Positions 1 through 35,824 of a DNA stretch of 35,824 nucleotides are shown here, one piece after another. Source of the DNA: a virus; the IMG/VR virus record IMGVR_UViG_3300029957_000024, positions 1-35,824 of that record. One strand, 5' to 3'. Under the pieces are notes generated by a model. The model had not been told where the DNA came from. It worked only from the letters and a program-made list of their open reading frames with translations, and searched no databases. Made by a program: the position numbers and the translations under genes. Each line of letters opens with the position of its first letter. The stretch's first letter is position 1.

Positions 1-125
1 GTGGTGGTGGGGGTGGGCGCCCACCGGGTCACGTCGCCGGCCAGGACCGCCGCCTGGTGGCCTGCGATCGCGGCGTGCGCGCGAGGGATCCGGCGGGGTG
101 CGGGCCGGTCGGTCACCCAGGTCAC
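1..125 (-). CDS. Hypothetical protein, 5' part (duplicate of 35373-35753)
   Basis: This is the N-terminal 41 codons of the gene that is complete at 35373-35753, cut by the window edge. The GTG start at 125 overlaps the stop of the upstream gene (ends 122) as GTGA, the same arrangement as at 35753. It is not an extra gene, only the redundant end of the assembly. Confidence 0.85.
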   Translation of the reverse strand, partial: MTWVTDRPAPRRIPRAHAAIAGHQAAVLAGDVTRWAPTPTT

Positions 126-196
126 TCGGTCACCGCCGCGGGGGTGCGCAGGTCGGCGTCATCCGGGTGCACGCGGCCGATCGCCGTGCGCCACGG
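1..196. repeat. Terminal direct repeat, left copy
   Basis: Positions 1-196 match 35629-35824 with a single mismatch (G at 128, A at 35756). The repeat spans the end of one gene and the start of the next, so it is not an isolated functional element. It most simply reflects a circular or concatemeric genome opened at an arbitrary point by assembly. The mismatch is synonymous (Thr codon ACC versus ACT on the minus strand). Confidence 0.95.
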
Positions 197-742
197 CGTG
201 GTGAGCAGGTCGTACTGCTCCTGGGTGAAGGTGGTGCCGATGAGGTCGCGGACGGCGGCGGCCCTGGCGGCGTCCCCGGCGGCGTCCCCGGCGGCGGCCC
301 AGGCGACGGCCCAGGCGGCGGAACTGGCGAAGGCCTTCCGTGCCGCGAGTCCGGCGGCGTCCAGATCGTTGACCTCCTGGAGGGTGAGCGCCCGCGCCCG
401 CTCGATCAGCGCGACGATCGCCTGACCTTGCGGGCCGAGCGCCTCGACGGCGGGCAGCTCTTCGACGACGCGCAGCGCGGCGACTAAACGCTTCGACGGA
501 TAGGTGCCGAGCGTCCCGACCTCGCCGATGGGCTCGACGCGGAACAGGCGGCACGGCCACGCCGCGCCGGTGCAGTCCGTCGGCGACACGGACACGGACA
601 GGTAACCGGCCGTGCTTTTCGAGTGGACGTTCCCGATGGGGTGGGTGACCGGTTCGCCGCTGGCGAGGGCGGCGGCGTAGTCGACGCGGCCGGAGTGGAA
701 GTCGGTTCCGTTGGGTTGGGTGGCCTTGTAGTACGTGGTCAC
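122..742 (-). CDS. DUF7666-like phage protein, 206 aa, function unknown
   Basis: GTG at 742 is chosen because it overlaps the preceding stop (739) as GTGA. The N-terminus (MTTYYKATQPNGTDFHSG) and the stretch GYLSVSVSPTDCTG followed by WPCRLFRVEPIGEV match, from memory, a protein type frequent in actinophages and actinobacteria (DUF7666-like). It is followed by a helical middle region with Ala-rich imperfect repeats (AAWAVAWAAAGDAAGDAA) produced by repeated GGCGGCGTCCCC units in the DNA. The C-terminal part (TFTQEQYDLLTTPW) resembles the usual end of the family. No catalytic motif is evident. It lies in the early leftward operon between two unknown small genes. Its last codons and the overlap with the next gene are identical over 18 bases to the junction at 737-754. 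Confidence 0.8.
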   Translation of the reverse strand: MTTYYKATQPNGTDFHSGRVDYAAALASGEPVTHPIGNVHSKSTAGYLSVSVSPTDCTGAAWPCRLFRVEPIGEVGTLGTYPSKRLVAALRVVEELPAVEALGPQGQAIVALIERARALTLQEVNDLDAAGLAARKAFASSAAWAVAWAAAGDAAGDAARAAAVRDLIGTTFTQEQYDLLTTPWRTAIGRVHPDDADLRTPAAVTE

Positions 743-1062
743 TCGGTCACCGCCGTCGTGGCCAGGATCGGCGCGCAGTCCCACTCGAACGTCTCAACCT
801 CGCGGGTCACCTCGACCATCGGGACGGAGGCGAGCGCCTCCGGGTCGGGCACGGTCTTGGCCCAGGTCCCGCCGATCTGGCGGCGAATCTCGGCGGCCGC
901 AGCGGTGGCCTTGTCGGCACTTCCGCCGGGGAACCAGTAGATGGTCGGCCTGCTGGAGCAATTGAGGCTGTCGACCTTGTAGGGCGTGGGGAACTCGGGG
1001 TCGGCCTCGATGCGGTCGGCCAGCAGGCGCAGCGCCTTGACGGCGGCGTCTCGGGTGGTCAT
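739..1062 (-). CDS. Hypothetical protein, 107 aa
   Basis: ATG start at 1062 is preceded by a good ribosome-binding site (AGGAAG, 8 nt spacing). The protein begins MTTRDAAVKALRLLADRIEA, an amphipathic helix, and contains PTIYWFPGGSADKATAAAAE in the middle. It has no transmembrane segment or recognised motif. It ends in GTGA overlap with the DUF7666-like gene. It is the first gene after a hairpin at 1086-1105, so its own ribosome-binding site fits a new translational unit. Function unknown. Confidence 0.75.
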   Translation of the reverse strand: MTTRDAAVKALRLLADRIEADPEFPTPYKVDSLNCSSRPTIYWFPGGSADKATAAAAEIRRQIGGTWAKTVPDPEALASVPMVEVTREVETFEWDCAPILATTAVTE

Positions 1063-1085
1063 CGGTTACTCTTCCTGTTGAGGGC

Positions 1086-1105
1086 GGCCCCGCTTCGGCG
1101 GGGCC
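1086..1105. terminator. Perfect 8-bp hairpin with TTCG tetraloop
   Basis: GGCCCCGC (1086-1093), loop TTCG (1094-1097), GCGGGGCC (1098-1105). On the plus strand it is followed by TGCTTTCGTTTG, a weak T-rich tail; on the minus strand no T tract follows. It sits in the only sizeable gap (1063-1176) of the early leftward train, so it may be an attenuator or RNA-processing/stability hairpin for leftward mRNA, or a stop for rightward transcripts. Confidence 0.6.
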
Positions 1106-1176
1106 TGCTTTCGTTTGCGGGTGGTTGGCCCGGGCCGCCGAGCTCGACGGTCGGCGTCGGCTGGCCCGGGCGCGTC

Positions 1177-1338
1177 TCAGGTGGTGCGTCTGCGGTCCCA
1201 GGCGCGGCGGACGGCCCGGGCCCCGGTGTTGAGCGCCTCGGTGATGGCCAGGACGGCGGCGGCGACGATGAAGCCCGCGCCGATCCCTGCCTCGAAGGAG
1301 CGCGGGTCGATGCCCTGCGTCCAGGTCTGGCCGTTCAC
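1177..1338 (-). CDS. Small membrane protein, 53 aa
   Basis: GTG at 1338 overlaps the stop of the upstream gene (1335) as GTGA. The product (MNGQTWTQGIDPRSFEAGIG, then AGFIVAAAVLAITEAL) has one predicted transmembrane helix at about residues 20-36 and a basic tail (RAVRRAWDRRRTT), suggesting a C-terminus-inside topology. It is the last of a chain of overlapping tiny genes from 2631 leftward. Function unknown. Confidence 0.65.
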   Translation of the reverse strand: MNGQTWTQGIDPRSFEAGIGAGFIVAAAVLAITEALNTGARAVRRAWDRRRTT

Positions 1339-1613
1339 CGCGGGCCGCCCGTCACGATCGACAGGGCGCCGAGGACGACAGCGACAGCGGCGACGGTCAA
1401 CACCCAGGCGAGCAGGGTGTCGCCGAGGAACCGACCTCGGTCGGTCCAGGTGATTGGGCACCGGCGGTGGAGCTCGACGCGGAGGATCATTCCGGGGCTG
1501 ACGGCGCGGAGTTGGACCCTGGACCGGCCGTGGATGGGCTTGCCGCACCGGTCGCACCAGGCGGGGTTCAGTGCCCGGTGGATGCGCCGGTCGGCGGCGC
1601 GCAGGATGGTCAC
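1335..1613 (-). CDS. Small membrane protein with CxxC, 92 aa
   Basis: GTG at 1613 overlaps the previous stop (1610) as GTGA. The N-terminal part is basic and has a CDRCGK knuckle (Cys20, Cys23); a further Cys lies near residue 52 (HRRCPITW). The C-terminal third is one hydrophobic helix (LLAWVLTVAAVAVVLGALSI). It could be a membrane-tethered zinc-binding protein. It belongs to the overlapping early gene chain. No known function. Confidence 0.7.
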   Translation of the reverse strand: MTILRAADRRIHRALNPAWCDRCGKPIHGRSRVQLRAVSPGMILRVELHRRCPITWTDRGRFLGDTLLAWVLTVAAVAVVLGALSIVTGGPR

Positions 1614-1846
1614 CGGGTCGCCTCGGCGAGCAGCCGGTCAAGGACCTGGATGCCGGTGGTGGCGGGGCCGTCGCCGCGGTGCGCCTGCCGGCGCCGGTTG
1701 CCGTGCCGGACGACGAGCCGGGATTCCTGGTAGGCGTTGAGGAGTTCGGGGCCGGCGGCCATCCCGATGAGCCCGAGCAGGGCGAGGGCGGCCAGCGCCA
1801 GGTAGGTGACGGCGGCGATGTTGCCGATGTCGTAGGCGAGGCTCAT
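1610..1846 (-). CDS. Small membrane protein, 78 aa
   Basis: ATG at 1846 overlaps the preceding stop (1843) as ATGA. Starts MSLAYDIGNIAAVTYLALAA, with one long transmembrane segment at about residues 9-31, then a basic, cytoplasmic-looking tail ending GIQVLDRLLAEATR. Translationally coupled on both sides. Function unknown. Confidence 0.7.
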   Translation of the reverse strand: MSLAYDIGNIAAVTYLALAALALLGLIGMAAGPELLNAYQESRLVVRHGNRRRQAHRGDGPATTGIQVLDRLLAEATR

Positions 1847-2040
1847 GGGGTCACCGCCGGCACGTAGACCCCGCAGGCGAGGGCGTACTGGAGGAGCGCC
1901 TTGAAGACGCGCGGCTCGATGAAGATGACCTCGCTGCCGCCGTTCGCGAGGAGCTTGATGAACCACCCGTCGAACTCGGCGTAGACGGAGTCTCCGAGGT
2001 AGGTGGGCTGCGGCCCCTCGGCCGACTGAGGGGCGGTCAC
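1843..2040 (-). CDS. Conserved phage hypothetical protein, 65 aa
   Basis: GTG at 2040 overlaps the preceding stop (2037) as GTGA. The sequence YLGDSVYAEFDGWFIKLLAN followed by GSEVIFIEPRVFKALLQYA is a pattern I recall from many phages as a small conserved protein of unknown function, with a beta-rich core and a C-terminal helix. No catalytic residues recognised. Confidence 0.75.
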   Translation of the reverse strand: MTAPQSAEGPQPTYLGDSVYAEFDGWFIKLLANGGSEVIFIEPRVFKALLQYALACGVYVPAVTP

Positions 2041-2288
2041 GACGTCGCTCCCGGGTGGTCGGCGCGGTGAGCGACGAAGAGCTGGCGGACGTCGGCGCCG
2101 AGCGCGGCGTCGTCTCGGGCGTGGAGCCCGGTCAGGTAGACCGCGGTGAAGAGGAATGCTTCGGCGCGGTTGAAGCCTGCGGCGCGTTCGGTCGCGTAGC
2201 GCTCGGCTGGGGTGGGGTCGGTGGCGGCGCGGTGGGCGGCGGCGCCCTGCTCGGCCATCTGGTGAGCGCGCTGCGCGGCGGTGCTCAC
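2037..2288 (-). CDS. Hypothetical protein, 83 aa
   Basis: GTG at 2288 overlaps the preceding stop (2285) as GTGA. The protein is soluble-looking and mostly helical (MSTAAQRAHQMAEQGAAAHR, then RAEAFLFTAVYLTGLHARDD). No motif recognised. Coupled in the early leftward chain. Confidence 0.7.
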   Translation of the reverse strand: MSTAAQRAHQMAEQGAAAHRAATDPTPAERYATERAAGFNRAEAFLFTAVYLTGLHARDDAALGADVRQLFVAHRADHPGATS

Positions 2289-2398
2289 CGGGCACCACCG
2301 CGGCGCTCGATCTGCCGGGCCTCGGCCAGGACGCACTCAGGGCAGGTGCAGGTCTGGCGTCCGACCGCCGCCGGTGGAAATCCGCCGCGGGCGCTCAC
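2285..2398 (-). CDS. Cys-rich microprotein, 37 aa
   Basis: The reading frame starts with GTG at 2398, overlapping the HTH gene stop as GTGA, and ends at 2285, overlapping the next GTG in the same way. The product is MSARGGFPPA, AVGRQTCTCP, ECVLAEARQI, ERRGGAR. It has CTCPEC, a possible half zinc site. GC-rich third positions and two coupled junctions support it as real despite its size. Confidence 0.6.
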   Translation of the reverse strand: MSARGGFPPAAVGRQTCTCPECVLAEARQIERRGGAR

Positions 2399-2631
2399 AT
2401 CGCACCTGCCGAGGCGGTGTCAGTTGCGATGTCGTCGAGCTGGTCGGTCATCCAGCGGCGGACCGTCATGTCGGTGACCTCGATGCCGCCCTGGGTCGCC
2501 TGCGTCAGCTCGGCGGCGATCTTCTCCCAGGAGGTGTCGGGGCGACGCGCGGCGATCCACTCCTCAACGGGCTGGCCGAGCAGCAGGTCGGCGAGCCGCT
2601 GCTTGTCGGTTCGGGGGGTGGTGGGTGCCAT
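2395..2631 (-). CDS. Small helix-turn-helix DNA-binding protein, 78 aa
   Basis: ATG at 2631 has no Shine-Dalgarno sequence. A TTGACG (2663-2668) and TAGCGT (2639-2644) pair on the minus strand, 18 nt apart, would start transcription at about the ATG, giving a leaderless mRNA, which is common in actinobacteria. The protein (RLADLLLGQPVEEWIAARRP, then SWEKIAAELTQ and EVTDMTVRRWM) reads as a helix-turn-helix domain at about residues 33-61 with TDMTVRRWM as recognition helix. It heads the early leftward genes and faces a palindrome at 2684-2697, so I infer autoregulation and control of the divergent pair. It resembles small phage HTH regulators; it is too short for a CI-type repressor with its own oligomerisation domain. 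Confidence 0.75.
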   Translation of the reverse strand: MAPTTPRTDKQRLADLLLGQPVEEWIAARRPDTSWEKIAAELTQATQGGIEVTDMTVRRWMTDQLDDIATDTASAGAM

Positions 2632-2811
2632 GGGTGCGACGCTAGTCGCAGAACTGAGACGGCGTCAACACAATGTCGCTCGGCGTGTTGCAACACGGTG
2701 TTGGTTTGACGCATACTCGGACACATGACGGCACAAGTGCTTCTCCATCCAGCCCCGGGCCGGCCCCGCGCGCCGTACCGTGACGGGAGGATCACGTCTC
2801 GGGAGGACGTC
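2632..2811. promoter_or_regulatory. Divergent promoter/operator region
   Basis: This is the only divergent intergenic region. A perfect 14-bp palindrome CGTGTTGCAACACG lies at 2684-2697, flanked by related half-sites GTCAACAC (2664-2671) and GTGTTGG...TTTGAC (2698-2710) in inverted orientation. Leftward promoter: TTGACG (2663-2668, minus) and TAGCGT (2639-2644), 18-nt spacer. Candidate rightward promoter: TTGCAA (2688-2693) and CATACT (2712-2717), 18-nt spacer. The palindrome overlaps the rightward -35, so a bound HTH dimer could control both directions. Positions 2725-2811 would be the 5' leader of the rightward gene if its start is 2812. Confidence 0.6.
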
Positions 2812-3045
2812 ATGGAGCAGTACCTGGAGCAGGACGCCGAGGAATACGCCGATCCGTGGGGGCGCCGGCACCCGACCCTGACGACCGCGCTGGCGCTCGC
2901 CGCGGGGCTGATCGTGGCCCGCGTCGCGTCCGGCGCGCTGGCCGGCTCCGCAACGGTCGGGGTCAGCGCGGCCATCTGGTTCGTGGCGTTCGCTGGCACG
3001 GTCATCGGAGTGTCCCGGGCCCTGCGCGGCCCGTGGCGTAGATAG
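2812..3045 (+). CDS. Small membrane protein, 77 aa (rightward)
   Basis: ATG at 2812 is preferred because GGGAGG lies 6 nt upstream and GC-rich third positions begin there. An in-frame ATG at 2725 (106 aa, no ribosome-binding site, possibly leaderless) is the alternative. The protein starts MEQYLEQDAEEYADPWGRRH, an acidic cytoplasmic head, then two hydrophobic helices (TTALALAAGLIVARVASGAL and SAAIWFVAFAGTVIGVSRAL) and a basic end. It is one of only two plus-strand genes, facing the HTH gene. Its role is unknown; position suggests an early, separately regulated function such as superinfection or host-membrane effects. Confidence 0.7.
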   Translation: MEQYLEQDAEEYADPWGRRHPTLTTALALAAGLIVARVASGALAGSATVGVSAAIWFVAFAGTVIGVSRALRGPWRR

Positions 3046-3112
3046 CAGGACGGCCCCGGCCAGGTGCGCGAACACCGAGCCCGGGCCTCGACCGCCTACT
3101 GAGGAGGCGACC

Positions 3113-3334
3113 GTGAACGGAACCGTACAACCACCGCCCACGCTGTGGAGGCTCGCGCAGGACGCGATGAACGCAGCCGAAGACACCGCTTCAACGCTCG
3201 CGATCGAGGCGCTTGGCGACCACCAGCCCGACGAAGCATCGAAGACGGCGCGGCGGGAGTACTACCGTCTGCGCGACGAGCTGCTCCGCGCGTGCACGCG
3301 GGTCGACGACGGCCGGGACTGGCGCACCACCTGA
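3113..3334 (+). CDS. Hypothetical protein, 73 aa (rightward)
   Basis: GTG at 3113 follows a strong GAGGAGG with 5 nt spacing. The protein (MNGTVQPPPTLWRLAQDAMN, later REYYRLRDELLRACTRVDDG) is soluble and helical, with no recognised motif. It is the second and last rightward gene and ends just before the hairpin at 3348-3377. Probably cotranscribed with the membrane protein at 2812-3045. Confidence 0.65.
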   Translation: MNGTVQPPPTLWRLAQDAMNAAEDTASTLAIEALGDHQPDEASKTARREYYRLRDELLRACTRVDDGRDWRTT

Positions 3335-3347
3335 GCAAACGACGAAA

Positions 3348-3377
3348 GCGGCCCCCCACCCGAAGGTGAGGGGCCGC
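3348..3377. terminator. Bidirectional terminator hairpin between convergent genes
   Basis: 13-nt arms (3348-3360 and 3365-3377) pair at 12 of 13 positions around a CGAA loop. On the minus strand it is followed by TTTCGTCGTTTG, a T-rich tail, so it likely ends the long leftward late operon. On the plus strand it directly follows the last rightward gene. Confidence 0.8.
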
Positions 3378-3418
3378 CGTGCGCCCGGGTCCGGGAGAGT
3401 CCCGGACGCGACCAGGGG

Positions 3419-3703
3419 TCAGCGCTCGGCGTCGATCGTGCCCGCCTGAGTGACCTGCGTGGACAGGGCGCTGACGGACGCCTGCAGCGCCGTCACGTCC
3501 ACGCCCGGGTTGGCGGCGACCAGGGCGTCCAGGTCGGCCTGGATGCCCGTCAGGGAGGCGGTGAGCCCCGTGGTGAGGTCGGTGACCTGGGTGGTCAGAG
3601 CGTCGATGTCGGCCTGAGTGGCCATGTGATTGATCCTTTCGTTGATGGTCTTCAGCGCCGCCATGATGGCGTCGCCGTGGTCGTCGATGATGATGATGCG
3701 CAT
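3419..3703 (-). CDS. Coiled-coil phage protein, 94 aa
   Basis: ATG at 3703 overlaps the papain-like gene stop as TGATG. A second in-frame ATG at 3625 has AAAGGA 8 nt upstream and would give 68 aa. The longer form begins MRIIIIDDHGDAIMAALKTI. The rest (ADIDALTTQVTDLTTGLTAS, then IQADLDALVAAN and ALQASVSALSTQV) is a heptad-like coiled coil of low complexity. It is the last gene of the late operon, right before the terminator. It may be a virion or lysis accessory trimer; function unknown. Confidence 0.7.
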   Translation of the reverse strand: MRIIIIDDHGDAIMAALKTINERINHMATQADIDALTTQVTDLTTGLTASLTGIQADLDALVAANPGVDVTALQASVSALSTQVTQAGTIDAER

Positions 3704-4407
3704 CAGCCCGCCGCCGGCCGCAGCACCGTCGCGTCGCCGCCCGCACGCAGTAGCGCGTCGAGGTCGGTGAACCGGATCCGGCACGTGCCCGGCGTGGTGA
3801 TCCCGCACTCCGGTGCCGGAATCCCCCACCCGGTTCCCCACGAGTTCGGGACCACGACGAGTTCCCGCTCGACGTCGACGCCGCACAGCTCCAGCTCGTG
3901 GCCGCCCTCGTCGGGGCCGTCGATCGACAGGATCCCCGTGACCGGGGCCGGGTCGAACATCGGCTTTCGCCACGGGACGCCGACGATGATCGGGCCGACG
4001 ACGAGCGCGCCGAGGACGTGGTCGATCCCGAACGCGTGGGAGTAGCCGGCGATGAGCCCGAGACGCTTCGCGGCCTTCGCCGCCGCCAACCCCGACGAGC
4101 CGGTGTCCTGCGGGGGGTACGCGCCCGGGTAGGGGTCGTGGTGCGTCGCCCACGAGTAGAGCGCGATGGCGTCGGCGTTGCCCAGGAGCCGGCGGCCCGC
4201 GTGCTCGATCGGTTCGGTGTTCATCGCCCCGGCGGTCGCGAACCCGGTGCACGCGCCGAGCTGGCCCTGGTCGAGGATCGGCCCGAGCCGCTTGTGCCAC
4301 GTGGTCTTGAGCGGCGCGGTGGCGGCCTGGAATCCCCAAGAGGCGGGGTCGTGCCAGACGGTCCGGCCCAGCCCGTACAGCGTGCCCTCATGCTCGACGA
4401 CGGTCAC
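3703..4407 (-). CDS. Papain-like (C1-type) cysteine peptidase, 234 aa
   Basis: GTG at 4407 overlaps the upstream stop as GTGA. The sequence ILDQGQLGACTGFATAGAMN carries the papain-family signature: oxyanion-hole Gln47 and nucleophile Cys53. GGHELELCGVD gives His170, and VVVPNSWGTGWG gives Asn188 in the classic NSWGxxWG motif. All four catalytic residues of clan CA peptidases are therefore present in the right order. No signal peptide or propeptide is apparent. It lies directly downstream of the endolysin and small membrane proteins in the late operon, so I infer a role at lysis or in the virion, for instance cleaving cell-wall peptides or host/phage proteins. The substrate is unknown. The family assignment is strong, the role is not. 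Confidence 0.85.
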   Translation of the reverse strand: MTVVEHEGTLYGLGRTVWHDPASWGFQAATAPLKTTWHKRLGPILDQGQLGACTGFATAGAMNTEPIEHAGRRLLGNADAIALYSWATHHDPYPGAYPPQDTGSSGLAAAKAAKRLGLIAGYSHAFGIDHVLGALVVGPIIVGVPWRKPMFDPAPVTGILSIDGPDEGGHELELCGVDVERELVVVPNSWGTGWGIPAPECGITTPGTCRIRFTDLDALLRAGGDATVLRPAAG

Positions 4408-4592
4408 TTCAGGACCTCCCGTGCGGTCAACGGACCGCGGATCGTGTTGGGGACGGCGTACACGCCGGCCGCCGTCAGCGCGGCCAGGAAGATCGCCGCC
4501 CACTTGTCGTATGGCGCGGGGATGATCCCGGCCGCCACAGCCTGCGCGAGCAGGCCAGCGGCAGCGACGAGGCCCTTCCGGTACCTGCCCAT
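4404..4592 (-). CDS. Small membrane protein, probable holin, 62 aa
   Basis: ATG at 4592 overlaps the previous stop as TGATG. The product starts MGRYRKGLVAAAGLLAQAVA and has two hydrophobic helices (about residues 8-24 and 32-48) ending in the AALTAAGVYAVPNT motif that I recall in small holin-like proteins next to actinophage endolysins. Basic N-terminus, two membrane helices and the lysis-cassette position support holin function; no direct proof. Confidence 0.65.
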   Translation of the reverse strand: MGRYRKGLVAAAGLLAQAVAAGIIPAPYDKWAAIFLAALTAAGVYAVPNTIRGPLTAREVLK

Positions 4593-4744
4593 CACAGGCC
4601 AGCCTTCAACGCGGGGAGGGCGTAGGCGAGCAGGGCGCAAGCCGCCGCCAGGCACACCCAGGACACCCGCGACGGGACCCCGAACGCCGCGAGCACGAGC
4701 AGGATCACCGCCACCAGGAACAGCACCGCGGTCACGAGAGGCAT
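4592..4744 (-). CDS. Small membrane protein, 50 aa (holin/antiholin candidate)
   Basis: ATG at 4744 shares its A with the TAA of the upstream gene (TAATG), and GAAGGAGG lies 7 nt upstream. The product is MPLVTAVLFLVAVILLVLAA, FGVPSRVSWV, CLAAACALLAYALPALKAGL. It has two transmembrane helices joined by a short turn. Codon use (GC-rich third positions), the strong ribosome-binding site and overlaps on both sides make it convincing despite its size. It may act with the neighbouring 62-aa protein as a holin pair. Confidence 0.75.
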   Translation of the reverse strand: MPLVTAVLFLVAVILLVLAAFGVPSRVSWVCLAAACALLAYALPALKAGL

Positions 4745-5166
4745 TACGCGTCCTCCTTCGCCTTGAGCAGACCACGCATGTGGTCGTCGATGTGCTGGTC
4801 GAGGCGCTCCGCGACATGGTTGAGACGTTCCACGGTGCGGCCAGCGGAGTCGATCTGCTGCCGCTGCGCCTCCTCCATCCGGGCCTGCGCCGCCTCAGAG
4901 CGTGCCTGACCCGCGAGGATCGCCTTCAGGTCGGACGTCGTGGAGCCGGCGAAGCCATTGCCGGTCGGCCGTGCGAGGTCGGCCGCCTCGGCGGCCTTCT
5001 CCTTCGCCTCAACGGCAGCGGCCTTCGCCTCCACCGCGGTGGCGACCTGGACCACCTTGGCGGCCTCGTCGCGGCGGCGCGTCGCCCGATCCCGGCGGAT
5101 CATCTCGATGAGGACGACGACTGCGCCGCCAGGTCCAAGGATCACCGCGAGGGCATCCCAGCTCAT
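4744..5166 (-). CDS. Membrane-anchored coiled-coil protein, 140 aa (DUF2746-like)
   Basis: ATG at 5166 with AGGGAG upstream. One N-terminal transmembrane helix (WDALAVILGPGGAVVVLIEM) is followed by a basic stretch (RRDRATRRRDEAAK), a long Ala/Glu/Lys-rich coiled coil (about residues 35-65), and a C-terminal amphipathic segment (VERLNHVAERLDQHIDDHMR). This layout is like the DUF2746-type proteins beside actinophage lysins. It could be a holin partner or spanin-like element; the role is inferred from position only. Confidence 0.7.
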   Translation of the reverse strand: MSWDALAVILGPGGAVVVLIEMIRRDRATRRRDEAAKVVQVATAVEAKAAAVEAKEKAAEAADLARPTGNGFAGSTTSDLKAILAGQARSEAAQARMEEAQRQQIDSAGRTVERLNHVAERLDQHIDDHMRGLLKAKEDA

Positions 5167-5221
5167 GCCGTGCTCTCCCTGCTCGTGCGGCCCCCCGGCC
5201 TGGTGGACTCAGGACGAAGGG

Positions 5222-6166
5222 TCAGGCGCCGTGCAGTACCGTGCGCACCGCCTGCTCAGCGGCCGCCTCGACCTGCGCTGCGGTCAGGGTGCCGGCCGGA
5301 GAGCTCGGCAGGTCCGCAGCGACAGCGGCGGCGAGCGGGCCCGCCAGGGCGGTGGTGAGCGCGGCGACGTCGACGGTGGCGAGCCGGCCGAGCATGGTCG
5401 AGCCGACACCGGGAAGCGCCGCCGGGTCCTGGCCGGTGAGCTTGCACCAGTACGGGGCCTCCCCTGCCGGGATCGGGATGACCTGGCTGCCGGCGATAAC
5501 GACGACGTTCGTAGCGGACTGCGCGGCAACAATCATGTCCGTGTCTCCCTTGGTGATCGTGATCGGGTCAATGGAACGGTGCTGGAACCATCCGTGCGCG
5601 AGCATCTGGTCGAGAGTGCCCCGGAACGCCGACGCGTCGAGGTTCGCGTGCCCGGGGATGGCGATCCGGGACCCGTACTGCCAGAGGTCTTCGCCGATCC
5701 ACTGCGGGTTGCTGTCGCCGCCGTGCGCGGCGTACACCCCGGTGATGGTGCCGGCCGGGTTGGAGAGGTAGTCGGCGCGCCACCACCCGCCGTAGCCCGC
5801 CTCGGGCTTGGCCCCGAAGTAGATCCCGGCGAGGGTCTGGCCGAGGGCCCGCAGCCGGTCGGCGATGGCGTAGGCGTCATCGCGGGTCGCGCCCGCCTCG
5901 GTGTCCAGCCAGATCGGGATCGGGGGCGGGTCGACGCGGTGAATGTTCGCGGCCTGCGCGTCGTAGTTCCCCGGGTGCACGAAGTGGTAGCTGGCGACGG
6001 GGAAGTTCAGGGCCAGCGCCTCATCGACCCAGCCCGCGAAGTAAGGGTTGACGTACCCGCCGGCCTCCGTGCACTTCACGATCACTGCGGAGTATCCGGC
6101 CGCCTGCAGGTCGGCGATCCGCAGACCCGCCTGATACGAAGAGATGTCAGCGACGAAGACGGTCAC
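5222..6166 (-). CDS. GH25-type muramidase endolysin, 314 aa
   Basis: GTG at 6166 is preceded by GGAGG. The N-terminal domain (about residues 1-195) reads as a glycoside hydrolase family 25 lysozyme: VADISSYQ (Asp7), VIVKCTEAGGY (Glu34), PIWLDTEAG (Asp88, Glu90) and EDLWQYGSRIAIPG. It would cleave the MurNAc-GlcNAc bond of peptidoglycan. After residue 210 a second module starts (MIVAAQSATNVVVIAGSQVI), followed by an Ala-rich helical tail (VDVAALTTALAGPLAAAVAA). No signal peptide, so release depends on a holin; membrane-protein candidates follow directly downstream. An internal ribosome-binding site and ATG at 5536 may allow separate synthesis of the C-terminal 104 residues. Confidence 0.88.
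   Translation of the reverse strand: MTVFVADISSYQAGLRIADLQAAGYSAVIVKCTEAGGYVNPYFAGWVDEALALNFPVASYHFVHPGNYDAQAANIHRVDPPPIPIWLDTEAGATRDDAYAIADRLRALGQTLAGIYFGAKPEAGYGGWWRADYLSNPAGTITGVYAAHGGDSNPQWIGEDLWQYGSRIAIPGHANLDASAFRGTLDQMLAHGWFQHRSIDPITITKGDTDMIVAAQSATNVVVIAGSQVIPIPAGEAPYWCKLTGQDPAALPGVGSTMLGRLATVDVAALTTALAGPLAAAVAADLPSSPAGTLTAAQVEAAAEQAVRTVLHGA
5534..5549 (-). promoter_or_regulatory. Internal ribosome-binding site and ATG in the endolysin
   Basis: On the minus strand AAGGGAG lies 8 nt before an in-frame ATG at 5536. Translation from here would give the 104-residue C-terminal part of the endolysin alone (5222-5536), starting MIVAAQSATNVVV. The start coincides with the visible boundary between the GH25 domain and the second module. 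Internal starts giving free wall-binding subunits are known in some endolysins of Gram-positive phages. Confidence 0.5.
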
Positions 6167-6201
6167 TGCGGTCCTCCAGGTTTCAGGCGTTGCATGGCGA
6201 A

Positions 6202-6229
6202 GGCCCCGAGCTGGGGGTTGCTCGGGGCC
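6202..6229. terminator. 10-bp perfect hairpin between tail gene and endolysin
   Basis: GGCCCCGAGC (6202-6211), 8-nt loop, GCTCGGGGCC (6220-6229). It lies in the 6167-6281 gap after the SGNH tail gene. No long T tract follows on either strand (CTTCG on the minus strand), so it may be a partial terminator or attenuator between structural and lysis genes. Confidence 0.65.
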
Positions 6230-6281
6230 TCCGGTCTGGTGGTGGCGGGATGCTGCGTAGCCGCGACATTATGCCCAACGG

Positions 6282-8006
6282 TCAGGCGGCCAGGAAGCGG
6301 CCGGCAATCTGGTCGGCGACATAGAGGCCGAGTTGGTCATGGCCCTCCTGGGACAGGTGCGTGCCATCGCTTGACACGATCACGTCACAGTTGCCTACGC
6401 CCGTGGTCGTACCGACCTTGCCGGTGCCGGTCCAGAAGTTCGCCCCCACCGCCGTGACGGCCGCCCCTGACGCATGGGTGGCGCTCAGGGCCGCGTTCAG
6501 GGTGTACGTGTAGGGGCCGACACCGGAAATGTTCGTGACGATGCGCCGCTCCCGCGCGGCCCCGGTGTCGATCTCGACGGTGGAGCGGATCGGGGTGAAT
6601 ACGGCGGCCACACTCACGGTGGTGGCGCCGCTGCTGGCCTGCGCGGACAGGGTCGTGGATCCAGCATTGTCGGTAGGGCCGGTGAGGAACGGGATAAACG
6701 GCAACCCTGCCACGACCGCGGCGGTCTGGAGCGCGGCGTCGGTGTCGAGGACCGCCGTAGTGACTGCTTCGACACCGGAATTCCACAGCACGCCCAGGAC
6801 GATCTGGCGTGTGCTCGGGAGCGCGGCGGCGACCTGCGCGAAGCATGCGGCCGCGGCGGCCTGGACGGCAGCGGCGGACGAAGCCGTATCGTTGTGGCCG
6901 CCTTCCCAGATCACCAGATCGGGTGCATAGGCGATCACATCCGCGGCGACACGGTCCCCGAACTTGACCGTCCCCCCGCCGCCCGGGTTGATGTACCCGG
7001 TCCCACCGATCCCCGAGGACCACACGTCGGGCCAGCCCAACGCAGAGGCCATCTTGCGGACCCAGTTCGTCACGCCGTACCCATTCGACCCTGTGCCAGC
7101 GGTGTAGGAGTCGCCCATGACGATCACTCGGGGGCCGCGCACCTCCGGCGCCCACACGCTGTCGGTGGGTCCGGTCATGACCCCACCGAACACGCCCGTA
7201 GAGTCCAGCCTGATCCGATGCTGACCCCTGGCGGCGAAGGTGACGGGCAGGAAGTAGACGCTGCCGGTGTTGCCCACACTGGTCGCGGCCGACGCGACAA
7301 GCTCACCGTCGACCCACAGCCGGTAAAAACTCGTGATTCCCTTGAACAGCAGTTCGAGCGCACCCGCACCGGAGTACTCAAACTCATATCCGATGCTCGG
7401 CATCTTCGTGTCGTTGGTGGCCCCGGTGATGCTGTTCGAGGTCACATAGAGGCTATTGGGGCTGCTCGTGCCGTAGGGGGCGATGGCCGCGCCCTGCGTG
7501 TAGGCGAAATACCTGCTGGTCTGCAAGGCGGTCGATCCGCCGGACTCGCCGACCGGCTTCCATGCGATGGCCGAGACGATCGCGGTCGCGGTCGCCAGCG
7601 CGCCAACCGTAGGCGGGGATGCCATCACGACATCCACCTGACTGCGCCTCGGCAGGGTCCGACGCGTTCCGAACTTCGCCGCCGGGAGGGGTGCATAGGT
7701 GCCCGGAAGGGCGGCAGCGACCGCGGCGGCCGAGCCGGCAGGGTCATAGTCCGGTGCGCCCGCCGGTGGCGCGGCCGGGGTGCTCACCGGCGTCGGGTCC
7801 ACGGTGACCACTGCGGTGCCCACGCCGGTCGTCGCCGTCAGCGCGATCCCCGCCGTGACGAGCACCTGCGTGGCCTGCCCAGGCCCGACCTTCGCACCGG
7901 ACGACAACGTCACGAACCCGGGCCCAGTGTTGGAGATGTTCATCAGCCGGGTGGACGCCGCGGCATCCAGGGTGGTCGGGCTCGTCGTGACGGTCACGCT
8001 GGCCAT
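6282..8006 (-). CDS. Tail protein with SGNH/GDSL hydrolase domain, 574 aa
   Basis: ATG at 8006 with AAAGGA 8 nt upstream. Residues 1-75 form a small beta domain (MASVTVTTSPTTLDAAASTR), then an Ala-rich linker and a beta-rich region to about 290. The SGNH domain follows: VIVMGDSYTAG (nucleophile Ser300), SSGIGGTGYINPG (block II Gly), WEGGHNDTAS (block III, Asn372) and SSDGTHLSQEGH (Asp547, His550). A beta-type insertion at about 447-522 (TTLSAQASSGATTVSVAAVF) separates blocks III and V. SGNH enzymes are esterases or deacetylases; on a phage tail the likely target is an acylated cell-surface polysaccharide. As the last tail gene before lysis it is probably a receptor-binding or depolymerising tail-tip protein. 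All catalytic blocks are present. Confidence 0.85.
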   Translation of the reverse strand: MASVTVTTSPTTLDAAASTRLMNISNTGPGFVTLSSGAKVGPGQATQVLVTAGIALTATTGVGTAVVTVDPTPVSTPAAPPAGAPDYDPAGSAAAVAAALPGTYAPLPAAKFGTRRTLPRRSQVDVVMASPPTVGALATATAIVSAIAWKPVGESGGSTALQTSRYFAYTQGAAIAPYGTSSPNSLYVTSNSITGATNDTKMPSIGYEFEYSGAGALELLFKGITSFYRLWVDGELVASAATSVGNTGSVYFLPVTFAARGQHRIRLDSTGVFGGVMTGPTDSVWAPEVRGPRVIVMGDSYTAGTGSNGYGVTNWVRKMASALGWPDVWSSGIGGTGYINPGGGGTVKFGDRVAADVIAYAPDLVIWEGGHNDTASSAAAVQAAAAACFAQVAAALPSTRQIVLGVLWNSGVEAVTTAVLDTDAALQTAAVVAGLPFIPFLTGPTDNAGSTTLSAQASSGATTVSVAAVFTPIRSTVEIDTGAARERRIVTNISGVGPYTYTLNAALSATHASGAAVTAVGANFWTGTGKVGTTTGVGNCDVIVSSDGTHLSQEGHDQLGLYVADQIAGRFLAA

Positions 8007-8055
8007 GCGCCGGATCCTTTCAGGAGATGTGAGAAGACATGGATCGGTTGAAGGG

Positions 8056-9081
8056 TTAGAGCATCCCGGCCTGCAGGGGCGACGATTGGCGCGTTGACCG
8101 TTGCACCGCCGTGTAGGCGTGGCCGTCGAGTCCGCCCTGGCGTTGCACCTGAAACAGGGGCGGCGCCAGCCCTTCACGCAGATACCGGTACCGCGGCATC
8201 TGTCCGAGGATCCGCACTCGCGGGATGTAGGGGCCGGAAGTCGGATATTGGGTGATCGTCGCTGTTGTAGACCATTCGGCCCGTGGTTCCCCAAGCCATG
8301 GAGGGCCCACCCCGCTGAGGAGGTAGGAGTCCCATGCCGCGAATTGCAGCCAGTCGCGACCAACGAACTCAGGAGCCGACCCGACCCCAACGGATTGAAA
8401 GTCGGTGTTGTAGTCGCTCCCAGGGGCCTGATCGGTGTCCAGGTTCACGGTCCCGGAAAGGACCGACGTGAACCCTGGCAATCCGATATCTCCCACACCG
8501 CCAATGCCCTCCCATCCCGCTACCCCTCCGCTCGCGTTGTAGGGGATGGTGGCCAGCGCGGGTGGGGCCGCCACGTCGTAGGTGAACGCTCCAATATGCG
8601 CCGCGGTGACCCAGTCCATCCGGTAGCCGAAGTACCAGTCGACGCTGCCCAAGGCGCCCGGGGACCCGTGCCGTCCGCCACCAATGTCGAGGTGGACGTT
8701 GTCCAACCGCAGCGGCCCTGCCGGCTCACCGTGCGGCGACTCCCATTCCAGGATGAACCCTGATGGCGGGGAGGGGACCATCGTGTCATTCACGGCCATG
8801 ATCTGCTCGCGGATGTATTTCAGGCTGACGCCCCACTCGGATGCTGATCCTTCCGGGTTGTTCGACGCCGGAAGATTCACTAGCCATTGCAGGTATGTCG
8901 GGAAACTTCCCCATGGGAGATCTGAGGGTGGCATTGACCAATGCCCTGGGTAGGCGTTCAGGGGAGCCGTCGTGGTGACGTCCGTGAACGCGGCGGCCGA
9001 CGCCCCCCATAAGAACTGCGACGCGAACGCATTGTCATCGACCGGGAAGTCGATGACCGGGCCCGTCGTCCAGTCACTCAT
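8056..9081 (-). CDS. Minor tail protein, unknown family, 341 aa
   Basis: ATG at 9081 overlaps the stop of the large hub gene as ATGA. Starts MSDWTTGPVIDFPVDDNAFA and is rich in Gly, Pro and aromatic residues (SMPPSDLPWGSFPTYLQWLV, VDWYFGYRMDWVTAAHIGAF), like a beta-structured virion protein. No enzyme motif or transmembrane segment. Position between hub and SGNH tail protein makes a tail-tip component likely; the exact role is unknown. Confidence 0.7.
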   Translation of the reverse strand: MSDWTTGPVIDFPVDDNAFASQFLWGASAAAFTDVTTTAPLNAYPGHWSMPPSDLPWGSFPTYLQWLVNLPASNNPEGSASEWGVSLKYIREQIMAVNDTMVPSPPSGFILEWESPHGEPAGPLRLDNVHLDIGGGRHGSPGALGSVDWYFGYRMDWVTAAHIGAFTYDVAAPPALATIPYNASGGVAGWEGIGGVGDIGLPGFTSVLSGTVNLDTDQAPGSDYNTDFQSVGVGSAPEFVGRDWLQFAAWDSYLLSGVGPPWLGEPRAEWSTTATITQYPTSGPYIPRVRILGQMPRYRYLREGLAPPLFQVQRQGGLDGHAYTAVQRSTRQSSPLQAGML

Positions 9082-12000
9082 ATACTCACCGGAGCCGGAA
9101 CCATCCGCCCGTTAATCCGGGTGCTGTTCGGCGAGAAGAACGCCAGCCACAGCCACGGTGGCCGCACCGACCGGTACTGGAAGCCGGCCGTGCTGCGCAA
9201 TTTCCCCGTCAGCGGCGTGCTTCCGCCAGTGAATGGGGACGTCTGGTAGCCGCGGTCGTAGCCGGCCGCCTGCCCGGGCCCGCCGATCGCCTCGATGAAC
9301 CCGGCGGTGAGCAGGTTGTCGTAGTCCCAGTCGAACGGCCCGTAGCCGTCCCCGCGGTCGACCAGCGGGTTCGCACCCACGTGCGACACCATGAAATTTG
9401 CGGTCACCGCGTCGCCGAAGAACGCCACGACGAACGGCGACGCCGGACCGTGCGTGGTCAGCTCCATCTCGGCGACCGTCCCCTGCTGCGACACCGGAAT
9501 GTGAATCACCGACCACAGGCCACCGAACAGCGCGAAGTCCGGGACCTTCCCGGCCGGCGACTCGGAGTCGAAGTCGACGACCGCGTCACGGGAGAGCACG
9601 GACCGGCGGTACTTCCGGGCCGGCATCCGCGCCGGGTCACTGGCTGCGGCGGCGTCCCGGGTCAGGATCCCCGCCAGGGTGATCAGGTCCCGGCCCCGCT
9701 CATCCACGGTCAGGCGGACCGTCATGCCGGACACCTGGACGTGCGCGATGTGCACGAGGACGTCGGCGCCCTGGAACCCCAACACCTTGATGTTGTGGCC
9801 CTCGCGGACGTCGAACCGGGAACCTTCCCGCGGGTCACCGGTCAGGATGATCTCCCCGGCCAGCCCGGGCGTCGCATTCCGCGCGAACTCGGCCGCAGCG
9901 GAGCGGACCGCTTGCGCCTTGGAGATGCCGGCGCCCATGTCCTCGTCGCGGTCGACGACCAGCAGCGTCGGATCCCACCCGCTGTTGGCGCCAGCATCGG
10001 ACCCGTCGGCCTGGTACAGCCGCGGCATGGTGGCGGCGTTGTACGCCAGCGGCATCCGGAATGCGCCGTCCAGGGAACCGCCGTTCGCGCCGACGTTGAA
10101 GCTGGCCGCCCACGTCTGCGGGCCCACCACGCCGTCGATGGTGATGCCGTAGGCCTTCTGGACGATCCGGCAGGCCGCGGCGTCCTGGGAGCTGTAGGCG
10201 CCGTCGATGGCGACCTTGGCGCCGGGGATGCCGAGGCTGTCGACGCGCTTCTGCCAGTCGCTGACACCGGTCCCTGACGTGGTTAACCCGTCGGTGGTGC
10301 CGATCGTCATCACGGTCGACGGCGACCCGAACGGGTAGGCGGGCGCGTTGTCGGGGCTGTAGTTCGGGTACTTCCAGTTCCCCCATGCGTAGCCGTTGAC
10401 ATCGACGCCGGACGCGTAGATCCGGTTCGGCGCCGACCGGGGGTCACGGGCGAGACTGACCTGCGCGCCGGGCTGCCCGAACCGGACAGTCCAGTTGACA
10501 GTGGACATGTCCTTGAGCCGCAGCTGATACGCCCGGCTCGAGGCGGTCCGCCCGATCGTCCACTGCGATGACCCGTCGTCCGTCGTCATGGTGGCCAGCA
10601 GCTGCTGGCAGAACGAAATCGGGGTGTCGGTGGAGGCGCCGCGGGCGCTGGTCGTGACCCCGGTCGTCACCCGAGAGATCGAGTTGACTCGCCGGTTCAC
10701 GATGGCGTTCAGGGTGTCCGGGACGACTGTGCCGCAGTCGGTTTCGGCCCGGTACAGCGGCGGCTTGTGGGTCTGGGTGTCGCCGGCCCACAAGTCGCCG
10801 ATGAGCTCGCAGGTCACCTTCCGGGACCGCTGGTCAATCACGACGCCGTTCGCGGAGATCTCCCCGGACCACAGGATTGTGGTTGTGGTGCCGTCCGGGT
10901 GAAGCCGGACGACGTCGACGGCCTTCCCGGCGACCAGCCATGACGGGGCGGCCTGGTAGGGGGAGGCGAGCAGCGCGGTCAGGGTGCCGGGTCCGCAGCC
11001 GAACGGTTCGGCCAGCTCGTAGTCGACGGTGATCGTCGGCATTCCGTTGTCGGCGTTGAAGTAGGTGCGGTCGGTGCCGTCGATGACGATCCGCCGCCAG
11101 CCCCAGTCTTCCTCGGTGACGGAGGCGTAATCCCAGGGCTGGACGGGCAGGCCGCGGCTGTCGAGGGTGGCGGCGTTGTAGACCCTGGACGCCCGGCGGA
11201 TCGGCTGATGCAGGGCCGGCGATGTCCCGGGCTGGTAGGCGGGGTCGAACGTCCCGGGGAGGCTCGGTGCGGGGGTGGCCGGGAAGGTGGCCGGCAGGAT
11301 GGTCATGGATCCCTCGGCGCCGAGGCTGCCAGCGGCGACGACAGCGACGCGCGTGGACCCTCGGACGCCGAGGCTCCCAGCGCCGATCTCGGCCTGCCGT
11401 GCGACCCCCTGGAATCCAAGGCTGCCTGTGGCGGCGATGGCCGCGCCAGACTGGTAGTGGGCGAGCACCCGGGCGGCCGACAACGCCGCCCCATAGATTG
11501 CGATCTTCTCCAGCTTGCCGGCCCACGACCAGCCGGCGCTGGCGATGCGCCCTAGGTAAAGGGTGTCGGTAACTGTGGTCGTGTTCATGCTTCCGGACGC
11601 GGCAGTGATCCCGGCCTGCGATCCGTTGATGAACACCCGCACATTGGTGCCGTCGAACGTGAACGCGACGTGGTACACGGTGTTGATGTTGATCGCGCCG
11701 GTCGCGGATGTGGCCGTGAACGCGGTGGTGCCGATGAAGATGATGGCGGTGAGGGCGCCGGTCGTCTCGACCCTGAACTGGTAGCGCCGGTTGTTGCTGC
11801 CGCCGCCCGGGTCCTGGCTGGCAATGGCGATGCCGTGCGACAGGGATGTGGGCCGGATCCATGCATCGGCGCTGTAGGTGGTGGCGTTCTGCCATGACGC
11901 CTGGGCGACGGTCGCCCACTGTGTGGACCCGTCGAAGGTGACCGCGGTGTCGGTGGTATCGCGCGGCATGATGCCGGTCGCGGCGAGCGTCGGCGTCCCC

Positions 12001-12119
12001 ACGTAGCTGCCGGAGTGGGATCCGCCACCGGAGTCCTGGACCGTCGTCCCGGACGGGTCCGACAGCTTCCAGTAGGCGAGAGGGCTGTCGGCGGCAACCG
12101 CGGTGTCGTACGCGGACAT
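9078..12119 (-). CDS. Large tail hub/adhesin with LamG and PG-binding domains, 1013 aa
   Basis: ATG at 12119. Residues about 1-228 form a LamG/concanavalin A-like lectin domain (SPLAYWKLSDPSGT, VTFDGSTQWATV, YHVAFTFDGTNVRVFINGSQ, GKLEKIAIYGAALSAARVLA). A linker has three GSLGxxG repeats (GSLGFQG, GSLGVRG, GSLGAEG). From about residue 300 a tail-hub-like body begins (PWDYASVTEEDWGWRRIVID, DGTDRTYF). At about residues 617-676 lies a PG_binding_1-like unit (GVSDWQKRVDSLGI, VAIDGAYSSQDA, YGITIDGVVGPQTW). The rest resembles a baseplate/hub protein, ending in a beta-rich domain. I infer that it sits at the tail tip, touches surface glycans through LamG and docks on peptidoglycan through the PG-binding unit. 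Confidence 0.8.
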   Translation of the reverse strand: MSAYDTAVAADSPLAYWKLSDPSGTTVQDSGGGSHSGSYVGTPTLAATGIMPRDTTDTAVTFDGSTQWATVAQASWQNATTYSADAWIRPTSLSHGIAIASQDPGGGSNNRRYQFRVETTGALTAIIFIGTTAFTATSATGAININTVYHVAFTFDGTNVRVFINGSQAGITAASGSMNTTTVTDTLYLGRIASAGWSWAGKLEKIAIYGAALSAARVLAHYQSGAAIAATGSLGFQGVARQAEIGAGSLGVRGSTRVAVVAAGSLGAEGSMTILPATFPATPAPSLPGTFDPAYQPGTSPALHQPIRRASRVYNAATLDSRGLPVQPWDYASVTEEDWGWRRIVIDGTDRTYFNADNGMPTITVDYELAEPFGCGPGTLTALLASPYQAAPSWLVAGKAVDVVRLHPDGTTTTILWSGEISANGVVIDQRSRKVTCELIGDLWAGDTQTHKPPLYRAETDCGTVVPDTLNAIVNRRVNSISRVTTGVTTSARGASTDTPISFCQQLLATMTTDDGSSQWTIGRTASSRAYQLRLKDMSTVNWTVRFGQPGAQVSLARDPRSAPNRIYASGVDVNGYAWGNWKYPNYSPDNAPAYPFGSPSTVMTIGTTDGLTTSGTGVSDWQKRVDSLGIPGAKVAIDGAYSSQDAAACRIVQKAYGITIDGVVGPQTWAASFNVGANGGSLDGAFRMPLAYNAATMPRLYQADGSDAGANSGWDPTLLVVDRDEDMGAGISKAQAVRSAAAEFARNATPGLAGEIILTGDPREGSRFDVREGHNIKVLGFQGADVLVHIAHVQVSGMTVRLTVDERGRDLITLAGILTRDAAAASDPARMPARKYRRSVLSRDAVVDFDSESPAGKVPDFALFGGLWSVIHIPVSQQGTVAEMELTTHGPASPFVVAFFGDAVTANFMVSHVGANPLVDRGDGYGPFDWDYDNLLTAGFIEAIGGPGQAAGYDRGYQTSPFTGGSTPLTGKLRSTAGFQYRSVRPPWLWLAFFSPNSTRINGRMVPAPVSI

Positions 12120-12120
12120 G

Positions 12121-12489
12121 TCAGGCGGACGCCGTGGCGTTGAGGTCCCAGGTGATCGCGGCGACGGGCAGGACGTCCTGGCCGGCGAACGTCTGCGACG
12201 TGATGGTCTGCTTGCCGTAGTAGGTGCCGCCTGTCACGGCCGACCAGAACCCGATCCATCCGTAAGTGCCGGCGGGGACGTCGAAGGTGGGGAGTGTCGA
12301 GGCGGTCATCGCGCCGGCGGAAGCCGCGTTCCAGGCGACCGGCTTGCGGGCGTAGGCGGGACTGCCACCGGTCGCCTCGCTGGTCCCGGTCGATCCTGGG
12401 TCGGCCGTGTGCGCGGACGCGTAGGCCATCTTCGTGCCCTCGGCGTTGAGGATGGCGTTCTTCTCGGTCGCGGTCAGAGCGCCAGACAT
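12121..12489 (-). CDS. Phage tail-associated protein, 122 aa
   Basis: ATG at 12489 with GAGG 5 nt upstream. The start MSGALTATEKNAILNAEGTK and the motif AHTADPGSTGTSEATGGSPA followed by YARKPVAWNAASAG match, from memory, a small protein found near tail genes in many phages. It is beta-rich, probably a virion component. Function not established. Confidence 0.7.
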   Translation of the reverse strand: MSGALTATEKNAILNAEGTKMAYASAHTADPGSTGTSEATGGSPAYARKPVAWNAASAGAMTASTLPTFDVPAGTYGWIGFWSAVTGGTYYGKQTITSQTFAGQDVLPVAAITWDLNATASA

Positions 12490-12496
12490 CAGGACC

Positions 12497-12913
12497 TCAC
12501 AGGGGGTAGGGATCGACGGGGACGGACAGGATGACCTCGCGCCGGTGGGAGAACGCCAGCTCGCTGATCGGCGTGGACCAGTCGGCGGCGCGCGCCCGGT
12601 AGGTGAGGGTGACCCCGTCGAAGGTGACGGCCATCTGGTAGGCGGCGGCGCTGAACGCGGTCGTGAGCGCGTCGACGGCCGTCTGCAGTGCGCTTCCCGA
12701 GGTGGCGGCGACCCGGATCTGCAGGCCGATCGTCCCGCCCTCCGGGACCGACGCCGTCTCCAGGACGCCAGCCACATCGGGGGCGGTCGAGGTGTCCCGG
12801 CGCCGGCGGATCCCGGCCGGGGTGTAGTCGGCCAGGTAGTAGGTCGTCGAGGTGTCGGTGAACGAGAACGTCGACCCGGACGACAGGGTGACGCCGTACG
12901 TGATGTCGCTCAT
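12497..12913 (-). CDS. Minor tail protein, 138 aa
   Basis: ATG at 12913 overlaps the tape-measure stop as ATGA. Begins MSDITYGVTLSSGSTFSFTD and continues with alternating beta strands (MAVTFDGVTLTYRARAADWS, REVILSVPVDPYPL). Its place directly after the tape measure is where distal tail proteins occur, but it is much shorter than typical Dit proteins. Called a minor tail protein from context only. Confidence 0.65.
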   Translation of the reverse strand: MSDITYGVTLSSGSTFSFTDTSTTYYLADYTPAGIRRRRDTSTAPDVAGVLETASVPEGGTIGLQIRVAATSGSALQTAVDALTTAFSAAAYQMAVTFDGVTLTYRARAADWSTPISELAFSHRREVILSVPVDPYPL

Positions 12914-15900
12914 GCCTGCCGCGCAGACGAGAACGCGCGCTGCTGGGCGGCCCAGTCGACGAACGCGGCCGGCGACTCGGTGACGATCGTCCCGACGTTG
13001 ATCGGGGACAGCGTCGTGTGGGTCTGCTGCACCGGGACTTTCACCACCTGGGTGTGGCTGGACCCGTAGGACACCTGCGCTCCGAAGCGTTGCGCGACGT
13101 CGCCGAGGATCTGCTGCGACCGGGCCCGCTTGCCTGGCGACAGCGGGATGTAGGCCTCGCCGCCGGTTTCGGGTTCGGCCCACATCCGGTAGTCGCCGGG
13201 CGCGGCGATCTGCGCGACGTGGTTCTCCCCGCCGCCCGCGTATGCGGTCAGGACGCCGCCGGATGCCTGGACGCGGGTCTGCGGCCGGCTCAGCGTCGGG
13301 GCGGCCTGTGACGGCTGCTTGACGCCTGTTGCGCCGCGGTCCTCGCGGACGTTCGCGGCGCTGGCGTCGACCTGAATGGCGACCTTCTTGCCGTTGACCA
13401 GGGCGATCCGCGACAGCAGGAGTTCGATGTCGGCGACGGCCTTGTCCAGGCCCGGCGTGCCGAAGCTGGTCGACACCTGGCCGGGGATCTGCAGCAGGGC
13501 GTCCCGGTAGTGCTCGGCCTCCGTCTTGGACAGGCCTGCCTTGATCCCGGCGTTGTAGATCTTGTCGCCGAGCTCCTTGGCCTTCGCACTCAACTCGTCA
13601 CTGGAGGCGCCCTGCTTGGCCATCTCGTCGATCAGGTCGTAGCCCTGCTGGACGGCGGCGCGGGCGGTCTCTCGGACCTGCAACTGGGCGGCGGCGACGT
13701 CCTGCGACGTGCTGGCGTGTGTGGCGTTCGCCAACGACTGGTCGTGGGCGAGTTTCCCGGCGGCCGCGGCCTGCTTCGTGGTCTCGCCATGCGCGAGCGC
13801 GTCCGCCTTCGCCTTGTCCCCGGCGACCTTCGCGGCCGCATTGTCCGCGGCGGTCGCCTTCGTGGTCGCCGCGGTGGTCTTCTCCTTCGCCGCGGCCAGG
13901 TCGTCGAGGGACTTCTGGAAGCTGTCCTGCGCGGCCTCCACACCGAGCTCCTGGTCGTACAGGGCCTTGAGCGCGGTGGAGAAGCCGGTCAGCTGGTCCG
14001 ACGCGGACTGCAGGCCGCCGGATAGGTCGTCGACCTTCCCGGTCAGCCCCGACGTCGAGCTGCCCGTCGAGTCGGCCTGCGTGCCGGCCGCGCCCATCGC
14101 GTCGTGGACGTCTTTCCAGTCCTGCTGCGACTGTTTCAGGTCGCTATTCGAGCCTCCGAGGATGTCCTGGAGGTGCTTCGCCCAGGTCGCCTGTTGGGTG
14201 CCATTGACGTAGACCGACCGGCCGTTCGCGTCGACCGTCTTGGTGTAATTGTCGAGGATCGCGTTGACCTGCGTCAGGGCACCGGCGTTGCCGAGGGCGG
14301 CATCGGTCAGGGTGGAGAGGTCGATCCCGAGTTTGCGCGCAGCCTGTGTCGCCCCATCGTCGGTCAGCTGCTTGGCAGTCATGGCGCGGTTCGTCTCCGT
14401 AATGGCGCCGGTCTGCTGGTCGAGCGCATTGCGCATCTCGTCGACGCGCTGCTTGGCGTCGGCCTCGCTGTTGATCCAATAGCCCAGGGCGATCGTCCCC
14501 GCGGCGAGCGCGAGGCCCCACGGGCCAGCGAGCGCCGACCCCGCCGACCGCAGACCGGTCGCCGCCTTCGCGCCGATACCGCCCATCTGGTCGAGGGTCT
14601 TCAGCAGCCCGGCGATCTTCGGGACGAGGCTCATCGCGGCGCCGCCGAGGATCAGCGCGGCCGAGCCGATCCCGCCGATGACCGCGAGCGCGCTCTTGGC
14701 GGGGCCGGGGAGCGCCTCGAAGCCCTTCGCCAGGACGGCGACCTTGTCCGCAGCGCCCGCCAGTGCCGGCAGGAACGTCTGCCCGATCGTGATAGCCGCG
14801 TCGTTCAGGTTGTTCCGGGCGATCTGTGTCCGAGACGCCGCCGTGTCGTACTTGACCGCGGCGGCCTCCAGCAGGGCGTTGTTGTCCTGCCACGCCTTGG
14901 TGCCCAACGCGAGGGAAGCGGTGAGCAGGTCCGACCCGGCCGACGCACGCAACAGCGTGTCCCGCACCCGGATCTCCGAGAGCCCGAGCTTGTCGAGCGT
15001 CCCGAACGTATCCCCACCCGAGGCGTTGATCTGGTGCAGGCCGGTCAGGAACGACGTCATCGCCCCAGACGCGTCCTGACCGAACGCCGTCTTGAACTGT
15101 TGGGCGGACATCCCCGACACCCGAGCGAACCCGTCGAGCTGCTTCCCACCCTCACGGGCCGCGGTCGCCATGTCGACGAACACGCGGGAGATCGCGGAGC
15201 CGCCCTCCTCCGCGTCGATCCCCACCGAGGTGAGGGCGTTGGAGAAGCCCATCACCTGCGCCTCAGTGAGGCCTACGACCTTCCCGGCGCCCGCGATCCG
15301 CACCGACATGTCGAGGATCTGCTGCTCGGTCGACGCCCCATAGTTGCCCAGCGCCAACAACGACGACCCGGCCCGGTCAACGTCCTTCGGCAGGACCCCC
15401 ATCACATTCCCGAGCTTCGCCAGCCCCGTCGCAGCATCATCCGCGGACATGGTCGTAGTCGCGCCGAGCATCTCCGCGACCGAGGTGAACTTCGCCAGGT
15501 CCGGGATCGCCACCCCAAGCTGGCCAGCCGACGCAGCGACCGCGTCGATCCCCTCGACGGTGTCCGGGATCGTCTTCGACAGGTCCCGCAACTGCTGGCC
15601 CAGCGCACCCAGGGTCGTGTCTTTCGCCTTCTGCGACATGCCATCCAGGGAGCCCGAGACGACCTTCTCGACACCGGCGAACGAATCCTGCCAGTCCATC
15701 GCCGCCTTCGTGGCCAGCCCGAGACCGATCCCGATGACAGCGCCGCTGACCATGAAGGCCTGACCGACCTTGCCGATGGACTCGCTGCGCTTCTGGTTGC
15801 GGGACGCCTCCTCGGCCGCGGCCTGAATCTGCATCCCCGCCAGAGTGCGGATATCCGTCTCCCGCTTGGTGTTGCGCGCCGTCTCCTCCCGGTATGCCTG

Positions 15901-16056
15901 CTCCTCGACCTTGGCCATCTGCACCTGGCGCGCCTCGACCTTGGCCAGCTCCCGTTCGAACGCCGCCGCCGACGCCGCCGCCGACTTGTTCGCCAGCTCG
16001 TAGCCGCCGAAGTCTGCGCCGACCTTCACCTGAACGTCGGAGACGCGGGTTGTCAC
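12910..16056 (-). CDS. Tail tape measure protein, 1048 aa
   Basis: GTG at 16056 is preferred: GGAGGTGA lies 8 nt upstream. GTG at 16068 overlaps the previous stop but sits directly on the Shine-Dalgarno sequence. A coiled coil opens the protein (AAAFERELAKVEARQVQMAK). A TP901-type tape-measure core follows (MDWQDSFAGVEKVVSGSLDG, VAASAGQLGVAIPDLAKFTS, GNVMGVLPKDVDRAGSSLLA). Hydrophobic helices occur at about residues 100-125 and 445-480 (SALAVIGGIGSAALILGGAA), and a long Ala/Lys coiled coil at about 690-830. It sets tail length; about 1050 residues at the usual 0.15 nm per residue suggests a tail near 150-160 nm. Confidence 0.93.
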   Translation of the reverse strand: MTTRVSDVQVKVGADFGGYELANKSAAASAAAFERELAKVEARQVQMAKVEEQAYREETARNTKRETDIRTLAGMQIQAAAEEASRNQKRSESIGKVGQAFMVSGAVIGIGLGLATKAAMDWQDSFAGVEKVVSGSLDGMSQKAKDTTLGALGQQLRDLSKTIPDTVEGIDAVAASAGQLGVAIPDLAKFTSVAEMLGATTTMSADDAATGLAKLGNVMGVLPKDVDRAGSSLLALGNYGASTEQQILDMSVRIAGAGKVVGLTEAQVMGFSNALTSVGIDAEEGGSAISRVFVDMATAAREGGKQLDGFARVSGMSAQQFKTAFGQDASGAMTSFLTGLHQINASGGDTFGTLDKLGLSEIRVRDTLLRASAGSDLLTASLALGTKAWQDNNALLEAAAVKYDTAASRTQIARNNLNDAAITIGQTFLPALAGAADKVAVLAKGFEALPGPAKSALAVIGGIGSAALILGGAAMSLVPKIAGLLKTLDQMGGIGAKAATGLRSAGSALAGPWGLALAAGTIALGYWINSEADAKQRVDEMRNALDQQTGAITETNRAMTAKQLTDDGATQAARKLGIDLSTLTDAALGNAGALTQVNAILDNYTKTVDANGRSVYVNGTQQATWAKHLQDILGGSNSDLKQSQQDWKDVHDAMGAAGTQADSTGSSTSGLTGKVDDLSGGLQSASDQLTGFSTALKALYDQELGVEAAQDSFQKSLDDLAAAKEKTTAATTKATAADNAAAKVAGDKAKADALAHGETTKQAAAAGKLAHDQSLANATHASTSQDVAAAQLQVRETARAAVQQGYDLIDEMAKQGASSDELSAKAKELGDKIYNAGIKAGLSKTEAEHYRDALLQIPGQVSTSFGTPGLDKAVADIELLLSRIALVNGKKVAIQVDASAANVREDRGATGVKQPSQAAPTLSRPQTRVQASGGVLTAYAGGGENHVAQIAAPGDYRMWAEPETGGEAYIPLSPGKRARSQQILGDVAQRFGAQVSYGSSHTQVVKVPVQQTHTTLSPINVGTIVTESPAAFVDWAAQQRAFSSARQA

Positions 16057-16064
16057 GGGGCAAG

Positions 16065-16918
16065 TCACCTCCTCAACGGCTCGGGCGGGTCATCGGTGTG
16101 ACAGCGGACCAGCCGGATCGACACGCCGGGGATCCCGGCCGCCAGCTTCGGATCGGAGCGTTTCGAGTCGAGCTCCTGGCACCCAAGGCACAGGTGCGCC
16201 GACGCCCGCCACGGCCGCCGTGTCGGCCGGCCGTCCTCCATACCCCACTCGTCCTCGAAGGTGCCGCAGGAGGGGCACCGGGACGCCTGCCGGGACTGCC
16301 AGGCCAACGCGACGTCCTGGTCCAGCTGCGACCACGCCATGAACGCCGTGTAGGGGATGCCGCGGGGCGCGCAGTAGTCGACCCGTGCGGCGAAAAGAGG
16401 GTCGGCGGTCAGTCTTTTGGGACGTACGCCCTGGGGCCGTTCAGGATCAGGTGCATGACGGCAAGCCGCAGTTGGGACACCTCGGCCGGTGACCAGCGGG
16501 GGTCCGCCAGCTGGTCACGCCACCATCCGGCGTCCTGCAACACCTCGTCCTCGGCGCACGCGGCGAGCAGATCCGGCAGCGCCGCCGAGTAGTCGACGTC
16601 GCCGTCAGGCCCGGCGTGCCGGGCCTGGATCTCTTCGGCCGTCTCCCAGGTTGGCTGCGCCAGTCGCACCTGCGCCGTGCACGCCGCCAGGGCCGCCGTG
16701 GCGGCCTCGACCTCGGCGTCCAGGGCTGAGATGTCAACGTCGCCGCCGTCGATGCTGGCGGCGCCCACAACGGCCATCCGCGCCGCCTGCGCCGCCTCCA
16801 CACGCCGTCGCGCGTCGCCCGGATCCGAGAGTTCGATCTGGACGACGGCGCGGCGGCGGACCTTCTGCTCGAGCGCCTCCCGCAGGCCACCCATGGCGTT
16901 GTCGACCGGTCCCGTCAC
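16065..16918 (-). CDS. Tail assembly chaperone G-T frameshift fusion, about 284 aa
   Basis: Translation starts at GTG 16918, slips -1 at CCCAAAA (16421-16415), and continues as RLTADPLFAARVDYCAPRG into the downstream frame ending at 16065. The extension includes MAWSQLDQDVALAWQSRQAS, a CPSCG knuckle, and CLGC, a probable zinc site. This is the lambda gpG/gpGT arrangement: the fusion recruits tape measure and tail tube protein during assembly and is absent from the virion. No start codon with a ribosome-binding site precedes the second frame, which fits frameshift expression. It lies between the major tail protein and the tape measure, as expected. Confidence 0.88.
16409..16918 (-). CDS. Tail assembly chaperone G, 169 aa
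   Basis: GTG at 16918 overlaps the major tail protein stop as GTGA. Unshifted product ends in AYVPKD at the TGA 16409. Acidic and helical (LDAEVEAATAALAACTAQVR, PAEVSQLRLAVMHLILNGPR), as is usual for gpG-like chaperones. It should be made in excess over the frameshifted fusion. Confidence 0.85.
   Translation of the reverse strand: MTGPVDNAMGGLREALEQKVRRRAVVQIELSDPGDARRRVEAAQAARMAVVGAASIDGGDVDISALDAEVEAATAALAACTAQVRLAQPTWETAEEIQARHAGPDGDVDYSAALPDLLAACAEDEVLQDAGWWRDQLADPRWSPAEVSQLRLAVMHLILNGPRAYVPKD
16415..16421 (-). promoter_or_regulatory. Programmed -1 frameshift slippery site CCCAAAA
   Basis: The heptamer is in the phase C CCA AAA, a canonical X XXY YYZ site, two codons before the TGA of the upstream frame (16409). 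The -1 frame is open from here to 16065. It is in the expected gene and position for dsDNA tailed-phage tail chaperones. Confidence 0.9.
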
Positions 16919-17430
16919 GGGTTTCCGGGGACGGCGACGCTGGCACCGGGGTTCGCGGTGATGGCGTACTCGACGTGCACCTGCAGCGCCTTGTCGCCGG
17001 CGTCACGGATGATCGACATGGAGGCGACCCGCACCGGGTACACGTCCATGGTGAGCGTGGTCGTCGCCGAGGACGTGTCGCCCCCGTCGAGGAAGCACAG
17101 GAACCCGGCGGTCAGCTGCGGGAACGTCTGCCGCGCGTCGGTCCCGGTCTTTGATCCCCAGAACTCGATGGAGCTGTTCTGAGGCTTGACGTGCCCCGGG
17201 ACGGTGGGGATGAACTGGTGCCCGAGGTCGGAGGTCTCCACCATGCTCGCTGTGGTCGAGAACCCGGTGATGGTCGCGACCTCGTTGGTGACGTCGGTGC
17301 CGGCGTTCAGCTCGGCGCGGGTCGCCGCGAGCGTCGACGAGGCGATCGTGGGGACGAAATACAGCTTGGAGACGCCCGCCTGGACGAACCGCGTCGAGGC
17401 GGCCAGGGGGGTCGGGAAGGTCGCGGCCAT
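16915..17430 (-). CDS. Major tail tube protein, 171 aa
   Basis: ATG at 17430 overlaps the upstream stop as TGATG. Begins MAATFPTPLAASTRFVQAGV and contains SKLYFVPTIASSTLAATRAE, SSIEFWGSKTGTDARQTF, and PGASVAVPGNP at the end. Size, beta-rich composition and position immediately before the chaperones and tape measure fit the tube-forming major tail protein of siphoviruses. Confidence 0.82.
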   Translation of the reverse strand: MAATFPTPLAASTRFVQAGVSKLYFVPTIASSTLAATRAELNAGTDVTNEVATITGFSTTASMVETSDLGHQFIPTVPGHVKPQNSSIEFWGSKTGTDARQTFPQLTAGFLCFLDGGDTSSATTTLTMDVYPVRVASMSIIRDAGDKALQVHVEYAITANPGASVAVPGNP

Positions 17431-17648
17431 CAGTGCTCCTTGGGGGTGGAGGGGGCGGTTTCTGCCCCGTCGCCGGGGACATCAGGGGGGCCGTCGATCT
17501 CGGGGTCTCCGGCCTCGCCGACGACGTACCAGCCCTCGCCGAGCGTGGCCAGTGTCGAGCGGGCGACCTGGCCGGGAGGTCCGTCGAAGTTGTGGTTGCG
17601 GATGGTCACGATCTCGTTGGGGTTGGGCGTGCTCTCGTTGCTGGTCAA
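17430..17648 (-). CDS. Hypothetical protein in head-tail region, 72 aa
   Basis: TTG at 17648 overlaps the upstream stop as TTGA and has GGAGGGAT upstream, which decides the start. The protein (MTSNESTPNPNEIVTIRNHN, DGPPGQVARSTLATLGEGWY) is acidic and Pro-rich at the C-terminus. No motif recognised. It may be an assembly accessory; similar small genes occur just before the tail tube gene. Confidence 0.65.
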   Translation of the reverse strand: MTSNESTPNPNEIVTIRNHNFDGPPGQVARSTLATLGEGWYVVGEAGDPEIDGPPDVPGDGAETAPSTPKEH

Positions 17649-18085
17649 TGGAATCCCTCCGTGAGCATGGCTTCGTCGATGGCGTCGGTGACGGCGTCCA
17701 CGGCGTCGTCGCCGTGCCGTGCGAGCGCCGCCGACAGGAACGGGCGCGTCGCCTGGCTCACCCAGTCCTCCTCATCGCCGAACACCGGGTGCCTGAACTG
17801 GCTGTTGCCGCTGATGCCCTCCAGCGCCCGGGCGTGCGGCGCCTTCCGCTGTGACGCGATGACGAACACGCCGGCCCGGGCGCCCGCGAACTTCGCCGTC
17901 ACCCGCAGTGAGGCGGGGATCCGCGTCGACCAGGACGCCTCCGAGGCCGCCGCCGCCCGCAACATCTCACCGGCCGCGACCAGCCGGGGCCGGATCGTCG
18001 ACCGCAGTTCGCGCGGGATGTCCCGAAGCTTCGCGTTGACGATCCGTAGCCCCGACACGCCGGTGTATCGGACGCCGGAGGTCAC
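17645..18085 (-). CDS. HK97 gp10-like head-tail joining protein, 146 aa
   Basis: GTG at 18085 overlaps the previous stop (18082) as GTGA. The sequence (SGLRIVNAKLRDIPRELRST, PRLVAAGEMLRAAAASEASW, FSAALARHGDDAVDAVTDAI-like C-terminus) resembles HK97-gp10-type proteins: a helical start, a central strand region (GARAGVFVIASQRKAPHARA), and a FRHPVFG motif typical of the family. Acts in joining the tail to the connector. Confidence 0.72.
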   Translation of the reverse strand: MTSGVRYTGVSGLRIVNAKLRDIPRELRSTIRPRLVAAGEMLRAAAASEASWSTRIPASLRVTAKFAGARAGVFVIASQRKAPHARALEGISGNSQFRHPVFGDEEDWVSQATRPFLSAALARHGDDAVDAVTDAIDEAMLTEGFH

Positions 18086-18540
18086 AGCCACGCCTCGAAG
18101 GTGACGGCGAACTCGACGCCGAGGCCCGGGCCGTCCTCGGACTGCAGGGCATACCAGCGGGTGTGCTGGCCGAGGTAGATCCGGTCGCAGGCCCCGGACA
18201 TCGTCGGGTGCGCGCGCAGCAGGGTGTCGATCTGCCCGAGCAAGGTCCCGATGCGGCGGCGCAGCGGCCGGGCCTGCGCATCCTGGCTGCCGGACCACGT
18301 CGACAGCTCGCAATGGATGGTCGCGGCCTCCTTGGGCCGGTTCCCGTACCCCTCGACCGTCTGCACGGACTCGTAGGCGCGGGCGTTCTCGGAGTTGCCG
18401 ACCCCGACCTGCAGGACGTCGTCGTGCAGTTCCTGGGCGGCACGTGGGCCGTCCAGCACGGTGACGCCGGTCAGGTTGGCCGCGAGCAGATCCGAGAATG
18501 CGTCCGTGACGTCCGGGACGCGGGTGATGGTGGGGAGCAT
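18082..18540 (-). CDS. Tail terminator/head-tail joining protein, 152 aa
   Basis: ATG at 18540 shares a base with the preceding stop (TGATG). MLPTITRVPDVTDAFSDLLA with VTVLDGPRAAQELHDDVLQV, and the later TIHCELSTWSG, fit the small alpha/beta tail-terminator type that sits between connector and tail tube genes. Assigned by order and general pattern. Confidence 0.65.
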   Translation of the reverse strand: MLPTITRVPDVTDAFSDLLAANLTGVTVLDGPRAAQELHDDVLQVGVGNSENARAYESVQTVEGYGNRPKEAATIHCELSTWSGSQDAQARPLRRRIGTLLGQIDTLLRAHPTMSGACDRIYLGQHTRWYALQSEDGPGLGVEFAVTFEAWL

Positions 18541-19145
18541 CAGCCGGCCGAGATCAGCAGCAGGTCGGCCATCAGCTCTTGCGCGCGCCGCGGGATGGCG
18601 AAGCCGGAGACCGGGGGTGCGGCGTCACCGTAGGGCCCGGGGCGGGCCTGCATGCCGCGCCTGGCCTCCCACTGGTGCTTGCCGATCACCAGTGCCGCCT
18701 CCTTCAGTGCCGCGGCGTCTGCGGCGTCCCTGGCGGTCGTGGCCGTGACCTGCCAGATGCCGCGACGCATGTACGGGCAGACGACGACGGCGGCCATCCA
18801 GTCGATGTCCGGCGCGGTCAGGGCGCCGGTCACGTCGAGGCCGTACGGGTCGGTCAGGACGTCCAGCGAGGCGAGCTGCAGGCCCTGGATCGGCAGGGCC
18901 AGCGCCCGCATGTTCCACATCGGGTAGATGGTGCGGTTGGCGCCGCTCGACTGCTGCGCCAGGTAGGTGCGCTGTCCGCCGACGATCGGGCCGCAGCGCC
19001 GCTCAACGGTCGAGATCGCCGCCGTCAGGGGCTGCTGCATCTCGCTGGTCGGGTCGGTGCGCATGAACGTCGCCAGGTCCGACGTCGCCAGCGGCGCCGT
19101 CACGGTCCCCGTCGGGCCGTGCGTCGGCGCGGTGAAGCCGCTCAT
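18540..19145 (-). CDS. Head-tail connector protein, 201 aa
   Basis: ATG at 19145 has GGAGGGAG upstream, so the shorter frame is chosen. The sequence (FMRTDPTSEMQQPLTAAIST, VERRCGPIVGGQRTYLAQQS, KHQWEARRGMQARPGPYGDA) resembles the HK97 gp6-like connector family that binds below the portal. It is followed by three more joining proteins and preceded by a small gene after the capsid. Confidence 0.72.
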   Translation of the reverse strand: MSGFTAPTHGPTGTVTAPLATSDLATFMRTDPTSEMQQPLTAAISTVERRCGPIVGGQRTYLAQQSSGANRTIYPMWNMRALALPIQGLQLASLDVLTDPYGLDVTGALTAPDIDWMAAVVVCPYMRRGIWQVTATTARDAADAAALKEAALVIGKHQWEARRGMQARPGPYGDAAPPVSGFAIPRRAQELMADLLLISAG

Positions 19146-19223
19146 CCGGTTCTCCCTCCGGCGTGTCGTGCGCTGCCCGGCCCGGCCATGGCCGGCCGAT
19201 CGCCGCCGCAATCCTGCGGGCGG

Positions 19224-19442
19224 TCATTCCGGTGCGGGCTCGGTGATCTGGACGAACCCGGGCGTCTGGTCGGGGGTGCCGTCGGCGCGCACCGACGGGA
19301 CGGCCACGACATCCACGTCCGGGACGGCCGGAATCCAGTTCGCTCCGCCGTTCGCGGCAGCCTCGAACATGAGCGCCTCGGCGTCCGGCGCGGTCTCGGC
19401 CGGCTCATCGGGGGTGTTCGGTGTGGTGTTGGTCTTGGCCAT
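19224..19442 (-). CDS. Hypothetical protein downstream of capsid, 72 aa
   Basis: ATG at 19442 with AAGGAG about 8 nt upstream. The protein is acidic and Pro/Ala-rich at the start (MAKTNTTPNTPDEPAETAPD), then ANWIPAVPDVDVVAVPSVRA. No recognised motif. A perfect hairpin separates it from the capsid gene. It could be a head accessory protein. Confidence 0.65.
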   Translation of the reverse strand: MAKTNTTPNTPDEPAETAPDAEALMFEAAANGGANWIPAVPDVDVVAVPSVRADGTPDQTPGFVQITEPAPE

Positions 19443-19475
19443 GACAGGTCTCCTTGCCTCAGGTGGTGGAGTCAA

Positions 19476-19510
19476 CCTGCCGCCCGGCTTGCGGGAGTCC
19501 GGGCGGCAGG
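19476..19510. terminator. 12-bp perfect hairpin after the capsid gene
   Basis: CCTGCCGCCCGG (19476-19487), 11-nt loop, CCGGGCGGCAGG (19499-19510). It lies 20 nt past the capsid stop. There is no T tract on the minus strand (TTGACTCC follows). It probably protects the 3' end of capsid mRNA or acts as a partial terminator, lowering expression of downstream genes. Confidence 0.7.
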
Positions 19511-19530
19511 CCGACGAGAGGGCCGGTGGG

Positions 19531-20766
19531 TCAGAGCGCGGTCAGGTACTTCGCCGCGGACGCGTTCTGGACGCGGCCGTCGGTGCGGGCGAACGCCAGG
19601 AACCCCACCTGCAGGTACTCGGCGTACCTCTCGGTCAGGCGCAGGACGGACGCGCCGGCCACGCGGCGGACGATGTACGCCTCCGCGATGTCACCGAAGA
19701 TGATCGGCTTGTTGGCGGCGGTCATGTCCGGCAGCGAGTTGTCGACGGTGTAGCCGAACCCGTTGATGGTGGAGGGCATCCCGACCGCGAACGTGGGCGT
19801 CCACACCGGCCGGTTGTTGTTGTCGACGACCTTGCGGACCGCGGCGAGCGCCGGGTCGGACAGGACGTACGACGCCCTCTGCGGGTCGCGGTAGGCCGGG
19901 TCGATGGAGTGCTCCAGGTCCACCAGGTCGGCGTACTTGAGGGTGTTGGCGGTGCCCATCGTCTTGCCCGAGGACAGGCCGACGGTGGCGCCCTGCGGCT
20001 GGCCGGTGCCGGTTCCGGTCGCGAAGTGGGCGGCCTCGGCCCGGCCGATGCGCTGCCCGAACTTCTTCGGGATCCACGCGTTCAGGTCGAACAGGCTGTC
20101 CTGCAGCAGCTGCACCGACACCCGCACGATCTTGGAGGTGTAGGTGAACGCGTTCAGCGTCACCTGCCCCATCGTGAAGTCCTGCTCGGTCGCCGCCGTG
20201 TTCTCCGCGAGGATCGCGCCGACGTTCGACGTGTCGTCGTTGGAGGGGAAGTTCAGCGGGTTCCCGGTGTCCGTCGGCAGGTCCGTCGCGAGCCGGGCGA
20301 TACCGCCGTACAGCTTCTGGACCTCGACCATCCGCTGCAGGGTGGTCGTCGGGACCATGTAGCCGCCGGCGCTGCCGGTGCCCTCGGCCGCCGCCCGGAA
20401 CTCCTCGCCGGGGGTGCCCGAGCGCTGCAGCAGCTTCAGGTCGTCGCCGTCCAGGGCGGAGATGCCCCGGGTGAACCACGTGCTGAAGGCCCGCGAGTAG
20501 GACTCGGAGGCGTCGGCCTCCGGCTTCGGCAGGCTGTCCCGCACGTCCGGGACCGAGTCGATGGCGCGGGCCGAGCGCAGCGCCCGCTCCTCGTCGTCGA
20601 TCTGCGAGGACAGCTTCTCGACCTTGTCGAGGAGGCCGCGCCAGGTGTCCGACAGGTCCGGGTCCACGGCCTCGCCGCGGTCGCTGTCCAGCCGGGCGCG
20701 GGTGTCCTGGGCCTGCTGCCACAGGTTCGCCCGCTCTTCGATGAGACTGCGCAGTCGCGCGCTCAT
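19531..20766 (-). CDS. HK97-fold major capsid protein, 411 aa
   Basis: ATG at 20766 with CGGAG upstream. Residues 1-100 are a charged coiled coil (LRSLIEERANLWQQAQDTRA, EKLSSQIDDEERALRSARAI), the delta/scaffolding domain normally removed by the prohead protease. The mature part starts near residue 120 (AAAEGTGSAGGYMVPTTTLQ) and has typical HK97-type segments (FTYTSKIVRVSVQLLQDSLF, HFATGTGTGQPQGATVGLSS, KPIIFGDIAEAYIVRRVAGA). It forms the icosahedral shell. The protease gene lies directly upstream. Confidence 0.95.
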   Translation of the reverse strand: MSARLRSLIEERANLWQQAQDTRARLDSDRGEAVDPDLSDTWRGLLDKVEKLSSQIDDEERALRSARAIDSVPDVRDSLPKPEADASESYSRAFSTWFTRGISALDGDDLKLLQRSGTPGEEFRAAAEGTGSAGGYMVPTTTLQRMVEVQKLYGGIARLATDLPTDTGNPLNFPSNDDTSNVGAILAENTAATEQDFTMGQVTLNAFTYTSKIVRVSVQLLQDSLFDLNAWIPKKFGQRIGRAEAAHFATGTGTGQPQGATVGLSSGKTMGTANTLKYADLVDLEHSIDPAYRDPQRASYVLSDPALAAVRKVVDNNNRPVWTPTFAVGMPSTINGFGYTVDNSLPDMTAANKPIIFGDIAEAYIVRRVAGASVLRLTERYAEYLQVGFLAFARTDGRVQNASAAKYLTAL

Positions 20767-20806
20767 GGTGATACTCCGATCGTTCGAGGGTTGATTGCGT
20801 CGTGGC

Positions 20807-21571
20807 TCAGCGGTTCAGCCGGTACCTGGCTGCCAGCGCGTCCGCGCGCATGCCGAGCTGGGTCGCGATCCGGCGGGTGCCCTCGACGGGCGGCGCTCCG
20901 GTGTCACCCCGGGTGCCCTCGACGGGCGGCGCGGGGTCTGCGGCGTCGCTGGCGCCGCGAGTCATGGGCAGGCCGCGCAGCTCGCGGACCTGAACGGACG
21001 CCGACCGCAGGCCAGCGTCCGTCTCCTCATAGGCGGGGAACGTCACCCCGGACACCTCGAACAGCTTGGCCTCGACGATGCGGCGGACGTCGATCTCCGC
21101 GCTGTCACCGTCAGTCGTCTCGACCGTCTCGCACGTCCACTCGTCCCGAACCACCTGGAAGCCGATCGACATGCCGGTAATCCGGCGCATCTCAACGTTC
21201 CGGGCGAAATCGGCGATGTAGGAGACGAGGACGTCCAGGTCGGCGTCCACCGCGACGCCGGTCACGTCCGAGGACAACCTGAGGTCGCCGGCCGACTTGC
21301 GGGCCACGATCATGCTCGTGTCGTGATCGACGAGGAACCGCTGGTCGAACTCCGCCAGGGACTTGTCGAACGTGCCGGGCGCGACCTCTTCCTTCCAACC
21401 CCACGTGAGCGGGTTCCCGATCGCCGTCCGCATGTTGTAGACCGCGGCGTGCCCGGCGAACACCGGTGCAGCATCCGGGGCCCTGGTGACCGTGAAGTCC
21501 CCGCCGGCGACCGGCCGCAGCCGCCGCTCCACCACATCCAAGGCGCCCGCACGCCGCAACGTGACCGTCAT
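20807..21571 (-). CDS. HK97-family prohead protease, 254 aa
   Basis: ATG at 21571 shares a base with the portal stop (TGATG). The core has FAGHAAVYN, the His in FLVDHDTSMIVARKSAGDLR, and the Ser in ITGMSIGFQVVRDEW, with an Glu/Asp-rich strand after it (AEIDVRRIVEAKLFEVSGVT). These match the U35/S78 prohead protease pattern. It cleaves the capsid delta domain during maturation. The C-terminal tail carries a duplicated APPVEGTR unit (direct repeat at about 20876-20934). Confidence 0.9.
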   Translation of the reverse strand: MTVTLRRAGALDVVERRLRPVAGGDFTVTRAPDAAPVFAGHAAVYNMRTAIGNPLTWGWKEEVAPGTFDKSLAEFDQRFLVDHDTSMIVARKSAGDLRLSSDVTGVAVDADLDVLVSYIADFARNVEMRRITGMSIGFQVVRDEWTCETVETTDGDSAEIDVRRIVEAKLFEVSGVTFPAYEETDAGLRSASVQVRELRGLPMTRGASDAADPAPPVEGTRGDTGAPPVEGTRRIATQLGMRADALAARYRLNR

Positions 21572-22809
21572 CAGTTGTCTCCTGCGTCGTCGGACTGAGG
21601 CGCTGCTGATCCACTCTTCTGGGCGCCTGCACTGGTGTTGAACGGCAGCACCCGGTCATTGCCCCACGCCACCGGCGGAAGGCCCTCTTCCTCGCGCGCC
21701 TCGTTCGGCACCAGCCACCCGCCGGTCAGGCCCGCGTTGTAGAACTCGGCCCGGGCCGCCGCGTCGGCCTTCATCAGCTCGTCGAGGTCGAACGACGCCT
21801 TTTCCCACGGGGCGAGCAGCTCGCGCCGGATCCGCGCCTCGATCGGTGAGGTGTAGGAGCGGATCGTGGTGACCACGAACGCCTTCCACTGCTGCTCGGT
21901 GAGCCGGCCGCTCTTCTCCGACGCCGCATCGTTGACCAGCCAGCCGGGGATGCCCAGCAGCATCGCGAGCTCGCCGCGCTGAAACTGCCGTGTCTCCAGG
22001 AACTGGGCGTCGGCCGGGTGCATCGACAGCTGCTGGAACTTCAGGCCCCGGTCCAGCACCGCGACGTCAGCGGCGTTGTCGATGCCCTGGACCTTCGCCC
22101 GCCACCTGGCCTTCAGGGTGTCCGCCTGCGTCGGCGTCAGCATCGAGTCCGTCGTCAGGAACCCGGACGACAGCATGCCCCGCTCGTAGATCTTGTCCGC
22201 AGCCAGCTCCGTCGATACGGAGATGTCGAACAGGCGGCGCATGTTCCCGACGAGGCTGATCCCCAGGATCCCATCGACGGACATGCCCGGGATGTGCATG
22301 ACCTCGCGCTCGGTCAGCTCCGTCTTCCCGTCGATGATGAAGAGCTTCGCGAACGGCACACCCATGTCCGTCGCATCCAGGATCTTCACCTCGACGCGGG
22401 CCGGGTGGATCGGCAGCAGCACCTGCAGCTGCCCGCGCCGGTCGTAGCCCTTCCGCAGGAACGCGTTCCCCCACAGGATCATGTGCACGACCGCGGTCTG
22501 CCACAGCTCGAACGACGTCGCGCCCATTCGCGGCCCGGTCACCGGCTCGAACGGCAACTCCTCGTTCGACCGGGTGTCCGTCACCTCGATCGGGCAGCCC
22601 GCCACCACCGAGGCGATGATCTGCGCCGACCGGTACACCACCCCGACCGTCAGCGGGTCCCGCCGGCGCCGGCCGTCCTCGTACCAGATCTCATCCGGGG
22701 ACGAGACCGTCGCCAGCAGCCGCTCACCCGACAGCGGGTTCAGCGGGTTCTCCAGCGCATACCCCGCGCCACGGGTCAGGATCCCAGCCAGCGCGTCGAG
22801 TGCCCTCAC
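21571..22809 (-). CDS. Portal protein (HK97 type), 412 aa
   Basis: GTG at 22809 overlaps the previous stop as GTGA. Typical portal segments are visible: VYRSAQIIASVVAGCPIEVT, WQTAVVHMILWGNAFLRKGY, YDRRGQLQVLLPIHPARVEV, IPGMSVDGILGISLVGNMRR, and RGELAMLLGIPGWLVNDAAS. It forms the dodecameric vertex ring through which DNA is packaged. The C-terminus is Gln/Asp-rich and probably flexible. Confidence 0.93.
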   Translation of the reverse strand: MRALDALAGILTRGAGYALENPLNPLSGERLLATVSSPDEIWYEDGRRRRDPLTVGVVYRSAQIIASVVAGCPIEVTDTRSNEELPFEPVTGPRMGATSFELWQTAVVHMILWGNAFLRKGYDRRGQLQVLLPIHPARVEVKILDATDMGVPFAKLFIIDGKTELTEREVMHIPGMSVDGILGISLVGNMRRLFDISVSTELAADKIYERGMLSSGFLTTDSMLTPTQADTLKARWRAKVQGIDNAADVAVLDRGLKFQQLSMHPADAQFLETRQFQRGELAMLLGIPGWLVNDAASEKSGRLTEQQWKAFVVTTIRSYTSPIEARIRRELLAPWEKASFDLDELMKADAAARAEFYNAGLTGGWLVPNEAREEEGLPPVAWGNDRVLPFNTSAGAQKSGSAAPQSDDAGDN

Positions 22810-23069
22810 GCGGCGACCTCACCCTCCGGCGCCACTGGCGCCAGCCGCCGCCCGGAATCCCCCACGCCGGCCCGCGCCGGCCGGGCCACAGCCCGGTCAG
22901 CGACCGCCGTCAACACCCCACCACCAGCCAGGAGCACCCCGCACGCCAGCAACGCCCACCACAAGCCAGCCAGCCCAGCCACCGCCGCCACCACACACGC
23001 CAGGCCTCCGACCAGCAGAACCGCAGCCACCGAAGGCCCCCTCTCACCAGATGCTCGGGCCACTGACAT
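22806..23069 (-). CDS. Small membrane protein between terminase and portal, 87 aa
   Basis: ATG at 23069 overlaps the terminase end by 26 nt; in-frame alternatives are GTG 23063 or an upstream start at 23087. The protein has two hydrophobic helices (VAAVLLVGGLACVVAAVAGL and WWALLACGVLLAGGGVLTAV) and a soluble tail. Small membrane genes at this place occur in other actinophages. Role unknown; it could affect superinfection or packaging at the membrane. Confidence 0.65.
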   Translation of the reverse strand: MSVARASGERGPSVAAVLLVGGLACVVAAVAGLAGLWWALLACGVLLAGGGVLTAVADRAVARPARAGVGDSGRRLAPVAPEGEVAA

Positions 23070-24501
23070 CCGCCGCCTGCCGGTCAATCCACGCCAACGT
23101 CACCGCATACAACGGGGTGATGTCCGCCCCGCTGCTGCGCCGCGACCACCGGAACGCCCCATCGCCGACCTGCTTACGGACCGCCGCCGCCACCGCGTCA
23201 TCCAGGACCGGACGCCCCCGATGCCGCAGCGACCCCGACACGATCGCGTCGAACAACTGCCCACACGCCCCGGCGATCTCCACCGCCTGCGGCTGCACCA
23301 CGTTGATCCCGGCGTTCTCCAACTCCGCCACCAGCGACCGCGCCGGAGACGAACCATCCACCACCACCGACCCGCCGTGCCGGGCCACGATCCCGGCAAG
23401 CCGCTCCGCCACCCAGCCCGTGCCGGCCGCCTGCTCGACCACCTCGACGTACGGGGTGCCGTCCGCCGTCCGGCCCGCGCAGCCGATCACCGCCGCCGAC
23501 CGGTCCAGCGTCACGTCCAGCCCGAACGCGACCAGCCCGTCCGGCTCCGACCCGACATCCCGGCACGCCGCCCACCCGGCCGCCGGGATCCCGTTCACGT
23601 CGGACGCCCCGGACTCTTCCCAGCCGTACATCTCCCGGGCGTACTCCCGGGGTGACATCGCGCCGCGCAACATCACCAGCACCTCGCGGCCCACCCGCCC
23701 ATGCACGACGGACGGCGCCGCGAACAGCCCCACATCCAGGTCATCCAGCGCGCACCCGGGAACCGCGTCGTGCGTGCAGCCCAGCTCGGCGCAACCCGGT
23801 TCCTCCCAGGATCCGGGCGCCCGGAACTCGACGTAGACCAGGCCTGAGTCGCCGGCCCGGCCGCGCGCCATCAACTTCTGCAGGTAGACGCTCTTGGCCT
23901 TCGCCGCCGACGATGCGTGCATCACCCGCGGGTTCGGGCGAGACGCCATGATCGGCATAAGGTCGCCGGCCAGGCTCTCGGTCATGTAGAGCGCCTCGTC
24001 GTCAACGACATCGCCGCCGGACATGCCGCGGGCGTTGCCCTCAGACCGGGTCACGAACATGACCGACGACCCATTGATCAGCGACAGCTCGGCGTCGTCG
24101 TCCTTCACAGAGAACTTCCGGACCCGCTTCGAGAACTCCCCAGAGCCCTCGATGATCTTCTGCAGGTCCTTGACCGTCAGCATCGTCGTCTTCATCCGGT
24201 GCGCCGACCAGACCGCAACGTCCGGCTCGCTCCACGTCAGCACGTTCGCGATCAGACTCGGCAGGACGATCCCGCCGGTCTTCCCCGTCACCTGCCGGGG
24301 GCCGACCACGCAGGACTCCAGGGCCAGCCATCGGCCGCCCCGCCCATACGAGTTGATCGCGTCCACCGCGAGCAGCTGATGCGGATCCAACGGCCGATGC
24401 ATCATCTCGGCGACCTCGCCGACCAGATCCCCGTACGAGCCGCGGCGACCGTCCGGGATCGACAGGTACGCCGGCTGCCCCAGCCGGTAAGACGGCTCCA
24501 T
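23044..24501 (-). CDS. terL: Terminase large subunit, 485 aa
   Basis: ATG at 24501 shares a base with the small subunit stop (TGATG). The ATPase domain has a Walker A loop, VVGPRQVTGKT (Lys74), and Walker B, GDVVDDEALYM (Asp168, Glu169). The RNase H-like nuclease domain starts near residue 323 with FGLDVTLDRSAAVIG (Asp329) and VVVDGSSPARSLVAELE (Asp382). It pumps DNA into the prohead through the portal and cuts concatemers. Its position upstream of portal, protease and capsid is the standard packaging/head order. Confidence 0.93.
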   Translation of the reverse strand: MEPSYRLGQPAYLSIPDGRRGSYGDLVGEVAEMMHRPLDPHQLLAVDAINSYGRGGRWLALESCVVGPRQVTGKTGGIVLPSLIANVLTWSEPDVAVWSAHRMKTTMLTVKDLQKIIEGSGEFSKRVRKFSVKDDDAELSLINGSSVMFVTRSEGNARGMSGGDVVDDEALYMTESLAGDLMPIMASRPNPRVMHASSAAKAKSVYLQKLMARGRAGDSGLVYVEFRAPGSWEEPGCAELGCTHDAVPGCALDDLDVGLFAAPSVVHGRVGREVLVMLRGAMSPREYAREMYGWEESGASDVNGIPAAGWAACRDVGSEPDGLVAFGLDVTLDRSAAVIGCAGRTADGTPYVEVVEQAAGTGWVAERLAGIVARHGGSVVVDGSSPARSLVAELENAGINVVQPQAVEIAGACGQLFDAIVSGSLRHRGRPVLDDAVAAAVRKQVGDGAFRWSRRSSGADITPLYAVTLAWIDRQAADVSGPSIW

Positions 24502-24899
24502 CAGGCGCTGGCCGCCCGCTGAGCGCGCCGCGTGGCCAGGTCATCCACCCGGTCCGGCTCGGGCGTCCTGGTGCCCTCCAGCGCCGCAGCGAGCAGCAAC
24601 GCCAGCTTCTGGCCCACGCCCGGCTTCTGCGCCGGCGCCACCCGGCCCGAGTCCAGATCCCTCGCCACCGACAGGGCGATGAGGCCCTCGACCGTGCCGT
24701 GCCGCTCCACCAACTCCAGGTCGGAGAACACCCGGGCCTCGATCACCCCAGGAGCACCCTGATCAGTCCCCTGCTGGGGCTCAGCCGTCCCCGGCCGGAG
24801 CCGCGACGGCCGGCACGTCTCGCAGTACAGACGCCGCGTCGCCTTCGCCGGCCGGAACCGCCGCTTGCACTGCGGGCACACCCGCCGCAGATCAGCCAT
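24501..24899 (-). CDS. terS: Terminase small subunit, zinc-ribbon type, 132 aa
   Basis: ATG at 24899. The N-terminus has a four-Cys zinc ribbon (Cys8, Cys11, Cys26, Cys29; CPQC and CETC), a feature of small terminases or related proteins in actinophages. The C-terminal half is helical (EGLIALSVARDLDSGRVAPA, QKLALLLAAALEG) and ends in an Ala-rich tail. It is coupled to the large subunit. Inferred to recognise the packaging site, probably in the gap just upstream. Confidence 0.75.
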   Translation of the reverse strand: MADLRRVCPQCKRRFRPAKATRRLYCETCRPSRLRPGTAEPQQGTDQGAPGVIEARVFSDLELVERHGTVEGLIALSVARDLDSGRVAPAQKPGVGQKLALLLAAALEGTRTPEPDRVDDLATRRAQRAASA

Positions 24900-25028
24900 C
24901 GCGGGTCACCGCCCTCCGGCGCCAGGACGGGACACCTGATCATCACTGGCCGCGCGCGCGAAATGTCGACTGCGCGCAGGTAGACGGTTTGGCCTGTTTC
25001 GGGTGATACCCCCCCGGGGTTCTGTGGA
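24900..25028. other. Non-coding gap, candidate packaging (cos) region
   Basis: This 129-base gap lies between small terminase and HNH gene, the usual place for cos in HNH-terminase phages. It holds a GC-alternating tract (CGCGCGCGCG at 24951-24960), a second GCGCGC (24972-24977), and the run TACCCCCCCGGGG (25007-25019). No gene or promoter is obvious. The cut site is not identifiable from sequence alone. Confidence 0.35.
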
Positions 25029-25322
25029 TCACCAGGTGCGGCTTGGGCCGGGGTCGGCGCGGCGTTGGGGTTGGGGTTGGGGTTGGCCCGTGCCTCGGTG
25101 CCGGTTGCATTGGAGGTGTGCGGCGCGGACGTTGTCGCGGTCCCATCGGGCGTCTTGGTTTCGGGCTGCGGTGGCGATGTGGTCGACGCTGAACGATGCG
25201 GGGTGTGGCCACTTGAGACCGGGGGGGATCGGTTGGCCGCACAGCCAGCAGTCCGGTTCTTCTCGTCGGACGATCTCGCGTAGGCGCCAGTAGGCCCGGT
25301 CGCGGGGGGTGTGCCGGCTCAC
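25029..25322 (-). CDS. HNH endonuclease, 97 aa
   Basis: GTG at 25322, preceded by GGTGGTGAT, is chosen over longer starts because the preceding DNA forms the hairpin at 25346-25380. The HNH core is visible: CWLCG (Cys25, Cys28), SVDHIATAARN (Asp47, His48), NVRAAHLQCNRHRG (Asn64, His69, Cys72, His75). HNH proteins next to terminase stimulate cos cleavage in HK97-type phages. The C-terminus is Pro/Gln-rich (QPQPQPQRRADPGPSRTW), encoded by a telomere-like TTGGGG repeat in the opposite strand. Confidence 0.88.
   Translation of the reverse strand: MSRHTPRDRAYWRLREIVRREEPDCWLCGQPIPPGLKWPHPASFSVDHIATAARNQDARWDRDNVRAAHLQCNRHRGTGQPQPQPQRRADPGPSRTW
25065..25086 (+). repeat. TTGGGG microsatellite, G-quadruplex-capable
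   Basis: Three TTGGGG units and a TTGG lie on the plus strand at 25065-25086, inside the HNH gene C-terminus. Four G tracts with TT loops could form a G-quadruplex. It sits within 170 bases of the small terminase start, next to the candidate packaging region. Confidence 0.8.
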
Positions 25323-25345
25323 GGCATCACCACCCTGGGCGTGCT

Positions 25346-25380
25346 GAAGCCCCGATCTCGGGGGCTGGGATCGGGGCTTC
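25346..25380. terminator. 12-bp perfect hairpin between early and late genes
   Basis: GAAGCCCCGATC (25346-25357), 11-nt loop, GATCGGGGCTTC (25369-25380). It lies in the gap 25323-25444 between the regulator gene and the HNH gene, at the early/late boundary of the leftward train. No T tract follows, so termination may need Rho or be partial. No confident promoter was seen in this gap. Confidence 0.7.
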
Positions 25381-25444
25381 GGTTGGCTGGGTTCTGGGCA
25401 ACGTTCTTCTGACACCTCTTCGTGGACCGTACCCAATGTAAGCG

Positions 25445-26248
25445 TTACGGGGCGCTGACCTGCAACTTTTCGTGATGTGTCACATGGCGCAATGCCAGGT
25501 CGAGGACGTCGCCGACGCGGTACAGGGGCCGGGGTGAGCTGATCGGGTTGACTTGGTGGAGGTCACCGCGGGCCTTCCACTGGCGGATGGTCCCAGCGGG
25601 CACCGACAGTCCACAGGCGCCAAGGAGCCGGACGAGGGTCGTCGTTGGATAGACCTCGTCTCGGGCGTCGTCGAGAAGCTTGACCTGCGCTTCCTTGCGG
25701 TCGACGGTGTTGCCGCACTTGCAGTGCCCGACACCTGCGTCGGGGCGGGCCCAGATGACGCGTCCGCAGGTGATCTCGCGGCCGACGTAGGGGTCGAAGA
25801 TCTGGGCTCCGCAGCGGGCGACGAACGCGAGTTGTGCGGGTGTGTCAATGCTGGCGCGGACGGCTTCGATGGCTGCGCCGAGTTCGTCCTGGCAGGTCTT
25901 GGCCCAGTCGCGTAGGCGGATGGTGTTGGTCTGGTCGGCGAGCCAGGCGGCGGGGTCCTGGGGCCAGACGTGGTCGCTGTTGCCGAGCAGGGTGCGGGTC
26001 CATTTGGTGAGTCGGGCGCGGAGGTGGGCGGCTCGCGCTGAGGCTTCGGGGTCGAAGGGGACGGCGCTGCCGGATTCGCCGGCGCCGTTGCCGGTGACGT
26101 TCTGCCGGGTGATGGTGATCTCGATTTCGGTGAGCATGTCGAGTTCGGTGACGTCGAGCAGTTGCCGGCGGAGCTTCCCGGTGCACTTCGCGCAGAGGAT
26201 GCCGACGTCGTGGACGGGCTGCCCGCACGTCCCGCACTGAGCGCTCAA
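25445..26248 (-). CDS. Zinc-finger and helix-turn-helix regulator-like protein, 267 aa
   Basis: TTG at 26248 overlaps the previous stop as TTGA. N-terminal zinc knuckles: CGTCGQPVHDVGILCAKC. A helical middle follows (ARAAHLRARLTKWTRTLLGN, IRLRDWAKTCQDELGAAIEA), then a second Cys set (FVARCGAQIFDPY, ITCGRVIWA, HCKCG). The C-terminal end is an HTH/MerR-like DNA-binding unit (VRLLGACGLSVPAGTIRQWK, RPLYRVGDVLDLALRH). It is the last gene before the early/late boundary hairpin, so I infer a late-gene activator or similar switch. Alternative downstream starts cannot be excluded. Confidence 0.7.
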   Translation of the reverse strand: MSAQCGTCGQPVHDVGILCAKCTGKLRRQLLDVTELDMLTEIEITITRQNVTGNGAGESGSAVPFDPEASARAAHLRARLTKWTRTLLGNSDHVWPQDPAAWLADQTNTIRLRDWAKTCQDELGAAIEAVRASIDTPAQLAFVARCGAQIFDPYVGREITCGRVIWARPDAGVGHCKCGNTVDRKEAQVKLLDDARDEVYPTTTLVRLLGACGLSVPAGTIRQWKARGDLHQVNPISSPRPLYRVGDVLDLALRHVTHHEKLQVSAP

Positions 26249-26457
26249 CCGAGCACGTCCCCTCGGTAGATCGACGGCGTGAACCCGATGACGCCGCAGG
26301 TGCTGCCGCCCTGCTGTGGTTCGTTGCGGGCGGGCTGGCCGGGGGGTAGGCATGGGTGGGTGGTGCGCCAGGCGGCGACTGCGCTGAGGACGTCGGCGCG
26401 TTGGTCGTCCTCGACGGTGAGGGATGCGCCGCACCGGCAGGTTTCCGCGTGCTTCAC
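26245..26457 (-). CDS. Small Cys-containing protein, 70 aa
   Basis: GTG at 26457 overlaps the previous stop as GTGA. Starts MKHAETCRCGASLTVEDDQR, a CxC zinc-like start, continues RADVLSAVAAWRTTHPCLPP and ends CGVIGFTPSIYRGDVLG. Coupled to both neighbours in the tiny-gene cluster. Function unknown. Confidence 0.65.
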   Translation of the reverse strand: MKHAETCRCGASLTVEDDQRADVLSAVAAWRTTHPCLPPGQPARNEPQQGGSTCGVIGFTPSIYRGDVLG

Positions 26458-26612
26458 CTGTGCTCCTGTTCGTTGCCTCGGGACATTTCGCGCCAGGCGG
26501 CCTTGCGTGCTGCGCGGCGTGCACGCAGGCGTTGCCACCAGCTGGTGCGTGGCGGGCGTGGCGGCTCGAGCGGCCAGGGGCTGACGTAGCGCCCGGTGGG
26601 TGGCTTGGTCAT
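26454..26612 (-). CDS. Small basic protein, 52 aa
   Basis: ATG at 26612 overlaps the previous stop as ATGA. Product MTKPPTGRYV, SPWPLEPPRP, then the basic helix WWQRLRARRAARKAAWREM. Nucleic-acid or membrane-surface binding is possible. Both junctions overlap neighbours, which supports its reality. Confidence 0.6.
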   Translation of the reverse strand: MTKPPTGRYVSPWPLEPPRPPRTSWWQRLRARRAARKAAWREMSRGNEQEHR

Positions 26613-26752
26613 GGCCGCATGCTGGCGGGATGCGCGGTGCGCCCGCCGCCGTAGTGGTCGTCGCCGCAGCGGACGCCGTCGGCGGCGATGAACGCGAGGG
26701 CGGCGGCGAGGACGATGACGGCGACACGGGGGCGGCGCAGGGTCGCGGTCAT
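26609..26752 (-). CDS. Small membrane protein, 47 aa
   Basis: ATG at 26752 shares a base with a TGA in the neighbouring frame (TGATG). Product MTATLRRPRVAVIVLAAALA, FIAADGVRCG, DDHYGGGRTAHPASMRP. It has one signal-anchor-like helix (about residues 9-23) after a basic start. It may be an exported or membrane-anchored peptide. Function unknown. Confidence 0.6.
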   Translation of the reverse strand: MTATLRRPRVAVIVLAAALAFIAADGVRCGDDHYGGGRTAHPASMRP

Positions 26753-26983
26753 CAGATGCCCCGCAGTGCGTGCTGGCAGGCGCGGCACGCTTCGCCTTGG
26801 TGGAGGTCCGCCAGGGGGGGTGATGGTGACGGCGTTGTCGGCCCATGTCTGGTAGCCGCAGGCCATGACGACGGTGTCGATGGTGCGGATGTGGGCGGTT
26901 ACGTAGTGGTGTCGGCGGCCGTGCCTGAACTTGGCCCAGGTGCCGGGCGTGGTGACGCGCATGGCGGCCCGGTCCGGGGTCAC
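26752..26983 (-). pseudogene. Small zinc-type protein, apparently frameshifted
   Basis: GTG at 26983 overlaps the previous stop as GTGA. The first 56 codons read MTPDRAAMRVTTPGTWAKFR ... TVVMACGYQTWADNAVTITP. After a seven-G run (26814-26820, plus strand) the coding sense moves to another frame, LADLHQGEACRACQHALRGI, stopping at 26752. In the unshifted frame the protein would run into the next gene. One base fewer in the run would give a continuous 75-aa protein with C..CxxC, a plausible zinc site. This may be a homopolymer assembly error, a true mutation or a +1 frameshift. Confidence 0.6.
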
Positions 26984-27192
26984 GTGAGGCCTGCCTCTGC
27001 GCGGATGCGGCGTAGTTCGTCACCGTCGTTGACGGCGGATGCGTCAATGGCCTGGTCGATGAGTTCGCGCAGTTGGTCGCGTTCGGCGACCAGGGCGCGG
27101 ACGTCGGCCATCCCGCAGTCGCAGGCGACGGCGACGTACGGGTTGGCGGCTTGGCACCAGGGCTTGCATGCCCACTGCTCGACGGCGGTCAC
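26980..27192 (-). CDS. Small Cys-rich protein, 70 aa
   Basis: GTG at 27192 overlaps the previous stop as GTGA. Starts MTAVEQWACKPWCQAANPYV, then VACDCGMADVRALVAERDQL: four Cys and a following helix. Possible zinc-binding. The C-terminal part is helical and charged. Function unknown. Confidence 0.65.
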   Translation of the reverse strand: MTAVEQWACKPWCQAANPYVAVACDCGMADVRALVAERDQLRELIDQAIDASAVNDGDELRRIRAEAGLT

Positions 27193-27659
27193 GAGGCGGC
27201 CTCGGTGTGCTCGGCGTGCAGGCGGTCGAAGCGCTCGGCCTGCTGGTCGGTGAGGGTGAGCCGCCAGTACGTCGTCCCGGCGTCATGCGTGTCGGCCCAC
27301 AGGTCGACGTCGCGGCGCTCGTACAGCTTGCGGCCGGTGCTGTCGGTGATGTCGCCGGGGTAGAGGCAGGCTCCGTCGCAGCGGTGTCGCTCGAAGGCGG
27401 CGAGGCTGTCGAAGGTGCAGTGGCACCCGGAGCAGTGGCCGGTGCGGTTCCCTGCCTGGTGCCAGATGACCTTGCGTCCGGGGCACTGCGGGTCATGGTG
27501 GTCGCGGGGTCGTTTTCCCGGCGTGTCGCGGCCCAGAATTTCCAGGGTGTCTCCCAGTGCCACCTCGGAGGGTTCGGGTCGCTGGACAGGCGCTGACGGC
27601 TGTTCAGGGGCGGTTTCCGGGGGTGTTCCTGGCAGACCCTCGGGCGGGTAGGGGCTCAT
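27189..27659 (-). CDS. FDXHR-type zinc-finger protein, 156 aa
   Basis: ATG at 27659 overlaps the previous stop as ATGA. A Pro/Glu-rich N-terminus is followed by HCSGCHCTFDSLAAFERHRC, a C2H2-type finger like the FDXHR putative zinc-binding proteins of actinophages, then CLYPGDITDSTGRKLYE. The C-terminus (YWRLTLTDQQAERFDRLHAE) is helical. Nucleic-acid binding is likely, the target unknown. Confidence 0.7.
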   Translation of the reverse strand: MSPYPPEGLPGTPPETAPEQPSAPVQRPEPSEVALGDTLEILGRDTPGKRPRDHHDPQCPGRKVIWHQAGNRTGHCSGCHCTFDSLAAFERHRCDGACLYPGDITDSTGRKLYERRDVDLWADTHDAGTTYWRLTLTDQQAERFDRLHAEHTEAAS

Positions 27660-27907
27660 GCGGTCCTCCTGACGATGCGACGGTTCGGGGGGCAGATCTG
27701 GGCGCGCCGGTAGTCGGCGAGTTCGGGCGAGACGGGTTCGCCGGCCAGCTCGCCAGCGACGTAGGCGGCGCGTCGGGCGCGCAGGATGGCCCGGTTGCGG
27801 GCTGCCGCAGCCTTGATGTCGACCGAGAGCATCCGGATCAGCCGCGCCCTGGCGTCGGAGGGCAGGTCCCGGAGTTCGTCGATGGGGATGCCGGCGTAGG
27901 TCAGCAC
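27656..27907 (-). CDS. Hypothetical protein, 83 aa
   Basis: GTG at 27907 overlaps the methyltransferase end by 7 nt. Product MLTYAGIPIDELRDLPSDAR, ARLIRMLSVDIKAAAARNRA, ILRARRAAYVAGELAGEPVS: a basic helical protein. The start motif and helix-rich pattern recall small phage proteins of unknown role downstream of a methyltransferase. No catalytic motif. Confidence 0.6.
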   Translation of the reverse strand: MLTYAGIPIDELRDLPSDARARLIRMLSVDIKAAAARNRAILRARRAAYVAGELAGEPVSPELADYRRAQICPPNRRIVRRTA

Positions 27908-28575
27908 GCGGCGGCCCTCGCGAGGTGATCGAGTAGTTGGCCGCCCAGGAACTCGGTGAACGCGGGCGGGATCGACTGTGAGACGCCCGCGCGGGACATC
28001 CACGGAACGCCGATCGCCTCGACCGACTCGCGTAGGTCGCCCTTGTAGCCGCGGCCCATCTGACCGCCGCCGCCGTTGCCGTAGACGCCGACGGGCTGCC
28101 GGTGCGAGCAGGCGCAGCCCGGGGACATCAGCGGTGCGTTGGACTCGAACAGCCGGTGCCTGCGTAGCGGACGGTAGAGCCCGTCGTTGCACGTGCAGCC
28201 GAGCTGGAATGCCTCGCCGCAGAGCGTGAGGTGGTCGAGCAGGGGCGCGCCTTCGACGTTCTCCATCACCCACGGGCGTCCGGTCGAGATCAGCGCGGCG
28301 CGGGTCGGCGGGATCAGGTTCGGGTGGTCGCGTTTCCACTGCCGCTGGAGGTCGTTGTGCGCCTTGCAGGGCGGGCTGGCGTGGATGGCGTCGAATTCGT
28401 GGCCATGCTCGGCGATGAACCACACGGCGTCAGCGCGGACCGACGGGAACGGGTAGCGGCGCAGCGCCTTCGCCGAGAGGTCGACACCGTAGACGTCGAA
28501 CCCGGCGCGGTGGTAGCCCATGCCGGCGCCGCCTTCGCCGCAGAACGCGTCGAGCAACCGCGGATGCCGGGTCAC
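27901..28575 (-). CDS. DNA (cytosine-5) methyltransferase, 224 aa
   Basis: GTG at 28575 overlaps the previous stop as GTGA. C5-methylase motifs in order: motif I LLDAFCGEGGAGMGYHRAGF (AdoMet), motif IV HASPPC (catalytic Cys70), motif VI PWVMENVEG (Glu105), motif VIII RRHRLFESN. The target-recognition region is short (about 100 residues with CTCN and CACSHRQ), consistent with a compact phage enzyme. It would methylate cytosines in phage DNA, probably to evade host restriction. No cognate restriction enzyme is next to it. Confidence 0.9.
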   Translation of the reverse strand: MTRHPRLLDAFCGEGGAGMGYHRAGFDVYGVDLSAKALRRYPFPSVRADAVWFIAEHGHEFDAIHASPPCKAHNDLQRQWKRDHPNLIPPTRAALISTGRPWVMENVEGAPLLDHLTLCGEAFQLGCTCNDGLYRPLRRHRLFESNAPLMSPGCACSHRQPVGVYGNGGGGQMGRGYKGDLRESVEAIGVPWMSRAGVSQSIPPAFTEFLGGQLLDHLARAAAC

Positions 28576-28802
28576 GACGTGCTGCCGGTGATGGCGTCGA
28601 TGACGAGGCGGACGTGCACGCAGGGCCGGCGCAACGTGTTCGCCTCACAGCCACAGAACCACCCCTCCGACGGGAGCCACGCGACGTCGCAAGTGGTGAA
28701 CCGGTTCACGGCGGTCGGGACTTTCACGACGGCCCGGATGTGCGTCACGGACGGCACCGGGATACCACCGGTCGGCGCGGGGGCGGCGGGTTTCGCGTTC
28801 AC
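28572..28802 (-). CDS. SWIM-like zinc-finger protein, 76 aa
   Basis: GTG at 28802 overlaps the previous stop as GTGA. The C-terminal half has a CxCx(n)CxH pattern, WFCGCEANTLRRPCVHVRLV, the form of a SWIM zinc finger (DNA or protein binding). The N-terminal half is a Pro-rich start and IRAVVKVPTAVNRFTTCDVA. It sits between the helicase-loader-like gene and the methyltransferase. Function unknown. Confidence 0.7.
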   Translation of the reverse strand: MNAKPAAPAPTGGIPVPSVTHIRAVVKVPTAVNRFTTCDVAWLPSEGWFCGCEANTLRRPCVHVRLVIDAITGSTS

Positions 28803-29212
28803 GAGGTCGCTCGCAGGTCGAGGAAGTCCTGCCCGGGCCGCCTGGCGCGGATCTCGTCGACCGTGTCGTCGACGAGGTCGCGGAACGTGTAGCCCATCCG
28901 CTCCTCCCAGACCGACCGGGTGATGAGCACCGAGCAGTCGTCCCAGCCGTGCATGCCGTTGCACTTCGGGCAGGTGGTGGCCTTCGCCATCCGGCCGGCG
29001 TTGGGTGCCCCGTTGACGAGGCGGCGGATGTCAGCGGGGAACACGCGGGCGGCGGTCTGCCGGTAGTGGGTGCGGAGCGCTTCGCGGGCGGCCAGCAGCT
29101 GCAGGTCGCCGATGAGGTCGCACCAGACGCGGGTGGTCTCGGGGGTGAGTTCGACGCGGGGGTCGAGCTGGTTGGCGTACGTGAGCAGGGCGAGGGTTTC
29201 TTCGAGGGTCAT
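28799..29212 (-). CDS. Helicase-loader-like protein, 137 aa
   Basis: ATG at 29212 overlaps the initiator stop as ATGA. MTLEETLALLTYANQLDPRV, TPETTRVWCDLIGDLQLLAA, REALRTHYRQTAARVFPADI and RRLVNG form the helical fold seen in G39P-type loaders of replicative helicase. A CPKCNGMHGWDDC zinc knuckle follows, and the C-terminus is acidic. Coupled to the replisome-organiser gene, it probably brings host DnaB to the phage origin. Confidence 0.7.
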   Translation of the reverse strand: MTLEETLALLTYANQLDPRVELTPETTRVWCDLIGDLQLLAAREALRTHYRQTAARVFPADIRRLVNGAPNAGRMAKATTCPKCNGMHGWDDCSVLITRSVWEERMGYTFRDLVDDTVDEIRARRPGQDFLDLRATS

Positions 29213-30108
29213 GGCAGGTTCCCGATCTCGGTGAGGTCGAGGTGGTCGCCGATGGCGAGGGGTTGGTCGCGTTCGGCGCGCAACTGGGCGGCGATCTCGG
29301 CGGATTTGGCGAGGCGGTTCTCGGCGCTGTTCGGGCGGTCGGGGGTGCGGCGCTGCCGGTCGGCGGCGGTGCGGGATTCGTGGACGACGGATGCGAGCGC
29401 TGAGGGGTGCAGGCCGAGACCGTGCCAGGTGGCGAGGCCGGTTCGGACGTCGGCGGTGGGGATGCCTTCGGCGAGCATCAGCCCGAGCTCCTTGGCGACC
29501 TGGCCGATGACGCGTCCGGGTGGCCGACCGCCGTTGCAGTGATCGATCCATTCGGCGATCAGGGCTTGCGCGCCGTCAGGCGCCGCCGGAGGCGAAGTGT
29601 CCGCGACGTCGAGCTCCGCGGAAGAAGCGTTAGCTTCTTCCGTAGGAACGGGTACGGGGTTCCTGCGCGCAGACGCGCGGGGGTACGCGCGAGGGTCGGT
29701 TTGCTTGGAATCCGCTTGACGGTTTGCTAGCGGTTCGCTTGACGGTTTGCTAGCGGTTCGCTTAGCGGTTTGCTTGCCATACTTGGCCTTTCCACCCGCC
29801 GACCCGGCGACCTTCGCCTGCTCCGTGTCGTACCTCGGCAGGTACTCATCGAAGTCGTGGATCGGGTAGCCGTCCGCCGTCTCGGCCTCCCATAGGCCGA
29901 CCTCGACGAGCCGGGCGGACAGCTTGCGCGCCTTGCTGCCGGCGAACCTGGACACGACCGCCTCGGGGACGACGCCGGGCGTTGGCGAGGTGCGGCGGGC
30001 CTTGTGCGCCCACGTCCAGCACATCGTCCAGAGCCCTGCCGCTTCGAGTCCGGCGGCGATCACCTTCGGGTGGTCGTGCCATCCGTCGTCGAGCCTGCCC
30101 CATCCCAT
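29209..30108 (-). CDS. Replisome organiser/replication initiator-like protein, 299 aa
   Basis: ATG at 30108 with AGAAGGA 8 nt upstream. The N-terminal about 95 residues (MGWGRLDDGWHDHPKVIAAG, LEAAGLWTMCWTWAHKARRT, GVVPEAVVSRFAGSKARKLS, ARLVEVGLWE) look like the winged-helix domain of phage replisome organisers. A Lys/Ser/Gln-rich linker at residues 107-137 is encoded by an iteron-like repeat array. The C-terminal part (ADTSPPAAPDGAQALIAEWI, GRVIGQVAKELGLMLAEGIP) resembles the DnaD/loader-contact region. Coupled to the loader-like gene. It should bind the origin and recruit the host replisome; no phage DNA polymerase gene is seen. Confidence 0.78.
   Translation of the reverse strand: MGWGRLDDGWHDHPKVIAAGLEAAGLWTMCWTWAHKARRTSPTPGVVPEAVVSRFAGSKARKLSARLVEVGLWEAETADGYPIHDFDEYLPRYDTEQAKVAGSAGGKAKYGKQTAKRTASKPSSEPLANRQADSKQTDPRAYPRASARRNPVPVPTEEANASSAELDVADTSPPAAPDGAQALIAEWIDHCNGGRPPGRVIGQVAKELGLMLAEGIPTADVRTGLATWHGLGLHPSALASVVHESRTAADRQRRTPDRPNSAENRLAKSAEIAAQLRAERDQPLAIGDHLDLTEIGNLP
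29698..29788. repeat. Iteron-like direct repeats, candidate replication origin
   Basis: Units begin at 29698, 29721, 29744 and 29767, each starting GGTTTGCT and spaced exactly 23 nt. The second and third units are near-identical over 23 nt; the first and fourth are partly degenerate. Within each unit a related GGTTCGCTT half-copy follows about 11 nt later (29732, 29755). The 23-nt step is not a multiple of three, so the protein repeats shift frame and selection is on DNA, as in lambda, whose ori iterons lie inside gene O. It is within the initiator gene itself. Confidence 0.7.
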
Positions 30109-30112
30109 GGGT

Positions 30113-30217
30113 TCAGTCCTTCTCTCGCAGGGGTTCGGTGTTGTGGAGGGTGCCGGGGCGCAGCGCTTCTCCGGGCAGGCTGACGCCTACCCCGCCACGC
30201 CCCGGCACCTGGCTCAT
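30113..30217 (-). CDS. Microprotein, 34 aa
   Basis: ATG at 30217 overlaps the previous stop as ATGA. Product MSQVPGRGGVGVSLPGEALR, PGTLHNTEPLREKD. Low complexity start, no motif. Directly precedes the initiator gene. It could be a real leader peptide or a chance frame; the overlap and GC-rich third positions favour coding. Confidence 0.5.
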   Translation of the reverse strand: MSQVPGRGGVGVSLPGEALRPGTLHNTEPLREKD

Positions 30218-30534
30218 CCCCTGCCCGCCCTGTAGCGGTCGAGGACTCCGGTCTGGACGCTCACGCCGGGCCGTTCGTCCATCGCGGTGAGGAAGGCATG
30301 TCCGTCGGCCAGGAGCTCCAGCAGGGCGTCGCGCGGGTCGACGCCGGGCCCGTCGGAGTTGAGGTCGTCGAGGGAGCCGAGGGAGGCCATGAGCCGGCCA
30401 TAGTCGGTGCCGAGGGCGACGAGCCACAGCCGGGAGGATGCGTCGGCGTGCTCGACGGAGGCGCGGCCGCGGGCGTCGTCGTGGCGGCGCCGGACCGCCA
30501 CGATCTCGGCCATGAGCATCGACGTGGAGGCCAT
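30214..30534 (-). CDS. Hypothetical protein, 106 aa
   Basis: ATG at 30534 shares a base with the preceding stop (TGATG). Helical protein (MASTSMLMAEIVAVRRRHDD, SRLWLVALGTDYGRLMASLG, DPRDALLELLADGHAFLTAM). No motif recognised. Part of the coupled replication operon. Confidence 0.7.
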   Translation of the reverse strand: MASTSMLMAEIVAVRRRHDDARGRASVEHADASSRLWLVALGTDYGRLMASLGSLDDLNSDGPGVDPRDALLELLADGHAFLTAMDERPGVSVQTGVLDRYRAGRG

Positions 30535-30836
30535 CAGCTCACCTGCCGGTAGTCCGTGCGGGTGAACTCCTCGACCTTGACCACGACGGGGTTGAGGTCC
30601 TGGCCTTCCTGTTCCTCGGTGGCGGGTGCGTCCCAGCGGATCCCGGCGAGTGCGCCGTCTGCCTTGCGGCGGTAGACGTCGAGCTGCAAGACGACCCAGC
30701 GACTGCGGTCAAGCATCTTGGTGGTGACGTGCTCGATGTCGTCGCTGTAGTCCGCCAGAACGGTCGAGTAGTAGCTCTCACCCTCGCCATCGATCTCGGC
30801 GAGCAGCGCGGTCAGGTCGTCGGTGAAGGCGCCCAT
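30534..30836 (-). CDS. Hypothetical protein, 100 aa
   Basis: ATG at 30836 shares a base with the preceding stop (TGATG). MGAFTDDLTALLAEIDGEGE, then SRWVVLQLDVYRRKADGALA and VVVKVEEFTRTDYRQVS: a mixed alpha/beta acidic protein. No recognised family. Expressed with replication genes. Confidence 0.68.
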   Translation of the reverse strand: MGAFTDDLTALLAEIDGEGESYYSTVLADYSDDIEHVTTKMLDRSRWVVLQLDVYRRKADGALAGIRWDAPATEEQEGQDLNPVVVKVEEFTRTDYRQVS

Positions 30837-31153
30837 CAGTCGGACCTCCCGGAGAGGGCGCATGCCGGGTGATGCCCGCGGTCCGGGGACAAGCTGTTGC
30901 CGCACGTGCACGACCGGCGCATGACGTCGGCACCGAGCGCCTGCTTGAGGATCTGGAGTCGTTCGAGCTCGACGGCGGTGGCCTCGTCGGGCACGTCTTC
31001 CTGCTCGGTCCGGGTGTGCGCTTCGTCGAGCTTGTCGCGGGCCATGAGCAGGGCGTCCGCGCAGTCCTGGAACGCCTGCGAGAGTGTGCCGAGGACGTCG
31101 GTCATGTCGCTGACGTCGAGCCGCACGCTGATCGTGTCGGGCATGCGCGCCAT
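30836..31153 (-). CDS. Hypothetical protein with C-terminal CxC, 105 aa
   Basis: ATG at 31153. A helical body (SDMTDVLGTLSQAFQDCADA, LLMARDKLDEAHTRTEQEDV, ELERLQILKQALGADVMRRS) ends in CTCGNSLSPDRGHHPACALS, a possible zinc site (two Cys, two His, one Cys). Lies just after the clamp-like gene. Function unknown. Confidence 0.68.
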   Translation of the reverse strand: MARMPDTISVRLDVSDMTDVLGTLSQAFQDCADALLMARDKLDEAHTRTEQEDVPDEATAVELERLQILKQALGADVMRRSCTCGNSLSPDRGHHPACALSGRSD

Positions 31154-31154
31154 G

Positions 31155-31937
31155 TCAGCCGACCGACTGGAGTGGGGTGGCGAGGCCGAGGCGCTCCATG
31201 TGCGTGCGCCGCCACGAGTCGCGGCGCTTCAGGGAGTCGTCGTCGCCGTGCCCTCCCTCGATGCTGCCGGCGAACGCGGGCCCGCACAGGACGATCCACC
31301 CGCGCTGTCCGGCGGTGCCGACGGGCTCGACCTGCAGCGGCGCGTCGTACGCCTTCGATGCGGCGGTGAACGCGGCGAGATCGACACCCGCGGTGACGAG
31401 CGGCTTGTAGGTGCCCTCCGCGGCGCCGAGGGCCTTCGACAACAACCCGGCGACGTCGGGGAACTGCTCCGCGAGGGGCAGCAGGGTGCGCGACACCCGG
31501 GATCCGGGCCAGAGCCCGGTGGAGTCGATCGCGGTCACCATCCCGCCGTCCATCCCGTCCGGGTCGGCCTCTTCGAACACGAGGGCGGCGACGCCCTTCA
31601 TCTCCCCTTCGACTTTCTGCGCGGTGAGCCCGGCGACGATGAGGCGCAGGGACTTGGGGTGGATGTCGACGGCGTACGGGCCGTCCTCGGCCGAGAAGCG
31701 GATGCCCCTGCTGTCGCTGCCTTCGATGATGCTGACCGCAGCCATGGCGCTGGTGCGGCCGTTGGTGGCGAGCAGGTGCAGTTCGGTGGCGGCGGCGATG
31801 ACCCGGACGCGGGCGAGGGGCTGATCCATCGGGTCGGCGCCGAGCTTCGGACGTTCCGCGTGCGGGAGCACGGCCTTGACGGCGGCGTGCAGGGCTGAGA
31901 TCGGAACCTCAATCTCCAGGCTGGTTGTGACGGTCAC
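31155..31937 (-). CDS. Sliding-clamp (DnaN)-like protein, 260 aa
   Basis: GTG at 31937 overlaps the resolvase stop as GTGA. The order of strands and helices (LEIEVPISALHAAVKAVLPH, RVRVIAAATELHLLATNGRT, SAMAAVSIIEG, YAVDIHPKSLRLIVAGLTAQ) and later FVFEEAD-like and DSTGLWPGSR segments match, from memory, shortened DnaN-like clamps of actinophages. Full bacterial clamps are about 370 residues; 260 would fit two domains. No phage polymerase gene is present, so it may tether host enzymes or the nearby nucleases. The C-terminal end is less typical. Confidence 0.55.
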   Translation of the reverse strand: MTVTTSLEIEVPISALHAAVKAVLPHAERPKLGADPMDQPLARVRVIAAATELHLLATNGRTSAMAAVSIIEGSDSRGIRFSAEDGPYAVDIHPKSLRLIVAGLTAQKVEGEMKGVAALVFEEADPDGMDGGMVTAIDSTGLWPGSRVSRTLLPLAEQFPDVAGLLSKALGAAEGTYKPLVTAGVDLAAFTAASKAYDAPLQVEPVGTAGQRGWIVLCGPAFAGSIEGGHGDDDSLKRRDSWRRTHMERLGLATPLQSVG

Positions 31938-32524
31938 GAGCGGGTTCCTCCCGTTGTGGTGGCGGGCCAGGCGACGCCCGCCATGGCCGCGAGGTGTGTT
32001 GCAGGTAGGGAGTCCTCGATGGGGTGGCCAAGATGTCTTGCCCCCATCGCGGCGAGCACCAACGCGTCGGCGACGTCGTTGCCGGTGACATCGACGTCGG
32101 CGTACCGGCGGACGACGGCAGCGAGCACGGCGTCCTTGCCGAGGTTGCCCTTGCCGGTCGCGTACTTGATCCGGCACTTGGGCGCGGCCTCGACGACGGT
32201 GCAGCCGAAGTCGTCGTCGAGTAGGTCGACGATCTGCCACCACAGTCCGGACCGGTCGTGCGCTGCCGCGGCGTTGGCCTGCGCGTAGGACGGGCCCTCG
32301 ATGACGACGAGGTCGGCGCCGGACGCGTAGTCGACGATGGCCTGACGCAGGTTCCGCAGGCGCCGTATCCGGGCGGCGAGGCTGGCTCCAGCCTGCCCCT
32401 TGGACTGAACGCGGGTCGTCCATGTGGATGTCACACCGTGGCTGTCGAGGTCGCCCCAGCGGAGGGCCGCGATGCCGGTGGAGGTGAGGGACAGGTCGAT
32501 CCCGACGACCAGGGTTGCGCTCAC
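31934..32524 (-). CDS. RuvC-like Holliday junction resolvase, 196 aa
   Basis: GTG at 32524 overlaps the WhiB-like stop as GTGA. RNase H-like fold with acidic residues in RuvC order: VGIDLSLTSTG (Asp10), LVVIEGPSY (Glu76), GNDVADALVLAAMG (Asp150, Asp153), the last near a DA dipeptide as usual. The segment KYATGKGNLGKDAVLAAV fits the RuvC helix. It should resolve recombination or replication branches before packaging. It is followed by the clamp-like gene. Confidence 0.88.
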   Translation of the reverse strand: MSATLVVGIDLSLTSTGIAALRWGDLDSHGVTSTWTTRVQSKGQAGASLAARIRRLRNLRQAIVDYASGADLVVIEGPSYAQANAAAAHDRSGLWWQIVDLLDDDFGCTVVEAAPKCRIKYATGKGNLGKDAVLAAVVRRYADVDVTGNDVADALVLAAMGARHLGHPIEDSLPATHLAAMAGVAWPATTTGGTRS

Positions 32525-32832
32525 GACGCGACCTGCTCACGCTGGCCGAAGATGGCCTCGCGGTCGTCTTCGTCGAGGCCGCCCCACACGCCGTACGGCT
32601 CGCGGTTCCGGAGGGCCTCAGCCTGGCATGGCGACTGCAGCGGGCACGCCCGGCACAAGGCCTTCGCCGCGGCCACCCACGCGCGCCGCTCGGGGCCGCG
32701 CATCGCGTCCGGGGGGTACATCTGTTCCGGGACTGGCCGGCATGCGGCCTGCGCGACGTCCAGGACTGGTCGCCGCTCCGGATACGACGGGACGCGGGCC
32801 CGTTCGTCCCTGGTCATCTTCCGGGCCATCAC
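32521..32832 (-). CDS. WhiB-family iron-sulfur regulator, 103 aa
   Basis: GTG at 32832 overlaps the previous stop as GTGA; ATG at 32829 is equally possible. WhiB/Wbl signature: four Cys (31, 60, 63, 69) as AACRPV and LCRACPLQSPC, then EPYGVWGG (81-85), and a basic tail. These bind a [4Fe-4S] cluster and contact the sigma-A C-terminal domain. The family is restricted to actinobacteria and their phages. Encoded in the middle of the recombination operon, it may redirect host RNA polymerase or promoters such as those at 2632-2811. Confidence 0.9.
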   Translation of the reverse strand: MMARKMTRDERARVPSYPERRPVLDVAQAACRPVPEQMYPPDAMRGPERRAWVAAAKALCRACPLQSPCQAEALRNREPYGVWGGLDEDDREAIFGQREQVAS

Positions 32833-33557
32833 TGGCCCTCGGCTGCGGCCTCGGCGCCGTCCATGCCGAAGTCGTCGTCGGTGGTCGGGTCGTAGTCGAG
32901 CAGCTCATCGCCGTCGGCGGCGGCCTCGACCGCGGCGGCAGGCGGCTGCTCGGCCGGTTCCACAGTGGCGTCGGGACGCTGCCGCAGCGCCGCGATCACC
33001 CGCCGGGCGTCCTTCTCGGTGATGACCTCAATGTCGGTAGCGGCGCCACCGATGACCCGGTTCACGCCCACCAACTGCGCGTCCTTCGCGATTCCCTTGC
33101 GGGCGAACAGGTCCCGCAGCTCGGCCAGCGTGCCCGGCGTGACGGAAGGGACCGTCGGTGCGTCATCCGGGAGCGGCTCGATCCGGTGCGCCGCACGCTT
33201 CCCCCGAGTGACGGTGAGCGCGAGCGTGAACGGCTTCGCGATGTGCGAAAGGTGGCTCACACGGATCCCGCCAACGTCCATCCCGCCGAACTTCACGTCC
33301 GGGTCCCGGAACAGCGTCACCCGCCGCCCCGCGTAGGCGTTCGCCTCCGGCCCCCACGCGGACACAAGGATGCGCCGCACCGTCTTCGACGGCTTCCACG
33401 GGCGGCCGGCAGGGAACTCGGCGAGCACGATCTCTACGGGCTGCTCGGCGGACGCGGCCTTGCGGACTTCCTTGATGGTGAACGTCCGAGGTCCTGCGAG
33501 CAGGTCCTCGGCGTTCATCTGGTCGCTGCGAGGGATGATCGTGTCCGTCATATCCAT
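32829..33557 (-). CDS. Recombination-associated protein, possible ssDNA-binding, 242 aa
   Basis: ATG at 33557, 2 nt after the exonuclease stop; ATG at 33551 is an alternative. No close family was identified. A beta-rich first half (FTIKEVRKAASAEQPVEIVL, VRRILVSAWGPEANAYAGRR, VTLFRDPDVKFGG, RVSHLSHIAKPFTLALTVTR) is followed by helices and a very acidic end (LLDYDPTTDDDFGMDGAEAA), as in ssDNA-binding proteins. Its place beside a YqaJ-type exonuclease is where annealing or ssDNA-binding partners occur. Role inferred, not shown. Confidence 0.55.
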   Translation of the reverse strand: MDMTDTIIPRSDQMNAEDLLAGPRTFTIKEVRKAASAEQPVEIVLAEFPAGRPWKPSKTVRRILVSAWGPEANAYAGRRVTLFRDPDVKFGGMDVGGIRVSHLSHIAKPFTLALTVTRGKRAAHRIEPLPDDAPTVPSVTPGTLAELRDLFARKGIAKDAQLVGVNRVIGGAATDIEVITEKDARRVIAALRQRPDATVEPAEQPPAAAVEAAADGDELLDYDPTTDDDFGMDGAEAAAEGQ

Positions 33558-33558
33558 T

Positions 33559-34080
33559 TCACAGCACCATGTCTTCGACGGGGCGTTCGGTCATCGGCAG
33601 TCCCTTGACCGCTTCCTGGTAGGTGGCGACGGTCGCCGTGACGGCCTCCTCGAAGGCCTCGACGGCGGCCCGAATCGCGTCGAACCATCGGGCGTCAGGG
33701 GTGACGCGCATCGTCCACAGGTGCAGGCCGGCAGAGAACGACACGTAGTCGACCCACGCGCGGCCGGACACGAACAGTCCGGCCTGCAGCTGCGCCATGT
33801 TCTCGGCCGGAACCTCGCCCGTCAGGACGGTCTCGACCTGCTTTTTCCCGCGCCGGGACTTGATTTCGATGAGGCCGTTGGTGCCGACGAGTCCGTCGGG
33901 TGAGTAGCCGAGCCGGGTGTCTCCCCAGGTGCGCACCATGAACCCGCATGGGTCGACGGGCGCGTGGTGCTTGGCGTAGGCGTCTGCGGCGAGGGGCTCG
34001 TCGTACAGGCCGCGTTCCATGTCGACGCTGACGAACGTGGGGTCGACGAACCCCGTGATGCGTTCTGCCGCAGCGACCAT
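33559..34080 (-). pseudogene. YqaJ-type exonuclease, C-terminal catalytic part
   Basis: ATG at 34080 is in the same frame as the gene 34096-34434 and only 15 nt after its TAA. The part holds the PD-(D/E)xK nuclease core: GYSPDGLVGTNGLIEIKSRR (Asp62, Glu72, Lys74), and AENMAQLQAGLFVSGRAWVD (Gln97, Gln99), as in YqaJ/lambda-exonuclease enzymes that resect dsDNA ends for annealing. No ribosome-binding site precedes 34080. The fragment alone lacks the N-terminal helices of the fold, so it is probably the second half of one gene split by a stop, or is made by reinitiation or readthrough. Confidence 0.75.
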
Positions 34081-34095
34081 GACGACGCCGCGTGC

Positions 34096-34434
34096 TTAGT
34101 CGCCGTCGGCGAGCTCGATGATGGTCGGGGTGGTTCCGCGGCCGTCGGCCGCGCGGGTGGTCCGTTCGGGGTGGACGTTCTTGTTGGCCTGCCCGGTGCG
34201 GATGCTGCGGCATGGCTGTTGCGGTTCGGCTTCACAGGCTGGGCAGGTGTACTCCAGCGCGCCGGGGTGCCGGACGGTGATGAGTTTCCCGATCGCGGAT
34301 GCGGTGATGAGGCCGCAGCGCTGCTGATACCAGGGGTCTGTGCGCTGAACGAGGTCGGGGAACGACTCGACGGCGCCGGGCGTGGGGATGCGGACTGGTT
34401 CGGCCGCAACGGGTTCGGTGACGGTGTCAGTCAT
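34096..34434 (-). pseudogene. YqaJ-type exonuclease, N-terminal part, ends at in-frame TAA
   Basis: ATG at 34434 overlaps the previous gene by 8 nt. WYQQRCGLITASAIGKLI is the hallmark start of the YqaJ fold, with an inserted Cys region (YTCPACEAEPQQPCRSIRTG) common in actinophage versions. The frame reaches ELADGD and stops at TAA (34096-34098). Downstream, in the same frame, ARGVV and then MVAAAERITGFVDP continue what looks like one enzyme of 291 residues. A CAA-to-TAA or similar change would explain it. Confidence 0.75.
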
Positions 34435-34600
34435 CGACGATCACCGTTCCGAGCGGCGGCGACCAGATGCCGTCCTTGACCTTCACGGCGCGGTCGATGG
34501 CGTCCCACGCCACGAGCACGATCCCGCCGTCGGCTCGCGCGTCGTCGAGGAGTGCCGCCATCGACCGGGCCTCCGCGGCGGTGAGCTGCAGCACGATCAC
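34427..34600 (-). CDS. Hypothetical protein, 57 aa
   Basis: GTG at 34600 follows GGAAGGTGAAG. Product MIVLQLTAAEARSMAALLDD, ARADGGIVLVAWDAIDRAVK, VKDGIWSPPLGTVIVDD. A small alpha/beta protein with no motif; overlaps the exonuclease start. Likely coupled to it. Confidence 0.65.
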   Translation of the reverse strand: MIVLQLTAAEARSMAALLDDARADGGIVLVAWDAIDRAVKVKDGIWSPPLGTVIVDD

Positions 34601-34695
34601 GAGGTCTTCACCTTCCGGTGGCAGGTGCAGGTGCAGTCGGTCCGGGAGCAGGCGCCGCAGATGTCCATCGCGCAGGACAGCGACAGGCCGGGCAC
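34597..34695 (-). CDS. Cys-rich microprotein, about 32 aa, start uncertain
   Basis: The frame GLSLSCAMDICGACSRTDCT then CTCHRKVKTS has seven Cys and one His in 26 residues, a likely zinc- or disulfide-rich fold, and ends overlapping the next gene as GTGA. GC-rich third positions continue upstream (WGQPLAPIPLRTV) right to the TGA that ends the gene at 34732, in the same frame. GTG at 34695 is the only usual start and lacks a ribosome-binding site. Either a weakly initiated peptide or a readthrough extension of the upstream protein. Confidence 0.5.
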   Translation of the reverse strand: MPGLSLSCAMDICGACSRTDCTCTCHRKVKTS

Positions 34696-34731
34696 GGTGC
34701 GCAGCGGGATCGGCGCGAGAGGCTGGCCCCA

Positions 34732-35376
34732 TCACGCACCGCCGCCGAGGTCGACGAGCACGGGGTCGGTGGACGGGTCCAGGGCGAGCATCTCGGCCCA
34801 GGTCTTCCACCAGTAGTCACCGCTGAGGCGGCGGCTGAGCAGCAGCCATCGGCCCACCGACTCGTCGCCCTCGGGTCGTGCCGCCAAGAGCCCGGCGTGG
34901 CGGACGACGGCGGGCGCTGTGGGTTCGGGCATCGGCTGCCGCACCCGACGGCGGATGGTCTCCTGCTTCCCCTCGACCAGCAGGCCGATCCACAGGACGT
35001 CGTCCGGCTCGTTCGGGGTCAGCTGCACCTTGCGGCGACGTCCTTCGTCCGGCGCGGTGATGGCGAAGACCTTGCACAGGTGCACGGCCCGCGCTGAGTG
35101 GTGGTCCCACTCCTGGGTTACCTCGATGTCGTCGCCGACCCGGACGTCCCCGGCCTCGACGGGCTCCCACTCGTCGGCCGGGGCGAGGCTGGCGGGCACA
35201 GCCAGGACGGTGACCGGGAAGTAGTCGACGACGTCACGCCAGGTGACGGCCTCGCCGCACCGCTGCCAGTCCCCGTTCTTCCACGACACGATGTCGCCCT
35301 CACGGTCCTGCAGGATCAGGCCGTGGTCACTCCGTGGTTCGTCGATGACGACGTCGCCCGGGCGCAGGCCGCTCAC
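34732..35376 (-). CDS. Hypothetical protein, 214 aa
   Basis: GTG at 35376 overlaps the previous stop as GTGA. N-terminal beta-rich region (MSGLRPGDVVIDEPRSDHGL, ILQDREGDIVSWKNGDWQRC), then VEAGDVRVGDDIEVTQEWDH and a C-terminal segment LLSRRLSGDYWWKTWAEMLA. SH3-like strands (DGDIVSWKNG) suggest binding rather than catalysis. No family recognised. It directly precedes the Cys-rich frame. Confidence 0.7.
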   Translation of the reverse strand: MSGLRPGDVVIDEPRSDHGLILQDREGDIVSWKNGDWQRCGEAVTWRDVVDYFPVTVLAVPASLAPADEWEPVEAGDVRVGDDIEVTQEWDHHSARAVHLCKVFAITAPDEGRRRKVQLTPNEPDDVLWIGLLVEGKQETIRRRVRQPMPEPTAPAVVRHAGLLAARPEGDESVGRWLLLSRRLSGDYWWKTWAEMLALDPSTDPVLVDLGGGA

Positions 35377-35753
35377 GACGTGACCTCGCTCATGGCGTCG
35401 TCGATCTCCGCGCACAGGAACGCTGCGGCCTCGGCCGGCCCGGGCTCGTCGTCGAACATGTCGGCCAGGGGCAGCGCCTGCGTCTCCGGCAGCACCTCGC
35501 CGACGACCAGCTGGTGCGGGAACGGCTCCCCCGCGGGCCACGCGGGGTAGCCGAGCTTGGCGCACACCTCGACGTAGATCGGTTCGGCCTCGAAGGGGGC
35601 GCCGGCCGGGACCGGGCCGTCCAGGGCCGTGGTGGTGGGGGTGGGCGCCCACCGGGTCACGTCGCCGGCCAGGACCGCCGCCTGGTGGCCTGCGATCGCG
35701 GCGTGCGCGCGAGGGATCCGGCGGGGTGCGGGCCGGTCGGTCACCCAGGTCAC
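35373..35753 (-). CDS. Hypothetical protein, 126 aa
   Basis: GTG at 35753 overlaps the stop of the DUF7666-like gene when the ends are joined (GTGA at 35750-35753), showing the gene chain crosses the junction. MTWVTDRPAPRRIPRAHAAI, then FEAEPIYVEVCAKLGYPAWP and an acidic end (ADMFDDEPGPAEAAAFLCAE). No motif. The 5' part is repeated at 1-125. Confidence 0.75.
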   Translation of the reverse strand: MTWVTDRPAPRRIPRAHAAIAGHQAAVLAGDVTRWAPTPTTTALDGPVPAGAPFEAEPIYVEVCAKLGYPAWPAGEPFPHQLVVGEVLPETQALPLADMFDDEPGPAEAAAFLCAEIDDAMSEVTS

Positions 35754-35824
35754 TCAGTCACCGCCGCGGGGGTGCGCAGGTCGGCGTCATCCGGGTGCAC
35801 GCGGCCGATCGCCGTGCGCCACGG
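35629..35824. repeat. Terminal direct repeat, right copy
   Basis: Right copy of the 196-base end repeat. The only difference from the left copy is A at 35756 instead of G at 128. It holds the complete start region of the gene ending at 35373, which is cut by the window edge in the left copy. Confidence 0.95.

What the first reader, a model, noticed from the sequence alone, without database searches (positions are those of the whole stretch)
3703..4407. Papain-like cysteine peptidase in the lysis cassette
All four catalytic positions of C1-type peptidases are visible (Gln47, Cys53, His170, Asn188, with NSWGTGWG), and the gene is translationally coupled to holin-like genes just after a GH25 endolysin. 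Phage lysis normally uses glycosidases, amidases and NlpC/P60 or CHAP peptidases; a papain-type enzyme here is unusual. It has no signal or propeptide. It could cleave wall peptides, wall-anchored or division proteins, or be packaged in the virion.
Basis: partly seen in the sequence, partly recalled or inferred. Interest (0 to 1): 0.62.

Follow-up and report, generated by a model that had tools for sequence, protein, structure and literature searches.

The report
Papain-type protease in actinophage lysis genes
The gene is a genuine papain-type protease sitting among the cell-bursting genes of a virus of actinobacteria; the same arrangement recurs in many related viruses and is already annotated in databases, but nobody appears to have tested what the enzyme cuts.

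Summary
Gln47, Cys53 and His170 are kept in 100 of 100 representative relatives, and Asn188 in 97 (Gln in 3). The AlphaFold model (pLDDT 90) has the canonical papain fold; the closest solved structure is the bacterial enzyme xylellain (Z 20.9, 203 residues, 2.6 A). It is the fourth gene after a GH25 endolysin, in a chain with three small membrane proteins.

The gene is not unusual. It belongs to PHROG 16701 ("peptidase"; SEA-PHAGES "cysteine protease"). At least 54 phage records and 150 viral contigs carry relatives. In 67 of 100 representatives a lysis gene lies within four genes (an endolysin, or in one case only a holin), next to several unrelated endolysin types. Gordonia phage GMA2's homologue was listed as a putative lysin in 2015, and xylellain-type C1A peptidases in tailed phages were reported in 2023.

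Most likely it is an accessory lysis-stage endopeptidase released by the holin. Whether it cuts envelope proteins or peptidoglycan peptides is untested; I lean slightly to proteins. It is a new member of a known kind. The conserved but unstudied lysis association is the interesting part.

The parts
3703..4407 (-). xylellain-type C1A (papain-family) cysteine peptidase, 234 aa, GTG start; Q47, C53, H170, N188
5222..6166 (-). GH25 endolysin (314 aa), first gene of the lysis cassette
   Evidence: Pfam PF01183 2.4e-12; PHROG 3084 endolysin 2.1e-22
4744..5166 (-). 140-aa protein with one N-terminal hydrophobic stretch and a long charged Ala-rich, probably helical region; accessory membrane or holin-like
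   Evidence: hydropathy; no confident family
4592..4744 (-). 50-aa protein of two hydrophobic stretches, candidate holin; overlaps its neighbours by 1 nt on each side
4404..4592 (-). 62-aa membrane protein, candidate holin; stop overlaps the peptidase start by 4 nt (GTGA); same small-protein cluster flanks the peptidase in six other loci
   Evidence: PHROG 17495 membrane protein 1.7e-4; cluster 9; overlap
3419..3703 (-). 94-aa predicted helical protein of unknown function, starts 1 nt inside the peptidase stop

Best explanation
It is a xylellain-type C1A (papain-family) cysteine endopeptidase that serves as an accessory enzyme of the lysis stage. SHOWN by sequence or model: complete catalytic set, canonical papain fold, selection to keep the protein, a coupled position in the lysis cassette, and recurrence of that position across many actinophages. 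INFERRED: it is made late in the cytoplasm without a signal peptide, leaves through the holin lesions together with the endolysin, and cleaves peptide bonds in the envelope, so that the cell opens more completely or virions come free. Its substrate is unknown. I slightly favour proteins (wall- or membrane-attached) over peptidoglycan peptides, because the C1A cleft is built for ordinary L-peptides, the core residues are constant across phages of hosts with different wall chemistry, and some cassettes already hold a peptidoglycan peptidase (C39 or M23).
For: Fold and catalytic residues. 67 of 100 representatives have a recognisable endolysin (in one, only a holin) within four genes, next to GH25, Amidase_2, DUF1906-like, C39-plus-amidase or M23 enzymes. 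Host-genome copies show the same order, tail - peptidase - endolysin - holin, in prophages, including strongly diverged ZL12-like members. The gene after the peptidase starts within 5 nt of its stop in 46 of 69 loci. dN/dS 0.04-0.49 in close pairs. GMA2 Orf38 had already been placed among lysin genes.
Against: No experiment. The loci were sampled with a profile made from lysis-cassette members, and they are related to one another, so the 67 of 100 is not an unbiased rate. A minority sits elsewhere: a basal clade (Thonko, DrLupo, BillNye, GX15bay, XacN1) and copies next to terminase or tRNA genes. There is no recognisable wall-binding domain. Lysis genes lie next to tail genes and integration regions, a common insertion spot for optional genes.
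Confidence: 0.58

Rival explanations
1. Sub-case of the best explanation: it is in effect a second endolysin, an endopeptidase that cuts the stem or cross-bridge peptides of peptidoglycan, complementing a muramidase or amidase that lacks peptidase activity.
For: Most adjacent endolysins are GH25 or amidases without a peptidase domain. Mycobacteriophage Lysin A enzymes carry papain-superfamily (N4/N5, C39-like) peptidase domains. Foldseek on viral models lists Lysin A and peptidoglycan-binding proteins among weaker matches.
Against: In GMA2, Sixama, Mareelih, Cafasso and Lilbeanie two lysin genes with other domains (C39 peptidase, amidase or glycosidase) are already present, and Mufasa8 has a metallo-endopeptidase. 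The papain-superfamily classification read here places peptidoglycan enzymes in the NlpC/P60-CHAP-amidase cluster. No wall-binding domain.
Confidence: 0.25
2. It acts inside the cell before lysis, processing phage proteins (holin, endolysin, virion precursors) or degrading host proteins.
For: No signal peptide; a cysteine peptidase would be active in the reducing cytoplasm. Relatives in the early or tRNA regions of other phages work, if they do, without lysis neighbours.
Against: Does not by itself explain repeated adjacency to endolysin and holin of different families.
Confidence: 0.17
3. It is a virion component (tail-associated protease used at entry), placed at the end of the tail module.
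For: In many loci the order is tail genes - peptidase - endolysin.
Against: In the window, L001, L034, L041, Mufasa8 and the Gordonia phages it lies after or within the lysis genes. No fusion to a tail protein seen. Copies exist far from tail genes.
Confidence: 0.1
4. It is an optional passenger gene that happens to settle at the tail/lysis boundary and has no part in lysis.
For: Patchy distribution (18 of 298 Streptomycetaceae genomes). The context label changes 17 times on the tree, at least 8 times on well-supported branches.
Against: Purifying selection; overlapping starts; conserved context even in members as diverged as the ZL12 group.
Confidence: 0.15

Closest known systems
PHROG 16701 'peptidase' / SEA-PHAGES 'cysteine protease' (Gordonia phages GMA2, Sixama, Forza, Cafasso; Arthrobacter phage Mufasa8)
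   Same: Same family over the full length (PHROG E=1.5e-44; 41-48% identity over 92-97% of the protein), same position among holin and endolysin genes
   Different: The window protein has a 9-residue insertion with two cysteines (C201, C209) near the C-terminus and lacks the Pro-rich C-terminal tail seen in many Streptomyces-type relatives
Xylellain (Xylella fastidiosa C1A peptidase, PDB 3ois)
   Same: Best solved structure: Z 20.9, 2.6 A over 203 residues, 22% identity; shares DQG.xGSCT and the GGH motif
   Different: Enzyme of a cellular bacterium; low sequence identity; no lysis context known to me
Papain, cathepsins (C1A)
   Same: Fold and Gln-Cys-His-Asn set (Z about 17)
   Different: Those are secreted zymogens with full propeptides; here there is only a short N-terminal arm
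Lysin A peptidase domains of mycobacteriophages (N4 NlpC-like, N5 C39-like)
   Same: Papain-superfamily cysteine peptidases used in lysis
   Different: Other families (C40, C39), fused to or paired with other endolysin domains; no Pfam C39, CHAP or NlpC match here

Membership tests
Peptidase family C1A, xylellain-type (PF00112) | Catalytic Gln-Cys-His-Asn in papain order and spacing | tested here: met
   Q47/C53/H170/N188; Q, C, H in 100 of 100 and N in 97 (Q in 3) of aligned members
Peptidase family C1A, xylellain-type (PF00112) | Papain fold without circular permutation | tested here: met
   AF2 pLDDT 90; aligned end to end with xylellain (9-233) and papain (32-232)
Peptidase family C1A, xylellain-type (PF00112) | Match to the Pfam Peptidase_C1 model above its cut-off | tested here: inconclusive
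   18.9 bits against a cut-off of 20.7 for this protein; 51 of 65 family members match at E <= 0.01, best 3.1e-9
Peptidase family C1A, xylellain-type (PF00112) | Peptidase activity, E-64 sensitive | not testable with these tools
   needs purified protein
PHROG 16701 (phage peptidase) | Full-length profile match | tested here: met
   1.5e-44, residues 13-229 to 5-229 of 234
CHAP (C51), NlpC/P60 (C40) or C39 endolysin domain | Match to those Pfam models | tested here: not met
   only Peptidase_C1 and Peptidase_C1_2 found among P0001 and 65 aligned members
Phage endolysin | Cleaves peptidoglycan | not testable with these tools
   no assay possible
Phage endolysin | Encoded in the lysis cassette with holin | tested here: met
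   GH25 and small membrane genes in one closely spaced or overlapping chain; recurrent in relatives; holin identity of the small genes is inferred

The most novel reading that the evidence does not exclude
A dedicated proteolytic step is part of actinophage lysis: a papain-type protease, released by the holin, removes a protein barrier of the actinobacterial envelope, a step distinct from peptidoglycan hydrolysis (endolysin) and mycolate hydrolysis (LysB).
Probability: 0.25. Interest if true: 0.72.

Novelty: new member of a known kind. Interest (0 to 1): 0.36.

Why it matters
The gene itself is a known phage family. What could matter is the recurrent, apparently unstudied pairing of a true C1A papain-type protease with actinophage holins and endolysins of several unrelated types. 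Known lysis enzymes of Gram-positive phages attack glycan, peptidoglycan peptides or mycolates; a protease aimed at envelope proteins would be an added lysis step, and a C53A mutant in an existing laboratory Gordonia or Streptomyces phage would test it directly.

Tried and rejected
Plus-strand reading of the interval: no gene. PF00112 search of the window's own genome at E<=0.001: no match, because this member scores just under the usual threshold. NCBIfam: no match. Distant alignment A1 was too diverse to drive contig scans. I asked whether the Pro-rich, helix-ending C-terminal tail of many relatives also occurs on endolysins or tail proteins: found only on the peptidases. Alignment of the small upstream gene with the gene upstream in Gordonia phages: not convincingly homologous. 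Literature searches for papain-type proteases in phage lysis gave the 2015 GMA2 note, a C1A evolution paper and BetterKatz (cysteine protease-like endolysin gp29, family not checked), but no functional study. Viral structure matches to Lysin A and a peptidoglycan-binding protein could reflect C39-type domains and were not followed up.

Full report
WHAT IS THERE. The interval 3703-4407 is coding on the minus strand only: a 234-aa protein from a GTG start. Q47, C53, H170 and N188 are as described. PHROG 16701 ('peptidase') matches nearly end to end at 1.5e-44. Pfam Peptidase_C1 falls just short for this one sequence (18.9 against 20.7 bits) but is found in 51 of 65 aligned members, and no CHAP, NlpC/P60 or C39 model is. 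An AlphaFold model from 65 aligned sequences has pLDDT 90 and pTM 0.88. Its best solved match is xylellain (3ois: Z 20.9, 203 residues, 2.6 A), then Der p 1, cathepsins and papain at Z about 17 to 18. The profile alignment with xylellain shares DQG.xGSCT and the GGH motif around the catalytic His. Across 100 representative members Q, C and H are invariant; Asn is Gln in three. Gly143, Trp146 and Gly168-Gly169 are invariant as well. Close pairs show dN/dS of 0.04-0.49, so the enzyme is kept by selection.

SMALL CORRECTIONS. There is no signal peptide or long prodomain, but residues 11-31 form a conserved arm (LGRxVxHDPRSRxY) ahead of the position where mature papain starts. Parts of it are modelled with low confidence, so whether it covers the cleft is open. 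The window protein alone among those aligned has a 9-residue insertion carrying two cysteines.

THE CASSETTE. Transcription runs from right to left: GH25 endolysin 6166-5222, a 140-aa protein with one hydrophobic stretch, a 50-aa protein with two, a 62-aa membrane protein, the peptidase, and a 94-aa predicted helical protein. From 4744 downward the genes overlap by 1, 1, 4 and 1 nt. The 62-aa neighbour belongs to a small cluster that sits immediately beside the peptidase, on either side, in six other loci. Calling these small proteins holins is inference from size, hydropathy and place; only a weak PHROG 'membrane protein' match supports it.

HOW COMMON. tblastn finds the family in 54 phage records, mostly of Mycobacterium, Gordonia and Streptomyces; a scan of IMG/VR found 150 related contigs. 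In Arthrobacter phage Mufasa8 and Gordonia phages Mareelih, Sixama, Cafasso, GMA2 and Lilbeanie the gene lies inside the annotated lysis cassette, usually overlapping the gene before it. L001, the closest relative (58% identity in the contig scan), has amidase - small membrane protein - peptidase with a 4-nt overlap. Of 100 representatives, 67 have a recognisable endolysin (one of them only a holin) within four genes. In the IMG/VR-derived set the endolysin is GH25, Amidase_2, DUF1906-like or LysM-amidase, downstream in 31 loci and upstream in 11. In Streptomycetaceae, 18 of 298 genomes carry the gene; of 14 regions inspected, 12 show phage genes around it, usually tail - peptidase - endolysin - holin, including strongly diverged ZL12-like members. 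Chance would place an endolysin within four genes in perhaps a tenth to a fifth of cases for a phage of 60-80 genes (my estimate). Caveats: the contigs were found with a profile of lysis-cassette members and are related, so the count is not an unbiased rate.

EXCEPTIONS. A basal clade (Thonko, DrLupo, BillNye, GX15bay, XacN1 and two Streptomyces chromosomal copies) lies away from lysis genes, as do Shaeky (tRNA cluster) and several contigs next to terminase. On the tree the context label needs 17 changes, at least 8 on well-supported branches. So lysis adjacency is frequent and repeatedly kept or regained, but not universal.

WHAT IT PROBABLY DOES. The fold, catalytic set and position are shown. 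Everything after that is inference: late synthesis in the cytoplasm, exit through holin lesions, and cleavage of peptide bonds in the envelope. For a protein substrate: C1A enzymes are general L-peptide proteases (general knowledge); the core is constant in phages of hosts with different wall peptides; and several cassettes already contain a peptidoglycan peptidase (C39 or M23). For a peptidoglycan substrate: most neighbouring endolysins are muramidases or amidases that would gain from a peptidase, and papain-superfamily domains occur in mycobacteriophage Lysin A. I keep both open and lean slightly to proteins.

NOVELTY. The family is annotated (PHROG 16701; SEA-PHAGES 'cysteine protease'). 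GMA2 Orf38 was listed in 2015 as one of four putative lysin genes on the strength of a cd02619 motif (PMC4524720). Xylellain-type C1A peptidases acquired by Siphoviridae and Myoviridae were reported in 2023 (PMC10380794). BetterKatz has a 'cysteine protease-like' endolysin gene in its cassette, whose family I did not check (PMC4982276). I found no functional study. The finding is therefore a new member of a known kind, with an interesting and directly testable open question about its substrate.

Noticed in passing
window 1-127 and 35629-35755: The two ends of the record share a 127-bp exact direct repeat that stops about 70 bases short of the right end, so the contig is probably a complete, terminally overlapping genome of about 35.6 kb (70% G+C).
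   Followed up: partly
window 4407..3703, residues 196-209: The window's peptidase has a 9-residue insertion with two cysteines (C201, C209) that the 14 relatives aligned lack; a disulphide hairpin after export is conceivable.
   Followed up: no
L031, L042, L049, L062, L123 and many others, C-termini: About half of the relatives carry a Pro-rich linker and a short helix ending in KGL/KGV/KGY after the catalytic domain; a profile of this tail found it on no protein other than the peptidases.
   Followed up: partly
window 6282-8006 (minus strand): A GDSL-type lipase/esterase domain in a large protein between the tail genes and the endolysin, possibly a tail-associated envelope esterase (Pfam 1.1e-13).
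   Followed up: no
window 9078-12119 (minus strand): 1013-aa probable tail protein with a laminin-G-like domain and a peptidoglycan-binding domain.
   Followed up: no
L019, L020, L037, L055, L059, L065, L074: In these contigs the peptidase lies close to probable terminase or other DNA-packaging genes rather than an endolysin, several behind a tiny one-helix protein of 33-52 aa.
   Followed up: partly
L131, L136: Two Streptomyces chromosomal copies without visible phage neighbours group with the BillNye/GX15bay clade, hinting at an element or cellular branch outside the lysis context.
   Followed up: no
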